DNA from: Ignavibacteria bacterium
GTDB taxonomy: Bacteria; Bacteroidota; Ignavibacteria; Ch128b
Direction: 5' to 3'
Length of the DNA stretch: 45,418 nucleotides
Assembly (NCBI GenBank): GCA_016873845.1
Contig: VGVX01000013.1
Span: 1 to 45,418 of the forward strand
Both the position numbers and the translations under genes were made by a program. The notes beneath the pieces were generated by a model. It was not told the origin of the DNA. It did no database searches and was given only the letters and a program-made list of their open reading frames with translations. Shown piece by piece: positions 1 through 45,418 of the stretch; position 1 is the stretch's first letter; the number at the start of each line of letters is the position of its first letter.

Positions 1-173
1 GGAGTTAATCGCCATCCGTTAGGGAGAAGTGTGTAGTCTGCATATCTTCCTGGAAGTAAAGCTTCGGTTTTATTTGTTGATTTGAATGTAGAACATGAGT
101 AAATAAATATGGAAAGACTAATTAACCAGACGGCGTTTTTCAAAAAAACTTTGAAGTAGGAATTTGCATTCAT
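1..173 (-). CDS. Lipoprotein, N-terminal part only (possible beta-propeller protein)
   Basis: This partial gene runs off the left edge; about 57 codons are visible. The ATG at 173 lies inside the 3' end of tadA, 56 bases before the tadA gene ends, and AAGGGG sits about 9 bases upstream as a ribosome binding site. The protein opens with a lysine-containing n-region, a hydrophobic stretch (AVWLISLSIFIYSC) and a lipobox cysteine, so it should be a lipoprotein. The mature part contains LLPNGWRLTP. I associate the LPNGW-x-L-x-P pattern with the start of YVTN/NHL-type beta-propeller proteins, sometimes fused to a phosphatase domain, but this is from memory and too little is visible to be sure. The reading frame is open to the edge. 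The reverse strand also looks partly coding here, but it has an in-frame stop. Confidence 0.6.
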   Translation of the reverse strand, partial: MNANSYFKVFLKNAVWLISLSIFIYSCSTFKSTNKTEALLPGRYADYTLLPNGWRLT

Positions 174-582
174 CTTCAAGGACCCCTTCTATCGTTTTTA
201 CCTGATGATTTAAAGTTGCACTCTGGGTTATATTGAACAAAGTACCGCATGCACCAGCTTTTGGATCAAAGGCACCGAAAAAAAGTGTATTTACTTTTGC
301 TGATACTAACGCGCCGGCACACATCGCGCATGGTTCAAGTGTAACGTAAATGGTACACTTGTCTAATCTCGAACTATTTAAATAATTAGCAGCAGAAGTC
401 AAGGCAATCATTTCCGCATGCGCAGTTGGATCATTTAATTTGAAAATTTGATTATGCCCTTTGCCGATAATTTTGCCTTCATAAACAATCACAGCACCAA
501 CTGGAACCTCTTCTATCTCAAACGCTCGCTCTGCTTCGCGGATTGCTTGTTTCATGAAGGCGATATCTTTGTTGGAAAGCAA
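118..582 (-). CDS. tadA: tRNA-specific adenosine deaminase TadA
   Basis: TadA converts A34 to inosine in the anticodon of tRNA-Arg(ACG), so that one tRNA can read CGU, CGC and CGA. The 154-residue protein has the zinc-dependent deaminase signature: HAE (in DPTAHAEM, near residue 55) supplies the zinc ligand and catalytic glutamate, and PCAMC (near residue 85) supplies two zinc cysteines. The length is usual for the family. The start is TTG, two bases after the stop of the upstream lipoprotein gene; the next in-frame ATG (555) would remove part of the first helix, so TTG is preferred. An intact tRNA-Arg(ACG) gene, its expected substrate, lies less than 1 kb upstream at 1444-1517. The 3' end overlaps the next lipoprotein gene. 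Confidence 0.93.
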   Translation of the reverse strand: MLSNKDIAFMKQAIREAERAFEIEEVPVGAVIVYEGKIIGKGHNQIFKLNDPTAHAEMIALTSAANYLNSSRLDKCTIYVTLEPCAMCAGALVSAKVNTLFFGAFDPKAGACGTLFNITQSATLNHQVKTIEGVLEDECKFLLQSFFEKRRLVN

Positions 583-584
583 GT

Positions 585-1172
585 TTATCTTTCTAGGACT
601 TCATCAACAAACTTAGACGATATCCATAATGGCCGTTTAAATTGGAAATCTTCATGATCGTAAATCAACATGGCATTGAATGTAGGTATTCTTCTTAATC
701 GCGAATAATCTATATTTTGATTCACAGATTGAGAATTTATACTTTCCAATTCACTGAGTTTAACATCCGTCAGCCCTATAAATTTACCGAAGACGCTAAT
801 TTTACTTCCTCGTGAAATGAATTTGAATGGTCGCGGAATATCGAACTGCTTGGGTAAAGGATTGTCAAAATATACTCGATAAAATCCATACTCATTATCC
901 TCAAATGGATCTGTGAAAAGAATAAATTCACCTTTGAATTCCTCGAGTACTGTACCGAAGACACGAATGTTTTCGTTTCTGAAAGAGCGTGGTTCAGATT
1001 TGAGCAGAGAATATTCAATGCTAAATAGAGTGCTTGTTGTGAAATTTGAAATCGATTCGGATAATTTTTCTTCATCGCTTTTTGGGGGAGATTCGAGAAG
1101 GTAATCAATAATTGAGCACGAATTGAAAAGAAATGAAAATAAAAATACGATACCTAAAATTCTCATACTCAT
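585..1172 (-). CDS. Hypothetical lipoprotein
   Basis: I do not recognise a family for this 195-residue protein. It begins with a short basic start, a hydrophobic helix (ILGIVFLFSFLF) and a cysteine at residue 19 in the context FNSC, which is a plausible lipobox, so it is probably an envelope lipoprotein. The rest is soluble-looking, with alternating short hydrophobic segments that suggest beta structure and no membrane helix. Two ATG codons (1172 and 1166) could start it; both leave the signal intact. It ends two bases before the TTG start of tadA, so the two are likely cotranscribed and perhaps translationally coupled. No functional link to tRNA editing can be read from the sequence. Confidence 0.7.
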   Translation of the reverse strand: MSMRILGIVFLFSFLFNSCSIIDYLLESPPKSDEEKLSESISNFTTSTLFSIEYSLLKSEPRSFRNENIRVFGTVLEEFKGEFILFTDPFEDNEYGFYRVYFDNPLPKQFDIPRPFKFISRGSKISVFGKFIGLTDVKLSELESINSQSVNQNIDYSRLRRIPTFNAMLIYDHEDFQFKRPLWISSKFVDEVLER

Positions 1173-1190
1173 TCCATTAACAATAGAAAG

Positions 1191-1208
1191 TTTTTACTGG
1201 AGTAAAAA
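1191..1208. repeat. 18-bp palindrome between tRNA-Arg(TCG) and the lipoprotein gene
   Basis: TTTTTACT-GG-AGTAAAAA is a perfect 8-bp inverted repeat with a two-base centre. It lies downstream of the minus-strand tRNA-Arg(TCG) gene and upstream of the lipoprotein start at 1172. It could act as a weak terminator for the tRNA transcript or as an operator-like site. The A/T-rich stem makes any RNA hairpin weak, so the role is uncertain. Confidence 0.35.
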
Positions 1209-1261
1209 TTGATGATCAAAACAATTTTACATTTTAATTTTTGTATTTTAACTTAAATTCG

Positions 1262-1334
1262 TACGCCCGGAGGGAGTCGAACCCCCAACCCTTGGTTCCG
1301 AAGACCAATGCTCTATCCATTGAGCTACGGACGC
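1262..1334 (-). tRNA. tRNA-Arg (anticodon TCG)
   Basis: This is a complete 73-base cloverleaf on the minus strand. The acceptor stem is GCGTCCG/CGGGCGT (with a G-U first pair and discriminator A), the D stem is GCTC/GAGC, the anticodon stem is TTGGT/ACCAA around the loop CTTCGGA, and the T arm is GGGGG-TTCGACT-CCCTC. The anticodon TCG reads CGA and related arginine codons. CCA is not encoded. It lies 109 bases from tRNA-Arg(ACG) in the same orientation. Confidence 0.96.
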
Positions 1335-1443
1335 AATCAATTGCAAATTGAAAAATGTGAATTACATAATGTGATTCTCAGCTCTGCTAAGTTTGTTATA
1401 AAACATTTTATATTTTTCAATCTCGACTTTTCAATGAGCTTTG

Positions 1444-1517
1444 TACACCCGTAGGGATTCGAACCCCAAACCTTCTGATCCGTAGTCAGATGCTCTATCC
1501 AATTGAGCTACGGGTGC
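1444..1517 (-). tRNA. tRNA-Arg (anticodon ACG)
   Basis: This is a complete 74-base cloverleaf on the minus strand. The acceptor stem is GCACCCG/CGGGTGT, the D stem GCTC/GAGC, the anticodon stem TCTGA/TCAGA around the loop CTACGGA, and the T arm TGGGG-TTCGAAT-CCCTA. The anticodon ACG carries the A34 that TadA edits to inosine; tadA itself lies nearby at 118-582. CCA is not encoded. Confidence 0.96.
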
Positions 1518-1543
1518 ATAATAATTAGTAAGTGAGAATTGTA

Positions 1544-1595
1544 AATTGAGAATTAAAAATTTTCGAGTGCCAGACAATCATTCTAATTCTCAATT
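1544..1595. repeat. 12-bp inverted repeat in intergenic DNA
   Basis: AATTGAGAATTA at 1544-1555 is repeated perfectly in inverted orientation at 1584-1595, separated by 28 bases. It lies between tRNA-Arg(ACG) and the broken tRNA-like locus. No function can be assigned. The rest of the gene-free stretch 1518-1916 holds only the tRNA-like remnant at 1646-1752 and the ribosome binding site of the next gene. Confidence 0.5.
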
Positions 1596-1645
1596 CCTCA
1601 TTCTGAATTATCAATCAATTTTTTCATAGAACTCTTTCAAACTCT

Positions 1646-1752
1646 TGCATTCGGTAGAATTCCAAACCTTCTAATCTCCCGATTTCATCGGGATCAGATG
1701 CTCTCCGTCTAAGGCGGATTGAGTTTACCTGCCGTAGGCTAACTACGAATGC
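1646..1752 (-). pseudogene. Broken tRNA-Arg-like gene carrying three short palindromes
   Basis: On the minus strand this locus follows the order of tRNA-Arg(ACG) but is interrupted. The acceptor stem GCATTCG/CGAATGC is still a perfect 7-bp pair and differs from the intact tRNA at both strands, so the changes are compensatory. Short blocks matching the D arm (CTCAA, GAGCATCTGA) and the variable region (AGAAGGTTTGG) remain. Three insertions break it: an imperfect palindrome before the D stem (about 1724-1742), a 15-base palindrome in the D loop (1704-1718, one wobble mismatch) and a 17-base perfect hairpin in the anticodon loop (1677-1693, arms TCCCGAT/ATCGGGA). The T arm is also shortened by about four bases and the anticodon is lost. 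It cannot work as a normal tRNA. Confidence 0.75.
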
Positions 1753-1916
1753 ATTGATTACTAATTCAATAGAACAATGTATTTTGAAAAACTTATTGCA
1801 ATATAATTTTTACGGCAATTACTTTCAATGAATTTGAATTGGCATTGTTTTAGTCAGATCATTAGATAATTTGAAGTTAAGTCAGAAAATTAAAACAGAA
1901 AATCTGGAGTGACCAA

Positions 1917-2648
1917 ATGTTAGTAACAGGAGCATACGAAAAAGCAAAGCAATATCTCGATAGCCACACACGGGATTATTCAGCTCACATTTCAGAAAGA
2001 AAAATATTCCAACCGGGTCCTTGTATAAATATATCTAGGGAAACCGGCGCTGGCGCCGGAGAAGTCGCCGAGAATTTAATTGACTTTTTGAAACTCAAAT
2101 CAAAATCATCGAATCCGAGTTGGGGCGTATTCGATAAAAATTTAATTGAAAAAATTCTTGAAGATCATAATCTTCCAAAGAGTGTGGCAGATTATCTTTC
2201 AGAACAAAAAACATCTTCATTAAGATCCATGATGAATGAAATTTTTGGGATCCATCCATCAATTTTAAACTTAGTTCATAAAACATCACAGACAATATTA
2301 AACTTGGCTCGAATGGGAAATGTAATAATAATTGGACGTGCAGCAAATTTGATTACTTCATCACTTGAAAATGTGTACAACGTCCGTCTTGTGGCGCCAA
2401 TCAGAAATCGTATTCAACGTGTTATGAAGTATTATGACTTAAGCGAAACAGAAGCTGATAACTTCGTTAAAAAAGAAGATCATGCGAGAGTAGGTTATGT
2501 TAAGAAATATTTTAATGCCGATTTAAATAGATTTGATCAATATCATCTAGTAATTAACACGGGATTAATTTCAATTACTGAAACAGCTGAGATGATAGGT
2601 TCTCAGATTTTAAAAAAATTTCCAGATCAATTTATCAGTATCAGTTAG
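1917..2648 (+). CDS. Cytidylate kinase-like family protein
   Basis: This 243-residue protein resembles the cytidylate-kinase-like family (the Cytidylate_kin2 type), P-loop proteins related to CMP kinase whose true substrate is generally not known. Residues 37-52 contain ISRETGAGAGEVAENL, matching the family's modified P-loop region, and GRAANLI near residue 138 matches the conserved IGRGAN-type segment. The C-terminal part has the helical basic region (RIQRVMKYYDLSETEA) and a conserved-looking D-x-Y-H-L-V-I-N-T segment near the end. The classical GxxGxGKS/T lysine is absent from the P-loop region, which is usual for this family. The start is supported by CTGGAG about 8 bases upstream. It is alone on the plus strand, facing a minus-strand gene. 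Confidence 0.78.
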   Translation: MLVTGAYEKAKQYLDSHTRDYSAHISERKIFQPGPCINISRETGAGAGEVAENLIDFLKLKSKSSNPSWGVFDKNLIEKILEDHNLPKSVADYLSEQKTSSLRSMMNEIFGIHPSILNLVHKTSQTILNLARMGNVIIIGRAANLITSSLENVYNVRLVAPIRNRIQRVMKYYDLSETEADNFVKKEDHARVGYVKKYFNADLNRFDQYHLVINTGLISITETAEMIGSQILKKFPDQFISIS

Positions 2649-2658
2649 AGACCACTTT

Positions 2659-2689
2659 AAAAAAAGCAGTCATTAACTATAATGACTGC
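2659..2689 (-). terminator. Rho-independent terminator for the 2698-3594 gene
   Basis: On the minus strand GCAGTCATTA and TAATGACTGC form a perfect 10-bp hairpin with a 4-base loop, followed by seven T residues. It begins nine bases after the stop codon of the minus-strand gene. The hairpin could also slow plus-strand transcription from the kinase-like gene, but there is no T run on that side. Confidence 0.85.
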
Positions 2690-2697
2690 TCCTTAGC

Positions 2698-3594
2698 TTA
2701 AAAATTAAATTTCATTCCAAGATTAAAGGATTCATTGGTTAACGGACTCGCGGTATTGAATGGCCAATTCATCTTGTCTTTTCTAAGTTCAAAGAAAGCG
2801 TAGGATAATCCACTTTTAAGTACAAAATTTACAATTGGTGCGGCTTCCGGAGTAAACTTAATGATCTTCTTTATAAACCAATCGAGTGAACTGCTTGCGA
2901 TTTCTTCAACAACTAAACTCCCGAGATGCTTCCAAAATAAATGACGCGGAAATACTAAACCAAATGAATAGTTAGCATCAAGTGAAATTAGAGGAAAAAT
3001 CTGAAGTTGAATTCCTGAACCCGCTGTTTGTCCAAATCTGAAGAAATCATAATAGAGACCTAATAGAACGCTATCAGGGCCGGTTTTCGAAAGATCATAC
3101 TTGATCTGTGTCCAACTGTAATCAGAGACTACATATGGAATAATAGCTGCGGGTCCGAATTTATAGCCATAACCTTTTTCATTTCCGAATCCAAATTGCC
3201 ATGCTGAGATTTGGACTGGCTGTACGATTTTCGCTTTATATAAATCCTCTGAAAAATTGTTGAGGTAAATGTATTTGTTCTTATGCTTAATTAAATAATC
3301 TGAATCATAATTTTCTTGCGTGTAATACCCAAGTTTGAGTGAGACTCTTCCTATTTCTTGAAAGTTTTGATTTGAAAGAGAACTTTTCAGTTGAGTCATT
3401 CCGTAATTCAAACCAATATACGGATGCTCAAAAATTCCGATGTCAACTGATACATCAAAATCGGTGTCGAAATCATCATCAAACTCTTCAAATTCCTCCT
3501 CGACCTCCAGGGAGTCTTCTTGTTGAGCGTGTAAAAGAGTACTAAAAGAAATTATTAGCATAGGAACCAGCAGAAGGTATAGATACTTTTTCAT
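2698..3594 (-). CDS. Predicted exported protein, possible outer-membrane beta-barrel
   Basis: This 298-residue protein is not one I recognise. It has a clear Sec signal (MKKYLYLLLVPMLIISF, cleavage likely after LLHA, about residue 23), then a strongly acidic segment rich in E and D to about residue 48. The rest has alternating beta-strand-like stretches rich in Y, F and G, and the last residues (NLGMKFNF) end in phenylalanine, a common end for outer-membrane barrels. This points to the outer membrane, though the strand count cannot be fixed by eye. GGAGAC lies about six bases before the ATG. A terminator follows, so the gene is probably a single unit or the end of a short one. Confidence 0.65.
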   Translation of the reverse strand: MKKYLYLLLVPMLIISFSTLLHAQQEDSLEVEEEFEEFDDDFDTDFDVSVDIGIFEHPYIGLNYGMTQLKSSLSNQNFQEIGRVSLKLGYYTQENYDSDYLIKHKNKYIYLNNFSEDLYKAKIVQPVQISAWQFGFGNEKGYGYKFGPAAIIPYVVSDYSWTQIKYDLSKTGPDSVLLGLYYDFFRFGQTAGSGIQLQIFPLISLDANYSFGLVFPRHLFWKHLGSLVVEEIASSSLDWFIKKIIKFTPEAAPIVNFVLKSGLSYAFFELRKDKMNWPFNTASPLTNESFNLGMKFNF

Positions 3595-3628
3595 ATTGTC
3601 TCCAAATTTTTCTTTTTATTCGAGAGCT

Positions 3629-4201
3629 TCATAAAATAGTTTCACTATTTCTCCATTTGTAAAAGTCTTCTCTCAAAAGTGCCATCACATAGAAATCAGA
3701 ATATCTATTATTATGGTACATCGCTTGACGTAATGTTCCTTCAATCAAAAAACCAACTTTTTTATAAGCTTTGATCGCATGGTCATTTTCACAGCTTACA
3801 TGAAGTTGAATGCGATTTAAATTCAAGATTTCGAAACCATATTCAATCATCAATTGAGTGGATTCCGTTGCATAGCCCTTCGACCAAAAGTTGGGATCGT
3901 AGATTGCAATATAAAATATTGCAGTTCTACTGACCTGATCAATCCTGACAAATGCAGTCTGCCCGACTGATTGATTATCTGATTGTTGACAAATAGTGAA
4001 TAACACAGTTTCTCTGTTATTTATCCAGTTTTGAAGTTCTTCATCCACTTGATCAACAGTCATAGGCGAGTATAGATATAAAGTTTCTCTGACTGATACA
4101 TTATTTTTTCCAAAGTAAACTAACTTCAAATCTTCGGGTTCAAATGGACGCAAGTAGATTTTCTTCCCCTCAGAAAATTTTATTAACTCCATATCAAGCA
4201 T
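3629..4201 (-). CDS. GNAT-family N-acetyltransferase (RimJ/RimL type)
   Basis: This 190-residue protein is a GCN5-related acetyltransferase using acetyl-CoA. It shows the order of the RimJ/RimL group: an N-terminal YLRPFEPEDL strand/helix, the central YDPNFWSKGYATES segment (acetyl-CoA pyrophosphate-binding loop), and then NRIQLHVSCENDHAIKAY with the conserved N and Y of motif B. The acceptor substrate cannot be predicted. It overlaps the NFACT gene by eight bases. AAGGAG is three bases from the first ATG (4201) and twelve from the second (4192), so the true start is uncertain between the two. The context gives no further clue. Confidence 0.85.
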   Translation of the reverse strand: MLDMELIKFSEGKKIYLRPFEPEDLKLVYFGKNNVSVRETLYLYSPMTVDQVDEELQNWINNRETVLFTICQQSDNQSVGQTAFVRIDQVSRTAIFYIAIYDPNFWSKGYATESTQLMIEYGFEILNLNRIQLHVSCENDHAIKAYKKVGFLIEGTLRQAMYHNNRYSDFYVMALLREDFYKWRNSETIL

Positions 4202-5798
4202 TCTCTCCTTTCATCTCAGGTAATTTTGGTTCTACCATCACAACTTTTACTCTTGTCATAAAAACTGTTCCGGATGGAAGATTCTTTTTTTTAGTTACAT
4301 ACTTTTTTTCAGCATAAGCAACCGGCACAAATTTCGAATGTTTTGCTTTGCTATAGTATGCTGCTATCGATGCAGCAGCTAAGATGGTTTCCTTAGGAAA
4401 ATCTTTTACTTTTTCTTTTTTCCGCAGAATTGTGTGTGAACCGCTGGCACCGCGTACATGGAACCATAAATCATTTGGCTTTGCAAATTTTGTGGTAAGT
4501 AAGTCGTTCGATTTACTGTCTTTTCCCACAAATACATTGTAACCACCAGCGACAACAAAGTGTCTAAACTTAGTTTCAACCTTTTGCGGACCTTCGCTTA
4601 CTTTTTTCAAAGCTGATAATTCATTATTCATTTTTTCTAAAATATAAGAATCTTCAATTGAATTTATTTTTTCTAATTGTTCTCTATTCTGATTTAGCTT
4701 AATCTCGGTTGAGTGTATTAATTCTTGAACTGACTCAAGCCGTTTTTTTTCTTCCTTTGCTTTGGAAAAATACATTTCAGCATTATCATGAAAAGTTTTA
4801 CTCGGATCTAATTTTATGTTGATCAATTCTCCTGATGGACTTTCGATAGAAATCCTTTTGCTCCCCTTTTCTATTTTATTAAGATTTGATATTATCAAAT
4901 TGCCTTTCAAACGATATTCGGTACTATTATCCGACAGACTTTCTTCAGATTTAAGCTTGATTAACTTCCTTTCCATTTTTTCTATTTGATGATAGACAAT
5001 CTTTGAAAGATTTTCCTTTAGCTTTTCTTTGTTCAGCGATATCTTCCTAGTGTAGAAAATCTTCTGCAAGGATGAAAAAAAATCACCGTGTTCTCGGATA
5101 ATCGCTCCTTTGCTAAAAAATCTTCCAACCGAAAATGTTCCATCATCGTATTCTACTAGATTTGCACTATTAAATGCCTCCAGAATTTCCGAAAATGCCT
5201 CAAAGTGTGAAACCTCTTTTCCCTCTTTTTCTCTTGAGATAATTTCGGTTAAAATCTCTTTCCCGATAATTTGATGCAAAATGCTTTTCTCCCCATTTAG
5301 GAATGAATTGATGCATTCATTAAACTTAAACTTATCCTTGAAAACAGAAAAATCTATATTCGAGGCAGAATAAACCGTACTGAACTTTCGATTTTCATAT
5401 TCTTTCTTTTTTTTTAATGACGATACAATTTGATCATCAGACACCAAACAGCAATTTGATTGATTCCCTCTAATTACAAATACAAGGTGATCACTCTCAA
5501 ATTCAAATCGGATATTTCTTTCATATTGGTCTATTGAAAGCCGAATTACCTGTTTTCCCTCAAGAGAACTGAAATGTTGAGCAACATTTTTTTTTGCTTT
5601 GGCAAAATTATCACGAGAATAAATAAAAGGTGGAAGTGAATAGAAACTAAATACAAGAAATTTCGCAAATGAATCTTTTTCAAGCTTTACAACTAATTCA
5701 TTCTTTGATTGGGAGAAAGATTCTACAAATGAATAATGCTGAAATTCACGCCTTAATTCATGAGTGACTCTTTGAAGAAAAAAGTAATTATCAAACAT
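4194..5798 (-). CDS. NFACT-family protein (RqcH/FbpA-like)
   Basis: At 534 residues this has the length of bacterial NFACT proteins. In bacteria with a known role, RqcH binds stalled 50S subunits and recruits tRNA-Ala to add C-terminal alanine tails that mark stalled chains for degradation. Visible parts are an N-terminal NFACT-N domain (residues 1 to about 200), long charged helices in the middle (about 265-390) that fit the coiled-coil arms, and a C-terminal NFACT-R domain with AGGYNVFVGKDSKSND, NDLWFHVRGASGSH and ILAAASIAAYYSKAK. I could not place the tRNA-contacting aspartate/arginine pair with confidence; DQYERNIRFEF near residue 95 is a candidate region. smpB, part of the other rescue route, is far away at 32660. 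Confidence 0.88.
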   Translation of the reverse strand: MFDNYFFLQRVTHELRREFQHYSFVESFSQSKNELVVKLEKDSFAKFLVFSFYSLPPFIYSRDNFAKAKKNVAQHFSSLEGKQVIRLSIDQYERNIRFEFESDHLVFVIRGNQSNCCLVSDDQIVSSLKKKKEYENRKFSTVYSASNIDFSVFKDKFKFNECINSFLNGEKSILHQIIGKEILTEIISREKEGKEVSHFEAFSEILEAFNSANLVEYDDGTFSVGRFFSKGAIIREHGDFFSSLQKIFYTRKISLNKEKLKENLSKIVYHQIEKMERKLIKLKSEESLSDNSTEYRLKGNLIISNLNKIEKGSKRISIESPSGELINIKLDPSKTFHDNAEMYFSKAKEEKKRLESVQELIHSTEIKLNQNREQLEKINSIEDSYILEKMNNELSALKKVSEGPQKVETKFRHFVVAGGYNVFVGKDSKSNDLLTTKFAKPNDLWFHVRGASGSHTILRKKEKVKDFPKETILAAASIAAYYSKAKHSKFVPVAYAEKKYVTKKKNLPSGTVFMTRVKVVMVEPKLPEMKGENA

Positions 5799-5816
5799 TC
5801 CAATTACGGAAACAGA

Positions 5817-7139
5817 TTATTTTGATTTTATCAAACTGTCATACAAATAAATTAAAATAGTTGCCAATAGACCAATACCAAAGATCACCAAGAAAATTAA
5901 GTCTGGTCGGTTCATCTCTTTTACGAAAACAGTATAAATCCAACCGCCGAATGCACCGCCAAAACCCCACGCGATTGCGATGGGTAAAAAAGCAAAGCCT
6001 TGAAAAAGTGCCGCTTGCCCTTTTGGTGCAAGATCAGCAATATATTCATAGTATCTTGGGGCTTGAGTTTGCTCGCCGATTGAAAATAGAAATAATCCTG
6101 CTACAACTATTGGAATACTCAATGCAAAACTAAATAAGATATTGCTCTCTTTGATGAAAGAAAAAAATACACTTTCTGTAGCTGGCAGCACAAAGTACAT
6201 CATTAACCAGCCAATTGCTCCGAGCAGAAAGCCAATTTGAATTGCTCTTTGTGTTGAAATATTTTTGGTCAGTCTATTTATTGGAATTTGAAAAAGAATA
6301 ATCGTCCAAGCTCCGGTTGATAGAATTAATTCAATTGGCGCTTCTGGTGAAATAAAATCGGAAATGTAGAATGGAATTACGATAAAGAATTGCCAAAAAA
6401 TTATCCAATACAAAGAAAATATAAGTAAGAATGCCATGAACTTGAAATTCTTCAAAACAAAAATCATATTTTTCATCACGGTTCGCAAATTTTCACGTTT
6501 TTCTTCGAGTTTCGCCGGTGGTTCTTTAAAGAAGATGAGAGTTGTAACAAACATTAATGCACAACTAATTGCTGAAACGAGATACACAAATTCAATCCCG
6601 AATGAATCTCGCACTAAATAAGCCAATAGCGGACCAATTGCTGCCCCCATGTTTACTAGCCAGTAATAAACTGCATATCCTAAAGATTTCGATTCAGGAG
6701 TCGAAGTTAGAGCAATTGTACCAAGTACACTTGGCTTAATGAATGATCCTCCAAAAGCAGTAAAAATTAAAATAACAGTCAGTATCCAATAAAGATTAAA
6801 GTTGGAGTAAAAACCAGAGAACAACTCCATTCCGGTTGAACCAATTAAAAAATATCCAATTGCTAAAACAGAAAAAGCAAACGAGAACGCTTTTCTATAA
6901 CCAAACTTATCTATCAAAGCTCCGGCAAATATCGGAAGAAGATAAATCAATCCGCCAAAAATTGAAGACAATTGACCGGCTTGAACTTCGTTAAACTTTA
7001 AATGGTCGCGAAGAAATATGCTGAGGATTGTTGCTTGTCCATAATAAGCTAATCTTTCAAACAATTCCATGAAATTTGCAATCCAGAATTGCGGTTGAAA
7101 CTCTCCTCGAATCTTTTGAATACTATTTGTTAATCTCAA
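5817..7139 (-). CDS. MFS transporter with POT (peptide) family signatures
   Basis: This 440-residue membrane protein has about twelve hydrophobic segments. The first carries MELFERLAYYG, which contains the ExxER and YYG pattern typical of proton-coupled oligopeptide transporters (POT/PTR), and VYYWLVNMGAAIGP near residue 160 resembles the second POT signature. The inferred role is proton-driven import of a small peptide or related solute; the substrate is not readable. The start is TTG with GGAG six bases upstream, which is a convincing site, and no ATG fits. It lies 18 bases before the NFACT gene. The M24 peptidase upstream could act on imported peptides, but this link is only positional. 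Confidence 0.82.
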   Translation of the reverse strand: MRLTNSIQKIRGEFQPQFWIANFMELFERLAYYGQATILSIFLRDHLKFNEVQAGQLSSIFGGLIYLLPIFAGALIDKFGYRKAFSFAFSVLAIGYFLIGSTGMELFSGFYSNFNLYWILTVILIFTAFGGSFIKPSVLGTIALTSTPESKSLGYAVYYWLVNMGAAIGPLLAYLVRDSFGIEFVYLVSAISCALMFVTTLIFFKEPPAKLEEKRENLRTVMKNMIFVLKNFKFMAFLLIFSLYWIIFWQFFIVIPFYISDFISPEAPIELILSTGAWTIILFQIPINRLTKNISTQRAIQIGFLLGAIGWLMMYFVLPATESVFFSFIKESNILFSFALSIPIVVAGLFLFSIGEQTQAPRYYEYIADLAPKGQAALFQGFAFLPIAIAWGFGGAFGGWIYTVFVKEMNRPDLIFLVIFGIGLLATILIYLYDSLIKSK

Positions 7140-7195
7140 GTTAACTCCGAATAATAATTATTAATTTTTGTGGATTTGTCTTCTATTAGGTGACA

Positions 7196-8368
7196 TTAAA
7201 TCAAAATGATTTCGTCTTGAATCTCACCAGTTACTTCAGCAGAACCATTATGATTTATAAACATATTTATTTCTGTACGGACAGCCATTTCACCTTTGAT
7301 GTAAATCCCAGGTTCGATTGAGAACATGCAACCAGGCATGAGCATACGTTCATCCTTTGTTTCGAGATTATCTATGTTCGGTCCATTACCGTGGGTTTCT
7401 TCTCCTATTGAGTGTCCTGTCCTATGAATAAAATATTTTCCAAATCCGGCTTTCTTCACAACGTTTCGGCACACATCATCCACTTGCCAGCCATAACATT
7501 TTTTCCCTTTGGAAAAATTTTCTTTAACAAAATCAACAGCTGCATTACGCGCTGCTTTTACTGCTTCGAAAATGTTTATATACTTCTGAGGCGGATTATG
7601 ACCCACGTATCCGACCCAGGTAATATCGTAATAAATCCCTCCCTCTACATTCTTTTTTGCCCAAAGATCAATTAAGACGGTATCTCCTTCTTTAAAGTAA
7701 TAATCCCCTTCTTTCTTTGGTTCAAAATGCGGATCGGCTGGATTGTCATTAATTCCAACAATCGGTTCTGCACTTGTAATTAAATTGTTTTCACTGAATC
7801 GCTGCATTATGTACTGCTGTAATTCCCACTCAGTCAGTTTTTTGCCAGAGTCTATAGATTCACGGATTTGATTAAAGGCATCTTTTCGAATTTCATCAAT
7901 ATCCTGTTGAGCCTCTTTGTGAAGTTGATAACCTCGTTCATCTATTAAAGCTTCGAATATGGAAATTAAATCTGCTGAAGAACTGATCTTATGTCCCAAA
8001 CTTTTTATCAGTTCAATAGTTCCAGCATCAACGATCGATACATACGGAATATTATTTTTTGATGAATATTGCATTGCAATTTTTTTTGGGCTGCCAAGGA
8101 TTTGCTTCAATAAGCGATGCTGTTCTGTCCAAGCCAAATAAATACTTTTTTTACCGGGCAGAGAATCGAGCTTTGTTGATTCCACAGCCGAAACGAGTTT
8201 TTTCGGTTCTCCCTTGACGGGAATAAAATAAAACCACCGCCTGGTTGTGTGCTTATTTTCCAATCCTAAAATTCGATATGCAAGATGATCGCGATTATGA
8301 AAATCGTAAAACAACCAGCCATCGAACTTATTTCGCTTAAGTTGCTCTTGTATTTGTTTGATATTCAT
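7196..8368 (-). CDS. M24 family metallopeptidase (Xaa-Pro aminopeptidase-like)
   Basis: This 390-residue protein has the pita-bread fold of M24 peptidases in its C-terminal two thirds. The five metal ligands are visible in order: D in LIDLW, D in YYDITW, H in RTGHSIG, E in SIEPGIY and E in RTEIN. The N-terminal 150 residues form a creatinase-like domain. Xaa-Pro aminopeptidases remove an N-terminal residue before proline; other M24 enzymes differ, so the exact substrate is inferred. It has no signal peptide and should be cytoplasmic. GGAG lies five bases before the spacer to ATG. It is divergent from adk across about 200 bases. Confidence 0.88.
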   Translation of the reverse strand: MNIKQIQEQLKRNKFDGWLFYDFHNRDHLAYRILGLENKHTTRRWFYFIPVKGEPKKLVSAVESTKLDSLPGKKSIYLAWTEQHRLLKQILGSPKKIAMQYSSKNNIPYVSIVDAGTIELIKSLGHKISSSADLISIFEALIDERGYQLHKEAQQDIDEIRKDAFNQIRESIDSGKKLTEWELQQYIMQRFSENNLITSAEPIVGINDNPADPHFEPKKEGDYYFKEGDTVLIDLWAKKNVEGGIYYDITWVGYVGHNPPQKYINIFEAVKAARNAAVDFVKENFSKGKKCYGWQVDDVCRNVVKKAGFGKYFIHRTGHSIGEETHGNGPNIDNLETKDERMLMPGCMFSIEPGIYIKGEMAVRTEINMFINHNGSAEVTGEIQDEIILI

Positions 8369-8575
8369 CTCTTCTCCGATGTTTTCGATTTATGCATTTT
8401 TGTCAAAGTTATAAATAAGCATTCAAATTACCAACTTACACAGGTAATGATCTAGTTCGAGGAAGAATTCAGGATTTAACTGATCTTGGGATAAATATTT
8501 TATAAACAACAAGTAATTTTTGTTATATTGCAACTCCAAAAAACACTATTGATCTTACGTTGTCGGAGTAAATTA

Positions 8576-9232
8576 ATGTACTTTATTTTTTTCGGACCAC
8601 CTGGCGTTGGTAAAGGGACTCAAGCGAAAATTCTTTCAAGAAAGTACCAGATACCGCACATTTCAACTGGTGACATGCTTCGTGAAGCATTTACCAATAA
8701 GACAGAATTAGGTGTAAAAGCAAATGCACTGATGGAGAAAGGTTTGCTTGTGCCCGATGATCTGATGTTCAAAATAGTCTATGAGACGCTTGCCTCCGAT
8801 AAATGCAAAAATGGTTTCATCTTAGACGGATTCCCAAGAAATATTGAACAAGCTGAAGAACTTGACAATATTTTTTCAGAAATGAATATAACTAATGTAA
8901 TTATAATTTTGTTAGACCTAGATGAGACTGAAATTATCAGGCGCCTCTCCAACCGAAGAAATTGCAAGAGCTGTGGAGCACTTTTTAATCTACTGAGTGA
9001 TTCATTGAACAGTAAATGTCCGAAGTGTAATTCAGACGGCACGATTTACCAACGAGATGACGATAAGGAAGAGGTGATCAGAAAACGATTAGTAGTTTAT
9101 AAAGAGTTTACGTTCCCTCTAAAAAAATATTACCAACAGAATTCTCATTTGATCATAATCGATGGCTTTGGAGAGATTGATGAAATTACTGAAAGAATTT
9201 CCAGTTCAATCGAAAAGCTTACGAAGAGATAA
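8576..9232 (+). CDS. adk: Adenylate kinase
   Basis: Adenylate kinase interconverts ATP plus AMP and two ADP in the cytoplasm. The 218-residue protein starts at the ATG at 8576, with CGGAG seven bases upstream; an upstream in-frame ATG at 8528 would add 16 residues with no family match. The P-loop GPPGVGKGT is at residues 7-15, followed by the AMP-binding STGDMLRE and GFPRN segments. The lid carries CKSC and CPKC, a four-cysteine zinc site found in many bacterial enzymes. The 3' end overlaps the convergent ftsE gene by 14 bases, and the gene is otherwise alone on its strand. Confidence 0.97.
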   Translation: MYFIFFGPPGVGKGTQAKILSRKYQIPHISTGDMLREAFTNKTELGVKANALMEKGLLVPDDLMFKIVYETLASDKCKNGFILDGFPRNIEQAEELDNIFSEMNITNVIIILLDLDETEIIRRLSNRRNCKSCGALFNLLSDSLNSKCPKCNSDGTIYQRDDDKEEVIRKRLVVYKEFTFPLKKYYQQNSHLIIIDGFGEIDEITERISSSIEKLTKR

Positions 9233-9890
9233 TATTAACCATATAAAGTTTTTCATCTTGCAATTTTAATGTTCTCGCCGGATTCTTTTTGACAATTTCA
9301 TAATTGTGAGTGGCAATTAATACTGCTGTCCCCCTAGCATTAATATCTTTTAAAATATCAACAATTTGAGAAGAAGTATCCGGATCAAGGTTTCCGGTCG
9401 GTTCGTCGGCAAGTATTAAAATCGGATCATTAATTATTGCTCTCGCAATAACAACTCTTTGCTGTTCACCGCCAGATAATTGATGTGGATAACTGTTACG
9501 CCTGTGACTCAATCCAACAAGAGACAGCGCATTGAAAATTTTTCGCTTTATTTCTTTTTTAGGTGAAGTAACAGAATGCAGAACAAATGATAAATTCTCT
9601 TCTATCGTCCGATCGTTCAATAATCGAAAATCTTGAAAAATAATTCCAAGCTTTCTTCGAAGCATTGGGACATACTTTTCCTTCATAAATTGAGAGTTAA
9701 ATTCTCCGACTGCAACTATCCCCGATTTCGGAATCAAATCCATATAAATTAATTTTAGAACTGTCGTTTTCCCGGAACCGCTCGCACCTATCATATACAA
9801 CAATTCACCGGATTCCATTACAAAATTAATTCCATTCAGAACTGAATGCCCAGCGTAATCAAAATAGACCTTTTCAAATGAGAGTATCAT
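9219..9890 (-). CDS. ftsE: Cell-division ABC ATPase FtsE
   Basis: FtsE is the ATPase of the FtsEX complex, which controls peptidoglycan hydrolases at the division site. The 223-residue protein has Walker A GASGSGKTT, signature LSGGEQQR, Walker B LILADEPTGN and the H-loop ATHNYE. The segment RRKLGIIFQDFRLL is characteristic of FtsE over other small ABC ATPases. No ftsX is next to it; pdxA lies upstream with the stop and start overlapping in ATGA, so it is translationally coupled to that gene. It overlaps adk tail to tail by 14 bases. A LolD- or MacB-type ATPase is the main alternative. Confidence 0.85.
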   Translation of the reverse strand: MILSFEKVYFDYAGHSVLNGINFVMESGELLYMIGASGSGKTTVLKLIYMDLIPKSGIVAVGEFNSQFMKEKYVPMLRRKLGIIFQDFRLLNDRTIEENLSFVLHSVTSPKKEIKRKIFNALSLVGLSHRRNSYPHQLSGGEQQRVVIARAIINDPILILADEPTGNLDPDTSSQIVDILKDINARGTAVLIATHNYEIVKKNPARTLKLQDEKLYMVNIISS

Positions 9891-10831
9891 TTAAATGAAC
9901 TCCGATTTTGGTAAATTTTTTCTGCACACTTAATCGCTACGATCATACTTTTTGGATTCGCAAGATTTTTCCCTGCTAAGTTAAATCCTGTTCCATGATC
10001 TGGACTAGTCCGGATGAGAGGAAGACCAGCAGTAAAATTAACTCCTTCATTAAAATTTAATAATTTGAAAGGAACAAGGATTTGGTCGTGGTACATTCCA
10101 ACTACACAATCAAATTTTTTGTAGCACTTCTGTCCATAAAAACCGTCTGCAGAAAAAGGACCTCGATATATTACTCTTTTGGAATTTAATTTCTTTATAA
10201 CAGGACTGACGATTTCTTTTTCTTCAGTTCCGATTAGACCACTTTCACCTGCATGTGGATTTAATCCAAGTACAGCAATTGTTGGAGACAACTTTCGGAA
10301 ATCTTGTTTTAAACTATCTTTAATAACGGAAAATTTTTTTTCGAGAAGATCACGGGATATTATTCGAGAAAGTTTCTTAATTGGTTCGTGAATTGTTGCA
10401 AGAGCCGCTATCATTATTTTAGAGAGAAACATCATAGCATAATTATCAGTTCGAAAACGATTTGCAAAAATTTCAGTGTGTCCTGGAAACTTCGAACCGG
10501 CTTTCAAAATTGCTTCCTTAGATATCGGTGAAGTTACTATGACATCTATAACTTTTTCATCCCAGAGTTTTATTGACTCGGAAATCGAAGTTAGAGCAAT
10601 ATTCCCTGAACTTTGACTCGGAGCGCCATATGATATAGTAGATTTACCGAGATCAACAAATTCACAGTTTGAATAATCGCTGAGTTTATTTCTTGAGATT
10701 TGATTTAGGAAAACATTTTTTGGCCCAATTAAATAATACTTGTAATCTTTCTTTAATTGCTTGATTGACTTAATCGCAATCTCGGGACCAATTCCATTAA
10801 TATCTCCACACGTTATGCCAATTTTCAACAT
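9887..10831 (-). CDS. pdxA: 4-hydroxythreonine-4-phosphate dehydrogenase
   Basis: PdxA oxidises 4-phosphohydroxy-L-threonine with NAD in the DXP-dependent route to pyridoxal phosphate. The 314-residue protein opens with KIGITCGDINGIGPEI, the family's start, and contains GHTEIFA. The three metal-binding histidines are in ATIHEP, GMYHDQ and SPDHGTGF. The length is usual. It starts three bases after the upstream GWxTD gene and overlaps ftsE by four bases, so it sits in the middle of one operon. PdxJ, its partner enzyme, is not in the window. Confidence 0.95.
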   Translation of the reverse strand: MLKIGITCGDINGIGPEIAIKSIKQLKKDYKYYLIGPKNVFLNQISRNKLSDYSNCEFVDLGKSTISYGAPSQSSGNIALTSISESIKLWDEKVIDVIVTSPISKEAILKAGSKFPGHTEIFANRFRTDNYAMMFLSKIMIAALATIHEPIKKLSRIISRDLLEKKFSVIKDSLKQDFRKLSPTIAVLGLNPHAGESGLIGTEEKEIVSPVIKKLNSKRVIYRGPFSADGFYGQKCYKKFDCVVGMYHDQILVPFKLLNFNEGVNFTAGLPLIRTSPDHGTGFNLAGKNLANPKSMIVAIKCAEKIYQNRSSFK

Positions 10832-10834
10832 GTG

Positions 10835-11995
10835 TTATTTCTTTATTTTAAAGTTTCCGCTTCGATCATCATCAACAAAAATAAATTGGTGATTTATCTG
10901 CCCTTCGTACTTCCAAATTTCGATGGCTTTTCCATCTTGACTAAAACTGCGCTCATTGGTTTTTGGTGTACCATACAGCAAGTAAATTTTTCCACGATCG
11001 CTCAATGCTCCATCTTGAATTTGAAGACTTTTGAATGTTACAGTCGCAAAATCTGCACGATGATAGAATTCTGCCATTAATTCATTAAAGGGGGTGTTTG
11101 GGGTAGGATCAAATTTTTTCCATGCTTGAAAAAGTTCAATGTACTTCGCTTCATCTGAATATGATGTGATCTCTTTTGTAAAATCTTTTTCAAAAATAAA
11201 TTCAGCCAGTCTAACCGATGCAGATATATTTTTTAAGTATTCCGGCTTATTAAACCAAACAACTTTGAATGGGATTTTTTCTTTAGTATTTGAATTAAAT
11301 TTTAAGAAGTAATTACCTTCCAATAGTTTTAACTTTTCGAAGTTGTAAAGCGATAAATCAGATGAGTAACCATTTACTCGTTCAACTTCAAAGATACTAT
11401 TTTCGAATTCAACAATAATCTTTTGTTCAGTTGGCTTATATGGAAGTACAAGAAGGTTTTTCGTCGCATCAAATGAGTATACATTTGAAAACTTCGTAAG
11501 AATCGAATCTGAAAAAATGATTCTTACATCTTTCTCACTGATAAAGATAGGCATCATTTTCGGCTCGGATGTTAATGAAAAATTGAATGGGGGTAATCTC
11601 AACTCAACATTTCTATTTACATCATTTAATGACAATTTCGCTTTCAACATTTCCTTGGGAAGAGATAATAAGAATTTATTCGAATAAAATAGTTCTTTAG
11701 AAATAGTCTGTTCATAAGCTGCACAACTTAGATTAACTTCTATAATCTGCCTATCAATTACAAAATCTTTCTCATCTAATATCTCTAATTGAACTTGAAC
11801 ATTGGCTTTGAATGTATCTGATACTGTCTTGTTGAAGATTAATAGATCGTGCCTAATATTAAAATTAAGAACAAAATTCTCTTTCACTTGAGGTGGATTA
11901 ATCCAGATGGAATGTTGGAATTTATTCCCATCAATTTGGGAGTATAAGAAGCTAATCTGTGTCAAAAAAAATAGGAAGCTAAAAAGGATTTTCAT
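10835..11995 (-). CDS. GWxTD-domain-like exported protein
   Basis: This 386-residue protein has a short Sec signal (MKILFSFLFFLTQISFLYS) and a C-terminal domain that I match to the GWxTD family of Bacteroidota-type bacteria, whose function is not known. Supporting parts are FQAWKKFDPTP, a helical FNELMAEFYHRADFA segment, then DRGKIYLLYGTP and IEIWKYE close to the end. The family's name motif is degenerate here: GALSD stands where G-W-x-T-D is usual. The N-terminal 240 residues look beta-rich. Its ATG overlaps the stop of the upstream M23/T9SS gene in ATGA, so the two exported proteins are translationally coupled. Confidence 0.75.
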   Translation of the reverse strand: MKILFSFLFFLTQISFLYSQIDGNKFQHSIWINPPQVKENFVLNFNIRHDLLIFNKTVSDTFKANVQVQLEILDEKDFVIDRQIIEVNLSCAAYEQTISKELFYSNKFLLSLPKEMLKAKLSLNDVNRNVELRLPPFNFSLTSEPKMMPIFISEKDVRIIFSDSILTKFSNVYSFDATKNLLVLPYKPTEQKIIVEFENSIFEVERVNGYSSDLSLYNFEKLKLLEGNYFLKFNSNTKEKIPFKVVWFNKPEYLKNISASVRLAEFIFEKDFTKEITSYSDEAKYIELFQAWKKFDPTPNTPFNELMAEFYHRADFATVTFKSLQIQDGALSDRGKIYLLYGTPKTNERSFSQDGKAIEIWKYEGQINHQFIFVDDDRSGNFKIKK

Positions 11996-14253
11996 TTAAT
12001 AATTACCATCTTTTTCAAATTGATAAATGAATCTGTTCTGAGTTCGTAAAAATAAACTCCACTTGATAAATTGAAGTAAGATGAATTCAATTCAATTGAA
12101 TAATCGCCAGCAGGTTTAACTTCATCCACCAGTGAAACTACTTCTCTTCCAATCAGATCATAAACCTTGATCTTAACATGCGAAGTTATGGGGATTTGAT
12201 ATTTAATAATCGTGGATGGATTGAATGGATTAGGGTAATTTTGATGCAAGACAAAATTTCTTGGCAATCTTTTTTCATTTCCATCATTAATCGAAGTAGA
12301 AAGATCAAAGTAGCTGAAGATTGAATTCATCAATGCGGTTCTTGATAATTGGCCAATAATTGTCTCGAATGGAAATCCCATCACCATCACTCCACCATTT
12401 TTGCTTCCACCTTCAAATAAACCTTTGAAACCCACAGCTGCAATTCGAGAATTTGCATAACGCAAAAGCACTTGACTTCCTCCAATTGTGTCAAGTGCAT
12501 CAGGATAATCTTCGTTGTATGGAGAACCTGCTGAAACTAATCCATAATTGAAATTTAAACTTTGAAATAGGGTACCAGCCTCGCCATTAATCGTGAGACT
12601 GCCTGAATTATCCATCAAATAACCGGATTTCAAAAAATTATTAAAAAATAATTTATCCTGTGATGTTCCATTACTGAAAAGATCATATCCAATTTCCGAA
12701 CCAGTCACAAATAATTTCCCGCCTTGCCGCAAATACTGTTTTACAATTTCCTGCTCAAGAGAGCTAAATGCTTCATCTGATGTGGATTCATCCCCTAAAA
12801 ACCAAATCACCAAGTCATAATTGGTCAAATTAATATGGCCTGCAATTATTGCAGAATTAGAGGTTGATTGAAAATCCGTACTGAAGCTTTTAGCATAGTA
12901 AGCAACAAAATCATGATATACTTGTTTGTAACTTCCTGAGGTTCGCGTAAATCCGTCCACTATCAAGGTCTTAGGTATCCCTTTGTTTATTCTCACACCA
13001 TACACATCACTCTGAACACTGAGATTCGCTGAAGGAGCTGTATCGACGGCAGTAATTCTGAAAAATATTTCTTTATCAAAGGTATAATCATAAGATTTCG
13101 AAGTAACAGTGGAAGTTAGAACATTTTCATTATCTCTTAAACTCCAGCCCGAATTATCAAACGAAAAAAATAATCTATGCCCCTTCAAATCAGGCGTAGA
13201 ATTTTGCTCCCACTTAATTGATACGGAATTTGTTGATTCTGAGGTGACAGAATATAAATTAGTTTGTGAAGGAGGAATTAAATCCAGGTCTGTCTTTGTG
13301 ATTGGAACATAAACTGTGTCCGCATTTCTTCTCGTATCGTAAGTATAAATCATTACAACATAGTTTCCATTTGGAAGTGAACCAGCATCCCAATAATTAT
13401 TCGTAACAATCCGAGTTGCAGCGACATCACTGGCACCTTTACCATTGGTTAATATATACACATGGTTTGAAGTAGATGCTTCTGGACGGTAGTAATTGTA
13501 ATTCACATAATCGTTCAAAGGTTTCGAATAATATTGATAACGAAGTGAATTACTCGGTGGATTATAAATGACAGTCTGCGTATCGGCTGATAAAATTTTA
13601 TATCCTATGCCATAGCTGCCATTATTAGAACCGCTGCTTGAGCCGCTGCCATTTACTTCCTGGATATGAACAATTATATCAACTTTTCCTCCAATATTGG
13701 TCGCAGGTAATTGGAGTGTCGATTCATCAACGAAAAAACGAACAGTTCGAATGTTTGGCTTCCAGATGTCGACTAAGTTTAACAAACCGCCATCAGGTCT
13801 GATGGCATTTATTTCCAAAGATGTATTGCCAAGATAATACTCAATCAAATGAACGTGGTCGATTGCAATTGTTGAAATAGTTTCGCCCTGACTAACAACT
13901 TGACCAACCGTTCTGACAGGATTCGTATGATAGTAAGTTAAATCTTTATTCTTTCCATCAATCACAGTTCGTACACGAATGTAATTATCATAACCTGTCG
14001 GATCTGAAGTGTAAGCGACTGTAACTGTACCTGGCAGAACAGCTAATACTGGAGTTCCTGCCGGTGCGGGTATATCAACCCCATTATGATAGTGCCCAGA
14101 TGTTGAGGTGCTCCGATATTCACAAAATGTACCGCTAATTGTACGGGATTGGTTTACAGGACTTAAAGGCCAGGGATACTTTGTTGTATCTTGTGCATGG
14201 AGGATTGCTGAATTAAAAATAATTGAAAGGATTATGAGTGTAAGCTGTTTCAA
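11992..14253 (-). CDS. Secreted M23-like metallopeptidase with T9SS sorting domain
   Basis: This 753-residue protein has a Sec signal (to about residue 20, LHA-QD) and an M23/LytM peptidase domain to about residue 170, with zinc ligands visible in HNGVD (HxxxD) and HVH (HxH). Such domains usually cut peptidoglycan or other glycine-rich peptides. A fibronectin-like segment follows (about 330-420), then a region with IVDGFTRTSG and GGKLFVTGSEIGYDL that resembles a glutamine-amidotransferase-like fold. The last 85 residues are a type A T9SS sorting domain: NYPNPFNPST, then KVYDLIGREV and SSGVYFYEL. It should cross the outer membrane through the type IX system and be attached or released. No T9SS machinery genes are in the window. 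Confidence 0.88.
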   Translation of the reverse strand: MKQLTLIILSIIFNSAILHAQDTTKYPWPLSPVNQSRTISGTFCEYRSTSTSGHYHNGVDIPAPAGTPVLAVLPGTVTVAYTSDPTGYDNYIRVRTVIDGKNKDLTYYHTNPVRTVGQVVSQGETISTIAIDHVHLIEYYLGNTSLEINAIRPDGGLLNLVDIWKPNIRTVRFFVDESTLQLPATNIGGKVDIIVHIQEVNGSGSSSGSNNGSYGIGYKILSADTQTVIYNPPSNSLRYQYYSKPLNDYVNYNYYRPEASTSNHVYILTNGKGASDVAATRIVTNNYWDAGSLPNGNYVVMIYTYDTRRNADTVYVPITKTDLDLIPPSQTNLYSVTSESTNSVSIKWEQNSTPDLKGHRLFFSFDNSGWSLRDNENVLTSTVTSKSYDYTFDKEIFFRITAVDTAPSANLSVQSDVYGVRINKGIPKTLIVDGFTRTSGSYKQVYHDFVAYYAKSFSTDFQSTSNSAIIAGHINLTNYDLVIWFLGDESTSDEAFSSLEQEIVKQYLRQGGKLFVTGSEIGYDLFSNGTSQDKLFFNNFLKSGYLMDNSGSLTINGEAGTLFQSLNFNYGLVSAGSPYNEDYPDALDTIGGSQVLLRYANSRIAAVGFKGLFEGGSKNGGVMVMGFPFETIIGQLSRTALMNSIFSYFDLSTSINDGNEKRLPRNFVLHQNYPNPFNPSTIIKYQIPITSHVKIKVYDLIGREVVSLVDEVKPAGDYSIELNSSYFNLSSGVYFYELRTDSFINLKKMVIIK

Positions 14254-14278
14254 TATTTTTTGTCGTTAATATTCTTTA

Positions 14279-15526
14279 TTAGCTATTCATGGAGTTTAAA
14301 AATTCTTTATTATTTTTTGTTCCTCTCATTTTTCCGAGTAGGAATTCCATAGCTTCGACTGCGGAAAGATCGCTAATTATCTTGCGAAGAATCCAAATAC
14401 GGTTCAATGTTTCTTCTTTGATTAAAAGTTCTTCGCGACGGGTTCCACTTCTATTAACGTCGATCGCAGGGAAAATTCTTCTATCACTTAAATTTCGATC
14501 CAGTACGATTTCAAGGTTTCCAGTTCCTTTGAATTCTTCAAATATAACTTCGTCCATTCTGCTGCCAGTGTCGATTAATGCAGTCGCAATAATCGTTAAA
14601 CTGCCTCCTTCTTCGGTATTTCGCGCAGCGCCAAAAAATCTTTTTGGTTTGTGTAACGCATTTGCGTCAACACCGCCAGAGAGAATCTTACCGCTGTGCG
14701 GTATAACCGTATTGTGAGCTCGGGCTAATCGAGTAATGCTATCCAATAAAATTACTACATCATGACCAGATTCGACTAAACGCTTTGCTTTCTCGATCAC
14801 AATTTCAGCAACTTGTACGTGACGTTCTGCAGGCTCATCAAAAGTTGAAGAAATAACTTCAGCTTGAACTGAACGTTTCATATCTGTTACTTCTTCCGGA
14901 CGTTCGTCGATAAGCAGTACAATCATTTTAATTTCCGGATGATTACGTGTGATGGAGTTAGCTATTTTCTGCAGAAGAATTGTCTTACCAGACTTTGGCG
15001 GCGAAACAATTAATCCTCTTTGCCCTTTTCCGATTGGTGCAAGCAGATCGACTATTCGGGCTGAGTACTCACCAGGAGCGGTCTCAAGCTGGATTTTCTT
15101 TTCAGGATAGAGTGGAGTTAAATTATCAAAAAGCCGGCGGCCCATAATTTTTTCTGGTTCACCGTTATTTACTGATGTAACTTTCAACAGTGCAAAAAAT
15201 CTTTCACCATTTTTTGGAGGACGAACCTCTCCGCTCACTGAATCCCCAGTTCTAAGATTAAATTTCTTAATTTGAGACGGTGAGACATAAATATCGTCCG
15301 GTGATGGGAGATAATTGTAATCGGATGATCTCAAGAATCCATATCCATCAGGTAAGACTTCCAACACACCAGCACTAAAGGAAACTCCATCCTTGACGGC
15401 TTTAGTCTCCAATATTTTATAAATCAAATCTTGCTTTCTGAGATCGGCAAAACCATCTATCTCGAGTTCTTCCGCTATTTTGTTCAATTCAACTATCTTC
15501 TTGCTTTTTAATTCGGCAATATCCAT
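14279..15526 (-). CDS. rho: Transcription termination factor Rho
   Basis: Rho is the hexameric RNA helicase that ends transcription at Rho-dependent sites. The 415-residue protein has the N-terminal Rho helix bundle ([16 protein letters not shown]), the cold-shock-like RNA-binding domain ([19 protein letters not shown]), and the ATPase core with SPPKSGKT near residue 175 and [14 protein letters not shown] as Walker B, then [20 protein letters not shown]. There is no long N-terminal insertion. AAAGGATAGG precedes the ATG. A promoter-like sequence and a leader of about 135 bases lie upstream; rho leaders are often self-regulated, but no specific attenuator can be named here. Confidence 0.97.
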
Positions 15527-15663
15527 TAACCTATCCTTTACAATTAAAAATGATTGTGATTATTTGCATTTTTCAAGCATTGAGGAAATATTTTTTCTCA
15601 AATAAGTAGAACGTTTTTGTAATCCATTATTAAACGTTGTGGGAAATGTGGAATAACTGGTTA

Positions 15664-15693
15664 CAAATTTACGCATTTGTCAATTAATGTCAA
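15664..15693 (-). promoter_or_regulatory. Candidate promoter for rho
   Basis: On the minus strand TTGACA (15688-15693) is followed after 16 bases by TAAATTTG (15664-15671). The second box fits both a loose sigma-70 -10 element and the TAnnTTTG box described for Bacteroidetes promoters. It lies in the 196-base gap between folC and rho, and would give a leader of about 130 bases. It is supported only by sequence match. Confidence 0.45.
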
Positions 15694-15722
15694 GAATTAT
15701 TTCTCAATTGTGAAAATTTTTC

Positions 15723-17012
15723 TTATTCCAATTTTTTTGATTCAAGATGTTCCAAAGCTTCGCCAACTACATAATTTGAACCGAATATGAAAACTGCGGA
15801 ATCTTTTTCACAGCTGGTTAACGCAAGCTCAATGGCATTAGCCACGCTTTTTCCATCGAAAACTTTTACTGGATTATTAAATTTTGATGCCAGCTCAGAT
15901 GAGGTAATCGCTCTCATAGTTTTAGCGCAGCAGGTGAAAATTTCATCAAATGTCCCACATATCAAATTCAGCGAGTCACTAATTTCCTTATCCTTCATAA
16001 CTCCAAAAACTGCAATTCTATTATTGACTTTAAGGTCATTTACCTCATATATGAAACTTTCGAATGCAGAAGAATTGTGGGATGTATCAATAATAATTAA
16101 CGGTTGTTGTGAAATGCGCTGAAATCTTCCTTGAAATAAAAAATTTCTATGAAGGTTTTTAATTCCATTCTCTACTTTCGTTATGAAGTTTGTTTCATTC
16201 AAAGACAAAGTTTCGACTGATGCTATACTAGTAATAAGATTATTTATTTGAAATTCACCATAAAGCAGTGAAACTAAATTATATACTTTTCCAGTTTTTT
16301 GAGAGTTAATTTTGAGCTGCATACTCGGAAAGGATTTCTCCAGAGCTTCGAGATCGTACAGAAACTGAACATCTGTACAACTTGCGTTTTTCTCTAAACA
16401 GGTTTTAAATAAAATCTGTTTTACTGGATCATGATTGAATCCAACTATAACAGGAACATTTTGCTTAATTATTCCTCCTTTTTCGAAAGCGATTTTTTCC
16501 AAAGTATCGCCAAGCATATCCGTGTGATCGAAACCAATCGAAGTTATCACACTCAATTCCGGCACGATTACATTAGTAGAGTCTAGTCTTCCGCCAAGTC
16601 CGGTTTCTATCACAGCGAAATCGACTTTTTGGTCAGCAAAATATTTAAAGGCGATTGACGTAGTAACCTCAAAGAACGTTGGTTTGATAGATTCAACTTG
16701 ATGTTTCAATAACTGTGTGTATTCCACCAATTCATCATCTGATATCATCGTTCCGTTAACTTGAATCCTTTCATTGAATTTTACAAGATGAGGTGAAGTG
16801 TACAATCCAACTCTATAATTCATCTCCCTTAAAATTGATGCTATCAACGTTGCAGTTGAACCTTTTCCATTTGTTCCAGCGATGTGAATCGATTTAAACT
16901 TTGATTGAGGATTATCAAGATAACTGAGCAGTTTGTGTGTATTGTCCAATCCAAACTTAATTCCATACTTCTGAAGCGAATATAAAAAGTTGAGAGTTTC
17001 TTTATAACTCAA
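15723..17012 (-). CDS. folC: Folylpolyglutamate synthase / dihydrofolate synthase
   Basis: FolC adds glutamate to dihydropteroate or folate in the cytoplasm. The 429-residue protein carries the P-loop GTNGKGST near residue 46, then GLYTSPHLVKFNERI and FAVIETGLGGRLDSTN. The segment GFDHTDMLGDTLEKIAFEK is the usual Mur-ligase-type signature, and DTSHN in the C-terminal domain marks the folate/glutamate region. The start is TTG, six bases after pyrD, with no clear ribosome binding site. It is probably cotranscribed with pyrK-pyrD. Whether it has both activities cannot be told from sequence. Confidence 0.94.
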   Translation of the reverse strand: MSYKETLNFLYSLQKYGIKFGLDNTHKLLSYLDNPQSKFKSIHIAGTNGKGSTATLIASILREMNYRVGLYTSPHLVKFNERIQVNGTMISDDELVEYTQLLKHQVESIKPTFFEVTTSIAFKYFADQKVDFAVIETGLGGRLDSTNVIVPELSVITSIGFDHTDMLGDTLEKIAFEKGGIIKQNVPVIVGFNHDPVKQILFKTCLEKNASCTDVQFLYDLEALEKSFPSMQLKINSQKTGKVYNLVSLLYGEFQINNLITSIASVETLSLNETNFITKVENGIKNLHRNFLFQGRFQRISQQPLIIIDTSHNSSAFESFIYEVNDLKVNNRIAVFGVMKDKEISDSLNLICGTFDEIFTCCAKTMRAITSSELASKFNNPVKVFDGKSVANAIELALTSCEKDSAVFIFGSNYVVGEALEHLESKKLE

Positions 17013-17018
17013 TGTAGA

Positions 17019-17936
17019 TTAAAAAAGTTGAAGTTTACCGATTAATTCTTTGACCGATTTTACATTATTGTTAATGAGGTATTTAACTAAATCCGAAATT
17101 ATTTTTTCCGTGCAATCAGGTTCAACAAAATTATGAGTACCAATTTGAACTGCCGTTGCGCCTGCCAAGAGAAATTCAATTACATCAGAATAATTTGATA
17201 TTCCACCAATACCAATTATTGGAATATCAACTTCCTTATAAATTTGAAAAACTTTTGCAACAGCCAGCGGTTTAATTGCGGGCCCGGACAACCCACCTGT
17301 ATTATGGGATAATTTCGGTTTTCTCTTTGTAATGTCAATCACCATTCCGATAAATGTATTTATTGCGGATACTGCTGCAGCTCCATTCTCTTTTGCCACT
17401 TGAGCAAATTCTGCGATCCGGGTTACGTTTGGAGTCAATTTTATTATGATAGGCTTTGTTGATACTGCGACAGTTTTTTGTGTAATCTCACCAACTTTTA
17501 AACAATTCGTTCCAAATTCGAGTCCACCATCATGAACATTTGGGCAGGAAACATTTATCTCGAAAGCATCAATTTTTTCATTAGTCATTAACCGCACACA
17601 TTCAACATATTCCTCGACAGAACTTGCAGCAACATTGGCAATGATCTTAGTGTCAAATTGGTTCAACAATGGCAATTTCTCTTTTAAAAATCTTTCCACG
17701 CCAATATTTGCTAGACCAATTGCGTTAAGCATGCCAGAAGGAGTTTCAACGATTCTTGGCGGCGGATTCCCCTTACGAGGCTTGAGCGAAAGTGATTTCG
17801 TAACTATTGCACCAAGTTTATTGATATCTACAAAATCACTTGATTCAAGTCCATAACCAAAAGTGCCGCTTGCAACAAAGATTGGATTATTAAATTCAAG
17901 AGAACCAATTTTAACTTTTAAGTCAGGCTTGCTCAC
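17019..17936 (-). CDS. pyrD: Dihydroorotate dehydrogenase, catalytic subunit (class 1B)
   Basis: PyrD oxidises dihydroorotate to orotate in pyrimidine synthesis. The 305-residue protein has the class 1 start NPIFVASGTFGYG, the lysine region GAIVTKSLSLKPRKGNP, and NVSCPNV with the catalytic-base cysteine near residue 130. Late segments PIIGIGGI and LAGATAVQIGTHNF bind the flavin phosphate. The neighbour is pyrK, so this is the NAD-linked 1B form. Its start is GTG, overlapping the pyrK stop in GTGA. Confidence 0.95.
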   Translation of the reverse strand: MSKPDLKVKIGSLEFNNPIFVASGTFGYGLESSDFVDINKLGAIVTKSLSLKPRKGNPPPRIVETPSGMLNAIGLANIGVERFLKEKLPLLNQFDTKIIANVAASSVEEYVECVRLMTNEKIDAFEINVSCPNVHDGGLEFGTNCLKVGEITQKTVAVSTKPIIIKLTPNVTRIAEFAQVAKENGAAAVSAINTFIGMVIDITKRKPKLSHNTGGLSGPAIKPLAVAKVFQIYKEVDIPIIGIGGISNYSDVIEFLLAGATAVQIGTHNFVEPDCTEKIISDLVKYLINNNVKSVKELIGKLQLF

Positions 17937-18694
17937 AGTTTCACATCTCTGACGTTGAACACAGGTCCATCTTTACAAACCAGAAAATACTTTTCACCAT
18001 TCGAGGATTCCATCGGGCAGCCCTGACAAATTCCAAAGCCACAAGCCATTGCCGCTTCAGTTGAAATTTCACAATCGAAATTATTTTCAAGTGCAAACTT
18101 TGAAAGGGCTTTTAACATCAGTGTAGGTCCGCAGCCATATAGTTTTACTTTTGAGTCGAATGATCCTTTTTGAAACTCATCTGAAAGCAACTCAACGACG
18201 TTCATTTTTTTCCCATATGAGCCATCATCGGTGGCGAATGAAATGTTTTCAAGCTTGTATGAGATCAATAATTCTTTTGTGCGTGCACCAACAAATGATT
18301 TGATATTGACATCCGGTTTTAATCTCGAAATCAAAAATGGAAAGGGGGCTGAACCAAGACCGCCGGCAACAATGATTGCACTCTCAAAATCTTTATCAAT
18401 AGAGAAGCCCTTACCAAGAGGACCGATCACGTCCAACGACCCTCCTGCTTTTTTTTCTGCCAAGACTTTTGTACCCATACCGAATACACTGAATAGGATA
18501 CTAAATGTGTCATAATTAACTTCGCAGATACTGAAGGGTCGGCGTAAGTATGGATACAATCCATTCGATACTCGAACATTTACAAATTGTCCAGGTTTAG
18601 CATCTTTTGCAATTTCCTTCGATTTAAAAGTCAGTAAATGGATTTGATCCGAGACTATTTTTCTATCTACTATTGGGCTAATAATCTGATACAA
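17933..18694 (-). CDS. pyrK: Dihydroorotate dehydrogenase, electron-transfer subunit
   Basis: PyrK carries FAD and a 2Fe-2S cluster and passes electrons from PyrD to NAD. The 253-residue protein has RRPFSICE (flavin binding), IVAGGLGSAPFPFL (NAD-binding start) and a C-terminal cluster site CGFGICQGC followed by VCKDGPVF, giving the four cysteines. It begins with TTG; no ATG or GTG lies between this codon and an upstream in-frame stop, and no clear ribosome binding site is seen. It overlaps pyrD by four bases. The gap to the upstream RpiB-like gene is 37 bases. Confidence 0.93.
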   Translation of the reverse strand: MYQIISPIVDRKIVSDQIHLLTFKSKEIAKDAKPGQFVNVRVSNGLYPYLRRPFSICEVNYDTFSILFSVFGMGTKVLAEKKAGGSLDVIGPLGKGFSIDKDFESAIIVAGGLGSAPFPFLISRLKPDVNIKSFVGARTKELLISYKLENISFATDDGSYGKKMNVVELLSDEFQKGSFDSKVKLYGCGPTLMLKALSKFALENNFDCEISTEAAMACGFGICQGCPMESSNGEKYFLVCKDGPVFNVRDVKL

Positions 18695-18731
18695 GTTAAA
18701 TTGCTTTGTGAGTTTTTCTACTTATGGAAAA

Positions 18732-19361
18732 TTAATTTTTCTTCTCAATATCTTCAATCTTATCAAGTCTTTTTTGATGTCTTCCCCCCTCGAAATCAGT
18801 TTTAAGCCATAGGAGGAGAAGTGACTTAATGAAATCTGTATTATTGACTCGTGCCGCGAATGTAATCACATTACTATTGTTATGTTCGCGTGAACTTTTC
18901 ACAGCATACTCATTGTAACCAATTGCTGCACGTATCCCTTTGACTTTATTTGCACAAATTGCAGAAGGATTTCCGGTCGCATCGAAAATAATTCCACGAT
19001 CGGAAATCAAGTTCTTAACTGATAATGCAACTGCATATGCGAATTCCGGATAATCGCATGGTTCCTCTGAATAAGTTCCAACATCTTCGACTTGATAACC
19101 TTTTTCGAGTAAAAATTTTTTCACTTCTTCCTTAACTCTATATCCAGTGTGATCACATCCCACTGCAATCTTTTTTATTTTCGAATCGGATTTTAAATCA
19201 ATTTTCTCAGCAATAGATTTTTTTTCGACAATGGTAAGTTTGTGCTTGCTTATCAAATCGATTGCAGAAGGAGTTAGAATCGCACCATGAGGAATTTCAA
19301 TTTCCTTACTTCCGGTTTTTACGATTTGTAAAATTTTTCCTTCTGTTATAAGCTTTTTCAT
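18732..19361 (-). CDS. RpiB-like sugar-phosphate isomerase fold with EutQ-like N-terminal segment
   Basis: This 209-residue protein has two parts. Residues 1-50 (MKKLITEGKI, then GAILTPSAIDL and LTIVEK) resemble the start of EutQ as I remember it. Residues 63-205 match ribose-5-phosphate isomerase B/LacAB: GCDHTGYRVKEE, VEDVGTYS, ANKVKGIRAAIG and SREHNNSNVI. At the active site the usual GTGIGM-type loop, which follows the catalytic cysteine, reads FDATGNPSAICANK: the cysteine of E. coli-type RpiB is aspartate, and the glutamate used in the mycobacterial type is serine. The phosphate-contacting HNN region is kept. It may be a divergent isomerase or have another substrate. It overlaps manC by four bases. 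Confidence 0.8.
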   Translation of the reverse strand: MKKLITEGKILQIVKTGSKEIEIPHGAILTPSAIDLISKHKLTIVEKKSIAEKIDLKSDSKIKKIAVGCDHTGYRVKEEVKKFLLEKGYQVEDVGTYSEEPCDYPEFAYAVALSVKNLISDRGIIFDATGNPSAICANKVKGIRAAIGYNEYAVKSSREHNNSNVITFAARVNNTDFIKSLLLLWLKTDFEGGRHQKRLDKIEDIEKKN

Positions 19362-20425
19362 AGGAAGTCGTTAATTTTTTTCTTCTTCAAATAGTCAACA
19401 ACTTTCTTAACATCCTGCGAATTGTTACGATTTGCCACAAGTAATGCATCATCAGTATTGATCACGATTAAATTTTCGATTCCGATGCAAGCGGTAAATT
19501 TACTTTCAGAATGTATCAAAGAGTTATGCACTCCTTCAATGAAAAAATTACCATGTAAGCTGTTCCCAAATTCATCACGGTGACTTAATTGATAAACTTC
19601 TTCCCAACTTCCGACGTCGCTCCACCCGAAAGTACTGCGGATTACAAAGACGTTATCGGATTTTTCCATTATTCCGTAGTCAATTGAAATACTTCTCAGC
19701 ATGCGGTACACGGTTTCAAGCGTTTTCTCGTAGTCACCTTTAACAACAGACTTTTGGATTTTATTTAATCCATCCATCAAATCAGGCATATGCTTCCCAA
19801 TTTCTTTAAGAATAGATTCTACTTTCCAAATAAACATACCGCTGTTCCATACAAAATCGCCGCTTTCCAAAAATTTCTCAGCAGTTTGATAATTTGGTTT
19901 TTCAGCAAATGTTTTTACCTTAAAAATATTTTCTTCGATCTCTTGATCTTCTCTCTGAATGTAACCATAACCGGTTTCAGGTCTTGTAGGTTGAATTCCT
20001 ATTGTGACGAGACCGTTTTTTTTGTAAGCAAACTTCGCTGCCTTTTTCATAATATCAAGAAAAGCATCTTCATCGCGGATGATGTGATCGGCGGGAAGAA
20101 TAAGAGTTACTGCGTCTTTATTAAAATTATCAATAAGTACTGAAGCCAATCCGATGCAAGCTGCTGTGTTTCTCCCAAACGGTTCGACAATTATGTTATT
20201 CTGAGGAATTTGATTCAGTTGGTTATGAATTTCGGTCTTCTGTACTTTATTCGTAACGATGTAAATATTTTCTGGTTTAACAATTTTGGAGATCCGCCGA
20301 ACCGTATCTTGGATCATTGTGTGTTCTCCAAAAATTTTCAATAGTTGTTTTGGCATTTTTTCTCGGCTTCGCGGCCAAAATCTTGAACCGACACCGCCTG
20401 CCATTATTACTGCATAAAGTTCCAT
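19358..20425 (-). CDS. manC: Mannose-1-phosphate guanylyltransferase
   Basis: The enzyme makes GDP-mannose for surface glycans. The 355-residue protein has the nucleotidyltransferase start VIMAGGVGSRFWPRSREK followed by PKQLL, the PADH metal-binding segment (ILPADHII), the sugar-binding TFAEKP, WNSGMFIW, and FGWSDVGSW. It is the short form without a C-terminal phosphomannose isomerase domain. GAGGT precedes the ATG, which directly follows the stop of the upstream acidic protein. It overlaps the RpiB-like gene, so both may be used in sugar-phosphate metabolism; that link is positional. Confidence 0.93.
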   Translation of the reverse strand: MELYAVIMAGGVGSRFWPRSREKMPKQLLKIFGEHTMIQDTVRRISKIVKPENIYIVTNKVQKTEIHNQLNQIPQNNIIVEPFGRNTAACIGLASVLIDNFNKDAVTLILPADHIIRDEDAFLDIMKKAAKFAYKKNGLVTIGIQPTRPETGYGYIQREDQEIEENIFKVKTFAEKPNYQTAEKFLESGDFVWNSGMFIWKVESILKEIGKHMPDLMDGLNKIQKSVVKGDYEKTLETVYRMLRSISIDYGIMEKSDNVFVIRSTFGWSDVGSWEEVYQLSHRDEFGNSLHGNFFIEGVHNSLIHSESKFTACIGIENLIVINTDDALLVANRNNSQDVKKVVDYLKKKKINDFL

Positions 20426-21736
20426 TTATACCTCATATGAAAGATCAGTAAGTTTTTTAACTAAGTAATTATGATTTTCCCAATAGGATTCAAGTTCTAT
20501 GTCTTTATCCTTGATTAGTGCTACAATTATAATTAATGTACTTCGAATAAGTTCTGCTTCGTTTTTCGTAGCGGGAAGTTTTTTGTCTCGCATTGCAAGC
20601 AAGGCAGCCCAATATGTTTTTATCATTTTGGCAATTACTTCATGCCCTAAAGATTCTGCAGTTGTAAGACTCTTATAAGCCTGTGTGATCAATTCCTCTT
20701 CTCTGTTTTCATCATAACTTGATGTTGTTATCTTACCAAGATAATCATCGAGTTCCTTTATATTATCCACTAAGCTTGTTTCGAACTCATAAAAAATTTC
20801 TTCGTCTGTTTTTGGGCGCTCGTCCGAACTTTTTCTGCTTTCACGGTGAAAAGTTCCTTCTCTGTCACCTAATTCTTCTCTAAGAATAAATTCTTTCTGA
20901 GTCGTGGGCTCGTCAATAGTTTCTTCATCACTTTCAGCATCATTATCGACCAATTCAAATTCACTGTTTTTCTCAGATTCTGCAATTATTGGAGAAAAAG
21001 CTTCAGTCTCAATATTTTCATCATCAAATAAACTTAACTCATGCTCTTGTTCTTCCGTCTTATCATGTTGGAATTGTCCGTTATCAATTTGTTCTTTTTT
21101 GTCCAAGTTAATTATTTCTGTTTCTTCCTTTTCCAAATCTGAAACAGGCATAATACTTTCATTTACTGCTTCGTGTTCTGAAATTTCTTTAACTTCTTTA
21201 TGCGCAGAAACATCAATTAATCCTATACCGTCGTCGACTTCGACCAATGGTTCAACTTCTTTTCCTAAAAATTCGTGCAATTCCAATTTATCTTCTTCCG
21301 AAATTTCCTCCGGGGATTTTTCTTCATTCTGCTTTTCGGGCAGTTCTTTGATCTCATAAAAAGTAAAAGTCGAATCGTCGAATACAATTTTTGGGCGTGA
21401 TGATTTGTCAATATTCAATACAGCAGTTGATCTGCCTTGCAGAAATCTACGTAATGCTGAAGTGAGTGCATCGCGGTCATCACAGAATTGATAACTTACC
21501 CTTTCAAGATCTATATGAGCTTTATTTAATCTGCGATAAATTGTCAGCATACGCTGAGATGTTTCCTCTAATCCTTTTACTCTTTCCATAGTTTTGATTT
21601 CGGGAAAAATATCCGCAGCATTTTCCAAACGCGTCATTAATCGAGATAAAAGTTTTTCCTTTTCACGATCAGTTAAGCGTAAGCGTGATGTTGAGCTTTT
21701 TAAAACTTGGACTATGTAAAATTTAACGAAATCCAA
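20426..21736 (-). CDS. Hypothetical acidic protein
   Basis: I do not recognise this 436-residue protein. It has no signal peptide and no membrane segment. Residues 1 to about 120 are helical and basic-leaning, including RLRLTDREKEKLLSRL. Residues about 130-310 are highly acidic low-complexity sequence rich in E, D, S and K, probably disordered. Residues about 315-436 return to helices (AESLGHEVIAKMIKTYW). The arrangement of two helical ends and an acidic linker suggests a scaffold or interaction protein, but that is only inference. It starts with TTG one base after the alr stop and ends immediately before manC, so it belongs to that operon. Confidence 0.7.
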   Translation of the reverse strand: MDFVKFYIVQVLKSSTSRLRLTDREKEKLLSRLMTRLENAADIFPEIKTMERVKGLEETSQRMLTIYRRLNKAHIDLERVSYQFCDDRDALTSALRRFLQGRSTAVLNIDKSSRPKIVFDDSTFTFYEIKELPEKQNEEKSPEEISEEDKLELHEFLGKEVEPLVEVDDGIGLIDVSAHKEVKEISEHEAVNESIMPVSDLEKEETEIINLDKKEQIDNGQFQHDKTEEQEHELSLFDDENIETEAFSPIIAESEKNSEFELVDNDAESDEETIDEPTTQKEFILREELGDREGTFHRESRKSSDERPKTDEEIFYEFETSLVDNIKELDDYLGKITTSSYDENREEELITQAYKSLTTAESLGHEVIAKMIKTYWAALLAMRDKKLPATKNEAELIRSTLIIIVALIKDKDIELESYWENHNYLVKKLTDLSYEV

Positions 21737-21737
21737 T

Positions 21738-22853
21738 TCAATAAATATATATTCTTGGTACTCTGCTGGTTATTGATGTACAAACTTCGTATGGTATTGT
21801 ATTGATTAATCTGCTTATGTCTGTTGCATTAAATGTCTGAGATCCATTTGAACCGATGAGTATTACTTCTTCCTTATTGCTAATATTATCATCTCCCAAA
21901 TCTATCATTATTTGATCCATGCAGACACGGCCAACAACATTATAAATTTTATTTTTAATTATTGCCTTACCAATGTTTGAGAGCAAGCGATTATATCCAT
22001 CGGCATAACCGATTGGAAGAGTTGCAATGTTTGTTTGTTTGTCTGTTGTGTAAATTCTTCCATAGCTGATGCTTGCTCCCTTTTCAACAGATTTTGTATA
22101 AGATATCCTTGTTTTCAATGACATGACTGGTTTGAGTTTAACACTCTCGGTAGTTTCATCTGAAGGATAATATCCATATAGAGAAATTCCAGGTCGAACC
22201 ATATCATAATATGATTCCGGTAAATCTAAAATTGCACCACTATTCGAAGTATGAAAGTATTTAATTCTAGGATATTCTTTTTTTGCGATATCTCTAACTT
22301 TCTTAAATTTTTCCAATTGATCGAATGCAAAATTTTTATTTCTTGCATCCGAAGTTGCAAAGTGTGTATAAATTCCTTCTAAAAATATGTTTTTTTGCTT
22401 TTTTATCCAATTGATATAATCTTCTGCTTCGAGATGATTTACTCCTACACGCCCCATGCCTGTATCAACTTTCAAATGAAATTTTCCAATTTTTCTTATT
22501 TGATTGCATACTTTCGAGAAGTCCTCTATTTGATCTAATTCATAAAAAGTCGGTGTGATATTTTGGTTAATGATAAACTTAAAATATTCCGGATCGATCT
22601 TTCCGAATACCAATAGTTTCTCACTCTTGAACACATTCCGAAACTCAATCGCTTCTTCGAGCAATGCAACACCAAAGTATTCAGGTTTTGGATTTAATTT
22701 TCGTAAAGCTTTTACACACTCTATCATACCATGTCCATAGGAATTTGCTTTGACTACTGGCATAACATGAACATTTTTACCCACTTTTTTAGCTATTGAA
22801 AGATAGTTATGCCTAAGGTTCGACAAGTTGATTTCAGCATACGTCGGTCTCAT
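21738..22853 (-). CDS. alr: Alanine racemase
   Basis: Alanine racemase makes D-alanine for peptidoglycan, using pyridoxal phosphate. The 371-residue protein has the PLP lysine in PVVKANSYGHG (near residue 39), the catalytic tyrosine in SISYGRIYTT, and the family segments THFATSD, RPGISLYGYYP and VGRVCMDQIMIDLG. It starts with ATG at 22853, without a clear ribosome binding site. It is the first gene of a minus-strand group running through manC to folC, and is divergent from the permease at 23112. Confidence 0.96.
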   Translation of the reverse strand: MRPTYAEINLSNLRHNYLSIAKKVGKNVHVMPVVKANSYGHGMIECVKALRKLNPKPEYFGVALLEEAIEFRNVFKSEKLLVFGKIDPEYFKFIINQNITPTFYELDQIEDFSKVCNQIRKIGKFHLKVDTGMGRVGVNHLEAEDYINWIKKQKNIFLEGIYTHFATSDARNKNFAFDQLEKFKKVRDIAKKEYPRIKYFHTSNSGAILDLPESYYDMVRPGISLYGYYPSDETTESVKLKPVMSLKTRISYTKSVEKGASISYGRIYTTDKQTNIATLPIGYADGYNRLLSNIGKAIIKNKIYNVVGRVCMDQIMIDLGDDNISNKEEVILIGSNGSQTFNATDISRLINTIPYEVCTSITSRVPRIYIY

Positions 22854-22976
22854 CGATACAAATATACGAATCTGATTTTGTTATTCTAAGGAGTTGATAG
22901 AGAGGTTAATTGTTAATCGTTATTTGTTAATTGCAGAGTTTCATTCTTCATAAACCATCAATCAATATTCATTCAT

Positions 22977-23014
22977 TATTCAATATTCCAATGAGCTCTT
23001 GGAATTTGAATATT
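22977..23014. repeat. Imperfect palindrome upstream of alr and the permease
   Basis: TATTCAATATTCCAA and TTGGAATTTGAATATT form an imperfect inverted repeat around TGAGCTC in the divergent intergenic region between alr and the amino-acid permease. The rest of this 258-base gap is AT-rich with short direct repeats of ATTCATT/ATTCAAT. It could be a regulator site or a small dispersed repeat; it is not a terminator by position. Confidence 0.4.
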
Positions 23015-23111
23015 AGTATTGGTCATTTACTACTTCTTCATCATTTCCAATTTTGAATTTCTTATCTGATTTTATAATTTCAAACCATTCTGAAACAATT
23101 GAAAGTTCGAG

Positions 23112-24530
23112 ATGAAACAGCACGAAAGAACCAATGAAGGATTGATACGAGGATTAACAGTCACTGCAGCAACGATGCTCGTTGTGGGTTCTATGATCGG
23201 CTCTGGAGTTTTCCGAAAACCAGCAAGCATGGCAGAACAATTAATGTCTCCAGAATTAATGATTCTTGCATGGATTGTTGCCGGTATTTTTACTCTCATT
23301 GGTGCATTGACAAATGCAGAAATAGCTGGAATGATCGATGCAACCGGAGGACAGTATAAATACTTTCGCACCATGTTCGGCGATTTCATCGCATTTATAT
23401 ACGGTTGGTCTATTCTTGCTGTAATTCAAACCGGAAGTCAAGCTTCTATAGCCGTAGTTTTTTCAGAATATCTTGGCTACTTTTTTAAGTATCCGCAATT
23501 TTCAGAAGAGATTCAGAAATTTTCAATATACGTTCCACTCGTTGGAAATATTTATCCGCTTCAAGATTTTGGCACAAAAGCAGTTGCCATATTGTGTCTC
23601 TTGTTTCTTACAGGTGTTAATTATGTTGGAGTGGTCTTCGGCGGTGGTGTTCAGACAGTTATTACTTTTGTGAAGATCGCCTCAATTCTTATCCTCGCAG
23701 CATTGGCATTCGGTTTTGGGAGCGGAGATGTCGCGAATCTTTATTCAGGATTTACAACACAGCACAGCGGCGATATGAATATGATTGCAATGTTTGGTCT
23801 TGCTCTCGCAGGTGCATTCTGGGCCTACGACGGATGGAACAATGTTACTTTCGTTGCGGGTGAGGTCAAAGATCCAAAACGAAACGTACCGAGAGCTTTA
23901 TTTCTCGGTACATTGACGGTGATGATTGTCTATGTAATTATAAATCTTGCATACATTTATGTGATTCCAGTTGAAAAGATCGCTAAATCACCATTAGTCG
24001 GTGCAACAGTTGCAGAAATAATTTTCGGACCAATTGGAAGTGCAATAATATCCATAGCAATAGTGATTTCAACCTTCGGTGCGGTCAATGGAAGTATATT
24101 AGCAACTGCAAGAGTTCATTTTGCAATGGCCCGCGATAATATGTTTTTCAAAAAGCTTGGTGAGTCTCATCCAAAATTTATGACACCGGGAGTTTCTTTA
24201 ATCGTCCAGGGAATTTGGTCTAGTATTCTGACTTTAACAGGAACATTTGATACGATTACAGACTATGTCATTTTTGCATCATGGATGTTTTATGGATTGG
24301 GAGCATATGGAGTTTTCGTACTAAGAAAAAAAATGCCCGATACTCCGCGTCCTTACAAAGTGATTGGATATCCTGTTCTTCCAGCAATCTTTGTTATCTT
24401 CTCAGTGCTATTTGTTGGGAATACAATCATCTCCGATACAAGCAATGCGATGATGGGTTTAATTTTGGTATCTCTCGGAGTTCCATTTTATATTTATTGG
24501 AAGTATATAGGCAAAAAAAGAAACCAATAA
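23112..24530 (+). CDS. APC-family amino-acid permease
   Basis: This 472-residue inner-membrane protein has about twelve hydrophobic segments. The first carries VVGSMIGSGVFRKP, the G-S/A-G-I/V-F backbone-binding motif of APC amino-acid transporters in helix 1. Helix 6 contains ALAGAFWAYDGWNNV, and the following loop has AGEVKDPKRNVPRAL, both typical of the LAT/basic-amino-acid branch. The substrate cannot be told. It ends four bases before polA, so the two are in one unit though unrelated in role. Confidence 0.9.
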   Translation: MKQHERTNEGLIRGLTVTAATMLVVGSMIGSGVFRKPASMAEQLMSPELMILAWIVAGIFTLIGALTNAEIAGMIDATGGQYKYFRTMFGDFIAFIYGWSILAVIQTGSQASIAVVFSEYLGYFFKYPQFSEEIQKFSIYVPLVGNIYPLQDFGTKAVAILCLLFLTGVNYVGVVFGGGVQTVITFVKIASILILAALAFGFGSGDVANLYSGFTTQHSGDMNMIAMFGLALAGAFWAYDGWNNVTFVAGEVKDPKRNVPRALFLGTLTVMIVYVIINLAYIYVIPVEKIAKSPLVGATVAEIIFGPIGSAIISIAIVISTFGAVNGSILATARVHFAMARDNMFFKKLGESHPKFMTPGVSLIVQGIWSSILTLTGTFDTITDYVIFASWMFYGLGAYGVFVLRKKMPDTPRPYKVIGYPVLPAIFVIFSVLFVGNTIISDTSNAMMGLILVSLGVPFYIYWKYIGKKRNQ

Positions 24531-24534
24531 TTTT

Positions 24535-27279
24535 ATGAAGAAAATATTCTTAATCGATGCGATGGCAATGGCTTACAAGGCTTACTTTGCATTCATTAAT
24601 AGACCATTACGAAATAGTAAAGGGCAAAACACAAGTGCTGTCTATGGTTTCTTTGCCTCTTTGCTGCGGATCCTCGAGAAAGAAAAACCTGATTATCTGG
24701 CTGTGGCTTTTGATCTCAAAGAGAAAACATTCCGTCATAAAAAATTTCCAGAGTACAAGGCAAACCGCCAGGAAATGCCCGAGGAAATGATTTATCAAAT
24801 TGATTATATCAAGCAAATTCTCGAAGCGATGGATGTCTCAATGCTTTCTATCCCTGGATATGAAGCTGATGATATAATCGGAACGCTGGTTCATTCACTC
24901 AAAGAACAAAAACTCAAACTTTATTTAGTAACACCGGATAAAGATTATTTTCAATTAATTAACGATTCAACCATAATCTATAAACCGGCAAAAAGTATAG
25001 ACGAAGCTGAATTAATTGACGAAGTTAAATTGTTTGAAAAAATGGAACTAAGCCCATCGCAGATAATAGATTTTTTAGCTTTGACAGGTGATAGTTCAGA
25101 CAATATTCCAGGTGTTAAGGGCATTGGTGAAAAAACGGCGTTAACACTTTTGAAAGAATTCAATTCTCTTGATAACATTTATAAAAACATCTCCTCAATC
25201 TCAAAAGCCAGTGTAAAACAAAAACTATCGGAGCAGAAAGATTCGGCGTATCTTTCGAGGGAATTAGTTACAATAAATTTGCATACGCCCATCCAATTTA
25301 AGCTTGATGACTTCAGTCTGAAGAAGCCAAACTTGAAAGCTTTGGATCAAATATTAACTGAACTTGAAATACGATCACTTAAAAAACGCATTCACGAGCT
25401 TTATGATATTCCGGAGCAAAATTTATTTTTTGATGAAAAGAAATCTCCTTCCGAACAGTTTAGCACATACGCGCAATTTAATCCTGCCGATACACAGTAT
25501 GAAATCCTTCGAACTGAAGAAGAGGTCAAAAGATTAATAGAAAAAATTATTAATGCGCATGAATTTACGTTTGATACCGAAACTGATAATCTAAACGCGA
25601 TTGATGCAAGACTTGTTGCTATATCATTTTGTCTTCGAGTGAATGAAGCCTATCTCATTAAATTTGATAAACATAGCACTCTCCCAATAAAGTCCAAGTT
25701 ACTCGAATTATTGAAACCAATTTTTAAGGACGAAAAAATTCTCAAGATTGGCCAAAACCTTAAATATGATATGACTGTACTTGATAAATATGGAATTGAA
25801 ATAACGGGACCGCTCTTTGACACGATGGTAGCTTCGTACGCGTTAAATTCGAATGCTCCGAATAATCTCGATGAATTAGCATTGAGATATTTAAATTATT
25901 CAACAATCAAACTTTCGGCTTTAATCGGCGAGAAAAAAAATCCTGAATTGATGTGGGATGTTGATCTTGAGCAATTGAAAAATTATTCGTGTGAAGATGC
26001 TGACATTACATATCGACTCTATGAGAAGCTAATATCGGAATTGAAAGAAAATGAATTAACTGATCTTTGTGAAACTATAGAATTCCCACTTGTTAAAACA
26101 CTCACACGTATGGAGTTAAATGGTGTTCATGTAGAAAGTTCGGAGCTTTCGGAACAGAAGAAGCAAATCGAGCATCTGATCGAAATCAATGAAGCTGAAA
26201 TTTTTAATCACGCAAAGGAAAAGTTCAACATTAATTCCCCGAAGCAGCTTCAAGAAATTCTATTTAATAAACTAAAACTTGAAGCAGTCAAAAAAACAAA
26301 AACAGGTTTTTCAACCGATATTCAAGCGCTTGAACAGATAAGATATTCACACCCAATTATTGAAAACTTAATAAGTTACAGGCAATTAAGTAAACTGAAA
26401 AGCACATATATCGAAGCACTTCCAAGAATGATAAATCCAACAACTGGTAGAATACATACTTCCTATAATCAAACTGTTACTGCAACCGGGAGACTTTCGA
26501 GCACAGACCCAAACCTGCAAAATATTCCCATTAGGACAGAGCTTGGAAGAGAAATACGAAAAGCATTCACTGCTCCAGATAATAATTGGATAATCATGAG
26601 TGCAGATTATTCCCAAATCGAACTAAGAATAATGGCTCACATCTGTGAAGATAAAAATATGATCGCTGCATTCGAGAATGATGTTGATATCCACTCGAAT
26701 ACAGCTTCGCTGATCTACAATTGCAAACTTAAAGATGTAGCGCACGATATGCGCAGAAAAGCAAAGGAAGTGAATTTCGGAATCCTTTATGGAATTGGAG
26801 CTTTTGGACTCAAGGTGAGATTAGGAATTTCACAATCCGAAGCAAAAGAAATAATTGATAAATATTTTAAGAAGTATCCTGGTGTGCAGGACTATCTCGA
26901 CTCAACCATTGAATTTGCGAAGAAGAAAGGTTATGTCGAAACATTAATGAAACGAAAAAGATATTTACCGAATATCAATTCAAAGAATTTTGCAGTTCGT
27001 TCATTTGAGGAGCGTGCTGCTATCAATATGCCGATTCAAGGAACTGCTGCAGACATGATCAAAATTGCAATGAACAATCTCGACCGGATGTTTGATAAAG
27101 AAATTCTCAAGTCGAAAATGATAATGCAAGTTCATGACGAATTAGTTTTTGAAGTCTCTAAATCTGAATTAGATAAAGTCAGGCAACTTGTCCAAACAGA
27201 AATGGTTAATGCAATTTCATTAAAAGTTCCAGTGAAAGTTGACATCGGTGAAGGTGATAATTGGCTTGATGCTCATTAA
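24535..27279 (+). CDS. polA: DNA polymerase I
   Basis: PolA fills gaps and removes RNA primers. The 914-residue protein has all three parts. The 5' nuclease domain (1 to about 290) shows FDLKEKTFRHK, GYEADDIIGTL and TGDSSDNIPGVKGIGEKTA. The 3'-5' exonuclease (about 325-520) retains FDTETDN, NLKYDMTVL and EDADITYRLY, so proofreading looks intact. The polymerase domain has motif A ADYSQIELRIMAH, motif B RRKAKEVNFGILYG (phenylalanine at the ddNTP-selecting position) and motif C MQVHDELVFE. It starts with ATG right after the permease gene. Confidence 0.98.
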   Translation: MKKIFLIDAMAMAYKAYFAFINRPLRNSKGQNTSAVYGFFASLLRILEKEKPDYLAVAFDLKEKTFRHKKFPEYKANRQEMPEEMIYQIDYIKQILEAMDVSMLSIPGYEADDIIGTLVHSLKEQKLKLYLVTPDKDYFQLINDSTIIYKPAKSIDEAELIDEVKLFEKMELSPSQIIDFLALTGDSSDNIPGVKGIGEKTALTLLKEFNSLDNIYKNISSISKASVKQKLSEQKDSAYLSRELVTINLHTPIQFKLDDFSLKKPNLKALDQILTELEIRSLKKRIHELYDIPEQNLFFDEKKSPSEQFSTYAQFNPADTQYEILRTEEEVKRLIEKIINAHEFTFDTETDNLNAIDARLVAISFCLRVNEAYLIKFDKHSTLPIKSKLLELLKPIFKDEKILKIGQNLKYDMTVLDKYGIEITGPLFDTMVASYALNSNAPNNLDELALRYLNYSTIKLSALIGEKKNPELMWDVDLEQLKNYSCEDADITYRLYEKLISELKENELTDLCETIEFPLVKTLTRMELNGVHVESSELSEQKKQIEHLIEINEAEIFNHAKEKFNINSPKQLQEILFNKLKLEAVKKTKTGFSTDIQALEQIRYSHPIIENLISYRQLSKLKSTYIEALPRMINPTTGRIHTSYNQTVTATGRLSSTDPNLQNIPIRTELGREIRKAFTAPDNNWIIMSADYSQIELRIMAHICEDKNMIAAFENDVDIHSNTASLIYNCKLKDVAHDMRRKAKEVNFGILYGIGAFGLKVRLGISQSEAKEIIDKYFKKYPGVQDYLDSTIEFAKKKGYVETLMKRKRYLPNINSKNFAVRSFEERAAINMPIQGTAADMIKIAMNNLDRMFDKEILKSKMIMQVHDELVFEVSKSELDKVRQLVQTEMVNAISLKVPVKVDIGEGDNWLDAH

Positions 27280-27290
27280 TGCTATTTACT

Positions 27291-27366
27291 GGAACATAGA
27301 TTTTTATGATCATTATGATTTATTAAGATCATAAAAGATCTTAACGATCTTAAAAATCAGCGTTCC
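27291..27366. repeat. 76-bp imperfect palindromic element rich in GATC
   Basis: The element begins GGAACATAGATTTTTATGATC and ends GATCTTAAAAATCAGCGTTCC, which are imperfect inverted copies with about four mismatches. Inside is a perfect 8-bp hairpin, TTAAGATC-N6-GATCTTAA (27323-27344). It fills the space between the convergent polA and permease genes. It could act as a two-way terminator or be a small mobile-type repeat. A related start sequence (GGAACACAGAT) occurs at 30511 downwards on the minus strand. Confidence 0.6.
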
Positions 27367-27392
27367 TATTATTGTTACAAACCAACATATTT

Positions 27393-28223
27393 CTACCCTT
27401 TCACACTGCCAAGTGTTAATCCAGATACTAACCATTTACTGAGCACAACAAACAAAATTACGACTGGAATGCTCACAACCAACGAAGCTGCGGCATACAA
27501 TCCCCACTCTGTTGTGAGATTGGATTGGAATGACTTAAGTCCCAGCGGAAGCGTATAAAGTTTTGTGTCCTGCAGAATTTGTGCTGCAACAATATATTCA
27601 GACCACGCTGCCATAAAAGAAAAAAGTGCGGTTATTACTAATGCAGGAGCCGCAAGCGGAAGTATAATTTTATAAAAAGCTTGAAACCGAGTACATCCGT
27701 CTATTCGTGCGGCTTCTTCAAGACTGAATGGAATAGTATCATAGTATCCTTTCATTTGCCAGACGCAGAATGGCAAAGCGGTTGAAGTGTAAACGATGAT
27801 AATTCCAAAATAACTGTTCAAAAGTCCGAGTTCAATCAGCATGATATACATTGGAAGAAGAAGCATTGTTGCTGGAAACATTTGCGTTATTATGATACCA
27901 GTCATGCTCAATTGTTTACCGATAAAATTAAATCTCGATAATGCATATCCGGCCGTTGAAGCAAGCACGACTCCAGTAATTGTCACAACGAGAGAAATGA
28001 AAGTTGAATTCCAAATCCAAAGAAGAAAATCTCTATTGGTAAAAAGTTCAACATATGACTTGAAAGTAGCATTATCGGGAATAATCTCAAGTGAGGTCGA
28101 AAGTAGTTTATCTCCAGGACGCAGCGAAATACTGAAGACATTTAAAACTGGGTAGAGCGTTCCTATCGTGAATACTATTAAAAACAAATAGATAAAAAAG
28201 TTAACGAGTTTACTTTCTTTCAT
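27393..28223 (-). CDS. Carbohydrate ABC transporter permease (MalG type)
   Basis: This 276-residue inner-membrane protein has six hydrophobic segments and the ABC-permease EAA loop EEAARIDGCTRFQAF followed by ILPLAAPAL. The end, GLTLGSVKG, is typical of MalG-type permeases. It should pair with the permease half of the fusion protein upstream, two bases away, to form the membrane channel for a sugar. No ATPase (MalK/MsmX type) is in the window, so it must be supplied from elsewhere. The secreted amylase upstream points to starch-derived oligosaccharides. Confidence 0.92.
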   Translation of the reverse strand: MKESKLVNFFIYLFLIVFTIGTLYPVLNVFSISLRPGDKLLSTSLEIIPDNATFKSYVELFTNRDFLLWIWNSTFISLVVTITGVVLASTAGYALSRFNFIGKQLSMTGIIITQMFPATMLLLPMYIMLIELGLLNSYFGIIIVYTSTALPFCVWQMKGYYDTIPFSLEEAARIDGCTRFQAFYKIILPLAAPALVITALFSFMAAWSEYIVAAQILQDTKLYTLPLGLKSFQSNLTTEWGLYAAASLVVSIPVVILFVVLSKWLVSGLTLGSVKG

Positions 28224-28225
28224 TT

Positions 28226-30502
28226 CTAATATACCGATTCTGTTGCTTTCGTTTTCTTTATCAGAGAAATGCTCATTAGTAATAAAATTAAAAATATAAC
28301 CATACTGAATGCAGCCGCATAACCATAGCGATAAAGGTTAAATGCAGCTTTATAAACATATGAAACCAATATATGTGTTTGATCCGATGGTTCACCTGCA
28401 TTACTTACAAGCCAAACAACATTCAAATTATTAAACGTCCATATTATCCCAAGTGTAATAGCCGGAATTAGCACAGGCTTAATCAATGGGATTGTAATAC
28501 TTTTAAGCTTGTGAAACCACCTTGCACCTTCAATATCAGCTGCTTCATAAAGTTCTTGTGGGATGCTCTGCAGAGCGCCCAATGAGATTATCATCATAAA
28601 AGGAAATCCAAGCCAAACATTTGTAAGAATAACTGCAAGAAAAGCTTCTGTTGGACTTTTTAACCATTCGACAGCAGGGAGCATTAAATATTTAGTAAAG
28701 ATTAGGTTAATTGAGCCATACTCGTAGTTAAACATTCCGCGCCATGTCAGAGCAACAATATACTGTGGAATTGCCCAAGGCAGAATCAATAGAGTTCTGA
28801 AAATTCCTTTACCTGGAAGTGAACGATTTAACAATAGTGCTAATGCAACACCAAGCACAACATGGAAGAACACGTTTGAAAAAGTCCAGAAGATCGTCTT
28901 TAAAAATACCGAATAAAAAACCGGCTCTGAAAAAACTTTAACATATTGATCGAAACCAATTATTCCCCAATCACTTATATGCCTTAAGTTCATATTGGAA
29001 AGGGATAAAACTACATTATAAAAGAATGGATAAAAGATTACTAACCCCATCACAATAAGAGCGGGTAATAAAAAGAAATAAGCAAACCGATTCTCTTTAA
29101 ATGTCAGTATGAACGAGATGCATGTCTTCCGCGAGAGAATAATCAAAATGAAAATCCCAATTCCAGCAATTATGAAAAAGATCTGCTCCGCCGATTCAGA
29201 TGTCACATCTTCCTTCAGTTCAGCAATTTTCTTAACAGCATCCTTCTGCATCTGAATTGCAGCTTGTTCTGGACCGATTGTTCCTCCAAGAACAGCTTGA
29301 TAACTCGGTCTCATTGCATCCCAAATTGCACGCATCTCAGACACAATTGGCATTGGTTTGCCGAATTCAATTTGTTTTTGTGAATTTTGAAGAATCTCGT
29401 CCTTCAAGATGAAAGGATCTTGATAGACTTCTTTTCGTGTTGGAAATGTATTCAATTGTTTTGCTGTCTGAAGTTGGTTCTCGGGAGACAATAAAAATTC
29501 CATAAGCTTTTTAATGATCGATAGCTTATCATCTTTCACATTTGCGTTGATTGAAAATCCTTTTGCTGACACCATTGGCGCAGCTCGCAGTCCAGTTTCC
29601 TCAATCAGAGGTAATGGGGAAATACCATAATCGATTCCTGATTTACCGTAACTTGCCCAAGACCAATCGCCGTTGATCAGCATTGCGGCTCTTCCCTCCT
29701 TGAAAAGTACATCTGCGATTTCGTAATCAGCTTCATTTGGAATAATTTTATGCTTATCCCTAAGCTCTGCGATAAATTTTAACCCACTTATCATCGCTTG
29801 CGAATTCAGAGTTGGATTAAGACTATCGTCAAATACCCAGCCGCCATATCCAGTTAAGAATGGAATGAAGAAGAATGGTTCTGTGTAGTTCCAGACAAGT
29901 CCGTATTGATCAGTCTTTCCATCATTGTTTTTATCAAGAGTTAATTTTTTTCCAATCTCGATGAGTTCCCTATCTGTTTCTGGTGGAGATTTTAAAAGAG
30001 CTTTATTGTAGACGAGAGTTAAATGATTCCCAAGTTTATCAGCCAGCATCCAAAGTTTGCCATTGCTGTAGACTTTTGCTTTTTCGTTAAAATTGTTTAA
30101 GTACTCCTCAGAAAAAATTTCATCTAATGGCTTGATGATTTTCATTATTTCGAATGGACCGACTTGATCCTCAGGACCGTAAACTAATTCAGGACCTTGA
30201 CCACCGATTGCAGCGATTATAAATCCAGATCGAAGTTCCTCAGTTTCTTTATAAAGTTGTGTGACTTTAATTTCATGATTCAACTTCATAAAATTATCGA
30301 GATGCCGCTGAAGTACTTCTCTTTCATCGACTCTCATCTGATGCCAAATAATAATTTCATTCGGATCGGATTTCTTCCCACAGCCCATCGCAATCAAACA
30401 AAGAAAGAGAATGGCAATTATAATTGATACACGATGCTTAATGCTTATTAAATCTGTGAAAACCTGTCGGTAGTCAGGCAAGTTCTGCTCAATCCGAGTC
30501 AT
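28226..30502 (-). CDS. Fused sugar-binding protein and ABC permease (MalE-MalF type)
   Basis: This 758-residue protein joins two normally separate transporter parts. Residues about 25-41 form a lipoprotein signal (hydrophobic stretch, then AMGC). Residues about 45-430 are an extracellular solute-binding protein: IIIWHQMRVDER, AAIGGQGPELVYGPED, GRAAMLINGDWSW and PMVSAKGFSI. A membrane helix follows (AEQIFFIIAGIGIF), then a permease from about 470 with RFAYFFLLPALIV, several helices and the EAA loop YEAADIEGARWFHKL. The frame is uninterrupted across the join. The first 20 residues derive from an intergenic-type repeat, so the start (ATG 30502) is uncertain. It is 10 bases after the amylase gene. 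Confidence 0.9.
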   Translation of the reverse strand: MTRIEQNLPDYRQVFTDLISIKHRVSIIIAILFLCLIAMGCGKKSDPNEIIIWHQMRVDEREVLQRHLDNFMKLNHEIKVTQLYKETEELRSGFIIAAIGGQGPELVYGPEDQVGPFEIMKIIKPLDEIFSEEYLNNFNEKAKVYSNGKLWMLADKLGNHLTLVYNKALLKSPPETDRELIEIGKKLTLDKNNDGKTDQYGLVWNYTEPFFFIPFLTGYGGWVFDDSLNPTLNSQAMISGLKFIAELRDKHKIIPNEADYEIADVLFKEGRAAMLINGDWSWASYGKSGIDYGISPLPLIEETGLRAAPMVSAKGFSINANVKDDKLSIIKKLMEFLLSPENQLQTAKQLNTFPTRKEVYQDPFILKDEILQNSQKQIEFGKPMPIVSEMRAIWDAMRPSYQAVLGGTIGPEQAAIQMQKDAVKKIAELKEDVTSESAEQIFFIIAGIGIFILIILSRKTCISFILTFKENRFAYFFLLPALIVMGLVIFYPFFYNVVLSLSNMNLRHISDWGIIGFDQYVKVFSEPVFYSVFLKTIFWTFSNVFFHVVLGVALALLLNRSLPGKGIFRTLLILPWAIPQYIVALTWRGMFNYEYGSINLIFTKYLMLPAVEWLKSPTEAFLAVILTNVWLGFPFMMIISLGALQSIPQELYEAADIEGARWFHKLKSITIPLIKPVLIPAITLGIIWTFNNLNVVWLVSNAGEPSDQTHILVSYVYKAAFNLYRYGYAAAFSMVIFLILLLMSISLIKKTKATESVY

Positions 30503-30511
30503 CTGTGTTCC
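30451..30511 (-). repeat. Intergenic-type repeat with palindrome at the start of the fusion gene
   Basis: Read on the minus strand, this begins GGAACACAGATGACTCGGATT and contains the imperfect palindrome CCTGACTACCGACAGG (30463-30478 in plus coordinates), ending near TTTTCACAGATT. Its start resembles the ends of the 76-bp element at 27291, and its palindrome resembles one of those in the broken tRNA locus (about 1729-1739). It provides the ATG at 30502 and the first codons (LPDYRQ) of the fusion gene. Confidence 0.5.
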
Positions 30512-30512
30512 A

Positions 30513-32540
30513 TTAATCCTTTAACTTAATTACGAGAAAATCTCTCGGCAATAGTATCAAATTTTTTAATGATATGACAGCTTGAGGCTGTTTTGAAAGT
30601 AATCTCTCTTTCGAAAAAATAATCTTAACTGCTTTTTTGTACAGTTCTATATTCTCGAATTTAAGTTTCTCCTTCTTTGAGTCTGAATTATTAATCAAAA
30701 TTAGGTATTTATCTTTTTTACTGAATCTTAAGTAGGAGATGATATCCCCATCATTTGCTTCAACAGATTTGAAACTTCTCACCTTCTCATCATGCCTTCT
30801 GGATAGTGTTGAATGCTGTCTGCGAAGTTTTATTATGGATTTATAAAATTCGAATAGCTCGTTCTTAGCTGAATCATTTATTAAACTCCAATCCATTGGT
30901 TTTCTGACATTTTCCGGTGGTGTTATTCCTTCCATCCCAATTTCATCACCATAGTAAACCATCGGAGTACCTGGCAAAGTAAAAATCATTGTAAGTGCCT
31001 GATACAATTTTAATGTATCATTCACAAAAAGTGATAATGCGCGGTGATTATCATGATTGCTCAAAAACTTGACCATTTGAAAATTTGCTGGATAGACTTT
31101 TCTTTGAAGTTCAATCAAATCTCCAATTTTACTTTTCGCCTTTTTATTTAGAATTCTCTCCACTTCATAGTAAAACGGATAATCGAAACACATATCCATT
31201 TCATCTTCAAAGAAAGGAATTATATAGTTTGAGCCATCCCAAACTTCTCCGAGCAGTAAAACATCGTTTCGTATCTTTTTAACTTCCTTTCTAACTTTGC
31301 TCCAAAATTGATGAGGAATTTCTTTTGCAGCATCAAAGCGAAAACCGTCGACACCATCAGAAAAATCACCATCCAAATTCGGATCAATCCAATACTTTAT
31401 AACTTCAATAAAATATTTTTGGATTTCCTCATTCTCGAAATTGAATTTTGGCATATCGGCTTCAATTCCGAAGTGATTCCATGTGGTATTCATTGAGTCA
31501 GTGAATTGATACCAATTTGAAAATCTTGATTTTGGTCTATTTACAGCATCTCTAAAAAATCTATGAGAAGAATCCGAGTGATTGATTACCAAATCCATTA
31601 TTACTCGTATTTCATTATTCTTACACTCTGAAATAAATCGGTAGTAATCGTTAAATGATCCATAATCTTTTTCAATTGAAAAATAGTTAGTGGTATTATA
31701 ACCGTGATCTTTCGTGCTTTCATTGAAAGGCATTAACCAGAGCGTATTCACACCAAGTTCTTTGAAATAATTTAATTTGGCAGTCAAACCGTTAAAATCA
31801 CCAATCCCATCTTGATTTGAATCGTGGAATGAACGTATATAGACTTCATACATTACTGCACTATCATAAAAGCGTGGTGTTTTGATTTTTGCTTTGAACC
31901 TATCTAAAAAGAATTTTGAAAGATACCCTTCATTTCTATTCCCATTCAAATCGGAAAATTGAATCAAAACATTATGCTCACCTTCTTCTAAATTTGAAGA
32001 TGGAATGATTTTTAATTCACCTGACTTTTGAGCAAAAACATATTTGCAAACTATTTTATCAATCAAAACCGAAATGGAGTTCGGATTGATCAAAGTGTCA
32101 ACTCCAACTAATTTGCAGGTTATTTCATCTAATTTCGTAACTCGTTTACTATTTGGTGGATTGAAATTAACCACATAGGGTGAACCGAATTGATAAGGAA
32201 TTATAATCCCATTTTTCCATTCATCTTCAGTAACATTTGGTGCGTTTGGATCGGTAATCCATATAGAATCGTTCAACACATATTTGTAATGATATTCGAT
32301 TCCCGGCTTAAGTTTTAAAGTTGCTGTAAATAAATTCCTAGCAGAATCGAAATTCATTTCATTTGCGGATTTACTCCAATTATTAAAAGAACCTGCGACA
32401 GAAACTGTTGTAGTTTTATATACTGCATCGGGCTTATAAAAAAACTTTGTTCCTCCTGAAGTTGGAATTGGGGAAAGATTTGTTTGCTGAGCATTGATAA
32501 GTGAAACTAATATTAAAATAAAACACTGCACAAGTTTCAT
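30513..32540 (-). CDS. Secreted alpha-amylase family protein (GH13)
   Basis: This 675-residue protein has a Sec signal (MKLVQCFILILVSLINA). Residues about 25-115 form a glycogen-binding-like domain (VSVAGSFNNWSKS, YHYKYVLND, ITDPNAPN). A second beta domain follows, and the GH13 barrel spans about 225-580 with the usual regions: DLVINHSD, GFRFDAAKEIP (nucleophile D), LLGEVWDG (acid/base E) and FLSNHDNHRA (third D). The C-terminal 80 residues are a beta domain. It probably releases malto-oligosaccharides outside the cytoplasmic membrane. It is first in the operon with the transporter fusion and the MalG-type permease. Confidence 0.93.
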   Translation of the reverse strand: MKLVQCFILILVSLINAQQTNLSPIPTSGGTKFFYKPDAVYKTTTVSVAGSFNNWSKSANEMNFDSARNLFTATLKLKPGIEYHYKYVLNDSIWITDPNAPNVTEDEWKNGIIIPYQFGSPYVVNFNPPNSKRVTKLDEITCKLVGVDTLINPNSISVLIDKIVCKYVFAQKSGELKIIPSSNLEEGEHNVLIQFSDLNGNRNEGYLSKFFLDRFKAKIKTPRFYDSAVMYEVYIRSFHDSNQDGIGDFNGLTAKLNYFKELGVNTLWLMPFNESTKDHGYNTTNYFSIEKDYGSFNDYYRFISECKNNEIRVIMDLVINHSDSSHRFFRDAVNRPKSRFSNWYQFTDSMNTTWNHFGIEADMPKFNFENEEIQKYFIEVIKYWIDPNLDGDFSDGVDGFRFDAAKEIPHQFWSKVRKEVKKIRNDVLLLGEVWDGSNYIIPFFEDEMDMCFDYPFYYEVERILNKKAKSKIGDLIELQRKVYPANFQMVKFLSNHDNHRALSLFVNDTLKLYQALTMIFTLPGTPMVYYGDEIGMEGITPPENVRKPMDWSLINDSAKNELFEFYKSIIKLRRQHSTLSRRHDEKVRSFKSVEANDGDIISYLRFSKKDKYLILINNSDSKKEKLKFENIELYKKAVKIIFSKERLLSKQPQAVISLKNLILLPRDFLVIKLKD

Positions 32541-32659
32541 ATTTTAATATACAAATGTTTGATGAAAAAATATTTAGTTTTTTGTGACAAGATGGGAGGA
32601 AAAATTCATTTACTTCATTTATTGATTTTACTTCTCAATATTTTTAAGTTAGCCACGCA

Positions 32660-33121
32660 ATGAGTCACGAATTGGAGGAAAAAACTCTCTTAAGTAATAA
32701 GCGTGCATTACACGAATACTTCATCCTCAATACCATAGAGGCTGGAATAGTTTTGCAAGGAACTGAAGTAAAGTCACTGCGTCAGTCTAAAGCAAATTTT
32801 CTCGATGCATACGTTGATTTCATTGATGGAGAGCCCTATTTGATTAATATGCACATAAGCGAGTTTGATCACGGGAACATTTTCAATCACGAAGAAAAAA
32901 GAAAAAGAAAACTCCTGCTAAATAAAAGTGAAATCAGAAAACTCAAGTCGAAAGTCAAAGAAAAAGGATTGACATTAATCCCTGTTAGAGTATACCTTGT
33001 GAAAGGTAAAATAAAAATTGAAGTTGCAGTAGCACGCGGAAAGAAGTCATTTGATAAACGGGCTACAATTGCCGAGAAAGATGCTAAACGAGAAATTGAA
33101 AGGAAAATCAAAGTACATTGA
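32660..33121 (+). CDS. smpB: SsrA-binding protein SmpB
   Basis: SmpB binds tmRNA and brings it to stalled ribosomes. The 153-residue protein has the family's N-terminal NKRALHEYFI and GIVLQGTEVKSLRQSKAN, the central HISEFDHGN region, then ARGKKSFDKRATIAEKDAKRE near the C-terminus, where the tail reaches the decoding centre. The start is ATG with no obvious ribosome binding site. The stop overlaps the TTG start of tyrS. The gene is divergent from the amylase gene by about 120 bases; tmRNA itself was not found in the window. Confidence 0.96.
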   Translation: MSHELEEKTLLSNKRALHEYFILNTIEAGIVLQGTEVKSLRQSKANFLDAYVDFIDGEPYLINMHISEFDHGNIFNHEEKRKRKLLLNKSEIRKLKSKVKEKGLTLIPVRVYLVKGKIKIEVAVARGKKSFDKRATIAEKDAKREIERKIKVH

Positions 33122-34341
33122 AGATTAAATTCCCATCAGTTCAGGAGCAGATCGACCTGATTAAAAGAGGAACTGATGAAATCATCCCAATAGAAGAACT
33201 TGAACAGAAATTAAAAAAATCATTAGAAACAGGTACGCCGCTTAATATAAAACTCGGCTGTGATCCAAGCCGCCCTGATCTACACTTAGGCCACACCGTA
33301 GTTTTAAGAAAACTTCGGCAGTTTCAGCAGCTTGGTCATAATGCAATTTTGATTGTTGGTGATTTTACTGGAATGATCGGCGATCCATCAGGAAAAAGCA
33401 AAACTAGACCTTCGTTGTCGTTGGAAGAAACTCGTGAATTTGGGAAATCCTATTTTGAACAAGCTTCAAAAGTGATTGACGGAAGCGAAGCAAAAATTGT
33501 TTATAACTCCGATTGGCTCTCAAAAATGAATTTTGAAGATGTCATTAGACTTTCATCAAAGTATACAATTGCAAGAATGCTTGAACGTGACGATTTTAAA
33601 AAGAGATATAAAGGAGGGGAACCAATTAGTATTCATGAATTACTCTATCCCCTCGCTCAGGCTATGGATTCGGTTGCAATTAAATCAGATGTTGAGTTGG
33701 GAGGAACCGATCAAAAATTTAATTTACTCGTTGGACGTGATATTCAACGCGAGTTCAACCAAATGCCGCAAGTAATTCTCACGCTCCCGATACTTCCTGG
33801 TACTGACGGCGTTGATAAAATGAGCAAATCACTTGATAACTACATCGGAATATCTGAAACACCTTCCGAAATTTATGGCAAAACTTTGTCCATTCCTGAT
33901 TCACTTATTTACCAGTATTTTGAGTTACTAACAGATATTACAAAAGAAGAATTAAGTAAAATCAAGAAAGAGCTTGAAAGTAAAGAAGTTAATCCACGAG
34001 ATTTAAAAAGAAAATTGGCTCGGACTCTTGTTGAAATGTATTACACAAAACTTGATGCAAAAGAAGCAGAAGGAAATTTTGATAGAATCTTTATCAAAAA
34101 AGAAATACCGGAAGATATCAGTGAAATTAAAATCCCGACTTCAAAACCAATGAATTTGATAGAGTTGCTGCGATTTGTGGGAGCAGCCTCCACCAATAGC
34201 GACGCTCGCCGTTTAATCGAACAGGGCGGCATTCGTGTCGGAGGAGAAAAATTAACTAATCCTAGTGTTCTTCTTAACCTAAAGAATGAAGAAATTCTGA
34301 AAGTTGGAAAAAGAAAATTTTATAAATTAATTATTAAATAA
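33118..34341 (+). CDS. tyrS: Tyrosyl-tRNA synthetase
   Basis: TyrRS charges tRNA-Tyr. The 407-residue protein has the HIGH-type motif in [26 protein letters not shown], the tyrosine-binding EQA-like segment in the centre, the KMSKS motif (DKMSKSLDN), and a C-terminal S4 RNA-binding domain ([16 protein letters not shown]). It is the longer-spaced type close to TyrZ. The start is TTG, overlapping the smpB stop (TTGA), with a distant AAAGGA upstream. Confidence 0.95.
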
Positions 34342-34354
34342 CGGAGATGATGAA

Positions 34355-34900
34355 TTGTTTGTCCCAACAAAATTATTTTTCACCAAAGGCGTAGGAAGAC
34401 ATAAGGAATATTTACAATCCTTTGAGCTTGCTTTGAGGAATGCTGGTATTGAAAAATTTAATCTTGTTACAGTCTCAAGTATTTTTCCACCAGGTTGTAA
34501 ACGAATCTCGCCGCCAGAGGGTTTGAAGTTTTTAGAACCAGGTGCAATCACTTTTTGCGTAATGGCACGAAATGCAACTAATGAACCAAACAGATTGATA
34601 GCCGCATCAATTGGTGCTGCGGTTCCTGCCGATGAAAGTCAGTACGGATATTTGTCTGAGCATCATCCTTATGGAGAGACTGAAAATAAAGCTGGTGAAT
34701 ATGCTGAAGACCTTGCTGCTTCAATGCTGGCTACCACGCTTGGAATTGATTTCGATCCTGAGGTTGCTTGGAGCGAACGCGAAGATCTTTATAAAATGTC
34801 CGGAAAAATTGTTCGCACTTTTAATGTTACCCAATCTGCTGAAGGTGATAAAAACGGTTTATGGACTACCGTGATTGCCGCAGCGATCTTACTCCCCTAA
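34355..34900 (+). CDS. pdaD: Pyruvoyl-dependent arginine decarboxylase
   Basis: This enzyme turns arginine into agmatine, the first step of one polyamine route, and uses a self-made pyruvoyl group instead of PLP. The 181-residue proenzyme matches the family: [20 protein letters not shown], then [14 protein letters not shown], with self-cleavage expected between serines 41 and 42. The later segments [15 protein letters not shown] and [12 protein letters not shown] also fit. The start is TTG with GGAG eight bases upstream; the nearby ATGATG is out of frame. It overlaps the convergent symporter gene by 35 bases. No agmatinase or agmatine deiminase is next to it. Confidence 0.93.
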
Positions 34901-36269
34901 TTTTTATCAAGCCTATGATTTGAAATAGGATCCCAAATAGAATCCCAAAAATCATAGGCTCAAATTCAAATCCATCTATTAATTTACTTTTTGAAATGAT
35001 AAAGTAAACAAGTGTTATCACGAGTACAGTGATCATTTGGATAAAGGTAGATTTTGAAGGCAAAGCAATTTTTGGATAATATGATGATATAATCGGGAAC
35101 AATAATGAAGGCATAAAAACAGATCCAATTGAATACCACAGATCAACAACCGAAGGAATGGAAACTGCGAGAATAATTGATACGATTGAAGTAAGCACCA
35201 TACTTATTTTTGTCAGATGAATGCTGTTATTGCCACTCGTTTTTATCATCCGTTGTAAAATATCCTTGCCAAGCGTTTGTGAACTCAAAAATGTGAAACT
35301 ATTTAAAGTTGAAATTACCGTAGACAATAATGCAACCACAAATAATCCTTTAAATATTGGGGGTAAAATTTTATCTGCAAACAATGGAAATGAAAAGAGG
35401 GGATTATTAACTTCTGATAGAAAAGCTTTTGCATACAATCCAGTCGATGTGGTTAAGAAATCGAATACAATCCATAATCCAACTGAAATTACTAATCCAT
35501 ACACTGCTACTTTTTCATTTTTTGCAGCATAGCTTCTTTGATGAAAACCTGGATCAGCAAATGTCCATAATCCAATTAAAAACCAGACTAAGAAAAACTC
35601 TATCGGTATGTCTGAAAACGGAATCAAAAAATTCTCTGGAAGTTTGGAATGTAAGTATTCCAGTGTGCCGAGTTCTTGAATACTAAACACAAGAATTATT
35701 CCAAATCCAATAAACATTAAAATAAACTGCATTACATCTGTGTAAACATCTGAACGGAATCCAGCGTTGTAAAGATAAATGCTGGCAAAGAGCATTGCCA
35801 TCACTACCGCCAACCAAAGCGGTATTTTTACCAATAGACTTAGAAGAATTCCTACCATCAAAACATAAGGTGCGGGTGACACAATTAGAAATATAAGAAT
35901 TGCTCCGGTAATCGAGACTTTTCGATTAAATGTTTGTTCAAGTTTTTGAGGAATTGTGAGAAGATTTGATCTTCGAATTTTTTTGGCAAAGAAAAATGCA
36001 AAGGCAACTGTAAAAACATAGTACGGCAGTCCTTGCATAATCCAGCTGTTAATCCCATAACGATATGTGAATTCCCCTATTCCCAATATTCCTCCATACC
36101 AAGTCGCAACAGTTGTCATGACAAATAATTTGAGAGTTAGACTTCTATCAGCTAAAAAATAGTCTGCTTCGGTTTGTTTTGAGAATTTTGTGCTGTAGAA
36201 TCCAATGGATAGAAGTACGATTACATAACAGCAAATCAGAACTACATCGATCGTTGCTAAATTTATCAA
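34866..36269 (-). CDS. Sodium:solute symporter, candidate thiamine transporter
   Basis: This 467-residue inner-membrane protein of the sodium:solute symporter family has about thirteen hydrophobic segments. It shows [13 protein letters not shown] and [13 protein letters not shown] after the first helix, and [16 protein letters not shown] and [17 protein letters not shown] in the middle, as family members do. It starts with TTG one base after thiN and is the third gene of an operon led by a TPP riboswitch. From this I infer it imports thiamine or a precursor; SSS-type thiamine transporters (named ThiV) have been predicted elsewhere. It takes the place often filled by PnuT. Its 3' end overlaps pdaD by 35 bases. 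Confidence 0.88.
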
Positions 36270-36270
36270 T

Positions 36271-36933
36271 TTAAGACCTGTTGCTCACCTGCAAGAAATT
36301 TTTCAATGCTCTCGTCATCAAGCAAACACCATTTTTTACTTCTAAAATAAAATTATCATTTGCAGCTACATTACTTGTACTTTCTCTTCGTCCAAATTGA
36401 AGGGATTCACTATTTAAAGAGAACAACAAATTGGAAGTTTTGATTTTTGTTTTTTGGTCGAAACAGATCAATGAAATAGTCTCTCCCCTGACGGATGCAA
36501 ATTGTTTTTTGCCTCTTACGAATTGGAGCACAGAATAATTATCGATTAACAGCACTTCCAATTTTTTAGAATATTTCATCGAATTTGAAATATTACTTAG
36601 AGTATGATCAAATCTCTTTCCGGAGAATCCAAATACTAAAACTTGGTTATATTTATTTTCAATAACGAACTTTAAAGCTTTTTCTAGATCTGTATCGTTT
36701 TGACCTGTTAGTTTCTTGATAGTCACACTTCTTCGCTTGAAATATACAAGTACTCCTTCTTTAATTGAATCTAAATCTCCAATTATAGTTTTTGGAAGAA
36801 ATCCGAGTTTGCGAGCAGAATTTGCACCTCCATCCGCACAAATTAAATCGAAATCATATTTTTTTTCAAATTGATTTAAGATCGATTTTCTTGGACGAAT
36901 ACCGTTACAAAGAATTGCTACAGTTTTCATCAC
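36271..36933 (-). CDS. thiN: Thiamine pyrophosphokinase
   Basis: The enzyme transfers pyrophosphate from ATP to thiamine to give TPP, so it completes salvage of imported thiamine. The 220-residue protein has the family motifs in order: CADGGANSARKLG, IIGDLDSI, TGQNDTDLEKAL and FGFSGKRFDHTLSN, followed by a beta-rich C-terminal domain. The start at 36933 overlaps the stop of the TonB receptor gene in ATGA. It is the second gene of the riboswitch operon, as expected for a salvage unit. Confidence 0.95.
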   Translation of the reverse strand: MMKTVAILCNGIRPRKSILNQFEKKYDFDLICADGGANSARKLGFLPKTIIGDLDSIKEGVLVYFKRRSVTIKKLTGQNDTDLEKALKFVIENKYNQVLVFGFSGKRFDHTLSNISNSMKYSKKLEVLLIDNYSVLQFVRGKKQFASVRGETISLICFDQKTKIKTSNLLFSLNSESLQFGRRESTSNVAANDNFILEVKNGVCLMTRALKNFLQVSNRS

Positions 36934-39431
36934 AGTCTTATCTCAATCCCTCCGAACAAATTTCGCTCAGCTGCTGGGAAATATTCTTTCCCGATTCCAT
37001 AGGTTGCATATAATTTGTTGAATAAATTGTTAATCCGACCAAAAATAGTCAGCTCATTAATAAAACCAAGTTGTCGAAAAGTATATCTAAGATCAAAACT
37101 TGCAACAAAATAACTTGGAACGATGTTATCATTATACTCGACAAAATTCGGATAGAGAGCTAATAGCTCATTCAGTTTATTATCGTAATTATCGGTGAAT
37201 TGCTTCCCAACATAATTTCCTGAAATGCTTGTAAAGATATTATCTGTCTTATAGCTAAGCCGAAAGTTAGCTATAACATCCGGGAAATTTGAGATCTTAT
37301 TACCTGCAAGGTCAATCTCTTTGATCAGTTTTTTCTTGGATACCGGATCTTTATACTTAATAAAAGTTTGTCCCTCATTAATTTTATTTTGACTTAGAGA
37401 AAAATTCGTGGTTATTGATAAATCTCGTAAGAGATAATAATCGAGAGTAAATTCGGCTCCAAAATGTGTAGTTTTCTCAGCATTTCCGGTTACAGGTTGA
37501 CCAAATCTATCCAATTGTCCCTTTTTTATTATCTCATCTTTAAAGCTCATCAAGTACAAATTCAAGTTTATCTTTAGACGTTCGAGATTATAATGAGCAC
37601 CGAATTCAAGATTCCTCAAAGTTTCTGGTCTGACAAAAGGATTTGAAAAATCATAATTGCCTGCTGCATCAGTATAAAATTGTGGAGTTGCTCCGCCACT
37701 TGATTCTGCTGCATCATAATAGTTTTTCAATCTTGGTTCTCTTGAAACGATAGCGTAATAACTGTAAAAACTAAGGTTTCCAAATAAATTATAAATCAAG
37801 CTGACTTTTGGATTAACAAAAACATTTCTAATGACAAAATTTGTGTGGATAAATTTTTCATCAAAAAGTTTTGTGCGATTGTAAACAATTTGATTTTCCA
37901 ATGTTAATGTTAGTTGATCCAGCACATCCTTTTTATAGTATACAAAACCTCCTAAAATATCTTTTGCACCTTTATATTCATAATAACGCCAATTCTGATC
38001 TGCACCTGCTGGAATTCCCTCTGCAAACCATACACTTCCCCAATGAAGAGAATTATGTTTTCTAAATTCAAATCCGAAAATGAAATTTCCAAAATCGGTG
38101 TTAAGGGAGATTCGTGGAATCCAACCAAAATGTTTATTATCAACGTAAGCTCGAACTAAAGCATTGGACAAATTTGTGGTCGGACCAAAACCATTTGCCT
38201 GAGTTAGTCGAAAATAACTTGTATCTCCCCATGAAGCATCATAATCGAAAAATCCCTTTCCCCAATAGCCAAAGAGTGCACTATTGAGAACCAAATTTTC
38301 ATCAAATCTATATTCGCTTAGTAATTCGATATGCGGCTGTGAAAAGTTCTCAGTTTCAATTCGACGGCGCGGAACAATGTATGAATAAGAATCTCCAGAT
38401 TGTCCCCAGTCAGAATAATTCTTTTTCCTTTCATTTTCATTTTTAATGACGAATTTTGGAAGTCCTGTGTAAGTCAATCCATCTTCAATCGGACCGCCAA
38501 AAATGTTAATCTGATTTGTAAAATTATCATCAAACCTGATTGTACTGAAAAAATAACTAAAGAGATTGATCCATGCATTCTCACGATAACCGGCAGATTG
38601 AAGCTGCGAAAGCCTCCCATACACTGCATATTGATCATTGATGAGTCCAGATGAAAACGAAGCCATTATTTTTTTAGTGTTGTAAGATCCAAAACCAATT
38701 TTATACAAAATTTCTTTTTCTTTTGAAAAGGTTGATGTAATGATATTGATCGAACCACCTATTGCTGGAGAACCGATTAAGTTACTGCTGACACCTCTCT
38801 GAAGTTGAATATGACTAGAGCTTTCAATCAAATCGGGAAAATCTATCCAGTAAATGTTATGATCTTCAGGATCATTTTGGGGGATGCCGTTTATGGTTAC
38901 TGAAATTCTTCTTTGGTCGAATCCGCGAATATTTATGTAGTTATAGCCGGTTCCATTTCCACTTTCGGAATATGATGTCGTGGAAGGAAATTCTGATAAG
39001 AATTGGGGAAAGTCTTGAATTGTATAACGATTTTTTATTTCCTCTTTAGACATATTACTAAACGTTATGGGTGAAAGCCCTTCTCTCCCTATTGTCGATG
39101 TTACTAAAACTGTTTGTGACGATAGTATTGCCTCATCGAGCCGGATAAAATAAAAATCCTTTAGGTTTGATTTATTCAATTTCAAGATTTTCGATTCATA
39201 GCCGATAAAAGAAAATCTAACTTCAAATTGATTCACAGGAATCACGCTAATGTCGATGGAAAATTCGCCATTGCGATCTGAAGCAGTTCCGATTTTTTCA
39301 GTAAATATTAAAATATTAGCTGAACGCAGCGGTTCATTTGTTCTCGAGTCGATGATTTTGCCAGTTAACGATTGCGAGAACGATAAAACAGAAGAAATGA
39401 AAACGAAAGAAATGATTTTTATGAGTTGCAT
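36930..39431 (-). CDS. TonB-dependent receptor, predicted thiamine uptake
   Basis: This 833-residue outer-membrane protein should import a substrate using TonB energy. The start is ATG 39431, with AAAGGAGG six bases upstream; a longer in-frame reading from 39473 runs through the riboswitch leader and is rejected. The Sec signal (IKIISFVFISSVLSFS) is followed by a carboxypeptidase-D-like domain (TGKIIDSRTNEPL), the plug domain (PQFLSEFPSTTSYSESGNG, INIRGFDQRR, GIPQNDPEDHN) and the barrel, which ends RNLFGGIEIRL. A typical N-terminal TonB box is not clear. The TPP riboswitch upstream and thiN downstream indicate thiamine or a derivative as substrate. Confidence 0.9.
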   Translation of the reverse strand: MQLIKIISFVFISSVLSFSQSLTGKIIDSRTNEPLRSANILIFTEKIGTASDRNGEFSIDISVIPVNQFEVRFSFIGYESKILKLNKSNLKDFYFIRLDEAILSSQTVLVTSTIGREGLSPITFSNMSKEEIKNRYTIQDFPQFLSEFPSTTSYSESGNGTGYNYINIRGFDQRRISVTINGIPQNDPEDHNIYWIDFPDLIESSSHIQLQRGVSSNLIGSPAIGGSINIITSTFSKEKEILYKIGFGSYNTKKIMASFSSGLINDQYAVYGRLSQLQSAGYRENAWINLFSYFFSTIRFDDNFTNQINIFGGPIEDGLTYTGLPKFVIKNENERKKNYSDWGQSGDSYSYIVPRRRIETENFSQPHIELLSEYRFDENLVLNSALFGYWGKGFFDYDASWGDTSYFRLTQANGFGPTTNLSNALVRAYVDNKHFGWIPRISLNTDFGNFIFGFEFRKHNSLHWGSVWFAEGIPAGADQNWRYYEYKGAKDILGGFVYYKKDVLDQLTLTLENQIVYNRTKLFDEKFIHTNFVIRNVFVNPKVSLIYNLFGNLSFYSYYAIVSREPRLKNYYDAAESSGGATPQFYTDAAGNYDFSNPFVRPETLRNLEFGAHYNLERLKINLNLYLMSFKDEIIKKGQLDRFGQPVTGNAEKTTHFGAEFTLDYYLLRDLSITTNFSLSQNKINEGQTFIKYKDPVSKKKLIKEIDLAGNKISNFPDVIANFRLSYKTDNIFTSISGNYVGKQFTDNYDNKLNELLALYPNFVEYNDNIVPSYFVASFDLRYTFRQLGFINELTIFGRINNLFNKLYATYGIGKEYFPAAERNLFGGIEIRL

Positions 39432-39436
39432 TTTTA

Positions 39437-39495
39437 CCTCCTTTATTTTTGTTTCCGTTTCCGAAAACGGCATACCAACAAAAGAGGCTGCCGTT
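39437..39495 (-). promoter_or_regulatory. Riboswitch expression platform with switchable pairing
   Basis: On the minus strand AAAACGGCA, which overlaps the 3' side of aptamer stem P1, is perfectly complementary to TGCCGTTTT a little downstream. The latter can instead form the hairpin CCGTTT-TCGG-AAACGG. Around that hairpin, CCTC and TTTTGTT can pair with GAGG of the ribosome binding site and AACAAAA. No T run follows, so control is more likely at translation than at termination. The mechanism is inferred from pairing by eye. Confidence 0.55.
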
Positions 39496-39568
39496 TTCCT
39501 ACGCTGGTATTATCCAGATCAGGTTCAGGGGTTTGATCTCAGCCTGTACAACAAGCACCCCCAACGGG
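39491..39568 (-). promoter_or_regulatory. TPP riboswitch (THI element) aptamer
   Basis: The minus strand contains the conserved THI-box segments in order: GGGGGTGCTT, CAGGCTGAGATCA, AACCCCTGAACCTGATC, and CCAGATAATACCAGCGTAGG, closed by P1 CCGTT/AACGG. These match the TPP-sensing riboswitch. It lies about 60 bases upstream of the TonB receptor start and only 12 bases after the mltD stop codon. TPP binding should lower expression of the receptor, thiN and the symporter. Confidence 0.96.
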
Positions 39569-39580
39569 ATTAAGATTTAA

Positions 39581-41968
39581 TTATTTATAAACAATCAGTT
39601 TTTTTCCAGCAACAATTCTGCTGCCTCGGAGTTTATTCAATTTTTTTAATTCAGAGATACTCAAATTGTATCTTTTCGCAATAGATTCTAAAGTTTCTCC
39701 ATTTCGAATCGTGTGATAAGCTCGCTTTTTACTTGAATTATCTCCCTTCGCATAGGAATAGTCTTTACCTTTTATTGTAAGTCTTTTACCAGGATTAATC
39801 TTGCTGCTAGAGAGATTATTCCATTCCATTAAATCATCCACATTCACACCGAATCTCTGTGCAATTTCGTAAAGAGAATCACCTTTTCGAACTCGATAAT
39901 TGGTAACGGCGCGCGTATCTTTCGTTCTCACAGTTGAAGCATAATTCTGAGATGATGAAGAATAAATTCTTAACTTCTGACCATATCTAATTTCTGAAGA
40001 TCGAAGGTTGTTCCAATCTTTTAAATCGCTGATCGATACTCGATACCTTTTTGCTATTCCCGAAAGATTTTCACCTCGTTTTACAATGTGGGTTAATCGT
40101 TTTTGTTTTGATTCATTCACTGTTGGAGTTACTGTAGATACATTTTTTACAGAAATCTGCTCAGATGGTGTATAATTTTGAAGTGAACTTAAATAGTTAT
40201 ATTTCTCTGATGGAACATAAATAGTTAAAACATCACCCACAGCAATTTGTTTATTGTATGGAATATCATTCCAAATTCGAATGTCAGTTATACGAGATTC
40301 GTAGGTCTCAGCAATTTTTGTAAGTGAATCTCCCTTTCTTACATAATATTTTACTGGGATTTTTCCTTCTGTATTAAATGTTAAATTCGATTTGCTTGCA
40401 AGTGAAGAGGTTTGAGATTCATTTGTTTCAACTGCTTCTTCAGTGTTTGAACTAACCTCAAGCTCATTTGTTGATTCCTCGCCAGCTTCGGCAATGTCTT
40501 CAGATTGTTCATCAGCATTTTCTGAAGTTTGCTCGGCAACATTAAATGTTAAGTTCTCGGCACTGTATGGGATCGGAATTTTTAATTGTGAATTACTTTT
40601 AAGCCGAATCTTCTTTGGGATATTATTCGCATCTGCAATCATTCCAGCAGTAACGCCGTATTTATTAGCGATTGAAGTAAGGGTTTCTCCACTTCCAACT
40701 TTATGAACAACGAATGACCTTTTTGCTGATTCAGGAATTTGAGAATAGTTTTTCGCTAAGTTTTCTTTTGCGTTTACGTTTTTCAAGAGTTTCAATGGAT
40801 AACCGCCTGGATGGTTTGGCGGTGTACTTTGTTGTATAAGTTCAGGATTCAGATCAATTAAAACTACGCTAGGAATTCCTGCGGCTGAAGCTAAAACTGA
40901 TAGATCAAATGGATCGTTCACTAAGAAAGTTTCATAATCGTAAGGTTCTTCATACTTAATATTAGTGAATCCATATTTAGCGAGATCGCTAAAAATAATA
41001 GTTATTGCGATATACTGGGGTACGTAACCTCTTGTCTCTCGCGGGATTTTATTTAGTATATCCCAAAAATTATTTGAACCAGTTCGGGCAACCGCTTTAC
41101 GAATTCTTCCTTCCCCTGCATTGTATGATGCTAACGCAAGATACCAGTCCCCGAGTGAGTTATATAAATCTCTAAGATGCCGAGCTGCTGCACGGGTCGA
41201 TTTTTCAGGATCTCTTCGTTCATCATACCAGAAATTTCCCTCAAGTCCGTACAATTTTCCTGTTGAACGAATGAACTGCCAAAGTCCAACAGCTTTAGCC
41301 CAGGAGACTGCAGTTGGATTCAATCCACTCTCAATTACACTCAAAAATATTAATTCTTCAGGAACACTTTCTTCCTTAAAAATCTTTCTCATCATTGGGA
41401 AGTATTTTCCAGAACGTGCTATCCACTTTTCGACGTGATTTCTCCCTTTGCCTGTGAAAAAGGTTATGAAAGATTCAACATTTGAATTAACTTCAATAGG
41501 TACTTCAGCAATTGTAATCTTTTCTGGTAAGGTAACTTTGGATTTTTCGAAAGACGTTATCTTCCTGCTTAACCACTCATTCAAACTTGAGAGTGAGATT
41601 TCCGTTGGAAGTTCATCCATCTTATCTATTAGTTTTTGATAATCTTCAAGTACACTTCTTTCTAATTCAACAAAATCGGAAATATTATCTATGTCTGGAT
41701 AAAAACTTATGTTATTAAGTAGTTCTACTCCGCTTTCATATTCTTTTAGCGCGGTAAGTAACTGCCCTTCTTCTTCATGCTTCAAAGCGGTTAAATAATG
41801 CTGGCGAACACGTTCAAGTAGTGTGACAACAATTCCATCTGTCTTCACCTCTGTTTTGGGAGTATCAACAACAACAATGTTCTCAACTTTGGTCGTTGAA
41901 CACGAAGCAAATAATATCACAGAAGTGGAAGTTATTAATATTAAAAAAGCAGTAAATAACTTGCTCAT
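39581..41968 (-). CDS. mltD: Membrane-bound lytic transglycosylase with five LysM repeats (MltD-like)
   Basis: The enzyme cleaves peptidoglycan glycan strands. The 795-residue form starts at ATG 41968 with GAGAG eight bases upstream; a TTG two codons earlier is less likely. A lipoprotein signal ends in FASC near residue 24. The GEWL-type catalytic domain (about 175-350) has [20 protein letters not shown] with the catalytic glutamate, then [17 protein letters not shown] and [11 protein letters not shown]. Five LysM peptidoglycan-binding repeats follow, each starting like VRKGDSL or VKRGENL, the first near 410 and the last at the C-terminus, with a low-complexity acidic linker between repeats one and two. 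Confidence 0.94.
39584..39612 (-). promoter_or_regulatory. Candidate promoter for the riboswitch operon, inside mltD
   Basis: TTGCTG, 17 bases, then TATAAA lie on the minus strand across the last codons of mltD. Transcription from here would begin just before the aptamer. The match is to the sigma-70 pattern in AT-rich sequence, so it could be chance; readthrough from mltD is the alternative. Confidence 0.45.
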
Positions 41969-42009
41969 TAGCAACTCTCTATAATTTTACGTATCCTTAT
42001 GGCGTTTGA

Positions 42010-42037
42010 ATTTAAGTCACTACTTCAATAAAGTCAA
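42010..42037 (-). promoter_or_regulatory. Candidate promoter for mltD
   Basis: TTGACT (42032-42037) and TTAAAT (42010-42015) are separated by 16 bases on the minus strand, about 45 bases upstream of the mltD start, in the 120-base gap after the carboxyltransferase gene. Sequence match only. Confidence 0.35.
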
Positions 42038-42091
42038 GAAAATTATTAGATAATTCCAATAATTTATTCGATTACAATACATTACACAAAG

Positions 42092-43636
42092 TCAAAGAGG
42101 AATATTTCCGTGTTTCTTCCTAGGATTTTTATCGACTTTTGTTCGTGAAATGTTTAGAGCAGAAATAAGTTTTTTTCTTGTTTCATTTGGGAATATCACT
42201 TCATCAATGAATCCTTTCTCTGCAGCAATATAGGGATTCGCAAACTTTTCAATGTAGCCGCTCAATTTTTTCTGCAGCTCAGCTTCGGAATCGTTTGCTT
42301 TTTGAATTTCTTTCTTGAAGATGATTTCCACAGCACCTTTCGGCCCCATTACGGCAATCTCAGCTGAAGGCCAAGCAAAATTAAAATCTCCACGGATGTG
42401 CTTTGAATTCATTACATCATATGCACCGCCATAAGCTTTCCGAGTTATGATGGTTATTTTAGGAACTGTTGCTTCACAGAATGCATACAAAAGTTTGGCT
42501 CCATTTCGAATGATTCCTCCCCATTCCTGATCCGTGCCAGGCATAAATCCAGGAACATCTTCAAAAACAATAAGAGGAATGTTAAAGGCATCACAAAATC
42601 GAACAAATCGAGCTCCTTTTATCGATGAATTGATATCGAGAACTCCTGCAAGAATTGCAGGCTGATTTGCAACTATGCCGACAGATTTTCCCCGAATCCT
42701 CCCAAAACCGACAATAATATTTTGAGCATAAGCTTCGTGAACCTCAAAAAAATCATTATAGTCCAAAACTTTAGTAATGATCTCTTTCATATCATAAGGT
42801 TTGTTTGGATTTTCTGGTACAATCGATAAAAGTTCTGGGAGATCAGTTTCATTTTCCATGTACTCAAATTGCATTGGATCGTCTTCACAATTCTGAGGTA
42901 TATACGAAAATAATTTTCGGACGGACTGTAAACACTCCGCTTCGTTTTCAGCAGTGAAATGAACCACTCCAGATTTTGTTGCATGCGTATCTGCTCCGCC
43001 GAGTTCCTCAAATGTTACATCCTCATGTGTGACAGTTTTAACAACATTTGGACCCGTAACAAACATGTAGGATGTGTTCCTCACAATAAAAATAAAATCA
43101 GTTATAGCAGGAGAATAAACTGCACCTCCAGCACATGGACCCATTACACAAGAAATTTGTGGTACAACACCGGAAGCAAGTGTGTTTCTTAGAAATATAT
43201 CTGCATAACCTCCAAGACTTGAAACTCCTTCCTGAATCCTCGCACCACCCGAATCATTTAATCCAATTACAGGAATTCCGAGTTTCATTGCCATGTCCAT
43301 GATCTTACAAATCTTTCTCGCATGCATTTCTGATAAGGCGCCGCCAAATACTGTAAAGTCCTGACTGAAAATGGCAACATCTCTGCCATCAATTTTCCCA
43401 AACCCGGTGATTACACCATCACCGTAAAATTTTTGTTTCTCAAGACCGAAATCAGTTGACTGATGAACAACAAATTTGTCGATTTCGTTAAACGAGTTTT
43501 CATCAAGTAAAATGTTCAGTCTTTCCCTTGCTGTAAGTTTCCCTCGTTTATGCTGTTGTTCAATTTTATGAGTTCCTCCGCCTAGTTCAGCTTTTTCGAT
43601 ATTCTGTTTAAGTAATTCTATTTTGTCCTTCATCAT
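42092..43636 (-). CDS. Acyl-CoA carboxylase, carboxyltransferase subunit (PccB-like)
   Basis: The protein moves carboxyl from biotin to an acyl-CoA, probably propionyl-CoA. The 514-residue length and order of motifs fit PccB/MmdA-type subunits: [34 protein letters not shown] and [17 protein letters not shown] in the N-terminal half, and [28 protein letters not shown] and [10 protein letters not shown] in the C-terminal half. Both halves carry the crotonase-like oxyanion loops. The biotin carboxylase/carrier subunits are not in the window. Methylmalonyl-CoA decarboxylase alpha subunit (MmdA) is the main alternative. Tandem ATG codons follow GAGGT. Confidence 0.9.
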
Positions 43637-43717
43637 AAACCTCAGTGGTGTTTGGATGCAATTAACAATGTTATTTACAAATTAGACAATGGGATTTGAA
43701 TAATCAATCTGCTTAAA

Positions 43718-44356
43718 TTATAAAAATGGATTGTGCTGCTTTTCATGTCCGACAGTCGTAAGAGGTCCATGCCCAGGCAGGATTTCGTAATCATCTGGCA
43801 GAGAGAGAATTTGGCTGCTGATTGAGTTTTTTAATTCTTGGAAATCTCCTCCGTACAAATCTGAACGACCGACACTTTCGAAAAATATTGTATCACCGGT
43901 TAATAGTTTTCTTTCTGAATGAAAAACCAAAATCGTTCCACCTGGAGAATGCCCGGGAACCTTTCTTATGTCGATTTTATAATTCCCGAGAATTAATTCC
44001 TCAAATGTGTGCAAATCAAATTTTGGTTTTTCAATTTTATTAATCGTCATTCCAACCATTTCAGATTGCTTCTCGAGATGTTCAAGTAAAGGATAATCAG
44101 GTGAGGGAAAATAAATATCGGTAGTAAAATTTTCACTTGCGTAATTTAGACCGAAAACGTGATCTATGTGCCCATGAGTGATTACCACCTTGGTGATAGA
44201 AATGTCATTAGCCTCGATAAAGCTCGATAAGTTACGATTTTCCTTATTCCGGCTATTTCCAGGATCAACTATTATTCCTTCGGAAGTTTCAGTATCATGG
44301 ATAACATAAGTATTAACTTGAAATGGATTAAATATGAAAGTCTTAAAGTTTAGCAT
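43718..44356 (-). CDS. MBL-fold metallo-hydrolase (glyoxalase II-like)
   Basis: This 212-residue cytoplasmic protein has the metallo-beta-lactamase fold. Metal ligands are in THGHIDHVFG (HxHxDH), VPGHSPGG, LLTGDTIF and LPGHGPLT. The set resembles the short YcbL/glyoxalase-II-like hydrolases, which act on thioesters; the substrate is not known. The start is ATG 44356; a longer in-frame reading from TTG 44392 would pass through the terminator of the upstream gene and is rejected. It follows the protease gene and precedes the carboxyltransferase. Confidence 0.88.
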   Translation of the reverse strand: MLNFKTFIFNPFQVNTYVIHDTETSEGIIVDPGNSRNKENRNLSSFIEANDISITKVVITHGHIDHVFGLNYASENFTTDIYFPSPDYPLLEHLEKQSEMVGMTINKIEKPKFDLHTFEELILGNYKIDIRKVPGHSPGGTILVFHSERKLLTGDTIFFESVGRSDLYGGDFQELKNSISSQILSLPDDYEILPGHGPLTTVGHEKQHNPFL

Positions 44357-44374
44357 AGTGTAAAAAGTTGGAAT

Positions 44375-44406
44375 AAAAAAAGTGGCAGTCAAATTAGCCT
44401 GCCACT
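44375..44406 (-). terminator. Rho-independent terminator of the HtrA/DegP gene
   Basis: On the minus strand AGTGGCAG and CTGCCACT form a perfect 8-bp hairpin with a 10-base loop, followed by seven T residues. It starts 30 bases after the protease stop codon and ends just before the MBL gene start, so these two genes are separate units. Confidence 0.88.
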
Positions 44407-44436
44407 AATGACATAAATTAGTTAGTTCTTATAAAA

Positions 44437-45418
44437 TCATTTTGGAATTTCAAGTCCAACGAATCGAGCATTTCCCTGTCCATCGCGAACTCTTAAAAGA
44501 AGAGCAGAACCTTTTTTGTCGGATACAAGCTCATCGAATTCTTTCACTGAATCGATTTTCTTTTTATTAATTTCAGTAATTACAAGTCCGCTTCGGAGTC
44601 CAGCATCAAAAGCACTTCCGAAATTATCCACGGCAGAAATTAAAACTCCATTTTCGACTTTATAATTTTTTAAATCATTGCTTGAAAGATTTTTTACAGT
44701 TAATCCAATCTCTTTATAAGTCTTAGTTTCAAGTGCAGTATCAACTTTTCTATCTTCTTTTTTCTTCTCGACTGAAGCTAAATCTTTATCCTCTTTGCGA
44801 GGCCTGAGTGTAATAGATTTGTCAATGTTTTTTCCATCTCTCCAAAGTTTTAAATTGACTTTATCCCCTGCATGTTTACTGGCAATGTACCCCTGGAGAT
44901 CGTTTGGTTGATACACCTCACGTCCGTCAATCGAAATAATAATATCACCTATCTCAATGCCTGCGTCCTTTGCTGCACCATCTTCAACGAGAGTTTCAAC
45001 TATGACTCCTCTTGTTTTATCGAGTCCGACCGATTTTGCGACTGCATCATCCACAGCACGAATTTGAACTCCAATGTAACCGCGCTTTACACGACCAAAT
45101 TCGATTAAGTCTTTCGCAACTGTTTTAGCAATATTGATTGGTATCGCAAAACCATAACCTTGATAGTATCCTGTTCGGGATGCAATAGCAGAGTTGATTC
45201 CGATTACTGCTCCATTTAAATCAACCAATGCGCCGCCAGAATTGCCAGGATTAATTGCTGCATCTGTCTGGATAAAATCTTCAATTCCATAACTATCTTG
45301 AATAAGCTGTAATCCCCCTCGCCCCATTGCAGAAACAATTCCTGCGGTTACAGTATAATTTAGACCAAGCGGATTTCCGATCGCTAAAACCCATTGTCCC
45401 ACTTGAAGTTTATCTTTT
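44437..45418 (-). CDS. HtrA/DegP-type serine protease, partial (5' end missing)
   Basis: About 327 codons of the C-terminal part are present; the gene runs off the right edge in frame ([16 protein letters not shown] at the edge), so an apparent GTG start at 45402 is not real. The trypsin-like domain shows AIGNPLG and [15 protein letters not shown] with the catalytic serine; the histidine and aspartate would lie outside. PDZ1 follows ([26 protein letters not shown]), then a charged linker, then PDZ2 ([18 protein letters not shown]). DegP-family proteins degrade or refold misfolded envelope proteins. A terminator follows the gene. Confidence 0.95.

Follow-up and report, generated by a model that had tools for sequence, protein, structure and literature searches.

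The window analysed here (the whole 45,418-nucleotide stretch of contig VGVX01000013.1, from an Ignavibacteria bacterium) carries near its start two intact tRNA-Arg genes and, upstream of both, a copy of tRNA-Arg(ACG) that spans the full length but is defunct (Table 1). The initial annotation had described this copy as a former tRNA invaded by three different short palindromes. Its origin from a real tRNA is borne out by alignment with the intact tRNA-Arg(ACG) gene, and the acceptor stem is indeed perfectly paired with compensatory differences from its neighbour, both strands being changed (GCATTCG/CGAATGC vs GCACCCG/CGGGTGT in the intact gene). The T-arm is eroded in the alignment, and ARAGORN and Rfam call the two intact tRNA-Arg genes only. 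The copy nevertheless folds better than its shuffles, both as DNA (z -3.17, 1 of 200 shuffles as good) and as RNA (z -2.74, 2 of 200). A BLAST search of the locus against its own genome returned no second copy. Nor was a second tRNA with the same acceptor 5' strand found in the genome: the 11-mer occurs at two places, and ARAGORN calls no tRNA at the other. No GIY-YIG ORF was found anywhere in the window. Elsewhere in the window, a TPP riboswitch is present on the minus strand (39479-39572; RF00059, 79.1 bits).

Table 1. Features of the tRNA-Arg region, in window coordinates.
Feature	Position	Strand	Basis or remark
Intact tRNA-Arg (anticodon TCG)	1261..1334	-	ARAGORN, Rfam
Intact tRNA-Arg (anticodon ACG), downstream of the copy	1443..1517	-	ARAGORN, Rfam
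Hairpin-bearing tRNA-Arg(ACG)-like copy, no longer a tRNA	1646..1753	-	Alignment; ARAGORN and Rfam silent; folding z
Acceptor 3' strand CGAATGC	1647..1653	-	Differs from the intact gene, as does the 5' strand
Anticodon-loop hairpin TCCCGATTTCATCGGGA (+ strand)	1677..1693	-	TCCCGAT-TTC-ATCGGGA, perfect; two G001 copies match it in site and type
D-loop hairpin TCCGTC-TAA-GGCGGA (+ strand)	1704..1718	-	One G-T pair; site common to two G001 copies
Weak hairpin, RNA-sense AGCCTACGGCAGGT	1727..1740	-	Stem of 3 bp, GCC-GTA-GGC; D-arm/D-loop region
Acceptor 5' strand GCATTCG	1746..1752	-	Perfect pairing with 1647-1653

The three palindromes are of unequal quality. The one in the anticodon loop is perfect, and a palindrome scan found it to be the sole perfect stem of at least 7 bp and at least 50% GC within positions 1-1750; the D-loop palindrome holds up with its G-T pair, whereas the third is weak, although on the + strand it is identical at 10 of 11 positions to an 11-nt hairpin, TGCCGTAGGCA, of a copy in another genome of the same genus (G001). 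Their placement in loops also stands, but two of the three share the D-arm/D-loop region. A palindrome at 30463-30478 (CCTGTCGGTAGTCAGG), proposed as a relative, has perfect outer arms of 4 bp only and lies in a non-tRNA stretch; we judge it unrelated.

Hairpins in the genome of the window

The genome-wide hairpin search suggested by the initial annotation succeeded for one sequence and failed for another: CCCGAT...ATCGGG occurs at eight sites (reversed control, none), but the exact TCCGCCT...AGGCGGA has no match. Six of the eight sites were placed, two of them in tRNA copies, two in stretches that are terminator-like by sequence, one in 23S rRNA and one in RNase P RNA (the last two by Rfam), and the hairpins inside these two RNAs may be native there. 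An RNase P RNA class A match in the same genome (L013, 1332-1833, G000:C27) extends over 502 nt vs 367 positions of the model, with CCCGATTTTTATCGGG inside, and possibly carries extra hairpin insertions within a functional RNA. In a 381-kb sample of the genome, 45 GC-rich hairpins were observed vs 28 expected, and hence there has been no massive hairpin dispersal in this genome. TCCGTCA..TGACGGA constitutes a separate small palindrome family here. The palindrome TCCGTCANNTGACGGA also recurs in the sampled genome (L055 at 779 and 2993, L058 at 15015, L065 at 8804, L066 at 339), and its L058 copy sits inside a tRNA-Arg-like copy.

Related copies beside other tRNA genes

At the corresponding tRNA-Arg pair of G001, three related hairpin-bearing copies are found, partly truncated and with a decaying D-loop hairpin, and two of them share the D-loop and anticodon-loop hairpin sites with the window copy in the alignment. 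The T-loop is split in G001 between TTC and GAN (GAA in one copy) by two tandem 11-nt hairpins, both in one of these two copies and in a 3' fragment of tRNA-Arg(TCG). Two further copies lie beside tRNA-Arg in G023, which belongs to another family, and none was found within 330 bp of tRNA-Arg(ACG) in four genomes of the same family (G002-G005). Random and targeted stretches revealed copies of the same kind at tRNA-Lys, -Gly, -Ile, -Met, -Thr and -His, and the expected recurrence of loop hairpins at RNA genes is thus confirmed. Many related units lie between terminator-like sequences and have no tRNA 5' end. Unit lengths range from about 112 to 386 bp, with a GIY-YIG ORF or no ORF, and tandem arrays are common, as at the tRNA-Thr of G179, where 11 units of about 112 bp follow one another.

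A search for extra tRNA-tail copies yielded 23, of which five were dropped as products of a false tRNA in a repeat (L072); the 18 retained all carry hairpins as judged by eye (imperfect in L291), in a set that is not fully unbiased since L314, L315, L319 and L325 were chosen for interleaved hairpins and nuclease genes. The discarded locus holds a palindrome cluster of its own (L072, 1588-3757, G029), made of AACAAGGGGTTGCAACCCCTTGTT and CCCCTCTCC..GGAGAGGGG.

A double hairpin in the T-loop

The split T-loop was searched for as GGTTC-[NNCC NNN GGNN][NNCC NNN GGNN]-GANTCC with at most one mismatch. This pattern was found in 48 of the 391 genomes of the class, and a reversed control pattern in one. 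A collection of 84,980 species contains at least 119 loci. Those listed fall almost only in Bacteroidota (37), Ignavibacteriota (35), Balneolota (15), Fidelibacterota (9) and Calditrichota (6), near tRNA genes of many kinds; candidate division LCP-89 accounts for two, five have no phylum and the remaining 10 are spread over seven further phyla. Cultured carriers include Marinoscillum furvescens, Tangfeifania diversioriginum and Litoribacter ruber. Eleven loci with poor pairing and no tRNA were set apart by eye as noise, and so do not form an independent control for pairing; 10 of them are outside the Bacteroidota-related phyla of the other loci and one has no phylum. One noise locus (L231) is from Fibrobacterota, which we take to belong to the wider FCB superphylum. 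The viral collection gave a single locus, on an IMG/VR contig (L276, 2320-2352), where the T-loop double hairpin stands behind a short anticodon-arm-like stretch; this contig is a possible vehicle.

Among the 154 matches listed, any intact tRNA found nearby is on the same strand except for three matches of locus L256, and its 3' tail is usually identical to that of the copy (18 of 18). Within one genome, the hairpins keep their shape from locus to locus but not their sequence. In 125 distinct double hairpins, the four stem pairs that the pattern leaves free form in 116, 124, 123 and 124 cases, with up to three main pair types each, and we claim covariation for these four only because the CC/GG inner pairs are imposed by the pattern. 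The loops vary as well: loop 1 is mostly R-N-A (GAA 39, AAA 27) and loop 2 its mirror image T-N-Y (TTC 37, TTT 27) across the 125 sequences, a symmetry that hints at a role as DNA.

Small GIY-YIG genes often accompany the hairpins

Where 250-600 bp separate the tRNA from the hairpin, a small GIY-YIG ORF lies between them in 15 of 17 cases, as compared with one of seven at 150-249 bp and none of 47 below 150 bp. We read the short-distance copies, that of the window among them, as ORF-less derivatives. Among the loci listed, a GIY-YIG ORF occurs within 700 bp of the hairpin in 26 of 108, vs 5 of 1047 random points in the same loci. Viewed from the side of the nuclease, 15 of the 29 small GIY-YIG ORFs in 16 genomes have a tRNA within 500 bp, in every case on their own strand (other ORFs, 28 of 832). 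All ten ORFs tested (80-119 aa from stop to stop) passed the PF01541 cut-off with a match confined to the catalytic domain, and two gave a weak additional match to the T5orf172 model. Nine records were retrieved for one Ser-type ORF, all below 60% identity and 80% coverage, with no close phage relative among them.

On a tree of 79 GIY-YIG ORFs, the tRNA isotype needs 22 changes, vs a mean of 47.5 after shuffling (none of 200 shuffles as low); with 104 columns for 79 rows, we take clustering alone from this tree. The Ser-associated ORFs of Ignavibacteriota, Bacteroidota, Balneolota, Calditrichota and Fidelibacterota intermingle. From their sequences, the lineages would read as target-specific and as either crossing phyla or very old. 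The tree contains no Arg-associated group, and the tRNA-Arg copies of G001 and G023 yielded no GIY-YIG ORF. One clade of 11 ORFs has no tRNA within 700 bp; not all such nucleases therefore belong to the proposed tRNA-homing family. L297, which falls in this clade, is related to a locus in the genome of the window (L308, 998-1810, G000:C50) with tandem 486-bp units, a GIY-YIG ORF and long palindromic flanks, where no tRNA was found.

The genome of the window has ORF-bearing elements of its own. GIY-YIG ORFs accompany hairpin copies beside tRNA-Lys (C93, L312) and tRNA-Met (C42, L015; C28, L310), a GIY-YIG ORF and a hairpin-bearing 3' copy lie beside tRNA-Asn (C72, L286), and a tandem pair with GIY-YIG ORFs and anticodon-stem hairpins stands between tRNA 3' parts (C75, L309). 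These examples tie the putative remnant in the window to an active type of element in its own genome. The tRNA-Asn gene of L286 also houses a group I intron (1801-2047, G000:C72; RF00028), so that two kinds of element meet at one tRNA gene. Elsewhere, five GIY-YIG ORFs in a row are found downstream of the tRNA-Asp of G179.

Filled and empty sites

The tRNA-Glu(CTC) gene of genus g32 provides both alleles of one site. In G190 and G092, which are empty, it runs directly into a terminator and the downstream gene; in G225 and G294, which are filled, the T-loop is interrupted precisely at TTC^GA by an insert, and that terminator now comes after the displaced 3' end. The dimensions that we give were read from one locus, that of G225, where the insert measures 326 bp; G294 has the same architecture. 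On the left, 18 nt of tRNA 3' end, GACCCCCGTACGCGCTAC, rebuild the tRNA and restore a full T-loop, and the GIY-YIG ORF comes next. On the right, after the ORF, a 17-nt half-site of the tRNA 5' part, GCGGAGATCACGGGTTC, precedes a 22-nt double hairpin, TCCCGAAGGGA + CTCCTACGGAG, which breaks this junction. At these tRNA-Glu loci the element thus supplies the missing gene end and displaces the native one. The notion that short palindromes are themselves the invading elements is not supported by this comparison, in which the hairpin of related loci is the right-hand end of a larger GIY-YIG-bearing insert.

Other loci vary the arrangement. At tRNA-Gln (L287), -Pro (L303) and -Lys (L306), it is the anticodon loop that holds the hairpin, and the displaced copy begins in the region of the D-loop; the choice of loop therefore differs between lineages. 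The order is mirrored at the tRNA-Glu of G308 (L319), where the hairpin copies stand upstream and the intact tRNA downstream, and at the tRNA-Lys of G001 (L363) the upstream units end exactly at GGTTC; the window copy has this upstream arrangement. For the tRNA-Thr locus of G179, no match was found in G348 for a filled/empty comparison, and no clean empty site emerged at tRNA-Pro in genus g16 or at tRNA-Lys in the window's own genome.

Discussion

Based on the evidence presented here, we infer that the window copy belongs to a family of tRNA-homing elements as an ORF-less remnant, and this explanation, taken as a whole, is probably correct. We read the palindromes as scars left by a tRNA element that a nuclease drives, and not as independent invaders. 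The sequences themselves show the architecture and end structure, the exact insertion point, the rebuilt tRNA, the hairpin at the second junction, the association with GIY-YIG ORFs and their clustering by isotype. The active element would encode a very small free-standing GIY-YIG nuclease and enter a loop of a tRNA gene, either the T-loop at TTC^GA or the anticodon loop. The nuclease presumably cuts this loop, and the element would spread through repair of the break via two short half-sites and the outer flanks. One end of the insert would bring the missing part of the tRNA and so restore an undamaged gene. At the opposite end, a short copy of the other half-site and, behind it, one or two small perfect hairpins would ensure that the displaced copy can neither serve as a tRNA nor become a renewed target; the hairpins may in this way stop re-cutting. 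Repeated insertion or duplication would build tandem arrays, and later loss of the ORF would leave 3' partial copies downstream of the gene (3' type) or 5' copies upstream of it (5' type, as in the window).

Several observations count against this scheme. Many hairpin copies have no ORF nearby; the window has no GIY-YIG ORF, nor was one found in association with tRNA-Arg. The rebuilt tRNA keeps an intact T-loop, and a nuclease recognising the tRNA alone would therefore go on cutting it. The ten ORFs tested, of 80-119 aa, match the catalytic domain alone, which leaves target recognition to be explained. Finally, the compensatory changes in the acceptor stem of the window copy are unexpected for pure decay.

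These compensatory changes would fit a different reading, in which the window copy is a structured RNA with a function of its own that arose from tRNA-Arg, such as a tRNA-like regulator or decoy, and the hairpins are parts of its fold. The folding scores and the hairpin sites common to the window copy and G001 also speak for such a role. We nevertheless regard it as quite unlikely, since the copy has no counterpart at tRNA-Arg(ACG) in G002-G005 over the 330 bp inspected, the copies of G001 are partly truncated with a D-loop hairpin in decay, and many related units sit between terminator-like sequences without a tRNA 5' end.

The short palindromes could instead be mobile in their own right, like REP sequences or mitochondrial GC clusters, and land in the loops of structured DNA; they do occupy loop centres in many tRNA copies, and CCCGAT...ATCGGG is present at eight genome sites and its reversed control at none. 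This is very unlikely given the filled/empty pair, in which the hairpin arrives as one end of a 326-bp insert; moreover, the hairpin sequence changes between loci of one genome while its shape stays, and the intact tRNAs beside the copies are uninterrupted. Tyrosine-recombinase elements also use the symmetry of the T-loop and anticodon loop in tRNA genes, and the copies might accordingly be scars of their attachment sites, as the sublocation at these two loops and the 3' partial tRNA copies downstream of intact genes would suggest. The inserts of 326 bp or units of about 112-386 bp, carrying a GIY-YIG ORF or none, and the hairpins at the junction itself make this origin highly improbable.

Within the homing explanation, a more specific model can be put forward tentatively, although we consider it unlikely as it stands. 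The GIY-YIG protein, reduced to its catalytic domain, might recognise the tRNA gene by its shape, with the T-arm or anticodon arm extruded, and not by a long sequence; the double mini-hairpin, with its mirror symmetry, might be a working DNA component of the mobility mechanism. This would amount to structure-guided tRNA homing in the Bacteroidota/Ignavibacteriota superphylum, with many isotype-specific lineages. The family raises the questions of how a nuclease of 80-100 aa locates a single tRNA gene and how a host whose rebuilt site is intact can survive.

If the homing explanation is true, these elements of roughly 0.3 kb rank among the smallest autonomous mobile elements, and the family would account for the puzzling occurrence of partial tRNAs and palindromes in several phyla. 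The elements would enter the loops of tRNA genes, targets that rank with the most conserved in a genome, rebuild these genes and mark the leftover with hairpins. The family also offers a compact set of site-specific nucleases sorted by tRNA isotype.

As a candidate family of free-standing GIY-YIG homing elements, it displays the catalytic domain, a setting outside introns at 39 of 40 loci and, at tRNA-Glu, precise filled and empty alleles; the window copy itself is ORF-less. Its closest parallels are found in phages and in fungal mitochondria. SegB, a free-standing GIY-YIG enzyme of phages T4 and T6, is reported to cut inside phage tRNA genes at RAWTSGAAC and to drive amplification of the tRNA and segB into tandem repeats (PMC13096335). 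The likeness extends from a small GIY-YIG gene beside tRNA genes to cutting at a T-loop-fitting motif and tandem amplification (PMC13096335); in our own reading, GATTCGAAC, the reverse complement of the common T-loop GTTCGAATC, would fit the SegB motif. SegB differs in acting in phage genomes, through homologous recombination and microhomology, and the passages on SegB describe no rebuilt tRNA end or hairpin junction (PMC13096335). In the mORFs of fungal mitochondria (Allomyces atp6; Glomus atp6, atp9, cox2 and nad3), a nuclease ORF brings along a copy of the target gene's 3' end, which restores the gene and pushes the native end downstream, and one of the four Glomus cases is a GIY-YIG (PMC3630166). 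The bacterial tRNA elements likewise carry the end of the target gene and displace the native one, but mORFs concern protein genes of mitochondria and mostly LAGLIDADG enzymes, and the term 'hairpin' is absent from that paper (PMC3630166).

Group I introns with GIY-YIG enzymes also occur in tRNA genes, including the tRNA-Asn of this genome, whereas splicing is not needed by the tRNA elements, which stand outside the rebuilt tRNA. An intron of this kind reached the Rfam gathering score at one of 40 loci (L286), most of which had been chosen for their GIY-YIG matches. REP elements, Rickettsia palindromic elements and mitochondrial GC clusters or double-hairpin elements are short palindromes dispersed in genomes; here, in contrast, the hairpin comes together with a tRNA half-site and a nuclease gene. 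We found no description of a bacterial-chromosome system of this kind in the open-licence literature. What appears to be new here is the union, on bacterial chromosomes, of free-standing GIY-YIG homing as in SegB, restoration of the target end as in mORFs and a structured hairpin junction.
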